Source: an uncultured Faecalibacterium sp.
GTDB taxonomy: Bacteria > Bacillota > Clostridia > Oscillospirales > Ruminococcaceae
Reading direction: 5' to 3'
Length of the DNA: 40,857 nucleotides
Assembly (NCBI GenBank): GCA_944386015.1
Contig: CALWZK010000016.1
Location: 1-40,857 of the forward strand
Both the position numbers and the translations under genes were made by a program. The notes beneath the pieces were generated by a model. It was not told where the DNA came from. It saw nothing but the letters and a program-made list of their open reading frames with translations, and made no database searches. Positions 1 through 40,857 of this stretch are shown here, one piece after another (positions within the stretch are counted from its first letter, which is position 1; each line of letters opens with the position of its first letter).

Positions 1-75
1 CCGCCACTCCTGCTGAATCCTAATATCCTACACTTGGGGCTTTTTTGTACTGTCCGCACAATTTGGATCAGTTCA
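1..75 (+). mobile_element. Right end of an IS3-family-like insertion sequence (partial)
   Basis: Read on the minus strand from position 75, the sequence starts TGAACTGATCC and runs into TTGTGCGGACAGTACAAAAA. The same 36-nt end, with four mismatches, starts at 40783 on the plus strand. Ends of the form TGAAC..G..CC are common in IS3-family elements, so this is read as the right terminal repeat of an element whose body lies left of the window. It stops 36 bp after hypE. No transposase domain is visible, so the family is inference. Confidence 0.6.
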
Positions 76-111
76 CTGCCCAAAGGCAGTGCAGAGGCTT
101 TTGTGCAAACA

Positions 112-1113
112 TTAACAAATTCTCGGCAGCTGGGCGCCGGTGAGCTTGCCCAGAATGCGGCTGCCCCCCAGGGCGGTGTGGAGCACCACCCTGCCGGGCC
201 GCTGTGTGCCCACCGTGCCGATCCGGCAGGCGCCCTCGCCCCCCGGCAGGGCCCGCAGGGCATCCAATACCGCCCCGGCGGATTCCGGTGCAGTCACCAC
301 CAGCATCCGGCCCTCGCAGGCCGCGTAGAGGGGGTCCAGGCCCAGCAGGTCGCAGGCCGCCGCCACCGGCTCCTCCACCGGGATGGCCTCCTCCTCCAGA
401 TCAATGCAGAGAGCCCCGCCCTCCACAAACTCGTTGAGGGTGGTGGCCACGCCCCCACGGGTGGGGTCCCGCATCAGCCGCACCCCGCCGGCGGCCAGGG
501 CGGCGGCGCTCAGGTCGTGGAGGGGGCGGCAGTCGCTGCGCAGATCCCCCTCCACAGGCAGCTCCCCCCGGGCCATCATGACGGCGGCGCCGTGGCAGCC
601 CACGCTGCCGCTCACCAGCACCGCGTCCCCCGGGCGCAGAGCCTTGCGCCCCAGGCCAGGGGCCCGCAGCACCCCGATCCCCGCCGTGTTGATGTACAGC
701 CTGTCCACGCTGCCCCGCTCCACCACCTTGGTGTCGCCGGTGACAATCTGTACCCCCGCCTCTTTGGCGGTGCGGGCGATGGAATCCACCACCACCCGCA
801 GGGTGTCGGTGGGCAGGCCCTCCTCCAGAATCAGCCCCAGGCTCAGGTACAGGGGTTTGCCCCCCGCCATGCACAGGTCGTTGACGGTGCCGCACACCGC
901 CAGTTTGCCGATGTCGCCCCCCGGGAACTGCCAGGGGGTCACCACAAAACTGTCGGTGGAAAACACCGGCGGGCCCCCCAGGTCGGGGAGCACCGCCCCG
1001 TCCCCCAGATCGTTGAGGGCGGCGTTGCCAAAGGCGGGGAGCAAAAGCTCCTCAATCAGCTCGGCGGTGCGCAGCCCGCCGCTGCCGTAATCCATGGTAA
1101 TGATCGGCTCCAT
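112..1113 (-). CDS. hypE: HypE, carbamoyl dehydratase of hydrogenase maturation
   Basis: A 333-residue protein that dehydrates the carbamoyl group placed on its own C-terminal cysteine by HypF, giving the thiocyanate that becomes the CN ligands of the [NiFe] site. It ends in the diagnostic Pro-Arg-Ile-Cys. The N terminus (MDYGSGG) and internal GDTKVVE and DPTRGGVA segments are typical of the PurM/AIR-synthase-like ATP-binding fold. The start at 1113 is chosen for its upstream GGGAGGAGAA ribosome binding site and family length; an upstream start would add 43 residues that overlap hypD. It is the last gene of hypABFCDE, 20 bp after hypD. Confidence 0.96.
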   Translation of the reverse strand: MEPIITMDYGSGGLRTAELIEELLLPAFGNAALNDLGDGAVLPDLGGPPVFSTDSFVVTPWQFPGGDIGKLAVCGTVNDLCMAGGKPLYLSLGLILEEGLPTDTLRVVVDSIARTAKEAGVQIVTGDTKVVERGSVDRLYINTAGIGVLRAPGLGRKALRPGDAVLVSGSVGCHGAAVMMARGELPVEGDLRSDCRPLHDLSAAALAAGGVRLMRDPTRGGVATTLNEFVEGGALCIDLEEEAIPVEEPVAAACDLLGLDPLYAACEGRMLVVTAPESAGAVLDALRALPGGEGACRIGTVGTQRPGRVVLHTALGGSRILGKLTGAQLPRIC

Positions 1114-1133
1114 TGTCCTTTTCTCCTCCCATT

Positions 1134-2246
1134 TTATTCGGCGGGGCGGTACTTCCAGGCGGCGGCGCAGGCCCCCTCGCTGGAAACCATACAGGGCCCC
1201 ACCGGGTCCTCGGGGCGGCAGGCTTTGCCGAAGAGGGGGCACTGCTCGGGGTGGAGCAGCCCCCGGATCACCGACCCGCAGCGGCAGCCCGGGGGCTCGG
1301 TGCCCCGGGTGCGGCGCAGGCCGTACCGTGCCGCGGCGTCATACCGGGCGTAAGCGGGCCGCAGGGCCAGCCCGCTGGCCGGGATCTCCCCCAGCCCCCG
1401 CCACAGGCTGTCCACCGGCTGGAACACCTGATCGGTGATGGCCAGGGCGGCGGCGTTGCCCTCCCCCGTCACCAGCCGGGAATATTCGTTTTCCAAAGCC
1501 GGGGCGCCCTCGCACACCATGCACACCAGCCGCCACACCGAATACAGCACGTCCCCGGCATCGAAGCCGCTGACCACGGCGGGCAGCTGATAGTCCCGGG
1601 GCAAAAAGCCAAAGGCCTCCGCCCCGGTGATGGCGGCCACATGGCCCGGGCAGAGCAGGGCATCCACCGCGCAGTCGGGGGCGTCCAGCAGGGCCCGCAG
1701 GGCGGGCTCGGTGCGTTTCAGCAGGCAGAACACCGAGAAATTGTCCAGGCCGCTTTCGGCGGCGTCCAGCACGCAGGCGGCGGTGCCGGGGGTGGTGGTC
1801 TCAAACCCCACCCCCAGGAACACCACCTCATGATCGGGGTTGGCCCGGGCCAGGTCCACCGCGTCGGCGGCGGAATAGACGGTGCGCACGTCCGCCCCGG
1901 CGGCCCGCCGGGCCAGCAGGGTGTCCCCCCGCACACTCCCCGGCACCCGCATCAGGTCCCCGTAGGTGGCCAGGATGATCCCCGGCCTTTCACACAGGGA
2001 CAAGGCTGCGTCGATCTCCCCCGCCGGGGTGACGCAGACCGGGCACCCGGGGCCCGAGATCAGCTCCACCCCCGGGGCCAGCAGGGTCCGCAGGCCCGCT
2101 TTGGCGATGGCCATGGTGTGGGTGCCGCAGATCTCCATGATCCGCACCGGCGCCCGGCCCGCGGTGCGGCGGCGGATGTCTTCCGCCAGCCCGGCGGCCC
2201 CGGCGGGGCTGCGGAAGGCTTTCAGCCAGCTGTCAGTCCAAGGCAT
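1134..2246 (-). CDS. hypD: HypD, iron-sulfur scaffold for Fe(CN)2CO assembly
   Basis: A 370-residue cytoplasmic protein that, with HypC, holds the iron while CN and CO ligands are attached. The family signatures are all present: EICGTHT with Cys40, GPGCPVC with Cys68 and Cys71, GFETT, and a cysteine-rich C-terminal block (residues about 310-360) that binds the [4Fe-4S] cluster. The start overlaps the 3' end of hypC by 14 bp, suggesting translational coupling between the two partners. Length matches the family. Confidence 0.97.
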   Translation of the reverse strand: MPWTDSWLKAFRSPAGAAGLAEDIRRRTAGRAPVRIMEICGTHTMAIAKAGLRTLLAPGVELISGPGCPVCVTPAGEIDAALSLCERPGIILATYGDLMRVPGSVRGDTLLARRAAGADVRTVYSAADAVDLARANPDHEVVFLGVGFETTTPGTAACVLDAAESGLDNFSVFCLLKRTEPALRALLDAPDCAVDALLCPGHVAAITGAEAFGFLPRDYQLPAVVSGFDAGDVLYSVWRLVCMVCEGAPALENEYSRLVTGEGNAAALAITDQVFQPVDSLWRGLGEIPASGLALRPAYARYDAAARYGLRRTRGTEPPGCRCGSVIRGLLHPEQCPLFGKACRPEDPVGPCMVSSEGACAAAWKYRPAE

Positions 2247-2460
2247 GGATGGCCTCCTGGATGCAGGCGAGATTCTCCGCCGCCTGTTCGGGGGTCATCT
2301 TCTGGATGGCAAAGCCCGCGTGGACCATCACATAATCCCCCACCGCGATATCGGGCAGGAAATCCACCCGCATCTTCTGGGTCAGGCCGGCGGCCTCCCC
2401 TACGGCGTGTTTGCCGTCTCCCTCCAGGGAGACCACTTTCAGCGGAACTGCAAGACACAT
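2233..2460 (-). CDS. hypC: HypC, hydrogenase assembly chaperone
   Basis: A 75-residue chaperone that binds the iron with HypD and then delivers the Fe(CN)2CO unit to the hydrogenase large subunit. It begins MCLAVPL: Cys2, exposed after removal of Met1, is the essential iron ligand of the family, and the partner histidine (VHAGFA, His47) is also present. The start at 2460 follows AGGAGG about 9 nt upstream. It lies between hypF (20 bp gap) and hypD (14 bp overlap). In this window its client is EchE. Confidence 0.97.
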   Translation of the reverse strand: MCLAVPLKVVSLEGDGKHAVGEAAGLTQKMRVDFLPDIAVGDYVMVHAGFAIQKMTPEQAAENLACIQEAIHALD

Positions 2461-2480
2461 ACAGAAACCCTCCTGTTGTT

Positions 2481-4727
2481 TCATTCTTTCAGACCGGCGG
2501 CGCCGATGGCCAGCTGGCCCAGGGCCAGCCCTTCGTCCGAGGGGCTGACCCCCTTGTGGGTGTACACCCGATAGCCCGCCCCTTCCAGCAGGGATGTGAT
2601 CCCTTCCAGCAGGGCGCGGTTCAAAAAGACGCCCCCCGACAGCACCACCGGCAGCTTGTCCGGGTTGAGTGCCCGGCACTGGTCCAGGGCCATCCGGCAC
2701 AGCGCCTGCTGGAACCCGGCGGCCAGGGCGGCGGGGCTGACCCCGGCAGCCTTTGCGGCGCACAGGGCCCGGATGAGGGGCCGGGTGTCAAAGCGGCGCA
2801 CCCCGCCCTCCTTATAGTAAGCAGGCTGGTACACATCCACCGGCGCGGCCCCCTGGGCCAGGGCTTCCAGCAGGGCCGGGGCCTGGCCGTCGTAGCCGGC
2901 GGCGGTGCGGCCGGTGAGCAGGGCATACACCCCGTCGAACAGCCGCCCCATCCCCGAGGAGGCCACGCAGCGGTAGCCCCTTTGCAGCAGGGCCGCCGCC
3001 CCCGCCCGCCGGGGGAAATCGGGGGCCGCTTCGGGGCACCCGGCGTCGGTGGCCAGGGCCAGGGCGGTGCGGCCGATCTCGGCGGCGCAGACATCGCCCC
3101 CCGGCAGCAGTACAGGCCGGATAGACCCCACCCGCTGATACGATTTGTAATCTCCCATCAGGCATTCGGCGCCCCAGACCTGGCCGTCCTCCCCCAGGCC
3201 GGTGCCGTCCCAGACCAGGCCAAAGGCGGGCCCGGCGAGCCGGTTGTCGGCCATGCAGGCGGCCATGTGGGCCCAGTGGTGCTGCACCTGCCGCAGGGGC
3301 AGGCGGCACCGGGCGGCCCATTCTCGGGCCTCCCCGGTGGAGGCGTAGTCGGGGTGCAGATCGCACACCAGCAGCCGGGGGGTCAGGCCGAACAGTTCCA
3401 GCATCCCCCTCAGGGCGGTGCGGTAGTGGTCGAAGGTCTCGGCGTTTTTCAGGTCCCCGATGTACTGGTTCACAAAGGCGTGGCGCCCCCGCCCTGCGGC
3501 GAAGGACCCCTTCTGCTCGGCCCCCAAGGCCAGCACCCCGCTTGCCTCCTGCCCCAGCAGGATGGGCTGGGGGGCGTAGCCCCGGCTCCGGCGGAAAAAC
3601 ACCGGGCTCCCCCGCCAGACCATGGCCAGGGAATCGTCGCACCGGTTGGCGATGGGGCGGTCGTGGAGCAAAAAGCCATCGGCAACCCCCCGCAGAGCTT
3701 CCAGAGCTTCCCGGTTGTCGGTCAGCACCGGGCAGCCGGGGCGGTTGGCGCTGGTCATCACCAGCAGGCCGGGCCCGCCGAACACCCCGTCCAGCAGCAG
3801 GATGTTCAGCGGCGTGTAGGGCAGCATCACCCCCAGCCGGGTGGTGGCGCTGAGCCAGCTCTCCCCCGCCGGGTCTTTCTTTTCCAGCAGCAGGATGGGC
3901 CGCCGGGGGCTCTGGAGCAGGGCGGCCTCTTCCTCTGTCATCGTGCACCAGCGGGCGGCGGCGTCCAGGTCCCGGGCCATCAGAGCCAGGGGCTTTTCAG
4001 GCCGGTGCTTGCGCTGCCGCAGCCGGGCCACCGCTTCCGGGCTGTCGGCCCGGCAGGCCAGGTGGATCCCCCCGGTGCCCTTCACCGCCACGATCCCCCC
4101 CGCCGCCAGGGTCTGCTGGGCCAGGGCGATGGGGTCGCCCTCCTGTTCGATGCCCCCGGCGTCCAGGTAAAAGGCCTTCGGCCCGCACACCGGGCAGCAG
4201 TTGGGCTGGGCGTGGTAGCGGCGGCTGCGGATGTCCCGGTATTCCGCGGCGCAGTCGGGGCACATGGGGAACCCGGCCATGGTGGTGGCGGCCCGGTCGT
4301 AGGGCAGGCGCCGGATGATGGAAAACCGCGGCCCGCAGTCGGTGCAGTTGAGGAAGGGGTAGCGGTACCGCCGGCCCGCCTTGTCCTGCAGTTCCGCCAG
4401 GCAGGCGGCGCAGGGGGCCAGGTCGGGGGAAACCAGGGTGGCGGCCTCCCCTCCGGCGCTGGGGCGGATCACAAAGCCCGTCTCCCCGGCGGGGGCCATC
4501 TCCCGGGTGCGGACCGCCTCCACCACCGCCAGGGGCGGCGGGGCGGTGCGCAAAGTTTGTTCAAACCCATCCAGGGCGGCGGCGGGGCCTTCCAGCTCCA
4601 GCTCCAGGCCGGCGGCGGTGTTCCGGGCCCAGCCCGAAAGCCCCAGGCGCTGAGCCTGCCGGTGGACAAAGGGCCGGAACCCCACCCCCTGGACGATGCC
4701 TTCTATTAAGAAATGGCGGCGGATCAT
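2481..4727 (-). CDS. hypF: HypF, carbamoyltransferase of hydrogenase maturation
   Basis: A 748-residue enzyme that turns carbamoyl phosphate and ATP into a carbamoyl group and loads it on HypE. Domains in order: acylphosphatase (residues 1-90, GIVQGVGFRPF), paired zinc fingers (Cys106/109/128/131 and Cys156/159/178/181), YrdC-like domain (about 190-370, with KGTGGIHLAC and KHRPEKPLA), and a Kae1-like domain (about 380-748) with the HHWAH metal motif. Full length for the family. Its start codon overlaps the hypB stop as ATGA. Confidence 0.97.
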   Translation of the reverse strand: MIRRHFLIEGIVQGVGFRPFVHRQAQRLGLSGWARNTAAGLELELEGPAAALDGFEQTLRTAPPPLAVVEAVRTREMAPAGETGFVIRPSAGGEAATLVSPDLAPCAACLAELQDKAGRRYRYPFLNCTDCGPRFSIIRRLPYDRAATTMAGFPMCPDCAAEYRDIRSRRYHAQPNCCPVCGPKAFYLDAGGIEQEGDPIALAQQTLAAGGIVAVKGTGGIHLACRADSPEAVARLRQRKHRPEKPLALMARDLDAAARWCTMTEEEAALLQSPRRPILLLEKKDPAGESWLSATTRLGVMLPYTPLNILLLDGVFGGPGLLVMTSANRPGCPVLTDNREALEALRGVADGFLLHDRPIANRCDDSLAMVWRGSPVFFRRSRGYAPQPILLGQEASGVLALGAEQKGSFAAGRGRHAFVNQYIGDLKNAETFDHYRTALRGMLELFGLTPRLLVCDLHPDYASTGEAREWAARCRLPLRQVQHHWAHMAACMADNRLAGPAFGLVWDGTGLGEDGQVWGAECLMGDYKSYQRVGSIRPVLLPGGDVCAAEIGRTALALATDAGCPEAAPDFPRRAGAAALLQRGYRCVASSGMGRLFDGVYALLTGRTAAGYDGQAPALLEALAQGAAPVDVYQPAYYKEGGVRRFDTRPLIRALCAAKAAGVSPAALAAGFQQALCRMALDQCRALNPDKLPVVLSGGVFLNRALLEGITSLLEGAGYRVYTHKGVSPSDEGLALGQLAIGAAGLKE

Positions 4728-5389
4728 GCGTCGGCTGCGAGGGCCTCGCGCACTTTGGCGGCCACATGGGCGGCCAGCTCATCCAGACCGTCGCCGCTGC
4801 GGCTGGACACCTGGAACAGGGGCCCCTCGGGGTTGACCCCCTTGTAATCGGCGGCGGCCCGCTGGACGTCAAAATCGAAGTAGGGCAGCATATCGCACTT
4901 GTTCAGCACCAGGCAGGAGGTGTCGGTGAACATCAGGGGGTACTTGGCCACCTTGTCGTCCCCTTCGGGGATGCTCAGCACCGTGATGCGGAAGTTCTCC
5001 CCGATGTCAAACTCGGCCGGGCAGACCAGGTTGCCGATGTTCTCCACAAACAGCAGGTCCAGCTGGTCCAGGTCGAAATTGGGCAGGATGTGCTGGATGC
5101 TCATGGCCTCGATGTGGCAGGCGCCGTCGGTGTTCAGCTGCACCGCCGGGATCTTGAGGGCCGCGATCTTCTCGGCGTCGATCTGGCCGGTGATGTCCCC
5201 CTCGATGACCCCGATGGCAAACTGATCCCGCAGCCGGGCGATCAGCCCGGTGATCAGGCTGGTCTTGCCGGCCCCGGGGCTGCCCATCACGTTGATGAGG
5301 CAGGTCTTGTGCTCCTTGAGGGTGCGGCGCACCTCGGCGCTCACATCCTGGTTCCACTCCATCACCTGGTGCAGGACTTTGATTTCCAT
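4724..5389 (-). CDS. hypB: HypB, GTPase for nickel insertion
   Basis: A 221-residue GTPase that, with HypA, inserts nickel into the hydrogenase large subunit. It has the P-loop GSPGAGKT (36-43) and NKCD for guanine. The G-domain metal site is present as Cys91-His92 and Cys123. It lacks both the N-terminal CxxCGC nickel motif and a histidine-rich stretch found in some HypB proteins, so nickel storage by this protein is unlikely. The start at 5389 gives normal family length; it lies 2 bp after hypA and ends by overlapping hypF by 4 bp. Confidence 0.96.
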   Translation of the reverse strand: MEIKVLHQVMEWNQDVSAEVRRTLKEHKTCLINVMGSPGAGKTSLITGLIARLRDQFAIGVIEGDITGQIDAEKIAALKIPAVQLNTDGACHIEAMSIQHILPNFDLDQLDLLFVENIGNLVCPAEFDIGENFRITVLSIPEGDDKVAKYPLMFTDTSCLVLNKCDMLPYFDFDVQRAAADYKGVNPEGPLFQVSSRSGDGLDELAAHVAAKVREALAADA

Positions 5390-5391
5390 AT

Positions 5392-5733
5392 TCAATCTAC
5401 CTCCAGACTTTCCACCATGAATTCCTTCCCCGACAGCCGTTTCAGCCGCAGGCTGCCGCAGTAGGGGCAGGCAATGTGGGCGCGGTCGATTTCGCCTTCC
5501 CGCCCGCAGTCCCGGCACAGCACCTTCAGCGGTACAGTGGTGACTTTGATTTTCGCCCCCTCGGCGGGGGTGCCTTTGGCCAGCACGTCCAGGTACATCT
5601 GGACGCACTCGGGCACCACCCCGGAAAAGGGCCCCATCCGCAGCCGGATCTCCCGGATGCGGGCGGCATGCTGCTGGGCAGCGGCCTGCAGCGAAAGATC
5701 CAGGATGCTCTGGGTGATGGCCAGCTCGTGCAC
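5392..5733 (-). CDS. hypA: HypA, nickel-binding hydrogenase maturation chaperone
   Basis: A 113-residue nickel chaperone working with HypB. The N-terminal MHE (His2, Glu3) is the nickel site and the two CxxC pairs (Cys73/76 and Cys89/92) form the structural zinc site. First gene of the minus-strand hyp operon, with GGAGGGGG as ribosome binding site; a promoter lies about 80 bp upstream. It is divergent from the ech operon, so the hydrogenase and its maturation set share one control region. Confidence 0.96.
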   Translation of the reverse strand: MHELAITQSILDLSLQAAAQQHAARIREIRLRMGPFSGVVPECVQMYLDVLAKGTPAEGAKIKVTTVPLKVLCRDCGREGEIDRAHIACPYCGSLRLKRLSGKEFMVESLEVD

Positions 5734-5810
5734 GGCTTATTCCCCCTCCTTTTCCCTCCAAAAATGGCCAAAATGGACGAAAACAGCGGAAAATATCCGC
5801 TGCAACTGCT

Positions 5811-5839
5811 ATTATAACACCATCCGGCAGGAAAATCCA
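5811..5839 (-). promoter_or_regulatory. Promoter for the hyp operon
   Basis: On the minus strand a consensus -10 TATAAT (5811-5816) is preceded by a weak -35 TGGATT (5834-5839) at 17 bp. It points into hypA. The pairing is inferred from sequence only. Confidence 0.6.
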
Positions 5840-5855
5840 CAGCCGCGAAATGGGC

Positions 5856-5884
5856 TTGTAAAACCCAAAAAGCCGTACTATAAT
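5856..5884 (+). promoter_or_regulatory. Promoter for the ech hydrogenase operon
   Basis: TTGTAA (5856-5861), a 17-bp spacer and a perfect TATAAT (5879-5884). It is followed by an AGAGGAGG ribosome binding site and the echA start at 5938. The two divergent -10 boxes are about 60 bp apart, so a regulator bound between them could act on both operons. Confidence 0.75.
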
Positions 5885-5937
5885 GGATAAAAATCCAAAT
5901 ATTTGTCGGGGTTTGTCCATAGAGGAGGTTTGTTTTT

Positions 5938-7830
5938 ATGGCAATCATTCCCATCCTGATCGCCTGGCCGGCGCTGATGGCACTGGTGATCCCCTCCATC
6001 CGGGATACTGCCATCCGCGGCCGGGTGGTGTACCTGGGGGCCGGTGTCGTGATGGCATTGGCCGCCTTTTTGCTTGTGGGCTGGCTGCAGGGGGGCGGCG
6101 GCATCCTGGACCTGGTGGGCCCGGTGCCGGTGATCGACCACCTGATGCTGGCCGGTGAGTTCGCCCTGATGGCCCTCATCGTGGTTTTGTGCATCAAGTA
6201 CAAAAAGTACCCGGTGATTTTGCTGTCGGTGGCCCAAACGGTGCTGATGGCCTGGTCCGAGCTGACCAACCCGGTGGAGTCCCCCACCCATCTGCGGATC
6301 GACTGCCTGACCATGCTGATGATCGTCATCGTGGCCATGGTGGGCGGCCTGATCTGCATTTACGCGGTGGGCTACATGAAGGCCTACCATCACCACCACA
6401 CCGAATACCGGGACCGCAGCGGCTTTTTCTTCTCGATGCTGTTCTTTTTCCTGGCGGCCATGTTCGGGGTGGTGCTGTCCGAGAACCTGATCTGGATGTA
6501 CTTCTTCTGGGAGATCACCTCGGTGATTTCCTTCCTGCTGATCGGCTACACCCACACCGAGGAAGCCATCAACAACAGCTTCCATGCCTTGTGGATGAAC
6601 CTGCTGGGAGGCCTTGGGTTTGCCATCGCCATTGTGGTGGCGGCCCAAACCATCCATACGGTGCAGCTGAATGAGGTGGTGGCCGACGGCGCCGTCATCC
6701 CGGTGGTGCTGCTGGCCTTTGCCGGGCTGACCAAGTCGGCCCAGCTGCCCTTCTCCTCCTGGCTGTTCGGCGCCATGGTGGCCCCCACGCCTTCCAGCGC
6801 CCTGCTCCACAGCGCCACCATGGTCAAGGCCGGCGTCTATCTGCTGATCCGCCTGGCCCCCGCCATGGCGGGCAACATGACCGGCATGATGGTCTCCTTC
6901 ATTGGGGGCTTCACCTTCATTGCCGCCAGCATGATGGCCATCGCCCAGAACGACGGCAAAAAGTTGCTGGCCTTCTCCACCATCTCCAACCTGGGGCTGA
7001 TTGTGGCCTGCGCCGGCATCGGCGCCGAGGAGACCATCTGGGCCGCCGTGCTGCTGATGCTGTTCCACGCGGTGAGCAAATCCATGCTGTTCCAGGCGGT
7101 GGGCTCCATCGAGAACTGCCTGGGCTCCCGTGACATCGAGGACATGCACGGCCTGCTGCTGCGGCTGCCCAAGCTGACCTACATCATGGGCATCGGCATT
7201 GCGGGCATGTACCTGGCCCCCTTCGGGATGCTGATCTCCAAGTGGGTGGCCCTGCGGGCCTTTGTGGACGCCAACAACTACCTGCTGGTCATCTTTCTGG
7301 CCTACGGCAGCGCCACCACCATGCTCTATTGGAGCAAGTGGCTGTGCAAGCTGGTCTCCCTCCACCACACCAAGGTCCAGGTGACCGACGTCACCCGCAA
7401 GGACCAGTATTTTTCCATGTACATCCACGCCGGGGCCACCCTGGGGCTGTGCCTGCTGTTCCCGCTGGTGTCCTCCAAAGTGGTCACCCCCATCATCCAG
7501 GAGCTGTACGGCACCGCCCACGAGGTGCTGTCCATGAGCGTGCTGACCACCATGGCCATCATGCTGGTGAGCGTTCTGTTTGTGCCGGCGCTGATGTTCC
7601 TGCTGACCCGCTCGACCCACCGGGACTATGTGCCCATCTATATGGGCGGCGCCAACGAGGGCGACAACACCTATTTTGTCAACAGCTACGGCGAGCCGGA
7701 GCACCTTTACCTGAGCAACTGGTACCTGCGGTTTGAGTTTGGCCGCCGCCGGCTGATGCGGCCGGGCGTCATCATCTCGGCGGGTGTCATCATCGTGATG
7801 ATGTGTGTGATTATCGGAGGTGCGGTATGA
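5938..7830 (+). CDS. echA: Ech-type hydrogenase subunit A, antiporter-like membrane protein
   Basis: A 630-residue, very hydrophobic polytopic membrane protein of the NuoL/MrpA antiporter-like family, the subunit thought to couple hydrogenase turnover to H+ or Na+ movement. Core features seen are MYFFWEITSVISFLLIG, SAQLPFSSWLFGAMVAPTP and LLHSATMVKAGVYL, typical of the NuoL/M/N proton-channel core. First gene of the six-gene operon, preceded by a strong AGAGGAGG site. The C-terminal region (about 545-630) contains a soluble loop and a last helix. Assignment as EchA rests on position and on the absence of other NuoL/M/N paralogues in the cluster. Confidence 0.9.
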   Translation: MAIIPILIAWPALMALVIPSIRDTAIRGRVVYLGAGVVMALAAFLLVGWLQGGGGILDLVGPVPVIDHLMLAGEFALMALIVVLCIKYKKYPVILLSVAQTVLMAWSELTNPVESPTHLRIDCLTMLMIVIVAMVGGLICIYAVGYMKAYHHHHTEYRDRSGFFFSMLFFFLAAMFGVVLSENLIWMYFFWEITSVISFLLIGYTHTEEAINNSFHALWMNLLGGLGFAIAIVVAAQTIHTVQLNEVVADGAVIPVVLLAFAGLTKSAQLPFSSWLFGAMVAPTPSSALLHSATMVKAGVYLLIRLAPAMAGNMTGMMVSFIGGFTFIAASMMAIAQNDGKKLLAFSTISNLGLIVACAGIGAEETIWAAVLLMLFHAVSKSMLFQAVGSIENCLGSRDIEDMHGLLLRLPKLTYIMGIGIAGMYLAPFGMLISKWVALRAFVDANNYLLVIFLAYGSATTMLYWSKWLCKLVSLHHTKVQVTDVTRKDQYFSMYIHAGATLGLCLLFPLVSSKVVTPIIQELYGTAHEVLSMSVLTTMAIMLVSVLFVPALMFLLTRSTHRDYVPIYMGGANEGDNTYFVNSYGEPEHLYLSNWYLRFEFGRRRLMRPGVIISAGVIIVMMCVIIGGAV

Positions 7831-8690
7831 TGCAGGTTGTTTCTGTGCTGGCTTATCTGCTGCTGGCCCCCCTGGCGGGGGCCCTGCTGGACGGGCTGGA
7901 CCGCCGTGTCAGCGCCCGGATGCAGGGGCGCCAGGGGCCGCCCATGCTCCAGCCTTTCTATGATTTGAAAAAGCTGTTCACCAAGCAGATGATCGCGGTC
8001 AACAGCGTCCAGATGCTGCTGAACCTGAGCTATCTGGTGTTTCTGGCGGTGGCCGGGTCGCTGCTGTTTGCAGGGGCGGACATCCTGATGTGCCTGTTCA
8101 TCCTCTCCACCGCCGACCTGTTCCTGGTGATGGCGGCTTCCAGCGATTCCTCCCCCTTCTCCACCCTGGGCGCCGGGCGTGAGATGATCCAGATGATGGC
8201 TTACGAGCCCCTCACGTTGCTGATGGCGGTGGGCTTTTACCTGGCCACCGGCAGCTTCCAGGTGGGGGACATTGTGCGGATGCCCTACAGCGCCGTGCTG
8301 ACCATGCCGGGCTTTTTGCTGGGCTTCATGTTCATCACCGCCATCAAGCTGCGCAAATCCCCCTTTGACCTGTCCACCAGCCACCACGCCCACCAGGAGA
8401 TGGTCAAAGGCATCACCACCGAGATGGCGGGCCCCACCCTGGCCATCATGAACATCGCCGAATACTACGAGATGGTGCTGATGCTGGGGCTGATGGCCCT
8501 GTTCTTCCTGAACGAGCACTGGTGGAGCTGGCCGGTGGCCATCGCCGCCTGCCTGGTGGTGTACCTGCTGGAAATCCTGTGGGACAACGCGGCCGCCCGT
8601 GTCAAGTGGCGGGTGCTGCTGGACAGCTGCTGGGTGGTCACCCTGCTGACCGGCGGCCTGAACGGCCTGATCCTGATGCTGGTACGCTGA
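7827..8690 (+). CDS. echB: Ech-type hydrogenase subunit B, NuoH-like membrane anchor
   Basis: A 287-residue membrane protein of the NuoH/HycD/EchB family that anchors the peripheral hydrogenase arm. It begins with a helix followed by LDGLDRRVSARMQGRQGPPMLQPFYDLKKL, the family signature, and carries the acidic and basic loop (ITAIKLRKSPFDLSTSHHAHQEMVKG) that faces the hydrogenase module. The start at 7827 overlaps the echA stop; GGAGG lies 6 nt upstream. A second ATG follows at 7830. About eight membrane segments can be traced. Confidence 0.92.
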   Translation: MMQVVSVLAYLLLAPLAGALLDGLDRRVSARMQGRQGPPMLQPFYDLKKLFTKQMIAVNSVQMLLNLSYLVFLAVAGSLLFAGADILMCLFILSTADLFLVMAASSDSSPFSTLGAGREMIQMMAYEPLTLLMAVGFYLATGSFQVGDIVRMPYSAVLTMPGFLLGFMFITAIKLRKSPFDLSTSHHAHQEMVKGITTEMAGPTLAIMNIAEYYEMVLMLGLMALFFLNEHWWSWPVAIAACLVVYLLEILWDNAAARVKWRVLLDSCWVVTLLTGGLNGLILMLVR

Positions 8691-8709
8691 AAAAGGGGGC
8701 AACAAAATC

Positions 8710-9156
8710 ATGAAAAAACTCGCAAAATCCCCCTGGATGCTGCATTACGATGCCAGCAGCTGCAACGGGTGTGACATCGAGGTGCTGGCCTGCACCACCC
8801 CGAAATACGACATTGAACGGTTTGGCATCATCAACACCGGCGACCCCTTCCAGGCCGACATCCTGCTGATCACCGGCGGGGTCAACGCCCAGTGCGAATC
8901 GGTGGTGCGGCAGCTGTATGAGCAGATGCCCAACCCCAAAGTGGTGGTGGCCGTAGGGATCTGCGCCTGCACCGGCGGGGTGTTCAAGGACTGCTACAAC
9001 ATCAAGGGCGGCATCGACACGGTGATCCCGGTGGACGTGTACGTCCCCGGCTGCGCCGCCCGGCCCCAGGCCATCATCGACGGGGTGGTCAAGGCGCTGG
9101 AAATTTTGGAAGAAAAGCGCCGCAATTACAAGGAAGAGAAAAAGGAGGAGCGCTGA
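8710..9156 (+). CDS. echC: Ech-type hydrogenase small subunit C
   Basis: A 148-residue small subunit of the NuoB/HycG/EchC family carrying the proximal [4Fe-4S] cluster that takes electrons to and from the nickel site. Cluster ligands are likely Cys18 and Cys21 (SSCNGCD), Cys85 or Cys87 (GICACTGG) and Cys115 (VPGCAARPQ). The lysine- and glutamate-rich tail is short. It sits between echB and echD (2-bp gap), as in known ech operons. Confidence 0.95.
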   Translation: MKKLAKSPWMLHYDASSCNGCDIEVLACTTPKYDIERFGIINTGDPFQADILLITGGVNAQCESVVRQLYEQMPNPKVVVAVGICACTGGVFKDCYNIKGGIDTVIPVDVYVPGCAARPQAIIDGVVKALEILEEKRRNYKEEKKEER

Positions 9157-9158
9157 GG

Positions 9159-9506
9159 ATGGAAGCTTCCAACACGATTGAGCCCATCACCATGGCCCAG
9201 TTCATGCCCCAGGTGATCCGCTTCAAAATGGACGGCTGGCGGGTGGCGCAGCTGTGCGCCGTCCGCCTGCCCGACGGGTACGAGCTGAGCTACTCCTTCT
9301 GCAAGGGGTACGACATGCGCACCCTGCGGCTGACCCTGGCCACCGACGACACGGTGCCCAGCATCACCCAGGTGTATCCCGGTGCCTTTTTGCAGGAAAA
9401 CGAGGCCGCGGAGCTGTTCGGCGTCAAGATCGAGAGCATCCAGGGCGACTATCACGACAAGCTGTACCGCATTGCGCGGCCCACGCCGTTCAAGGAAAAG
9501 GGGTAA
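9159..9506 (+). CDS. echD: Ech-type hydrogenase subunit D, NuoC-like
   Basis: A 115-residue soluble subunit of the NuoC/EchD family, a structural partner of the large subunit without cofactors. The pattern PSITQVYPGAFLQENEAAELFGVKIE resembles the conserved region of NuoC (usually ending in 'E.E..DLFGI'). Its position between small and large subunit genes supports the call. AAGGAGGAG lies upstream, inside the end of echC. Confidence 0.9.
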   Translation: MEASNTIEPITMAQFMPQVIRFKMDGWRVAQLCAVRLPDGYELSYSFCKGYDMRTLRLTLATDDTVPSITQVYPGAFLQENEAAELFGVKIESIQGDYHDKLYRIARPTPFKEKG

Positions 9507-9510
9507 GACT

Positions 9511-10590
9511 ATGGCAAAACGAAGCATTGTGCCCTTTGGTCCCCAGCACCCTGTCCTGCCCGAGCCGGTCCATCTGGACCTGGTCCTGGAGGACGAAGTG
9601 GTGGTGGATGCGGTGCCCAGCATTGGGTTTGTCCACCGCGGGCTGGAAAAGCTGGTGGAAACCAAGGACTTCAAGGAATACGTCTACATCGCCGAGCGGG
9701 TCTGCGGCATTTGCAGCTTTGGCCACGGGCTGGGCTACTGCCAGACCATCGAGCACATTATGAACGTGGAGGTGCCCCCCCGGGGGCGCTACCTGCGCAC
9801 CATCTGGATGGAGATGAGCCGGGTCCACTCCCACCTGCTGTGGCTGGGGCTTTTGGCCGACGCCATGGGCTTTGAGAGCCTGTTCATGGAGAGCTGGAAG
9901 CTGCGGGAAAAGATCCTGGATATGTTCGACGCCACCACCGGCGGCCGGGTGATCTTCTCGGTGAACTGCATCGGCGGCGTGCTGAAGGACATGGACGACA
10001 CCATGCTCAAGAACATTGTGGACACCTGCAACGAGATGGAGCGGGAGCTCAAGCCCATTGCCGATGCCTTCCTGCGGGATTACACCACCGGTTCCCGCCT
10101 GCACGGGCTGGGTGTGCTGACCCCCAAGGACGCCACCCTGATGGGGGCCGTGGGCCCCATGCTGCGGGCCAGCGGCGTCGCCTACGACGCCCGCAAGCTG
10201 GGCTACGCCGCCTATGACGAGCTGGACGTGGAGCCCATCACCGCAACCGACGGCGATTCCTACGCCCGGTGCGAGGTGCGGATCAAGGAGATCGGTCAGT
10301 CCTTCAGCCTGATCCGCCAGGCGGTGGCCCAGATCCCCGCCGGGCCCATTGCGGTGCCGGTGAAGGGGATGCCCAACGGGGAATACTTCACCCGCATCGA
10401 GCAGCCCCGGGGCGAGGCCATCTACTACGTCAAGGCCAACGGCACCAAGTTCATCGACCGGTTCCGGCTGCGCACCCCCACCACCAGCAACATCCCTCCC
10501 ATGCTGAACATGCTGAAAGGCTGTCAGCTGGCGGATGTGCCGCTGCTGATTTTGACCATTGACCCCTGCATCAGCTGTACCGAGAGGTGA
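9511..10590 (+). CDS. echE: Ech-type [NiFe] hydrogenase large subunit E
   Basis: A 359-residue catalytic subunit of group 4 [NiFe] hydrogenases (NuoD/HycE-like). The four nickel-iron ligands are Cys65 and Cys68 in RVCGICSFGH, and Cys353 and Cys356 in the terminal DPCISCTER. The protein stops three residues after the last ligand, so there is no C-terminal peptide for a maturation protease to remove. The start at 9511 is preferred over an upstream one inside echD because the family begins with a short lead into GPQHP, present here at residues 10-14. Confidence 0.97.
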   Translation: MAKRSIVPFGPQHPVLPEPVHLDLVLEDEVVVDAVPSIGFVHRGLEKLVETKDFKEYVYIAERVCGICSFGHGLGYCQTIEHIMNVEVPPRGRYLRTIWMEMSRVHSHLLWLGLLADAMGFESLFMESWKLREKILDMFDATTGGRVIFSVNCIGGVLKDMDDTMLKNIVDTCNEMERELKPIADAFLRDYTTGSRLHGLGVLTPKDATLMGAVGPMLRASGVAYDARKLGYAAYDELDVEPITATDGDSYARCEVRIKEIGQSFSLIRQAVAQIPAGPIAVPVKGMPNGEYFTRIEQPRGEAIYYVKANGTKFIDRFRLRTPTTSNIPPMLNMLKGCQLADVPLLILTIDPCISCTER

Positions 10591-10597
10591 AACCAAG

Positions 10598-11056
10598 ATG
10601 GCATCATTGAAATTCCTTCCCTTTGCGGGCACGGCGCTGAAGAACCTGTTCAGCAAGCCGGTCACCACCAGCTATCCCTTCGCGCCGGCCCAGTACCCCG
10701 AGCGGATGCGGGGGCACATCGAAATCGACATCGAAAACTGCATCAGCTGCGGCATGTGCGCCCGCAGCTGCCCCCCCGGGGCGCTGACGGTGGACCGTGC
10801 CGCCGGCACCTGGACCATCCAGCGGTTTGACTGCGTCCAGTGCGGCAACTGCGTCAACGTCTGCCCCAAGAAGTGCCTGAAGATGGCGCCCGGCTACACC
10901 ACCCCCGACACCACCCGCCGCAGCGACACCTTCACCCGCACCACCCCGCTGCCCAAGCCGGCCCCCCGGCCCGCGGCCAAGCCCGCCGCCCCCAAGCCCG
11001 CCGCTGCGCCGGAGGCCAAACCGGAAACTAAACCGGAAGCCAACCCCAAAGCCTGA
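10598..11056 (+). CDS. echF: Ech-type hydrogenase ferredoxin-like subunit F
   Basis: A 152-residue NuoI/EchF-like polyferredoxin subunit that passes electrons between ferredoxin and the small subunit. Two classic cluster motifs are present: Cys48/51/54/58 and Cys79/82/85/89, each CxxCxxCxxxC. Residues from about 108 to the end form a tail rich in Pro, Ala, Lys and Glu, of low complexity and without recognisable fold, which looks longer than the core family needs. Last gene of the operon, followed 11 bp later by a strong terminator. Confidence 0.94.
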   Translation: MASLKFLPFAGTALKNLFSKPVTTSYPFAPAQYPERMRGHIEIDIENCISCGMCARSCPPGALTVDRAAGTWTIQRFDCVQCGNCVNVCPKKCLKMAPGYTTPDTTRRSDTFTRTTPLPKPAPRPAAKPAAPKPAAAPEAKPETKPEANPKA

Positions 11057-11067
11057 TCCTGACCTGC

Positions 11068-11102
11068 AAGGCCGTGCCCCCCCAAGGGCGCGGCCTTTTT
11101 TT
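11068..11102 (+). terminator. Rho-independent terminator of the ech operon
   Basis: A 12-bp stem (AAGGCCGTGCCC against GGGCGCGGCCTT, one G-T pair) with a 6-nt loop, followed directly by a run of T. Confidence 0.92.
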
Positions 11103-11129
11103 GTGTTGCCGGCGGCTCCAGCCCCCATC

Positions 11130-11173
11130 AAACACAACAAGCAGCAGCCCAACGGCCGCTGCTTGTTGTGTTT
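11130..11173. repeat. Perfect 16-bp inverted repeat between convergent genes
   Basis: AAACACAACAAGCAGC (11130-11145) pairs exactly with 11158-11173 across a 12-nt loop. There is no convincing T run on either side, so it is not a canonical terminator, though it lies between the ends of echF and the minus-strand gene at 11311. A second 10-bp perfect repeat (GCACCGCAGC, 11191-11200 with 11228-11237) follows. Nothing else is seen in 11103-11310. Confidence 0.7.
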
Positions 11174-11310
11174 CACTCCGTTCCCGCTTTGCACCGCAGC
11201 ATGCACCAGGATGGCAGCCTTTGCCGCGCTGCGGTGCGGGGACGGTTTCAATCGCCCGCAGCCGGAAGGGGCCGCCGGGCTGATCTTTTTTCTTGGGGAG
11301 GACGCCCGCT

Positions 11311-11817
11311 TCAGGTCGAAAGGGTCCTCTCCTGCGCCGCAGGCGCGCCGGGCTTGCGATAAAACCCGTCAAACAGCTCCTGGGCATCCTTGATGTAGCT
11401 GACGTTGGTGCCTTTGGGCATGCCGGCCATCTGCAGCATTTCGTAAGCCATGAAATATCCGGCGCCGGTGCGTTTGCTCCAGGTCACCTTGCTGGTCTGG
11501 AAGATGCAGGGTTTGCCATTGTACGCGATGCCGTTCTGATAGAACTTGATGGAATCCCTCACATGCACCAGCGGGAACAGAATAAACACCGCATAGATGA
11601 CCAGCACCACCTGGTCTGTCGTGCTGGCCAGGTCAAGCTCCTCCCGGCTCCACAGCAGAAAGGCCGCAAAGGCCACCAGTGCAGCCCGAATCAGCATGGA
11701 TATCACAAGGCGCCGGGTGTCCAGGTCGGTTTCCCCCAGCAGCCGCCCCAGGGAGGGCGCACGGACAGGGGCCTGGATTTCATAAGTGGTTTCCTCGATG
11801 TGCAGATGATGTGCCAT
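11311..11817 (-). CDS. Unknown protein with two predicted membrane helices
   Basis: A 168-residue protein that I do not recognise. A polar N terminus (1-35) is followed by two hydrophobic helices (about 37-58 and 67-90) separated by a short acidic loop, and then a soluble C-terminal half. That half has an alternating pattern (FYQNGIAYNGKPCIFQTSKVTW) like the opening strands of a small beta-rich, PH-like domain. AAGGAGAT lies 5-6 nt upstream of the start. It follows the GRAM-like gene by 36 bp and is probably cotranscribed with it; a role at the membrane is inference. Confidence 0.75.
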   Translation of the reverse strand: MAHHLHIEETTYEIQAPVRAPSLGRLLGETDLDTRRLVISMLIRAALVAFAAFLLWSREELDLASTTDQVVLVIYAVFILFPLVHVRDSIKFYQNGIAYNGKPCIFQTSKVTWSKRTGAGYFMAYEMLQMAGMPKGTNVSYIKDAQELFDGFYRKPGAPAAQERTLST

Positions 11818-11853
11818 GGGTCATCTCCTTTTTTCAGTGCGGGCCGGGTGTGG

Positions 11854-12177
11854 TCATGCTTTTTTGACCCCGGCCTGCTCCATGGCCTGGATCAGCTTTT
11901 TGTTGAACATGCCGGTGATCTTATGGGTTTTGCCGTCGTCGGTGGCAAGGGTGATGGTGTTGCCCATCCCCACCGAAAAGGACAGGATCTGATTCAGCGG
12001 GTAATCAAAAAAGAGGGTCAGCAGGTCGGTGAACAGCACCCGCTGGTCGGTCACATGCAGTTTGCCGGGATTGGGTTTGGGGAGGAACCCCAGACGGGTG
12101 GTGATGTAAGAGGCATCCGCCTCCTTGATGAGGTGCTCATTGGGCTGCAGTTCCCAGACTTTCAGTTTTGCACTCAT
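11854..12177 (-). CDS. Small GRAM/PH-like domain protein
   Basis: A 107-residue soluble protein. Residues about 10-100 show the pattern of GRAM or bacterial PH-like domains: a lead strand (NEHLIKEADASY), GKLHVTDQRVLFTD, a hydrophobic strand ending in a proline turn (FFDYPLNQILSFSVG) and ITLATDDGKTHKITGMF, then a terminal helix. Such domains usually bind lipids or act in membrane stress. A promoter and a palindrome lie upstream, and the membrane protein at 11311 lies 36 bp downstream. The exact role is unknown. Confidence 0.75.
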   Translation of the reverse strand: MSAKLKVWELQPNEHLIKEADASYITTRLGFLPKPNPGKLHVTDQRVLFTDLLTLFFDYPLNQILSFSVGMGNTITLATDDGKTHKITGMFNKKLIQAMEQAGVKKA

Positions 12178-12276
12178 GTTCCATTTCTCCTTTTTTCACT
12201 GAATCGGTTGTATTTCCAAAACCGGGCGCCGGCGGGGCAAAGGGCGGCGCCCGGATCAGGCCATCATCATACTGCC

Positions 12277-12290
12277 TATATGGGCATATA
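12277..12290. promoter_or_regulatory. Palindrome in the leader of the GRAM-like gene (possible operator)
   Basis: TATATGGGCATATA has perfect 6-bp arms around two bases. It lies 13 bp downstream of the -10 box, just past the expected transcription start, a common place for a repressor site. No candidate regulator is encoded next to it. Confidence 0.45.
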
Positions 12291-12302
12291 ACCACATGAT
12301 AG

Positions 12303-12330
12303 ATTGTATCATCCTGTCCTGAAAGGTCAA
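12303..12330 (-). promoter_or_regulatory. Promoter for the GRAM-like and membrane protein genes
   Basis: On the minus strand TTGACC (12325-12330), a 16-bp spacer and TACAAT (12303-12308), in an AT-rich stretch that contrasts with the surrounding GC-rich DNA. The ribosome binding site AAGGAG lies just before the start at 12177. Confidence 0.6.
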
Positions 12331-12462
12331 AATTCAATTTTATACTTTTTGTCTGTTTTTTGTATATTTCGTGCAAATTTCGGACATTTGCATCCAAATG
12401 CCCTGTACAGCCGCACCGATTTCCGCGCAGCGGGAAGTTTTTCACCCTGCGCATGCAATCAG

Positions 12463-12495
12463 CAAAGCCCCTGCGCATCAAGGTGCACAGGGGCT
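12463..12495 (-). terminator. Hairpin after the phosphopentomutase-like remnant
   Basis: AGCCCCTG and CAGGGGCT form an 8-bp stem, extended by GC after one mismatch, followed on the minus strand by only three T. A weak terminator 30 bp after the stop at 12526. Confidence 0.5.
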
Positions 12496-12525
12496 CTTCC
12501 ATGCCGTGAGGTCTTGTCTGGCCGG

Positions 12526-13176
12526 TCAGGTCCGCAGCAGTTTCAGGAAGCTGGTACCGTTCTGGGGGGCGGGCATCCCAAAGTACTCCGCCGCCGTGGC
12601 GCCGGTGTCGCTGAGGGTCTTGCGGGTTCCGATGCACTTGGGGGTGGAACGGCGGCTCCAGATCATCAGCGGCACCATCTCCCTGGTGTGGTGGGGGTGG
12701 CCGATGGTGGGGTCATTGCCGTGGTCTGCCTGGACGACCAGGATGTCGTCCTCTCCCAGCGCGTCCCGGATTTTGCCGATCCATGCATCTGCCACCCGCA
12801 GACGGTCGGCATAGGCGCCGACATTTTCGCGGTGCCCGCAGAGGTCTGTTTCCTGGACGTTGGTGCAGATAAAGGCAGTTTCCTGCTGCTGGACCAGTTC
12901 CAGGGTCCGCTGCAGAACGCTGGCCGTGTCCACCATCGGGATGCTGGTGCCGTAGTCATTGGCAACCACATCGGCCACCTTGCCCAGCAGGAAAACCGGC
13001 AGGCCGCGGCGGTAATGGCCGCCGCCGTAGCAGTAGGAACAATCCCCCAGGGTGTGGCTGATCTCCGACACATAGAGATAGGCAGGGCGCTCCGGCGCGT
13101 CGGGGTGAGCGGCATGATAGGGGGTGGTGCCGGTCAGGCCGGGGGCTGCGCCCCATGCAAAACACCCCATCCGCAC
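12526..13176 (-). pseudogene. C-terminal remnant of a phosphopentomutase-like metalloenzyme
   Basis: A 216-residue reading frame matching the C-terminal half of the DeoB/YhfW type of alkaline-phosphatase-fold mutase. Metal-binding segments remain: QETDLCGHR, QADHGNDPT and the histidines of HPHHTRE. The N-terminal half, which in the family carries the first metal ligand and the phosphorylated threonine or serine, is absent; usual length is about 400 residues. The only start (GTG at 13176) lies inside the terminator hairpin of the upstream bglA gene, and an in-frame TAA lies 16 codons further upstream. This is most simply a gene that lost its 5' half. Confidence 0.75.
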
Positions 13177-13214
13177 CGCAGGCGCCGGTTTGCTGCCTGC
13201 TGCAGATGGGGTGT
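13158..13214 (-). terminator. Hairpin terminator after bglA
   Basis: Outer stem ACACCCCATC (13162-13171) with GATGGGGTGT (13205-13214); inner stem GCAGGC with GCCTGC; then TTTT on the minus strand. It lies 21 bp past the bglA stop and covers the apparent start of the truncated downstream gene. Confidence 0.65.
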
Positions 13215-13235
13215 GTTTGTGTTAATGGGGTCAGG

Positions 13236-16560
<3,325 letters not shown>

Positions 16561-16608
16561 GGGTAGTCCTCCTCAAATGTACAAAGTGTGTTCTATGGAA
16601 AAGGAAGT

Positions 16609-16637
16609 GCCGGCCCTGTCGGCCGTACAGCACCGGC
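16609..16637 (-). terminator. Intercistronic hairpin between licT and bglP
   Basis: On the minus strand GCCGG..CTGT pairs with ACAG..CCGGC around a 7-nt loop, with a weak pyrimidine-rich tail (CTTCCTTTTCC). It may be a partial terminator or an RNA-processing barrier that lowers or adjusts bglP relative to licT. No second LicT target site is obvious next to it. Confidence 0.4.
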
Positions 16638-16657
16638 GCTGTCCTGTGCCACCAAAA

Positions 16658-17509
16658 TCAGGTTGCGGCCCGCCGGGCGTGCTCGGCGTTGGTCTGGATG
16701 TGGATGGTCAGATACATCATCTCTTCCTTGCTGAGCTGGTACCCGTAGTGATCCTCCATCATCAGGTAAATCATCTTGACGCAGCCAAAGGCTTCCCGGT
16801 ACTGTTTGCTCACCAGCTCATACAGGCCGTCGTCTTGGCTGGACTGCAGCTCGTGGTGCAGATACCGCTGGGCGAAAAATTTCAGATGGGTCAAAAACCG
16901 CTCATAGTACAGGCTGTTCTCGTCAAAGACCAGGTCCTTGTAGTAGTCTTTCACCGTCTGCTGGACATCCCTGACGATGGCCGCGATGCGGTAGCTGTCG
17001 GTGTCGCTGCCGCCCTCCTCTGCATTCACAAAGTGCAGCGCGATGAAGCCCGCCTCATCTTCCGGCAGGGCCACCCCGAAGGTGTCCTTCACCTCCAGCA
17101 GCATCTGCTGGCCCCAGGAATATTCCTTCTTGTACAGCCGCTTGATTTCCAGCAGCAGCATATTCTGCAGCGACATCCCCTCCCGGTACCGCTTGAGGGT
17201 ACCCAGCAGGTGGTCGCTGAGGGACAGATAGATGCTGCTGTTGAACTGGATGTTTTCCCGGGCCTTGATGCCGTCCACAAATTCCTGGACGAAGTTGAGG
17301 TATTCCTCGGGGATGGACATCAGAAAATCCATCATCTGCTGCAGGTTCTGCCGGGGCTGGGGGTAAAAGATCTGACCGATCCGGCTTTCATCCACCGCTT
17401 CGCCCCGGCTGGCGTGGAACCCGATCCCCAGCCCCTTGACAATCACCTCCTGCCCGGCATCGTCCCTGGCAAAAACGAGGTTATTGTTCAATATTTTAAT
17501 AATCTTCAT
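16658..17509 (-). CDS. licT: LicT/BglG-family transcription antiterminator
   Basis: A 283-residue RNA-binding antiterminator. The N-terminal RNA-binding domain (1-55, MKIIKILNNNLVFARDDAGQEVIVKG) is followed by two PTS-regulation domains (about 65-170 and 175-283). Their phosphorylated histidines are visible in SDHLLG and ALHFVN (PRD1), and FLTHLK and YLTIHIQ (PRD2). It is expected to read the leader hairpin at 17635-17675 and let transcription continue when beta-glucosides are present. It is cotranscribed with bglP and bglA, so it controls its own operon. Confidence 0.95.
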   Translation of the reverse strand: MKIIKILNNNLVFARDDAGQEVIVKGLGIGFHASRGEAVDESRIGQIFYPQPRQNLQQMMDFLMSIPEEYLNFVQEFVDGIKARENIQFNSSIYLSLSDHLLGTLKRYREGMSLQNMLLLEIKRLYKKEYSWGQQMLLEVKDTFGVALPEDEAGFIALHFVNAEEGGSDTDSYRIAAIVRDVQQTVKDYYKDLVFDENSLYYERFLTHLKFFAQRYLHHELQSSQDDGLYELVSKQYREAFGCVKMIYLMMEDHYGYQLSKEEMMYLTIHIQTNAEHARRAAT

Positions 17510-17581
17510 TTTCTTCCTCCTTGTGCCAGATGCCAGACCGGAACCAGTGCCGCAAAGTTCCTTCGGGACCGCAAAAACAGC

Positions 17582-17644
17582 AAAGAAAAAGGCAAAACCT
17601 ATAGTGACAGCATACCCCGTATGCAGTGACTACAGGTCTTGCCT
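17582..17644 (-). terminator. Leader terminator of the licT-bglP-bglA operon
   Basis: On the minus strand a long stem from 17644 to 17591 pairs AGGCAAGACCTGTAGT with ACTATAGGTTTTGCCT through a few mismatches, continues as GCATAC against GTATGC, and ends in CTTTTTCTTT. Its 5' arm shares 17635-17644 with the antiterminator, so the two structures exclude each other. Confidence 0.85.
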
Positions 17645-17675
17645 GAATGATACCTTTGTATTTCAGTAACAAGCC
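17635..17675 (-). promoter_or_regulatory. Ribonucleic antiterminator (RAT) target of LicT
   Basis: On the minus strand the element opens with GGCTTGTTACTG and closes with CAGGCAAGACC, the two conserved sides of LicT/SacY-type RAT hairpins. It is 41 nt long, about 10 nt more than the usual size, because the apex carries an extra ATAC/GTAT mini-hairpin. It overlaps the 5' arm of the terminator, the classic arrangement for antitermination. Confidence 0.85.
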
Positions 17676-17695
17676 AGTTGAATTTTCCAAAAAAC

Positions 17696-17724
17696 ATTAT
17701 ATCCTGTTTATCAGCATTTGTCTA
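17696..17724 (-). promoter_or_regulatory. Promoter for the licT-bglP-bglA operon
   Basis: TAGACA (17719-17724), a 17-bp spacer and a perfect TATAAT (17696-17701) on the minus strand, placing the transcript start just before the RAT. No catabolite-repression site was picked out with confidence. Confidence 0.8.
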
Positions 17725-17877
17725 CCCGCCTATATGCCACAAAAAAAGGTCCGAATTTTGTAAGGGTTGTATAAGGGTGTTTCTTTTTTCAGTCCCGCTC
17801 CCCCGGTCATCCTCTCTGCAGCCGGGGCCATTTTTAGTCGTTTTGCACCTTGACAAATCCCCCGGCCGGGGCGGACG

Positions 17878-18330
17878 GTCATCGACCTGTCGGCCCTCCG
17901 CATTGCCCCCTGCGTGGGCTGCTTTGGCTGCTGGACCCGCACCCCCGCCCGGTGCGTCATCCGGGACGACGCCGTGCAGGTTTACCCCAAAATCGCCGCC
18001 GCCCGCCGGGTGCTGTATGTCAGCCGGCTGTTCTGCGGGGGCTACGACCTGCCCATGAAAACCATGCTGGAGCGGGCCATCCCCATCCAGCAGGCTTTCA
18101 TCCGGCTGGTGGACGGGGAAACCCACCACTTCCAGCGCCGGGTGGAGCCCAAAGAGGCCGCCATCCTGGCCTACGGGGACATCCCCCCGGAGGAGCAGCA
18201 GCTGTTCCGGCGGCTGGTGGCCCGGAACGCAAAAAACATGAACTTTGCCTCGTATCGGGTTCTCTTTGTGCCCGAGGCCGAGGTGGAGGCCACCGCACAG
18301 AAGGAGGTGCTGTCATGGAGCGGATGCTGA
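17878..18330 (+). pseudogene. Flavodoxin-family oxidoreductase lacking its N terminus
   Basis: The frame encodes VIDLSALRIAPCVGCFGCWTRTPARCVIRDD, which matches the middle of NAD(P)H-dependent FMN reductase/flavodoxin-family proteins with the typical GC..CW..TPG.C motif, and runs to a normal C terminus. The first 25-35 residues with the FMN-phosphate loop are missing: the frame is closed by a TGA about 10 codons upstream of 17878, and the only standard start is GTG at 17914, inside the cysteine motif. Upstream is the licT promoter region. It is either a truncated gene or one read from an unusual start. It overlaps the next gene by 16 bp. Confidence 0.6.
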
Positions 18331-18773
18331 TCCTCAACGCCAGCCCCCGGGTCCCCCGGTCCAACTCCAAGGTTTATGCCCAGATGCTGGCCCACGGCTG
18401 GGGCGGCCCTGCCGCTTACCGGGAGGTGCTGTCCCCCGCCGCCTTCCCCGCCCTGCGCCAAGAGCTGGAACAGGCTGCCCACCTGGTGCTGGTGTTCCCC
18501 CTCTACGCCGACAGCCTGCCGGTGCCCCTGGTGCGGTTTTTGAAGGAGCTGGAAGCCAATCCCCCCGCCGCCCGGCCGGTGGTGTCGGTGGCGGTGAACT
18601 GCGGCTTTTTGGAGCCGCAGCAGAATGACCTGGCGGTGGAGATGGTGCACCTGGTCTGGGACATCAACGGCATCTTCATGGCCCAGCCCGTCAGCGACGC
18701 CCTGGCCCTCATTCTCTCTGCCGCCCTGGTCCTCCGGGAGCAGCACATCCTCTGCGGGGGCAGCGCAAAGTAA
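18315..18773 (+). CDS. Flavodoxin-fold NAD(P)H oxidoreductase-like protein
   Basis: A 152-residue protein starting MERMLILNASPRVPRSNSK, the FMN-phosphate loop of the NADPH-dependent FMN reductase/flavodoxin fold. Later segments (LVLVFPLYADSLPVPLVRFLKELE and VSVAVNCGFLEP) correspond to the next strands and the flavin-facing loops. AAGGAGGTG lies upstream within the end of the preceding frame, so the two were probably a translationally coupled pair. The substrate is unknown. Confidence 0.75.
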   Translation: MERMLILNASPRVPRSNSKVYAQMLAHGWGGPAAYREVLSPAAFPALRQELEQAAHLVLVFPLYADSLPVPLVRFLKELEANPPAARPVVSVAVNCGFLEPQQNDLAVEMVHLVWDINGIFMAQPVSDALALILSAALVLREQHILCGGSAK

Positions 18774-18922
18774 CGCCCTACTTTTCTGAAGAAAAGTAGG
18801 CAAAAGACTTTTCACCTGGTACCACTGACGGCCTGGGCTTCTCAAGGCCCAGCCGGCGGGAAAGCCCTGCGCTCCTTCCCAGGCTCCCGGCCTGCGGCCC
18901 TGTGAGTCCAAAAGTACATCTG

Positions 18923-18956
18923 ATCCCTGCTCCTGGTTTCAGGAGCTGGGATTTTT
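18923..18956 (+). terminator. Terminator downstream of the flavodoxin-like genes
   Basis: GATCCC.GCTCCTG and CAGGAGC.GGGAT form a stem with one mismatch and a GTTT loop, followed by TTTTTATT. It lies about 150 bp after the stop at 18773. Confidence 0.75.
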
Positions 18957-19416
18957 ATTGTTTTTATTTATGATCTAAACCCACCCTCCACCCTTTATAT
19001 GTTCCCCCGCGGCTGCGCCGCCGCCCCCACACGGGGGCTCTGGGCCTCTGACTGCTCCTTCTGGGTTTGCGCTGCGGGGACCTTCTAGCTGCGGCAATGC
19101 CAATAAAAGAAAGAGCAGTTTCCCGCCCGTCCCCCGGAGGGGGATGTCGCGCAGCGACAGGGGGACACCTCTGTGGGCGGGTGGGTGGGTTCAAATGTTC
19201 CCCAGGTCGAGCGGCAAAGTTTTCGCAAAGGCAACCGCCGTGAGGGTGAAAGACAATAGAGCAGTCTGCCCAGACGTTAGAAGTCACGCGCCAGCGTACA
19301 GCTGGCGCTTTTCTACAATCGGAGCGGCGGTCAAAGGCCGTTAAGAAAAATGCATCTGCCGCCGTTTTAGCCTGTTGGTGGTTTCAATGGGCCAGGCAGA
19401 GTGTCGCATTTTTTAG

Positions 19417-19532
19417 GCAAGCACGCCGAAGCGCGTCCTGCGGACGATGCAGCGAGGCGTGCTTGGCGCAGCGCTCCAATTTTCACAAGGGCGCTGTGCG
19501 GCCCGCAGGGAAAATTGGCTAAGCGCAAGAGG
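19417..19532 (+). repeat. Two-hairpin structured element, copy 1
   Basis: Hairpin A: AAGCACGCC (19419-19427) pairs with GGCGTGCTT (19456-19464) and encloses a small hairpin CGTCC-TGC-GGACG (19434-19446). Hairpin B: CCAATTTTC (19476-19484) pairs with GAAAATTGG (19510-19518), extended at its base by GCGCT with AGCGC. Conserved blocks are GGCGCAGCGCTCC (19465-19477) and GGCTAAGCGCAAGAGG (19517-19532). A second copy lies at 35411-35525. The strand shown is arbitrary. Confidence 0.8.
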
Positions 19533-19572
19533 AGGGGAGGCAGGGGGCCCCCTCCCTCCGGGTTGCCGTTGC

Positions 19573-19613
19573 CCAAATATGCGGCGCGGGTCGCGGCCCG
19601 CTTGCATATTTGG
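19573..19613. repeat. Inverted repeat after copy 1 of the two-hairpin element
   Basis: CCAAATATGC (19573-19582) pairs perfectly with GCATATTTGG (19604-19613); the loop has a further GC-rich stem. It is not found beside copy 2, so it is a separate hairpin. Confidence 0.65.
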
Positions 19614-19753
19614 ACGGCTGCCCCTGCTCCGCCTCGCCTGTTTCTGCCGCAGGCAGCGGCTCGGCTGCGCAGCCCCCTCTGGGCCAGCGCAGCGTCTTAA
19701 CGGGCCAAGCGGCCCGGTCAGCGCTAAAAACAAAAGCATAAACTTTAGACAAC

Positions 19754-19790
19754 AAAAAACCGGACCTGTCTCCCCTACAGGTCCGGTTTT
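19754..19790 (-). terminator. Terminator of the trehalose operon
   Basis: CCGGACCTGT and ACAGGTCCGG form a perfect 10-bp stem with a 7-nt loop and T runs on both sides, so it can act in both directions. It lies 14 bp after the treC stop. Confidence 0.92.
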
Positions 19791-19804
19791 CTGGCTGCGC
19801 CTGT

Positions 19805-21436
19805 TTACTTTTTCAGCACCCAGCACTCATAAGGCCGCAGGCTGGTGCGGGCTGCAGGCGCCGGATAGTTGCCCAGCAGCTGGGCAGCAGTGCCCCACCC
19901 TTCCGGCAGGGCCACCGGGGCCTCGTGGCCGGTCAGGTTGCAAACCACCAGGGCCTCCTCGTCGTCGGTCCAGCGACGGTAGGCCAGCAGGTCGGCGTCA
20001 TCTTTGTACAGGAATTCGATCTTGCCTTCGCTGATCACCTGCTCCTGCTTGCGCAGGGCCACCAGCTGCTTGTAGTAGCTGTAGATCGAGTCGGGGTCCC
20101 CCACCTGGGCGGCGGCATTGATGGTGGGATAGTTGGACACCTCTTCCAGCCAGGGGGTGCCGGTGGTAAACCCGGCGTGGGCCGATGCATCCCACTGCAT
20201 GGGGGTGCGGCCGTTGTCCCGGCTGCGCTGGGCCAGAATCTCCAAAGCCTCGTCGGCCGTCTTGCCCTGCTCCTGAAGGATCTTGTAATAGTTCAGGCTC
20301 TCCACGTCCCGGTACTGGTCGATGGTCTTGTAGTGGGCATTGGTCATGCCGATCTCTTCCCCCTGGAAGATGTAGGGGGTGCCCCGCATCATGTGGGTGG
20401 CGGTGCCCAGCATCTTGGCGCTTTCCTTCCAGTACCTGCCTTCATCGCCGAAGCGGCTCACCGCACGGGGCTGGTCGTGGTTGCACCAGAACAAAGCATT
20501 CCACCCGTGGCCTGCCTCCATCCCCTCCTGCCAGAGGGTGAACAGGTTTTTCAGGGCCATCCGGTCGGGAGGCATCAGGGACCACTTGTCCCCGTTCTTG
20601 TAGTCCACCTTCAGGTGGTGGAAGCTGAAGCTCATGCTCAGCTCGTGGCGGTCGGGGTTGGTGTAGCCGATGCAGTTTTCCAGGCTGGTGGAGGACATCT
20701 CTCCCACCGTGATCATCCCGTCGATGCCGCCGGCCGCCACCAGTTCCTGCAGGTACTTGTGGACGTTCCGGCCGTCGGTGTAAAAGCGGCGGCCGTCCCC
20801 CTGGTGGTCGTCCTCGTAGACTTCCGGTTTGGAGATCAGGTTGACCACGTCAAAGCGGAAGCCCTTGATGCCCTTGCCTTTCCAGAACCGCAGGATGTCG
20901 GCCAGCTCGGCCCGGACCTCCGGGTTTTCCCAGTTCAGGTCGGCCTGGCTCACGTCGAACAGGTGCAGGTACCACTTGCCCAGGCTGGGCAGGTATTCCC
21001 AGGCGGGGCCGCCGAACTTGGACACCCAGTTGGTGGGGATCTTGTCGGGGGTGCCCTCCTTGAAGATGTAGTAGTTCTGGTACTTCTCGTCCCCGGCCAG
21101 GGCCTTCTGGAACCATTCGTGGGCGGTGGAGGTGTGGTTGAACACCATGTCCAGCATCAGGCCGATGCCCCGCTTGTCGGCTTCCCGCACCAGGGTTTCC
21201 AGGTCCTCCATGGTGCCGAACCGGGGGTCGATGGCCCGGTAGTCCGCCACATCATAGCCGTTGTCCCGCTGGGGCGAGGGGAAAAAGGGGGTCAGCCAGA
21301 GGTAATCCACCCCCAGGTCTTTCAGATAGTCCAGCTTGGCGGTGACGCCGGGCAGGTCCCCCAGGCCGTCGCCGTTGGTGTCGCAGAAGGACTTGGGGTA
21401 GATCTGGTACACCACTTTGTCATGAAAATTTGCCAT
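19805..21436 (-). CDS. treC: Trehalose-6-phosphate hydrolase (GH13)
   Basis: A 543-residue cytoplasmic GH13 enzyme that hydrolyses trehalose-6-phosphate to glucose and glucose-6-phosphate. The catalytic set is intact: nucleophile Asp196 (GFRFDVVN), acid/base Glu246 (VGEMSS) and transition-state Asp321 (NHDQPR). A calcium-type loop DTNGDGLGD is at residues 19-27. The family also includes oligo-1,6-glucosidases, but the linked TreP-like transporter and TreR-like regulator favour trehalose-6-phosphate. AAGAAGGAAT precedes the start. It is also called treA in Bacillus. Confidence 0.9.
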   Translation of the reverse strand: MANFHDKVVYQIYPKSFCDTNGDGLGDLPGVTAKLDYLKDLGVDYLWLTPFFPSPQRDNGYDVADYRAIDPRFGTMEDLETLVREADKRGIGLMLDMVFNHTSTAHEWFQKALAGDEKYQNYYIFKEGTPDKIPTNWVSKFGGPAWEYLPSLGKWYLHLFDVSQADLNWENPEVRAELADILRFWKGKGIKGFRFDVVNLISKPEVYEDDHQGDGRRFYTDGRNVHKYLQELVAAGGIDGMITVGEMSSTSLENCIGYTNPDRHELSMSFSFHHLKVDYKNGDKWSLMPPDRMALKNLFTLWQEGMEAGHGWNALFWCNHDQPRAVSRFGDEGRYWKESAKMLGTATHMMRGTPYIFQGEEIGMTNAHYKTIDQYRDVESLNYYKILQEQGKTADEALEILAQRSRDNGRTPMQWDASAHAGFTTGTPWLEEVSNYPTINAAAQVGDPDSIYSYYKQLVALRKQEQVISEGKIEFLYKDDADLLAYRRWTDDEEALVVCNLTGHEAPVALPEGWGTAAQLLGNYPAPAARTSLRPYECWVLKK

Positions 21437-21507
21437 ATTGATTCCTTCTTATCAGCTCTGCTGCCCGCCCGGGGGCGGCGCAGCGATGGGGTACGGCCCG
21501 GTCCGAA

Positions 21508-22923
21508 TCAGGCCACGTGCTTCTTTTTGCCGATCACGACGGTGAGCACAAAGGGCACCACCAGGGCGATCAGCATGCACAGTGCGAAGCTCAGCATGTA
21601 CTGGGGCTGGATGGACAGGATGCCGGGCAGGCCGCCCACGCCGATGGCGTTGGCGGTGGTGGAGGTGGCGGTGCACACCACGCCGGCAATGGCCGAGCCG
21701 ATCATGCCGCACAGGAAGGGGAAGTTCAGCTTCAGGTTGACGCCGAACATGGCCGGCTCGGTGACGCCCAGATAGCAGGAGATGCAGGCCGGGACGTTGA
21801 CTTCCTGGGCAGCGGCGTTCTTGCGCTGCAGGTAGATGACACCCAGAACGGCCGAGCCCTGGGCGATGTTGGACAGGGCGATCATGGGCCACAGCATGGT
21901 GCCGCCAAAGTCAGCAATCAGCTGCAGGTCGATGGCGTTGGACATGTGGTGCAGGCCGGTGATGACCAGCGGGGCGTAGATGAAGCCGAACACGGCGCCG
22001 AACACCACACGGAAGGGGCCCGAGATGCCGGCGTAAACCACAGAGGAAATGGCGGAGCCGATGGCCCAGCCGATGGGGCCCAGCACAAAGTGGGCTGCCA
22101 TGACCGCCAGCACCAGGCTGCAGAATGGCACCACAATCATGGACACCACAGCCGGGCAGATCTTGCGGAAGAATTTTTCCAGATACACCAGGGTGAAGGC
22201 GGCCAGCACGGCGGGGATCACCTGGGCCTGGTAGCCGATCATGTTCACCTGCACAAAGCCGAAGTCCCACTTGGGGATGTCGGCGGCGGGGGTGGTGGCC
22301 ACCGAGTAGGCGTTCAGCAGCTGGCCCGACACCAGGGTCAGGCCCAGGATGATGCCCAGGATCTGGGTGGAGCCCATCTTCTTGGTCACCGACCAGCAGA
22401 TGCCCACCGGCAGCATGTGGAACACAGCCTCGCCGATCAGCCACAGGAAGCTGTCCACGCCGCTCCAGAACTGGCTGATGTCGCACAGGGTCTTGGTGCC
22501 GTCCTCAAACAGGTACAGGCTGTCGATGCAGTTGCGGAAGCCCAGGATCAAGCCGCCGGTGATGATGGCGGGGATCAGGGGGGCGAAGATCTCGGCCAGG
22601 GCGGTCATGATCTTCTGCAGTTTGTTCTGGTTCTGCTTGGCAGCGCTCTTCACCGCTTCTTTCGAGACGCCCTCGATGCCCGACACCGCCACAAAGTCAT
22701 TGTAAAAGTCGGACACCGTGTTGCCGATGATCACCTGGAACTGGCCTGCCTGGGTGAAGGTTCCCTTCACCGATTTGATCTTTTCGATGCGGGGCACATC
22801 CGCCTTGGCGGGGTCGTTGAGCACAAACCGCATCCGGGTCACACAGTGTGACACCGCCGCAATGTTTTCCTTGCCGCCCACTGCTTCCAGCAGCTGCTGC
22901 GCATCCTGTTGGTATTTGCCCAT
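21508..22923 (-). CDS. treP: Trehalose PTS transporter, EIIBC
   Basis: A 471-residue permease importing trehalose as trehalose-6-phosphate. EIIB (1-90) has active Cys27 in SHCVTRMRF; EIIC (about 105-465) is polytopic with the GLHHMSNAIDLQ substrate loop. There is no EIIA domain; phosphate must come from another glucose-type EIIA, for example that of BglP. The start at 22923 is set by an AGGAGG 7 nt upstream; a longer frame would run into the operator region. First gene of the operon, 71 bp before treC. Confidence 0.92.
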   Translation of the reverse strand: MGKYQQDAQQLLEAVGGKENIAAVSHCVTRMRFVLNDPAKADVPRIEKIKSVKGTFTQAGQFQVIIGNTVSDFYNDFVAVSGIEGVSKEAVKSAAKQNQNKLQKIMTALAEIFAPLIPAIITGGLILGFRNCIDSLYLFEDGTKTLCDISQFWSGVDSFLWLIGEAVFHMLPVGICWSVTKKMGSTQILGIILGLTLVSGQLLNAYSVATTPAADIPKWDFGFVQVNMIGYQAQVIPAVLAAFTLVYLEKFFRKICPAVVSMIVVPFCSLVLAVMAAHFVLGPIGWAIGSAISSVVYAGISGPFRVVFGAVFGFIYAPLVITGLHHMSNAIDLQLIADFGGTMLWPMIALSNIAQGSAVLGVIYLQRKNAAAQEVNVPACISCYLGVTEPAMFGVNLKLNFPFLCGMIGSAIAGVVCTATSTTANAIGVGGLPGILSIQPQYMLSFALCMLIALVVPFVLTVVIGKKKHVA

Positions 22924-22939
22924 GAAGCATCCTCCTTTG

Positions 22940-22972
22940 TTTGACACGTTCAAACGTCTGAACATGTTCAAA
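22940..22972. promoter_or_regulatory. TreR operator sites in front of treP
   Basis: Two adjacent palindromes lie between the treP promoter and its start: TTTGACACGTTCAAA (22940-22954) and TGAACATGTTCA (22959-22970). Both fit a TTTGAAC..GTTCAAA pattern that recurs in front of treR. The GntR family usually binds such symmetric sites; the assignment to TreR rests on position. Confidence 0.7.
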
Positions 22973-22992
22973 TATGTTTTACCACTACAAAA

Positions 22993-23020
22993 AGTATAGC
23001 GTTTCGGCCAAAAAAGTCAA
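22993..23020 (-). promoter_or_regulatory. Promoter for treP-treC
   Basis: On the minus strand TTGACT (23015-23020), a 16-bp spacer and TATACT (22993-22998), just upstream of the operator pair. Confidence 0.8.
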
Positions 23021-23082
23021 CGGAGCCGGGAAAGATTCTGCGCAGTTCCAGCCAATTTCAGAGCTTAGTACAAACAGAATCC

Positions 23083-23111
23083 TTGTAATTTGGGAGGATT
23101 TGCTGTATACT
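23083..23111 (+). promoter_or_regulatory. Promoter for treR
   Basis: TTGTAA (23083-23088), a 17-bp spacer and TATACT (23106-23111). It is divergent from the treP promoter about 60 bp away. Confidence 0.8.
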
Positions 23112-23115
23112 GGGG

Positions 23116-23151
23116 TCAAATATTTGAACAGGTTTCAAACTTTTGAACAGG
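23116..23151. promoter_or_regulatory. TreR operator cluster in front of treR
   Basis: TCAAATATTTGA (23116-23127, perfect palindrome), TTTGAACAGGTTTCAAA (23123-23139) and a half site TTTTGAACAGG (23141-23151) overlap or abut directly downstream of the -10 box. Autorepression is the simplest reading. Confidence 0.7.
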
Positions 23152-23169
23152 TGACAGGAGGTTTTTTCC

Positions 23170-23922
23170 ATGCCCAGGGCAAAGTACGAAGGCATCTACC
23201 GCAGCATCAAACAAAAAATCGAGGCCCAGGATTATCCCTACCAGAGCCTGCTGCCCGCCGAGAGCGCCCTGATCCAGGAGTACGGCTGCGCCCGCAACAC
23301 CCTGCGGCGGGCTTTGGGCGATCTCACCGCCGAGGGCTACATCCAGCCCATCCAGGGCAAGGGGGTGCGGGTGATCTACCGCCCGGTGGGCAAGACCGCT
23401 TTTCTGATGGGTGTGATCGAGAGCTTCCAGGAGACCGCCAGCCGCAACCATCTGCGGACGGTGACCCGGGTGGTCAGCTTTGAGCCCATCGCCGCCGACG
23501 AGCGGCTGGCCTCCCAGAGCGGCTTTCTGGTGGGGGAGCCCCTGTGGGCCATCGAGCGGGTGCGCTATCTGGACGGCAAAGCCCTGATCCGGGATCTCAA
23601 CTATTTTTCCCAGGCCATGATCCCCGGCCTCACCGCCGAGATCGCCGCCCGGTCCATCTACGAATACATTGAGAAGGAGCTGCGGCTGCGGATCACCACC
23701 ACCAAGCGCCGTGTGACGGTGGAGCGGGCCACCACCCGGGACCGGGAGCTGCTGGACCTGGAGGGCTTCGACGGGGTGGTGGTGGTGTCCAGCCTCACCT
23801 TTGACGCCGGGGGGCTGCTGTTTGAATACACCCAGTCCCGCCACCAGGCCGACTCCTTCTGCTTTGAGGACACCGCCACCCGGCGGCACCAGCCCCTCCC
23901 CTCCCCTTCTTCGGAGGATTGA
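23170..23922 (+). CDS. treR: GntR-family regulator of trehalose genes (TreR-like)
   Basis: A 250-residue repressor with an N-terminal winged helix (1-70, with LLPAESALIQEYGCARNTLRRAL as the recognition segment) and a UTRA ligand-binding domain (about 85-235). TreR proteins sense trehalose-6-phosphate. The gene is divergent from treP-treC with palindromes at both promoters, which suggests control of both. ACAGGAGG lies 7-8 nt before the start. The last 15 residues are Ser/Pro-rich and probably disordered. Confidence 0.9.
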   Translation: MPRAKYEGIYRSIKQKIEAQDYPYQSLLPAESALIQEYGCARNTLRRALGDLTAEGYIQPIQGKGVRVIYRPVGKTAFLMGVIESFQETASRNHLRTVTRVVSFEPIAADERLASQSGFLVGEPLWAIERVRYLDGKALIRDLNYFSQAMIPGLTAEIAARSIYEYIEKELRLRITTTKRRVTVERATTRDRELLDLEGFDGVVVVSSLTFDAGGLLFEYTQSRHQADSFCFEDTATRRHQPLPSPSSED

Positions 23923-23930
23923 GACAAAAT

Positions 23931-23980
23931 AAAAACAGCGGGGTTCCCGCGGCTTGTGCCGCCCGGGCCTCGCTGTTTTT
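23931..23980. terminator. Bidirectional terminator between treR and the fatty acid operon
   Basis: AAAAACAGCG.GG pairs with CC.CGCTGTTTTT and an inner GCGGC-TTGT-GCCGC hairpin fills the loop. It serves treR (plus) and the marR gene (minus), both ending within 15 bp. Confidence 0.88.
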
Positions 23981-23994
23981 GGTTGGATTATTTT

Positions 23995-24462
23995 TTACTG
24001 GGCCGGCTTGTCCGAAGGCGCGTCGGCGCCGGGCTGATCCCAGGGCAGCAGCTCCTCGCTGATCACCGACAGCATCTCCCCGAATTTGGCGCATTCCTCG
24101 GGGGTGAACCGCTCCCGGATCCGGGCCACCGCGCTCTGGACGCGGTCTCCCGCGCCGCAGTAGAGCTCGTATTTCCGGGTGACGTGGAGCAGGTATTCCC
24201 GCTTGTCCTCGGAGGAGCGGGTCTTTTCCACATAGCCCTTGCGGACCAGGCTGTTGATCTTGTAAGCTGCGTTGGGGGTCGAGACGTGCATGAAGGCGGC
24301 GAACTCGTTCACCGTGGGGGTGCCCAGGGCGCGGATGGCTTCCGCCGCAAAGATCTCCGCCGCGCTCAGGCCGGTTTCCTGGTCCTGAAAGCGGGCGAAC
24401 AGCTCGTGGTAAAAGCGGAGGGTGAACTCCTTGTATGCTGTTTGGACGATCTTTTCCAGCAT
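23995..24462 (-). CDS. MarR-family regulator at the end of the fatty acid operon
   Basis: A 155-residue winged-helix MarR protein: dimer helices at 1-40, a helix-turn-helix around TPTVNEFAAFMHVSTPNAAYKINSLVRKGYVEK, then the wing SSEDKREYLLHVT. MarR proteins encoded with fab genes, such as FabT of streptococci, repress fatty acid synthesis when acylated ACP accumulates, and that role is inferred here. A perfect 16-bp palindrome behind the operon promoter (33695-33710) is the likely target. The start at 24462 follows GGGGAGGAG, 44 bp after fabZ. Confidence 0.85.
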   Translation of the reverse strand: MLEKIVQTAYKEFTLRFYHELFARFQDQETGLSAAEIFAAEAIRALGTPTVNEFAAFMHVSTPNAAYKINSLVRKGYVEKTRSSEDKREYLLHVTRKYELYCGAGDRVQSAVARIRERFTPEECAKFGEMLSVISEELLPWDQPGADAPSDKPAQ

Positions 24463-24506
24463 TCTGCTCCTCCCCGGGAAATTTCCCCGCGCCGGGGCGC
24501 CGGCTG

Positions 24507-24953
24507 TCAGGTACACGCCGGACCCTTCACCAGGGCAAAGGTCAGCTCTGCGGTGGCGGCCACCTGGCCGTCCACCATGGCTTTTGCCTCGCCGATGCCC
24601 ACAGGCCCCTTCATCTTGGTCAGGGTGCAGGTGATTTCCAGCACGTCCCCGGGGGTCACCTGCCGGCGGAACCGGGCATTCTTGATGCCGCCGAACAATG
24701 CCAGCTTGCCCTTGTTTTCGGGCATGGACAGCAGGGCAACGCCCCCCACCTGGGCCATGGCCTCCACGATCAGCACGCCCGGCATCACATGATACTGGGG
24801 GAAATGACCCTGGAAGAAAGGCTCGTTGACGGTGACGCACTTGATGCCCTTGGCCCACTTGCCTTCCTCCCCGTCCACGATGCGGTCCACCAGGGCGAAG
24901 GGATAGCGGTGGGGCAGGATCTGTGCAATCTCATCCGAATTGTATTTCATCAT
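24507..24953 (-). CDS. fabZ: 3-hydroxyacyl-ACP dehydratase FabZ
   Basis: A 148-residue hotdog-fold enzyme removing water from 3-hydroxyacyl-ACP in each elongation round. HRYPFALVDRI, EPFFQGHFP (catalytic His) and MPGVLIVEAMAQ (catalytic Glu) are all present. Two ATG codons in tandem begin the frame. It follows fabF by 3 bp. FabA-type isomerase activity is not suggested by sequence. Confidence 0.96.
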   Translation of the reverse strand: MMKYNSDEIAQILPHRYPFALVDRIVDGEEGKWAKGIKCVTVNEPFFQGHFPQYHVMPGVLIVEAMAQVGGVALLSMPENKGKLALFGGIKNARFRRQVTPGDVLEITCTLTKMKGPVGIGEAKAMVDGQVAATAELTFALVKGPACT

Positions 24954-24956
24954 GGT

Positions 24957-26198
<1,242 letters not shown>

Positions 26199-26211
26199 TT
26201 TGGATTCCTCC

Positions 26212-26958
26212 TCACATTCCCATGCCGCCGTCCACGCTCAGCACCTGGCCGGTGATGTAGCCGGCCTCCTCCGAGGCCAGGAAGGCCACAGCGGCGGCCA
26301 CGTCCTCGGGGGTGCCTGCCCGGCCCACCGGCACAGTGGCCAGCATGGCCTCCTTGGCGGCGTCGGGCAGGGCGGCGGTCATATCGGTGGAGATATAGCC
26401 GGGGGCCACCGCGTTGACGGTGATGCCCCGGGCGCCCATCTCCTTGGCCAGGGATTTGGTCATGCCGATGAGGCCGGCCTTGCTGGCGCAGTAATTGATC
26501 TGGCCGGCGTTGCCCCGCAGGGCCACCACCGAGCTCATGTTGACAATGCGGCCGTAGCGGGCCTTCATCATGGGCCGGATGGCGGCCTTCATGCACAGGA
26601 ATGCGCCTTTCAGGTTGGTGTTGATGACGGCGTCAAAGTCCTCTTCCTTCAGCACCATGGCCAGGTTGTCCCGGTTGATGCCGGCGTTGTTCACCAGGAT
26701 GTGGATGCCCCCCAGCTCCTTGACGGCGGTGTCGATCAGGGCCTTGGCCGAGGCGGCGTCGGCCACGTCGCCCTTGACGGCCCGGGCCTCCACCCCCAGC
26801 TCTTTCAGTTCGGCCAGGGTCTTCTCGGCGGCGGCAGTGTTGCCGGCGTAGGAGAACACCACGTTGGCGCCCCGGCGGGCCAGCTCCAGGCAGATTGCCC
26901 GGCCGATGCCCCGGCTGCCGCCGGTGACCACAGCGGTCTTACCACTCATGCTGCCCAT
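26212..26958 (-). CDS. fabG: 3-oxoacyl-ACP reductase FabG
   Basis: A 248-residue short-chain dehydrogenase reducing 3-oxoacyl-ACP with NADPH. NADPH-binding GGSRGIGRA (13-21), NNAG (90-93), and the catalytic Ser (142-143), Tyr156 and Lys160 are in place. It ends with a typical VLSVDGGMGM. It begins 3 bp after fabD. Met1 and Met4 are both possible starts; the first fits GGAGAG upstream. Confidence 0.97.
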   Translation of the reverse strand: MGSMSGKTAVVTGGSRGIGRAICLELARRGANVVFSYAGNTAAAEKTLAELKELGVEARAVKGDVADAASAKALIDTAVKELGGIHILVNNAGINRDNLAMVLKEEDFDAVINTNLKGAFLCMKAAIRPMMKARYGRIVNMSSVVALRGNAGQINYCASKAGLIGMTKSLAKEMGARGITVNAVAPGYISTDMTAALPDAAKEAMLATVPVGRAGTPEDVAAAVAFLASEEAGYITGQVLSVDGGMGM

Positions 26959-26961
26959 TGG

Positions 26962-27891
26962 TTACTCTCCTTTCAGCGCCTCGCAGAGGGCGTCGATGTC
27001 GGCGCAGGTTTCCACTGCGCAGGTCTTGATGCCGGGGGCGGTCTTTTTCACAAAGCCGCTCAGCACCTTGCCGGGGCCGATCTCCACGATCATGTCCACC
27101 CCCAGCTCGGCCATCCGGCGGATGGTGTCCTCCATGTACACCGAGGACTGCACCTGCCGCTCCAGCAGGGCGGGGATGGTGTCGTTTTCGCCCATCTCAT
27201 GGCCCAGGCAGTTGAACAGCACCGGGAACTGCATCTCACCGAAATGGATCCCGGTGAACTTTTCCCGCAGGGCGTCGCCGGCGGGGGCCAGCAGCGAGGT
27301 GTGGAAAGGCCCGCTGACCTTCAGGGGCAGGCAGCGCTTGGCGCCCAGCTCCTTGGCTTTGGCGGCGGCCTTGTCCACAGCGGCCTTGTGGCCGCCGATC
27401 ACCAGCTGGCCGGGGCAGTTGTAGTTGGCGATTTCCACCACGCCCTCGTCCGATGCCTCGGCGCAGGCCTGGCGGAGCTTGTCGCGGTCCAGCCCCAGGA
27501 CGGCGGTCATCCCGCAGGGGACGCCGGCAGCGGCTGCGGCCATGGCCTTGCCCCGGAAGGCGGCCAGCTCCACCGCTTCCTCAGCGGTGAAGACGCCGGC
27601 GGCTTCCAGCGCCGAATATTCGCCCAGGCTCAGGCCTGCGGCGTAAGAGGGATGAATCCCCTTGCTGGCCAGGATGGCGGTCATGCCGGCGGCAAAGGCC
27701 ACCATGCAGGGCTGGGTGTACTGGGTCTGGTTCAGCACCCCGTCGGGGTCGGTGAAGGAGACGGTTTTCAGGTCGAAATCCAGCCTGGCGCTGTCCAGCA
27801 CCGCCCGGAACTCGGGGTAGGCCTCATAGAGGTCGGCGCCCATGCCGGGGTGCTGGCTGCCCTGACCGGCGTACAAAAATGCAAGTTTCAT
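26962..27891 (-). CDS. fabD: Malonyl-CoA:ACP transacylase FabD
   Basis: A 309-residue enzyme moving malonyl from CoA to ACP. GQGSQHPGMG (9-18) forms the oxyanion region and Ser88 in GLSLGEYSAL is the nucleophile; the catalytic His lies in SGPFHTSLL. It overlaps fabK by four bases (ATGA), indicating coupled translation. Confidence 0.97.
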   Translation of the reverse strand: MKLAFLYAGQGSQHPGMGADLYEAYPEFRAVLDSARLDFDLKTVSFTDPDGVLNQTQYTQPCMVAFAAGMTAILASKGIHPSYAAGLSLGEYSALEAAGVFTAEEAVELAAFRGKAMAAAAAGVPCGMTAVLGLDRDKLRQACAEASDEGVVEIANYNCPGQLVIGGHKAAVDKAAAKAKELGAKRCLPLKVSGPFHTSLLAPAGDALREKFTGIHFGEMQFPVLFNCLGHEMGENDTIPALLERQVQSSVYMEDTIRRMAELGVDMIVEIGPGKVLSGFVKKTAPGIKTCAVETCADIDALCEALKGE

Positions 27892-28814
27892 GCCTGGAGT
27901 CCTTTCATCGCGGCGTCGCAGCCGGCCATCATTTCCTCAAAGATCTGGCGCAGGGGCTTGATCTCGTGCAGCATGCCGGCCACCTGGCCGCACATAAAGC
28001 TGCCGCCGTCCAGGTCGCCCTCAAAGACGGCCTTCCGCAGGGAGCCCAGGGTCAGCTTCTCGCGCTCGGCCAGAGGCATGTTCTCCTTCTCCATCTCCAG
28101 ATACTGGCGGGCCATCTTGTTTTTCAGAACCCGGACGGGGGCGCCGGTGGTGCGGCCGGTGACCACGGTGTCGTTGGCGCCGGCCTTCAGCAGGGCCTTC
28201 TTGTAGTTCTCGTGGATGGGGCACTCCTGGCTGACCAGCAGGCAGGTACCCACCTGGACGCCGCAGGCGCCCAGGGCATAGGCGGCTGCCATCTGGCGGC
28301 CGTCGGCGATGCCGCCGGCTGCGATGACAGGGGCCTTGACAGCGTCCACCACCTGGGGCACCAGGGCCATGGTGGTCATCTCGCCCACATGGCCGCCGCT
28401 CTCGGTGCCCTCGGCGATGAAGCCGTCCACGTCATACCGCTCCAGCCGCTTGGCCAGGATGGGGGCAGCCACCACGGGGAACACCTTGATGCCGGCTTCC
28501 TTCCAGGCGGGGACGTACTTGCCGGGGTTGCCGGCGCCGGTGGTCAGCACCTTGACGCCCTCCTCCACAACCACCTTGGCCAGGTCCTCGATGTGGGGGT
28601 TCATCAGCATCAGGTTGACGCCGAAGGGCTTGTCGGTGGCAGCCTTGGCGATGCGGATCTCCTTGCGGAGGGTCTCGCCGTCCCAGCCGCCCGAGCCGAT
28701 CAGGCCCAGGGCGCCGGCGTTTGAGACAGCAGCGGCGAAGGCGCCGGTGGCAATGTTGGCCATGCCGCCCTGGATGATGGGGAACTCAGTTCCCAGAAGT
28801 TCATTGATCTTCAT
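27888..28814 (-). CDS. fabK: Enoyl-ACP reductase II, FabK (FMN-dependent)
   Basis: A 308-residue TIM-barrel flavoprotein of the nitronate monooxygenase/FabK family, reducing enoyl-ACP in the last elongation step. Family segments: TEFPIIQGGMANIATGAFAAAVSNAG, VVAAPILAKRL, AAGGIADGRQMAAAYALGACGVQVGT. No FabI-type reductase occurs in the operon, so FabK is the probable sole enoyl reductase here. The start at 28814 follows AAAGGAG; a longer frame would overlap the end of fabH. Confidence 0.95.
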   Translation of the reverse strand: MKINELLGTEFPIIQGGMANIATGAFAAAVSNAGALGLIGSGGWDGETLRKEIRIAKAATDKPFGVNLMLMNPHIEDLAKVVVEEGVKVLTTGAGNPGKYVPAWKEAGIKVFPVVAAPILAKRLERYDVDGFIAEGTESGGHVGEMTTMALVPQVVDAVKAPVIAAGGIADGRQMAAAYALGACGVQVGTCLLVSQECPIHENYKKALLKAGANDTVVTGRTTGAPVRVLKNKMARQYLEMEKENMPLAEREKLTLGSLRKAVFEGDLDGGSFMCGQVAGMLHEIKPLRQIFEEMMAGCDAAMKGLQA

Positions 28815-28852
28815 GGTATGGAAACTCCTTTCTCTTGTGGGCGTCAGGCCGC

Positions 28853-29803
28853 TCAGACAAGCTGAATCAGCGCGCCGGCCCAGGTCAGTCCGCCGCCGAA
28901 GCCCGCGCACAGCACCTTCTGGCCGCTGTGCAGCTGGCCTGCGCGGGCCAGCTCATCCAGCAGGATGGGGACGCTGGCAGAGGAGGTATTGCCGGTATGG
29001 GCAATGTTGCCGACGCATTTTTCGGGGTCCAGTTTCAGTTTCTTGATGGCAAAATCCAGAATCCGCTGGTTGGCCTGGTGGAACACAAAGTGATCCACCT
29101 CGTCCAGGCTGATGCCGGCCTTGGCGGCCACCTCTTTGGCACAGCGGGGCAGGACCTCGACTGCAAAGCGGAAAACCTCTTTGCCGTCCATGTGGATATA
29201 CGAAGGGGCGCCTGTGTTGACGCCGGGGATCATCAAAGCCTGGCGGTTGCCCCGGCTGCCCATGACGGCGGACAGGGAGGGGTAATCCTCCCCCCACTGG
29301 ACCACCGCGGCGCCGGCGCCATCCCCGAACAGCACGCAGGTGCTGCGGTCGGTGAAATCGGTGATCCGGTTCAGCACCTCGCAGCCGATCACCAGGCCGT
29401 ATTTCCGGTCACACGCGGCCAGCAGGCACTGGGCGGTGTGGAGGCCGTAGACAAAGCCGGCGCAGGCAGCGTTCAGGTCAAAGCAGACGGTGTCCTCGGG
29501 CAGCCCCAGCTCCTTCTGCAGCACGCAGGCGGTGGAGGGGGTCAGGGTGTCCTGGGTCAGGCTGGCCACCAGGCAGACCCCGATCTGTTCGGGGCCCACC
29601 CCGGCGCTCTCCAGGGCCTTGCGGGCCGCCGCCACGCACAGGCCCAGGTGGGTTTCCTCCCCCGAGCAGTAGTGGCGGCTGGAAATGCCGGTGCGGGTGA
29701 CGATCCACTCGTCACTGGTGTCCACCATTTTTTCCAGGTCAAAGTTGGTCACTTCCCGGGCAGGCAGGGCAGAGCCGGTGCCGGCCAGTTTGATCCCACT
29801 CAT
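28853..29803 (-). CDS. fabH: 3-oxoacyl-ACP synthase III, FabH
   Basis: A 316-residue initiating condensing enzyme joining acyl-CoA and malonyl-ACP. Triad: Cys114 (NAACAGFVYG), His in VFHQANQRI and Asn in IAHTGNTSSAS. The Asp-Glu-Trp-Ile segment near residue 31 is typical. It overlaps accA by 4 bp and is followed by fabK after 38 bp. Primer preference (acetyl or branched) cannot be judged. Confidence 0.97.
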   Translation of the reverse strand: MSGIKLAGTGSALPAREVTNFDLEKMVDTSDEWIVTRTGISSRHYCSGEETHLGLCVAAARKALESAGVGPEQIGVCLVASLTQDTLTPSTACVLQKELGLPEDTVCFDLNAACAGFVYGLHTAQCLLAACDRKYGLVIGCEVLNRITDFTDRSTCVLFGDGAGAAVVQWGEDYPSLSAVMGSRGNRQALMIPGVNTGAPSYIHMDGKEVFRFAVEVLPRCAKEVAAKAGISLDEVDHFVFHQANQRILDFAIKKLKLDPEKCVGNIAHTGNTSSASVPILLDELARAGQLHSGQKVLCAGFGGGLTWAGALIQLV

Positions 29804-30639
29804 AGGCGCTCCTTTCTCAGGGCGTTGGCGCCCATCATGCGGAATTTCTTGTACCGGGCCGCGGCCAGGGCGCTGCCGCTCATCCTGGACAGGACGGCCA
29901 GCTCTTTCACCAGCACCTCGTCCAGGGCGCGGTAGACGGCCTGGGGGTCGGTGTGGGCGCCCCCTTCCGGCTCGGGGATGATGCCGTCGATCACCTTCAG
30001 TTCCAGCAGGTCGGCGGCGGTCAGCTTCATCACATCGCAGGCCTCATTGCTGCGGGAGGCGTCCTTCCACAGGATGGCGGCGAACCCCTCGGGGGAAAGC
30101 ACCGAATAGACGGCGTTTTCCAGCATCAGGACCCGGTTGCCCACCCCCAAAGCCAGGGCGCCGCCGCTGCCGCCTTCGCCGGTGACCACCGAGATCACCG
30201 GCACGGTCAGCCGGCTGGACAAAGCCAGGGTGGAGGCGATGGCCTCGCCCTGGCCGTGGGCCTCGGCCTCCAGGCCGGGGTAAGCGCCCGCGGTGTCGAT
30301 GAAGGTGATGATGGGCCGGCGGAATTTCTCGGCCTGGCGCATCAGCCGCTGGGCCTTGCGGTAGCCCTCGGGGGAGGGCATGCCGAAGTGGCAGGCCACA
30401 TGCTCTTCCAGGGTGCGGCCCTTGCGGTGGCCGATGACGGTCACCGGCTTGCCGTGGAACAGGCCCACGCCGCCGTAGATGGCGCCGTCATCCATGCAGG
30501 TGCGGTCGCCCCGCTGCTCGAAGAAATCGGTGAACAGGGCGGAAACGAAATCGGGGGTGCCGGGCCGGTCGGCGTGACGGGCCAAAGCCACCCGCTGGGC
30601 GGCCGTCAGCTCGGCGTTGGTCACAACCTCATTTGCCAC
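29800..30639 (-). CDS. accA: Acetyl-CoA carboxylase carboxyltransferase alpha subunit
   Basis: A 279-residue crotonase-fold subunit that, with AccD, moves carboxylate from biotin to acetyl-CoA. [34 protein letters not shown] and [16 protein letters not shown] are diagnostic. It is shorter at the N terminus than the E. coli protein, as is common in Firmicutes. It overlaps accD by 11 bp, suggesting coupled synthesis of the two halves. Confidence 0.96.
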
Positions 30640-31494
30640 GAGAATCCCCTCCTTTTCCGTGGAGTTTCAGCAGCTGGATCAGGGTGCTGCGCATCCGGGC
30701 ACGGGGGACGATGGCGTCCAGGAAACCGTGCTCCAGCAGATATTCGGCGGTCTGGAACCCTTCGGGCAGCTTTTCGCCGATGGTCTGCTCGATGACCCGG
30801 GGCCCGGCAAAGCCGATGAGAGCCCCCGGCTCGGCCAGCATGATGTCACCCAGGCTGGCAAAGCTGGCGGTGACACCGCCGGTGGTGGGGTGGGTCATCA
30901 CCGAGATGTAGAGGCCGCCGTGCTCCGAAAACCGCTCAATGGCGGCGGCAGTCTTGGCCATCTGCATCAGGGAGAGGATGCCCTCCTGCATCCGGGCGCC
31001 GCCGCTGGCCGAAAACAGGATCAGGGGCAGCTTGTTTTTGTCGGCGTATTCCACCAGGCGGGTGACTTTTTCACCCAGGGCAGCGCTCATGCTGCCCATA
31101 AAGAACCGGCTGTCCAGCACGCCGGCGGCGACTTTGACGCCGTCGATGCGGCCCACAGCGGTGACAACCCCCTCCCCCAGGCCGGTGCGGCGGCGGGCGC
31201 CGTCCAGCTTGGCCTCATAGCCGGGGAAATCCAGCGGGTCGTTGGAGATCAGGTCGGCGTCCAGCTCCTTGAAGCTGCCCTGATCCAAAATCAGGCTCAG
31301 CCGGTAATAGGCGCCGATGGGGTGATGATGGCCGCACAGGGGGCAGACATAGCGGTTTTTCACCAGCTCGCGGCGGAGCACCATCTGGCCGCAGGCGGGG
31401 CACTCCTCCTCGGTGTTGGCGGGGACGATGGTGCCCGAATCCCGCAGGGCCTTGAGGCTCAGCAGCTTGTGGCGGCGGCGGGCAAATACACTGC

Positions 31495-31498
<4 letters not shown>
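30629..31498 (-). CDS. accD: Acetyl-CoA carboxylase carboxyltransferase beta subunit
   Basis: A 289-residue partner of AccA. The N-terminal zinc ribbon is seen as CPAC near residue 33 and CPLC near residue 52; the crotonase core follows with [11 protein letters not shown] and [18 protein letters not shown]. It overlaps accC by 4 bp and accA by 11 bp. Confidence 0.97.
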
Positions 31499-32880
<1,382 letters not shown>

Positions 32881-32884
32881 GGTT

Positions 32885-33337
32885 TCACCCTTCCCGGTAG
32901 CGGATCAGGGGATCCCCAAAGGACACCAGCGCGCCATCCTCCTGCAGGATGGCCTCAATGACGCAGTCGCAGGGAGCCTTGACCTCGCTCATCATTTTCA
33001 TTGCCTCCATGAGGCAGACGGTCTGCCCTTTCTGGACCTTGTCCCCCACCTGGACGAAGGGGGGCTGGTCGGGTGCAGAGGCGACATAGAAGGTGCCCAC
33101 CACCGGGGCGGTGATGCACTTGCCCTCCTCCACCGGGGCAGCGGGAGCGGCGGCCGGAGCCGGTGCGGCGGGGGCAGCGGGGGCTGCCGGGGCCGCGGCC
33201 GGTGCAGCAGGGGCTGCCGGCAGGCCGGCCGTCCCCTTGCCCATCTCCAGATCGGTATCTTTGGTATGTAACTTGAATGCAGTGAGGCTGCTGGCGTCAA
33301 ACCGGGCCATCAGCTCCAGGATTTCCTGATTGGTCAT
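32885..33337 (-). CDS. accB: Biotin carboxyl carrier protein AccB
   Basis: A 150-residue carrier. An N-terminal helix region (1-35) is joined by an Ala/Pro-rich flexible linker (about 38-70) to the biotinyl domain, where Lys114 in EAMKM is the biotinylation site. The linker is long and almost pure Ala/Pro. It starts 45 bp after acpP, following AAAGGAGCC. Confidence 0.96.
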   Translation of the reverse strand: MTNQEILELMARFDASSLTAFKLHTKDTDLEMGKGTAGLPAAPAAPAAAPAAPAAPAAPAPAAAPAAPVEEGKCITAPVVGTFYVASAPDQPPFVQVGDKVQKGQTVCLMEAMKMMSEVKAPCDCVIEAILQEDGALVSFGDPLIRYREG

Positions 33338-33382
33338 AGAGGCTCCTTTCCCGATACAAGTGATGAAGCGCAGACCGGGTGC

Positions 33383-33631
33383 TTACTCAGCCTTCTCAGC
33401 CTCGTCAGCGTGGTCCTGCAGGTACTTGTACAGATCGCCCACCGTCTTCAGGTTGGGCAGGTCCTCGTCGGCGATGGCGATGCCGAAGGCCTCTTCCAGG
33501 GCCATGGACAGCTCCACAGCGGACAGGCTGTCAGCCTCCAGATCCTCGGCCAGGGTGGCCTCCATGGTCACCTTGTCGGCGTCGCAGCTCAGGGTCTCAA
33601 CAATAATTTCCTTAACCTTCTCGAAGTCCAT
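33383..33631 (-). CDS. acpP: Acyl carrier protein
   Basis: An 82-residue acidic four-helix carrier; Ser35 in the EADSLSAVEL motif takes the phosphopantetheine arm. The start at 33631 follows AAGGAGAAATC; an earlier start would add 14 residues not seen in the family. First gene of the twelve-gene fatty acid operon, right behind the promoter and palindrome. Confidence 0.97.
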   Translation of the reverse strand: MDFEKVKEIIVETLSCDADKVTMEATLAEDLEADSLSAVELSMALEEAFGIAIADEDLPNLKTVGDLYKYLQDHADEAEKAE

Positions 33632-33694
33632 GATGATTTCTCCTTTGTCTACCAAAAAATCAGTTTGTTTCATTATTTTGCGAAAATCATTTTA

Positions 33695-33710
33695 TCTAAA
33701 ATATTTTAGA
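33695..33710. promoter_or_regulatory. Perfect 16-bp palindrome downstream of the fab promoter (probable operator)
   Basis: TCTAAAATATTTTAGA is fully self-complementary and lies about 18 bp downstream of the -10 box, inside the 5' leader of acpP. The MarR protein encoded at the far end of the operon is the natural candidate to bind it. No FapR-type protein was found in the window. Confidence 0.75.
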
Positions 33711-33728
33711 AAAAATAATTTTACAGGT

Positions 33729-33756
33729 ATTCTAGCAGATTGCCGGGGATTGTCAA
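33729..33756 (-). promoter_or_regulatory. Promoter for the fatty acid synthesis operon
   Basis: TTGACA (33751-33756), a 16-bp spacer and TAGAAT (33729-33734) on the minus strand, followed by a very AT-rich leader of about 90 nt to acpP. Confidence 0.85.
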
Positions 33757-34315
33757 GTGTTTTTAGGTAAAAAAATACAGCAAAAAACCGGGGCCGGTTC
33801 TTTGCCGTTTGAACCAAACAAAAGGATTTGCCTTTTCTTTCCAAAGAAAGAGGGCTTTCCGGCGGCCTTTGGCTTTGGATTGTTGGGCCGGGGGCCGCCG
33901 GGGGATTTCATTAAAATTTTTTATGTTATATCTTTTACGTTTTTTTGCCCCTGAATTTGACAAAGGCCCTGTTTTTCCCGGGTTTGGGCCCTGCGGCGCC
34001 CGATCTTTCACAAAAAATCCAGCATATAGCACTGACTTTTTAGCTTTTCTATGCTATAATAAGGTAAATCCTACCACAAGACAGGAACCATTCTTGTTTT
34101 TGGTTTGCTCAATCCCGGCCGCCGGCCTCTGCCGACGGAAAACAGCCCGCCCTCACCGGCGGCCAGGTTTTCCCCGTTTTCCATCCCGGCCCGATGAACC
34201 CGGGCCGCGCCGGCTGCCCCATCCAAAGACAGCCCCATGGCACCTTTTTCCATGGCCGGGCCCCCGGCAGAGGGCCCTGTACATCCGCCCATGGCGCAGA
34301 AAGGAAGGATCTCCC
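33757..34315. other. Non-coding region between the fab promoter and the GGDEF gene
   Basis: An AT-rich first half (33757-34060) holds a self-complementary AACCGGGGCCGGTT near 33785 and the promoter at 34032-34060. The GC-rich second half (about 34067-34315) would be a 250-nt leader of the GGDEF gene, with a CCATGG/CCATGG inverted repeat near 34240. No known riboswitch was recognised and no conserved protein extends into it. Confidence 0.5.
34032..34060 (+). promoter_or_regulatory. Promoter for the NTF2/GGDEF gene
   Basis: CTGACT (34032-34037), a 17-bp spacer and TATAAT (34055-34060). The gene starts about 250 bp later. Confidence 0.6.
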
Positions 34316-35314
34316 ATGACCAAACCCTATCCCACTCCCCAGGACGTCATTGATACAGCCCGTTTTATGCTTCGCAAACACTACTGTGAAAACGATGTGG
34401 AACCCATCATTGACCTGATGGATGAGGACATCGTCTGGATGGGCGCTGCCGAGGATGCGTTTTCCCAGGGCCGGGAAAAGGTGGCGCAGCTGTTCCGCCA
34501 GTCCACCGGCCCGGTGCCCCCCTGCACCCTGTCCGGTGAGGAATTGCAGGCCTGGGCCGTGGCGCCGGGGGTGTACCTGGTGGCGGGCCGGGTGTGGATC
34601 GCCACCGACGCGGCCACCGGCATCAGCCTGCGGGCCCACCAGCGGCTGACTCTGCTGTTCCGGTGGGACGGCCAGAAGCTGCACTGCTTCCACATCCACA
34701 TCTCCAACCCCTATGAGGAGATGAAGGAGGGGGACGTGGGCTTCCCCCTCCAGATGGCCCGGCAGTCCTGCCTCTACTTACAGGAACAGATCGAAGCCCA
34801 GAAACAGCAGATCGCCCAGCAGACAGCCCTGCTGGAGCGGCTGAGCTTTGAGGACAGCCTCACTGGCACCTTCAACCGCAACAAGTACAACCAGCTGCTG
34901 GAGCGGGGCTGGGACCGTCACCTGGCCCAGCTGGGGGTGGCCTGCTTTGACCTGAACGGCCTCAAGCGGACCAACGACCTGATGGGCCACAGCGCCGGCG
35001 ATGCCTTGATCCAGCAGATGGCCCTCCTCCTCACCCAGCGGTTCCCCGGCCAGGTGTACCGGGTGGGCGGGGACGAGTTTATCGTGGTGGACGACACCAT
35101 GGACCGGCCCGCCTTCCAGAAGGCGGTGCAGGAGATCCAGGCCCGGCTGGGCCAGAGCGGCATCAGCTGCTCGGTGGGCACCTCCTGGCGCAGCGCCCCC
35201 TGTTCCCTTTCGGCCCAGGCCGAGGAGGCCGACAACCGGATGTACTGGGACAAGCGCCGCTACTACGACGAGCAGGCGGGCAGCGCCTACCGTCCTCACC
35301 ACCACGAAGATTGA
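34316..35314 (+). CDS. Diguanylate cyclase-like protein with an NTF2/SnoaL-like sensor domain
   Basis: A 332-residue soluble protein. Residues 1-135 have the alpha-plus-beta pattern of NTF2/SnoaL-like domains (VEPIIDLMDEDIVWMG, then antiparallel strands), a short coiled coil spans about 150-177, and a GGDEF domain covers 178-332 with DSLTGTFNRNKY, FDLNGLKRTND and intact GGDEF at 251-255. The inhibitory RxxD site is degenerate: Arg242 is kept but the Asp is Gly245. It probably makes c-di-GMP in response to a ligand of the N-terminal domain. AAGGAAGGAT precedes the start; a longer frame upstream lacks support. Confidence 0.85.
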   Translation: MTKPYPTPQDVIDTARFMLRKHYCENDVEPIIDLMDEDIVWMGAAEDAFSQGREKVAQLFRQSTGPVPPCTLSGEELQAWAVAPGVYLVAGRVWIATDAATGISLRAHQRLTLLFRWDGQKLHCFHIHISNPYEEMKEGDVGFPLQMARQSCLYLQEQIEAQKQQIAQQTALLERLSFEDSLTGTFNRNKYNQLLERGWDRHLAQLGVACFDLNGLKRTNDLMGHSAGDALIQQMALLLTQRFPGQVYRVGGDEFIVVDDTMDRPAFQKAVQEIQARLGQSGISCSVGTSWRSAPCSLSAQAEEADNRMYWDKRRYYDEQAGSAYRPHHHED

Positions 35315-35322
35315 CTTTGCAC

Positions 35323-35354
35323 AGCGCCTCCGCCTCCGGGCGGGGGCGCTTTTT
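35323..35354 (+). terminator. Terminator of the GGDEF gene
   Basis: AGCGCCTCCGCC pairs with GGCGGGGGCGCT (12 bp, one G-T pair) around TCCG, followed by TTTT, 8 bp past the stop. Confidence 0.9.
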
Positions 35355-35361
35355 GCAGCAA

Positions 35362-35401
35362 AAAAAGTCCCAGCCGGACGACATGTGCGTACGGCTGGGA
35401 C
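35362..35401 (-). terminator. Terminator downstream of the HD-domain gene
   Basis: GTCCCAGCCG and CGGCTGGGAC form a perfect 10-bp stem followed on the minus strand by seven T. It lies 155 bp past the HD gene, with copy 2 of the two-hairpin element in between. Confidence 0.8.
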
Positions 35402-35410
35402 ACCGACAGG

Positions 35411-35525
35411 GCAAACACAGCGACCGCGTCCTGCGGACGAACCAGGGAGCTGTGTTTGGCGCAGCGCTCCGGTTTTTGCAAGCACCCGCTGCGGTGCGAA
35501 GCAAAAATCGGCTAAGCGCAAGAGG
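35411..35525 (+). repeat. Two-hairpin structured element, copy 2
   Basis: Hairpin A: AAACACAGC (35413-35421) pairs with GCTGTGTTT (35449-35457) around CGTCC-TGC-GGACG (35427-35439). Hairpin B: CCGGTTTTTGC (35469-35479) pairs with GCAAAAATCGG (35501-35511, one G-T pair). The blocks GGCGCAGCGCTCC (35458-35470) and GGCTAAGCGCAAGAGG (35510-35525) are identical to copy 1. Helix sequences differ from copy 1 but remain paired. Confidence 0.8.
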
Positions 35526-35555
35526 GCCGCAATCTGCCTTTTTTGTCTTTATATA

Positions 35556-36050
35556 TTATAAGGATTGCAGACAGAGGGCCAGCAGGGTTTTCCCCTGGTC
35601 GGTCTGGAACACCGCCTCGATCTCCTGCCGCCGGGCCGGGTCGGGCGGGCACTCGTAGCAGTTGACGATCAAATCCGCCTCCATCAAAAGCTGCATCAGC
35701 TGCCCGTGGGGCCGGCGGTATTCATGGTGGTGGAGCACCAGCTCCAGCACATTGGGCAGCACCTCCGCCGGGTAGCCCGCCTTTGCCAGGAAGTCGGACA
35801 CCAAAGCCGGGGCGGCCTGCTGCTGCTCGGCCTGGCTGGCGGCGCCGCCGTGGTCCTTGCAGTACTTGATGGCGATGTCGTGGAGGATGGCCCCCGCCCC
35901 CAGAATCTCCTCCTGCTTTTCCTCCAGCCCCGCCTGCTGCCCCAGCAGTTTGGCCAGGGCGTATACCTTCAGAATGTGCTGGGTCCGCCGGGGGTGGCCC
36001 GCCTCATAGCACAGCGCGCTGTACAGCAGCTGCCCTTCCCTTGCCTCCAT
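35556..36050 (-). CDS. HD-domain protein, probable metal-dependent phosphohydrolase
   Basis: A 164-residue helical protein of the HD superfamily. The metal ligands appear as His25 (RRTQHILKVY), His57-Asp58 (GAILHDIA) and a late Asp in LMEADLIVN; His67 and LHHHEY are further candidates. Proteins of this size and type hydrolyse nucleotides or other phosphoesters, but the substrate is not known. The start at 36050 follows GGCGGAGAT; a longer frame would cross its own promoter. It is divergent from the thiamine operon. Confidence 0.8.
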   Translation of the reverse strand: MEAREGQLLYSALCYEAGHPRRTQHILKVYALAKLLGQQAGLEEKQEEILGAGAILHDIAIKYCKDHGGAASQAEQQQAAPALVSDFLAKAGYPAEVLPNVLELVLHHHEYRRPHGQLMQLLMEADLIVNCYECPPDPARRQEIEAVFQTDQGKTLLALCLQSL

Positions 36051-36079
36051 CTTAACATCTCCGCCTTTCGTTTTTCCCC

Positions 36080-36108
36080 AGTATACCCCCAAAAGCCCCC
36101 TGCTGCAA
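36080..36108 (-). promoter_or_regulatory. Promoter for the HD-domain gene
   Basis: TTGCAG (36103-36108), a 17-bp spacer and TATACT (36080-36085) on the minus strand, directly back to back with the thiamine promoter. Confidence 0.6.
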
Positions 36109-36114
36109 CCGCTC

Positions 36115-36143
36115 TTGACAAGGGGGGCCCGCCGCGCTATACT
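36115..36143 (+). promoter_or_regulatory. Promoter for the thiamine operon
   Basis: Perfect TTGACA (36115-36120), a 17-bp spacer and TATACT (36138-36143), about 40 bp before the TPP riboswitch. Confidence 0.88.
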
Positions 36144-36185
36144 TTGAGCCATCAGGGGCCATTTGCCCCCGACACAATTTCATAA

Positions 36186-36268
36186 ACTGGGGAGCTTGCA
36201 GACAGGCTGAGAGGAAGGTGTGCCCTTCGACCCGTAAACCTGATTTGGATAATGCCAACGTAGGGACA
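36186..36268 (+). promoter_or_regulatory. TPP (thiamine pyrophosphate) riboswitch aptamer
   Basis: THI-element signatures in order: GGCTGAGAGGAAGG (36206-36219), CCCTTCGACCC, then CCTGATTTGGATAATGCC and CGTAGGGA. The GGATAATGCC pyrophosphate-sensor side is intact. It is followed 15 bp later by a strong terminator, so TPP binding is expected to stop transcription before thiW. Confidence 0.95.
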
Positions 36269-36282
36269 CACACGCTTGTATC

Positions 36283-36318
36283 ATCGGAGATGCCAAATCA
36301 GGCATCTCCGATTTTTTT
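36283..36318 (+). terminator. Expression-platform terminator of the TPP riboswitch
   Basis: ATCGGAGATGCC pairs perfectly with GGCATCTCCGAT around AAATCA, followed by seven T. Confidence 0.93.
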
Positions 36319-36518
36319 GTGCCCGCAGAAAGGAGGGCGGAAAGCACAGCATCCGTGGCAGCGCCGCGGCGGATCGAGGGGAGCGCCTCGGGTCTGTAGT
36401 ACAGCGATGGGAAGCCGTGTTCCGGCGTGAGAGGAAGCCATTCAGCTTCGACCGGCCCCTGCCAGCCCGGCAGCGGGAATGTATGATCCTGTCATCTGAT
36501 TCTGAGGAGGTTTTCATC
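36319..36518 (+). other. Leader between riboswitch terminator and thiW, with a TPP-like relic
   Basis: No gene is seen in these 200 bases. At 36428-36453 the pattern TGAGAG, hairpin GAAGC/GCTTC, GACC mirrors TGAGAG, GAAGG/CCTTC, GACC of the true aptamer (36208-36232). The other aptamer half (GGATAATGCC) is not present; a CTGCC/GGCAG hairpin stands in its place. The thiW ribosome site GAGGAGG is at the end. Confidence 0.45.
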
Positions 36519-37043
36519 ATGAAAAAAACCAGCATTCACAAGCTCACCCTGGCCGGCATCCTCTGCGCCGTGGCGGTGGTGGGGAGCCTGTTCTCCTTCC
36601 CTGTCCTGGGCAGCAAGTGCGCCCCGGTGCAGCACATGGTCAACATCCTGTGCGCAGTGCTGCTGGGGCCTGAATACGGCATCGCGGTGGCCTTTGGGGC
36701 CAGCCTGCTGCGGAACCTGCTGGGCCTGGGCAGCCTGATGGCTTTCCCCGGCAGCATGATCGGCGCGCTGCTGTGCGGCCTGGTCTACTGGAAAACCCGG
36801 GCCCTGCTGCCCACCCTGCTGGCTGAGGTGTTCGGCACCGCAGTGCTGGGGGGCCTGTGCGCCTACCCGGTGGCGGTGGTGCTGATGGGCCAGAGCGCCG
36901 GCACCATCGCCTTCTACGCCTACATCTTCCCCTTCTTTGTGTCCACCGCCGGCGGGGCCATCCTGTCGGGCATCGTGCTGTATGCCCTGCGGGACACCGG
37001 GGTCTGGGGCCGGGTGGAAGCCGTCTTCCGCAGCCAGGGGTAA
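36519..37043 (+). CDS. thiW: ThiW, membrane uptake component for a thiamine precursor
   Basis: A 174-residue membrane protein with about five hydrophobic helices, matching ThiW, the substrate-binding (S) component predicted to take up the thiazole precursor through an ECF transporter. Typical segments are GSLFSFPVLGSKCAPVQHMVNILCAVLLGP and GLGSLMAFPGSMIGALLCGL. It needs the shared EcfA/EcfT module, not encoded here. First gene after the TPP riboswitch, next to thiM, whose product phosphorylates the same thiazole. The start at 36519 follows GAGGAGG. Confidence 0.9.
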   Translation: MKKTSIHKLTLAGILCAVAVVGSLFSFPVLGSKCAPVQHMVNILCAVLLGPEYGIAVAFGASLLRNLLGLGSLMAFPGSMIGALLCGLVYWKTRALLPTLLAEVFGTAVLGGLCAYPVAVVLMGQSAGTIAFYAYIFPFFVSTAGGAILSGIVLYALRDTGVWGRVEAVFRSQG

Positions 37044-37056
37044 AGGAGGCGCTGCC

Positions 37057-37878
37057 ATGTTCCAGGAACTGCTGGAAAACCTGCGGGCCCAAAAGCCCCT
37101 GATCCACTGCATCACCAACTACGTCACCGCCAACGACTGCGCCAACCTGCTGCTGGCCTGCGGGGCCAGCCCCATCATGGCCGATGACCCCGCCGAGGCG
37201 GCCGACATTACCGCCCTGTCCGCCGGGCTGGTGCTGAACATCGGCACCCTCCACCAGGCCGTCCTCCCCGCCATGGAGGGGGCGGGCCGCCGGGCCCGGG
37301 CCCTGGGCCATCCGGTGGTGCTGGACCCGGTGGGGGCGGGGGCCTCGGCTTTCCGCACCGCCGCCGCCCGCCGCCTGCTGGAGGAAGTGCACCCCACTCT
37401 GCTGCGGGGCAACGCCTCTGAGCTGAAAACCCTGGCGGGGGGCCGCGGGGACAGCCGGGGGGTGGACGCTGCCGCCGCCGACCGGGTCACCCCCCAAAAC
37501 CTGGACCAGATGGCCGCCTTTGTGAAAGCCCTCTCGGCCCGCACCGGGGCGGTGGTGGCCATGACCGGCGCCATCGACCTGGTGTCGGACGCCAGCACCA
37601 CCTTCTGCATTTACAACGGCCACCCCGCCATGGGCCGGGTCACCGGCACCGGCTGCCAGCTGTCGGCGCTGTCGGCCGCCTTCCTGGCCGCCAACCCGGA
37701 TGCCCCCCTGGCCGCGGCCGCGGCCGCGGTCTGCGCCATGGGCCTGTGCGGGGAAATCGCCTATGCCCGGCTGGGCCCCCAGGAGGGCAACGCCACCTAC
37801 CGGAACTACATCATCGACGCCATGGACCGCCTGGCGCCCGACACGCTGGAACAAGGAGCCCGCTATGAAATGCGATAA
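37057..37878 (+). CDS. thiM: Hydroxyethylthiazole kinase
   Basis: A 273-residue ribokinase-like enzyme that phosphorylates hydroxyethylthiazole for thiamine salvage. Signatures: PLIHCITNYVTANDCANLLLACGASPIMADD at the N terminus, HPVVLDPVGAGASAFRT, LLRGNASELKTLAGG and TGTGCQLSALSAAF with the catalytic Cys. It starts 13 bp after thiW behind AAAGGAGGC and overlaps thiE by 14 bp. Confidence 0.96.
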   Translation: MFQELLENLRAQKPLIHCITNYVTANDCANLLLACGASPIMADDPAEAADITALSAGLVLNIGTLHQAVLPAMEGAGRRARALGHPVVLDPVGAGASAFRTAAARRLLEEVHPTLLRGNASELKTLAGGRGDSRGVDAAAADRVTPQNLDQMAAFVKALSARTGAVVAMTGAIDLVSDASTTFCIYNGHPAMGRVTGTGCQLSALSAAFLAANPDAPLAAAAAAVCAMGLCGEIAYARLGPQEGNATYRNYIIDAMDRLAPDTLEQGARYEMR

Positions 37879-38509
37879 ACACACCATGCTGCTGTACGCC
37901 GTCACCGACCGGGCCTGGGTGGGCCCCATGACCCTGCTGCAGCAGGCGGAGGCCGCCCTTCAGAACGGGGTCACCTGCCTCCAGCTGCGGGAAAAGCATC
38001 TGGACGACGAGGCCTTCCTGGCCGAGGCCCGGCAGATGGCCGCCCTCTGCAAGCGGTATCATGTCCCCCTCATCATCAACGACCGGGTGGACATCGCCCT
38101 GGCCTGCGGCGCCGACGGCGTCCATGTGGGCCAGGAGGACATGGAGGTGTCGGCCGTCCGCCGGCTGGCCGGGGAGAAATTGATCGTCGGCGTCTCGGCC
38201 CACACGGTGGAGGAAGCGGTGAAAGCCGCCCGGGGCGGCGCCGACTACCTGGGCCTGGGGGCTGTGTTCTCCACCTCCACCAAGGCCGACGCCGGGGCCA
38301 TGTCCCACGACACCCTCAAGGCCATCTGCCAGGCAGTGGATATCCCCACCGTGGCCATCGGGGGCATCTCGGCGGAGAACATTTTGCAGCTGTCCGGCTC
38401 GGGGGTGGACGGGGTGGCGGTGGTGTCCGCCATCTTCGGCGCCCCCGACCCCGGCCGGGCCGCCGCCCGGCTGGCCCGGCTTTCCCGCCAAATGATTTCG
38501 GGCCAATAA
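37865..38509 (+). CDS. thiE: Thiamine phosphate synthase
   Basis: A 214-residue TIM-barrel enzyme that joins HMP pyrophosphate and thiazole phosphate to give thiamine phosphate. Key segments: LQLREKHLDDEAF, PLIINDRVDIALACGADGVHVGQEDM, GLGAVFSTSTKADAG and VAIGGISAENI. Its start codon lies within the end of thiM, indicating coupling. It is followed by a 78-bp gap before thiD in which nothing else is seen. Confidence 0.96.
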   Translation: MKCDKHTMLLYAVTDRAWVGPMTLLQQAEAALQNGVTCLQLREKHLDDEAFLAEARQMAALCKRYHVPLIINDRVDIALACGADGVHVGQEDMEVSAVRRLAGEKLIVGVSAHTVEEAVKAARGGADYLGLGAVFSTSTKADAGAMSHDTLKAICQAVDIPTVAIGGISAENILQLSGSGVDGVAVVSAIFGAPDPGRAAARLARLSRQMISGQ

Positions 38510-38587
38510 CATAGATTCCCAGCGGCATATTGGGGGCACCACCTTCTGCCGCTTTACAAAACGATGCTGAGGAAAGGAGCATTTTGG

Positions 38588-39409
38588 ATGAAACTGAAAA
38601 CAGCATTGACCATTGCAGGCAGCGACTGCAGCGGAGGCGCCGGCATTCAGGCTGATCTCAAAACCATGACCATGAACGGGGTGTACGCCATGAGCGTCAT
38701 CACCGCCCTTACCGCCCAGAACACCACCGGCGTGGCCGCCATCCAGGAGGTCACCCCGGCTTTCCTGGGCCAGCAGATGGACGCCGTCTTTGAGGATATC
38801 CGCCCCGACGCGGTGAAAATCGGGATGGTGTCCTCGGCGGCGCTGATCGAGGTCATCGGCCAGCGGCTGCGCCAGTACCAGGCTGAGAAGATTGTGGTGG
38901 ACCCGGTGATGGTGGCCACCAGCGGCTCGGCCCTGCTGGAAACCGACGCCGTGGCCGCCCTCAAACAGACTCTGCTGCCCATGGCCGCCCTCATCACCCC
39001 CAACATCCCCGAGGCGGAAGTGCTCTCCGGGATGAACATCCAGGGCGAGGCGGATATGGAGGCGGCGGGCCGCCGTCTGTACGAGAGCTACGGCTGCGCC
39101 GCCCTGGTGAAGGGAGGCCACAGCGTCAGCGACGCCAACGACCTGCTGTACGGCCCCGAGGGCCCGGTGTGGTTCCGGGGCAAGCGGATCGACAACCCCA
39201 ACACCCACGGCACCGGCTGCACCCTCTCCTCTGCCATCGCCGCCAACCTGGCCAAGGGCTATTCGATGGAGGATTCCATCCGCCGGGCCAAGGACTATCT
39301 GTCCGGCGCCCTGGCCGCCATGCTGGACCTGGGCCGCGGCAGCGGCCCCATGCACCACGGTTTTGCTTTGCAGGGTGTCTTCGCCCAGAGCCCCGACACC
39401 CCCGAATAA
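38588..39409 (+). CDS. thiD: Hydroxymethylpyrimidine (phosphate) kinase
   Basis: A 273-residue ribokinase-fold enzyme that phosphorylates HMP and HMP-P to HMP-PP. TIAGSDCSGGAGIQADLKTM, VVDPVMVATSGSALL, LITPNIPEAEVLSG and NTHGTGCTLSSAIAANLA are diagnostic, the last holding the catalytic Cys. The start at 38588 is preferred over one eight codons earlier because AAAGGAGC lies about 8 nt before it. Confidence 0.95.
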   Translation: MKLKTALTIAGSDCSGGAGIQADLKTMTMNGVYAMSVITALTAQNTTGVAAIQEVTPAFLGQQMDAVFEDIRPDAVKIGMVSSAALIEVIGQRLRQYQAEKIVVDPVMVATSGSALLETDAVAALKQTLLPMAALITPNIPEAEVLSGMNIQGEADMEAAGRRLYESYGCAALVKGGHSVSDANDLLYGPEGPVWFRGKRIDNPNTHGTGCTLSSAIAANLAKGYSMEDSIRRAKDYLSGALAAMLDLGRGSGPMHHGFALQGVFAQSPDTPE

Positions 39410-39443
39410 ATACAGTCTGACTGTCAGAAAGGAAATTTTTCCC

Positions 39444-40748
39444 ATGCGAACTTATGCAACCCAGATGGACGCCGCCCGCCAGGGCATCATCACCCCCGAG
39501 ATGGAGGCTGTGGCCGCCAAGGAATACCGCACCCCCGAGGAAATCCGGGATTGGGTGGCCAAAGGCCAGGTGGTGATCTGCGCCAACAAGCTCCACACCT
39601 GCATCGACCCCAACGGCGTGGGCTCCATGCTCCGCACCAAGATCAACGTCAACCTGGGCGTCTCCCGGGACTGCAAGGACTATGACGTGGAGATGCAGAA
39701 GGTGATGGCCGCCGTCAACATGGGGGCCGAGGCCATCATGGACCTGTCCTCCCACGGCAACACCCAGCCCTTCCGCCAGAAGCTGACCCACGAGTGCCCC
39801 GCCATGATCGGCACCGTGCCGGTGTATGACAGCGTCATCCACTACCAGCGGGACCTGGCCACCCTAACCGCCCAGGACTTCATCGACGTGGTGCGGCTCC
39901 ACGCCCAGGACGGGGTGGACTTTGTCACCCTCCACTGCGGCATCACCCGCAAGACCATCGACCAGATCAAGACCCACAAGCGGAAGATGAACATTGTCTC
40001 CCGGGGCGGGTCGCTGGTGTTTGCCTGGATGTGCATGACCGGCCAGGAAAACCCCTTCTATGAGCACTTTGACGAGATCCTGGACATCTGCCGGGAGTAC
40101 GACGTCACCATCTCCCTGGGAGACGCCTGCCGGGCGGGCTGCCTGGCCGACGGCAGCGATGTGTGCCAGATCGAGGAGCTGGTGCGTCTGGGCGAGCTGA
40201 CCAAGCGTGCCTGGGCCAAGGACGTCCAGGTGATGATCGAGGGCCCCGGCCACATGCCCCTGGACCAGGTGGCCGCCAACATGAAGATTCAGCAGACGGT
40301 GTGCATGGGCGCCCCCTTCTATGTGCTGGGCCCCATCGTCACCGACATTGCCCCCGGCTATGACCACATCACCGCCGCCATCGGCGGGGCCATCGCCGCC
40401 TCCTCCGGCGCCGCCTTCCTGTGCTATGTCACCCCCGCCGAGCACCTGGCCCTGCCCAACCTGGAGGACGTGAAACAGGGCATCATCGCCTCCAAGATCG
40501 CCGCCCATGCCGCCGACATCGCCAAGAAGATCCCCCATGCCCGGGATCGTGACGACGCCATGGCCGACGCCCGCCGCACCTTCGACTGGGAAAAGCAGTG
40601 GGAATGCGCCATCGACCCCGAAACCGCCAAGGCCATCCGGGCCGACCGCTCCCCCGAAGAGGAGGACAGCTGCTCGATGTGCGGCAAGTTCTGCGCGGTG
40701 CGCAGCATGAACAAGGCCCTCAAGGGCGAATACATCGACATCCTCTGA
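39444..40748 (+). CDS. thiC: Phosphomethylpyrimidine synthase ThiC
   Basis: A 434-residue radical-SAM-like enzyme that rearranges aminoimidazole ribotide into HMP-P. Family segments: IMDLSSHGN, FVTLHCGITRKTI, SRGGSLVFAWM, MIEGPGHMPLDQVAANM and the C-terminal cluster motif with Cys410, Cys413 and Cys417. The spacing is CX2CX3C, one residue shorter than the CX2CX4C of the long E. coli-type enzyme; the protein is also about 200 residues shorter, fitting the short ThiC class. AAAGGAAA precedes the start. Last gene of the operon. Confidence 0.95.
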   Translation: MRTYATQMDAARQGIITPEMEAVAAKEYRTPEEIRDWVAKGQVVICANKLHTCIDPNGVGSMLRTKINVNLGVSRDCKDYDVEMQKVMAAVNMGAEAIMDLSSHGNTQPFRQKLTHECPAMIGTVPVYDSVIHYQRDLATLTAQDFIDVVRLHAQDGVDFVTLHCGITRKTIDQIKTHKRKMNIVSRGGSLVFAWMCMTGQENPFYEHFDEILDICREYDVTISLGDACRAGCLADGSDVCQIEELVRLGELTKRAWAKDVQVMIEGPGHMPLDQVAANMKIQQTVCMGAPFYVLGPIVTDIAPGYDHITAAIGGAIAASSGAAFLCYVTPAEHLALPNLEDVKQGIIASKIAAHAADIAKKIPHARDRDDAMADARRTFDWEKQWECAIDPETAKAIRADRSPEEEDSCSMCGKFCAVRSMNKALKGEYIDIL

Positions 40749-40782
40749 TGGTCAGAATCACAAAAAAGGTCCCCAGCCTGTA

Positions 40783-40857
40783 TGAACCGCCCCATATTGT
40801 GCGGACAGTACAAAAAAGAGGCCTGCAAGGGGTAGAACAAGCGAATCAAAGACTGGC
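40783..40857 (+). mobile_element. Left end of an IS3-family-like insertion sequence (partial)
   Basis: The sequence begins TGAACCGCCCC and continues with TTGTGCGGACAGTACAAAAA. It matches 32 of 36 positions of the inverted end at 40-75, so it is read as the left terminal repeat of the same or a very similar element, in plus orientation. It starts 34 bp after thiC and runs out of the window; no transposase start is seen yet. Confidence 0.6.

Follow-up and report, generated by a model that had tools for sequence, protein, structure and literature searches.

Two stretches of the window (the whole 40,857-nucleotide stretch analysed, contig CALWZK010000016.1 of the draft assembly GCA_944386015.1 from an uncultured Faecalibacterium sp.) carry copies of a dispersed repeat that we call the A-B unit, made of hairpin A, a six-base linker, hairpin B and a six-base tail (Table 1). 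Both copies lie in gaps between convergent genes, copy 1 between an ORF with weak, below cut-off FMN-reductase similarity and treC, and copy 2 between a GGDEF gene and an HD-domain gene, with a TPP riboswitch just beyond the latter. The end of the ORF upstream of copy 1 matches the 3' end of the gene found at this place in a related genome, G024, and the ORF may thus represent a fusion or a replacement. The first-pass annotation had described two copies with shared blocks in the same order and with stems that change on both sides while remaining paired, and this is confirmed. The outer helix of hairpin A is AAGCACGCC/GGCGTGCTT in copy 1 (19419-19427 with 19456-19464) and AAACACAGC/GCTGTGTTT in copy 2 (35413-35421 with 35449-35457), three pairs being changed on both sides and all kept. 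In the long stem of hairpin B two pairs change on both sides (A-T to G-C and C-G to T-A), one becomes G-U, and one is an A.G mismatch in copy 1, so that the claim holds in the main for this hairpin. Two features were missed, a third unit in inverted orientation and the fact that copy 1 sits in a gap of about 1 kb built largely of other repeats.

Table 1. Features of the window at and around the A-B units (R1, covariance model of the unit; G000, the genome of the window).
Feature	Position	Strand	Basis
ORF with weak FMN-reductase similarity	17850-18773	+	similarity below cut-off
Gap of about 1 kb between convergent genes, largely repeat mosaic, holding copy 1 and the inverted unit	18774-19804		18963-19747 matches several other places in this genome
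A-B unit, copy 1	19412-19532	+	R1, 111.1 bits; blastn
Hairpin A of copy 1: 9-bp outer helix, tandem GA/GA, asymmetric loop, 5-bp tip stem	19419-19464	+	sequence; fold; pair counts on relatives
Linker GGCGCA of copy 1; its C (19467) is the partner of G 19529 in the tail in the extra covarying pair	19465-19470	+	unbiased scans and counts on relatives
Hairpin B of copy 1: 5-bp base, CTA bulge, long stem, AAG internal loop, tip	19471-19526	+	descriptor scan; fold
Third, inverted A-B type unit (hairpin B variant B2 with its own A hairpin)	19559-19678	-	R1, 75.1 bits; sequence and descriptor scan
treC	19805-21436	-	
GGDEF gene	ends 35314	+	
54-bp dispersed hairpin repeat (AAAGTCCCAGCC...) directly upstream of copy 2, a separate family	35361-35414	+	matches to query 662-715 alone in several genomes; found in several places of this and related genomes
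A-B unit, copy 2	35406-35525	+	R1, 137.4 bits; blastn
Hairpin A of copy 2	35413-35457	+	sequence; fold
Hairpin B of copy 2	35464-35519	+	descriptor scan; fold
Probable remnant of a third (B3-type) hairpin after copy 2	35526-35542	+	matches of several G000 copies run on to query 843; by eye
HD-domain gene	35556-36152	-	
TPP riboswitch (RF00059)	36178-36284	+	59.3 bits

The resemblance of the two copies is not due to chance. When copy 1 was searched with blastn against its own genome (G000; a draft of 2.2 Mb in 83 contigs, 89.6% complete), 53 places matched at E<=10, itself included, with copy 2 among them at E 2.6e-19 and with three identical 119-bp copies counting itself; several of the places lie head to tail with a period near 116 bp. 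Both copies fold better than most shuffled versions of themselves, with z -2.5 for copy 1 (3 of 200 shuffles as good) and -3.7 for copy 2 (0 of 200). In hairpin A a variable outer helix is followed by the tandem GA/GA, two pairs, a one-sided loop that is often AAACA, and a 5-bp tip stem with a 3-nt loop, whereas hairpin B has a 5-bp base, a 3-nt bulge on the 3' side, a 9-11-bp stem, AAG facing CGCC or similar, and a short tip stem. A descriptor scan for hairpin B gave 74 hits against 22 on the reversed sequence, so single hits of that scan are not proof. Units are joined with each other and with other hairpin repeats in intergenic mosaics, seen in the gap around copy 1 and at loci L009-L034 of G000 (loci are numbered with an L), in which several other families (hosts F, H and I and a tail GGGTGGGTTTAGATC) carry or lack A-B units. 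In two further loci, L158 and L159, the unit is followed by two more direct copies of its B half with a spacer (period near 128 bp in L158) before the next gene.

Covariation supports the fold. Of 149 distinct unit sequences found by pattern, 126 passed a hairpin filter, and 20 of equal length were aligned without gaps (alignment A2). With 36 stated pairs, 96.4% of cells pair, 19 pairs change on both sides, and the score is 0.342 against 0.105 for shuffled alignments (0 of 500 reach it) and at most 0.055 for slid partners. The covariance model R1 was built from these 20 copies, and two wider alignments were fitted to it, which leans them toward its structure: A3, with 85 matches, 76 of them distinct, from 74 loci of Faecalibacterium and its family (92.0% paired, 34 of 36 pairs with change on both sides), and A4, with 38 matches from 30 loci of the family and order, 13 of its rows also in A3 (92.2% paired, 31 of 36). 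Against a null that drops the parsimony changes of each column anew on a FastTree tree, implemented in our own script rather than in R-scape, 14 column pairs are significant in A3, 11 of them in the structure, and 17 in A4, 16 of them in the structure, of 6903 tested each; 25 of 36 and 20 of 36 stated pairs, respectively, are not significant one by one. Importantly, all significant pairs outside the structure involve the third linker base and the tail. The third linker base with the third tail base is C-G 28, G-C 5, U-A 4 and other 1 in A4, and G-C 40, C-G 33, U-A 2 and gap 1 in A3, a further Watson-Crick pair (37 of 38 and 75 of 76 rows) that was not assumed.

A G-U pair on one strand is an A-C mismatch on the other, and the two can be used to ask which strand folds. 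Counting distinct stems once, G-U to A-C is 39:10 in A3 (p 4e-5) and 23:10 in a set of mainly chicken-clade units parsed by Watson-Crick pairs alone (p 0.035), together 62:20, although at least one locus is in both sets (L046/L158) and units that failed the parse were dropped; A4, which overlaps A3, gives 25:12 (p 0.047). A strand-biased C-to-T mutation rate could mimic this. Moreover, of 117 loci tested, 22 have a tRNA gene within 300 bp, and all 22 have it on the strand of the element. Thus the strand written + at both window copies is the one that folds, although RNA and single-stranded DNA are not told apart by the G-U test.

R1 matches 30 of 31 genomes of the genus at E<=0.001, with 94 matches in G000, 84 in G001, 64 in G014, 57 in G023 and 50 in G016 (genomes are numbered with a G), down to 1, and none in G027, at most 117 candidates being scored per genome. 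In one genome for each of 61 genera of the family 7 match, own included, one of them with 46 copies. In 147 sampled genomes of the order 33 match at E<=1e-5, own included, in 14 families, and 24 of the other 32 have one match, under stricter filters and with 24 candidates scored per genome. A plain DNA query, in contrast, had seen only the genus (21 of 61). Two pattern scans of viral contigs gave 7 stretches, all 7 confirmed by R1 and 2 of 7 with a tRNA gene in the stretch; there was no plasmid match, and there were 3 phage-record matches.

The 22 loci near tRNA genes comprise 12 of 20 order-level loci, 3 of 10 in other family genera, 7 of 49 in other Faecalibacterium, 0 of 10 in G113 and 0 of 28 in G000. 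Of 29 places, chosen partly because tRNA genes or pieces had been seen there, 18 gave a match of 12 bp or more between the flank and the neighbouring tRNA; in L161 and L269 the match reaches only the intact gene, leaving 16 with a separate fragment of 12-40 bp. These are 5' fragments upstream of an intact tRNA (for example L256, L261, L267 and L193), 3' fragments starting near the anticodon or T loop (for example L250, L251, L262, L266 and L200), and inverted T-arm pieces in L176, L179 and L216, where inverted copies of the tRNA 3' end lie downstream of tRNA genes, as fold-back copying at a terminator hairpin might leave. In L250 the unit stands where the anticodon loop would be in a partial tRNA-fMet copy, and L266 is similar; in L255 (1-900), by eye, the T-loop of partial tRNA-fMet copies is also interrupted by a different repeat. 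Another recurrent tRNA-linked sequence, like GGGTCCCAACNNGTAGGAATGTCTACC and of unknown nature, was met in L171, L174, L176 and others. Consensus promoters precede the fragment and unit in L256 and L257, but no promoter-like site was found around the window copies. The unit does not resemble an intrinsic terminator, since its 3' tail is AAGAGG, AACCCG or similar rather than a T-run, and no terminator-like site was found on the unit in the window, one weak site beginning in the tail at 35520.

Units also lie at the ends of genes. Eleven copies overlap the stop codon of a permease gene in the sense direction, ten in Faecalibacterium and one in another genus; permease identity was tested for L158, L168 and L191, and the rest were judged from like upstream letters. 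The next gene in L158 and L172 is of the DHDPS family, in L158 nearest to N-acetylneuraminate lyase but below its cut-off. Two copies in two families overlap the guaA stop codon. A census of gene orientation at 55 Faecalibacterium places gave 16 convergent, 27 co-directional with one another (15 along and 12 against the unit), 4 divergent and 8 undecided, but the gene caller, which was our own, misread known genes (L191) and the census is not relied on.

Presence, copy number and orientation differ between species at the same place, and this points to mobility. At the site of copy 2, G001, a related genome, has a different array in the opposite orientation between the same two genes, and the stretch inspected in G014, which shares only the GGDEF side, shows no unit by eye. 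At the site of copy 1, G024 has a short gap with a terminator where G000 has about 1 kb of repeats, though its upstream gene differs. Between two genes that are probably obgE and rpmA, 1 of 13 genomes aligned has the unit; against G007, it is a clean insertion after AGGGG of another hairpin, with nothing duplicated or lost. This is, however, the only site with a base-exact unoccupied counterpart, and the counterpart is from another species; a second site with joined flanks (L186) gave one weak spanning match (68%). Occupied and unoccupied forms of three further repeat families show the same left edge after GGGG, with a base or two of difference at the right edge in two of them (hosts F and H). 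At order level 18 of 20 loci have GGG at the left edge, by eye, although R1 itself favours G there, but many copies of the F. prausnitzii type have none.

Searches for what moves the unit gave no answer. Y1_Tnp, RVT_1 and PF01548, the profiles for RAYT-type transposase, reverse transcriptase and IS110 transposase, all lack a match in five unit-bearing genomes, G000, G001, G016, G023 and G024 (drafts of 80-92% completeness), but G014, with 64 units, has matches to all three, and several other unit-bearing genomes have one or two. Y1_Tnp also has no match in G002, G004, G013 and G021 (the nine genomes without a match being drafts of 77-99% completeness), while G014 has a partial gene with a stop and G012 and G029 have one each; RVT_1 also has no match in G004 and G013 but is present in G014, G021 and G005; and PF01548 is present in G004, G005, G012, G013, G014 and G021. 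Frames of at least 100 aa from 107 loci were clustered in search of a parent gene beside the arrays, but the 40 largest clusters, judged by eye from their first letters, are spurious translations of repeats, an ABC transporter and housekeeping neighbours, and none looks like a transposase. There is no replication-strand bias (64:59 of the 123 places used), which is against a lagging-strand process of the IS200/IS605 kind if contigs start at the origin; in complete Faecalibacterium genomes the matches are denser in the outer tenths of the contigs than in the middle (97 to 91 in deciles 0-2 and 7-9 against 32 in deciles 3-6).

The family is apparently undescribed. Among 4227 Rfam families only TPP scores above the gathering threshold in the window, and four matches around copy 1 are far below it; in 13 relative loci only tRNA and Gut-1, and in 12 more only an S10 leader, are above threshold, none of them on a unit. 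Gut-1 RNA (RF01706) matches above threshold near L261 and below threshold in L263, but not on the A-B unit. In the open-access text searched we found nothing that describes this repeat, as judged from titles and the starts of abstracts (among the papers consulted were PMC2864571, PMC3733652 and PMC8040213), although an overlap with the candidate structured RNAs of human microbiomes, also structured motifs of gut bacteria (PMC8040213), is possible. The first-pass proposal of a structured RNA family or a REP/MITE-like palindromic element under selection for structure is supported, both halves of it in part: there are more copies in the genome and in relatives, covariation is significant, the strand asymmetry shows a folded sense strand, and presence and absence between species point to mobility. 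A match to a known transposon end was tested only indirectly, by the Rfam and gene searches and not with a library of such ends, and strict REP or MITE membership fails. Like REP and BIME elements (PMC3733652), the units are high-copy and intergenic, form mosaics, and have hairpins with internal mismatches; they differ in having two distinct hairpins of about 45 and 56 nt, in the lack of a visible tag and of a Y1 match in this draft genome, and in lying also beside and inside partial tRNA copies. ERIC, BOX and Rickettsia palindromic elements, which appear to be imperfect palindromes of about 100-150 bp in transcribed intergenic DNA, modular in the case of BOX and inside genes in the case of the Rickettsia elements, may be similar in behaviour.

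We favour, with moderate confidence, the view that the A-B unit is a non-autonomous, dispersed element of about 110-120 nt, REP/ERIC-like in behaviour. Its sense strand is selected to fold into two hairpins with conserved internal loops (tandem GA/GA; AAACA; GCA/AA; AAG; a 3-nt bulge) while the stem letters drift in a compensated way, and it occurs across one bacterial order at 1 to 94 or more copies per genome. We infer that it moves in trans through its folded single strand, recognised by a recombinase or transposase not identified here, that it lands often next to G-runs and in arms or loops of other hairpins, tRNA arms included, and that it survives where it does little harm, at gene 3' ends and in convergent gaps. 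In chicken-associated Faecalibacterium it would have multiplied and been joined head to tail with other hairpin modules into mosaics, the window copies being two of these. Copies inside operons, in tRNA leaders or at stop codons are transcribed by position and may have been co-opted as processing or stability structures, which is not shown; the guaA sites in two families and the permease sites in two genera may be vertical, functional copies. A more speculative and rather unlikely possibility is that the folded sense transcript itself is the unit that is recognised and inserted, preferring arms and loops of other folded nucleic acids (tRNA D, anticodon and T loops, terminator-like hairpins), which would make it an order-wide class of loop-seeking element with no counterpart among known bacterial repeats.

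An alternative, which seems unlikely but is the strongest of those considered, is that the unit is a functional non-coding RNA or cis element of the order, for example a protein-binding or processing signal in tRNA leaders and between operon genes, inherited vertically and amplified only in some Faecalibacterium. The single match in most of the matching order genomes, the shared strand with tRNA genes, the sense copies at permease and guaA stop codons and the conserved unpaired letters are in line with this view. However, only 33 of 147 genomes match, although a model built on Faecalibacterium may miss distant ones, and presence differs among 13 species at one site. Moreover, among 26 loci compared, apart from near-identical pairs (L250-L252 and L263-L264), strong protein links are L258-L259 (guaA), L193-L259 and L200-L268 only. 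It is more doubtful that the units are remnants of site-specific integration at tRNA genes, in which the hairpins would be the folded attachment region of tiny cassettes, recombined as single strands much as integron attC sites appear to be. The direct or inverted tRNA fragments next to the unit, several with edges near tRNA loops, and the head-to-tail arrays agree with this scenario, but no R-box GTT/AAC pair was seen by eye, no integrase was seen by eye in the protein clusters beside arrays, without a search for integrase genes, and most Faecalibacterium loci are not near tRNAs (7 of 49 and 0 of 28). Very unlikely is the absence of any selection on folding, with palindromes kept by template-switch correction (quasi-palindrome repair) that rewrites both arms at once: in A2, 86 cells change on both sides and only 7 on one side, as such repair would leave, but it should also pair up the internal loops, whereas mismatched internal loops are kept while the stems around them change, G-U exceeds A-C on one strand, and G-U steps are common at some pairs of the wider set. 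Finally, an ordinary REP/BIME or MITE family moved by a known transposase is the least likely, because, although the copies are dispersed, intergenic and in mosaic arrays and some copy-bearing genomes hold Y1 or IS110 genes (G012, G010 and G022), there is no Y1_Tnp match in G000 and most copy-rich genomes, no GTAG or CGTC tag and no terminal inverted repeat as judged by eye, and no target duplication at the one site resolved.

In any event, the A-B unit adds a family with unusually clean covariation to the dispersed repeats of gut Firmicutes and poses the question of what moves a structure-selected element in genomes where no RAYT, reverse transcriptase or IS110 transposase was found. It also ties such a repeat to tRNA genes and operon junctions, and R1 gives a usable covariance model for annotating intergenic mosaics that are now blank.
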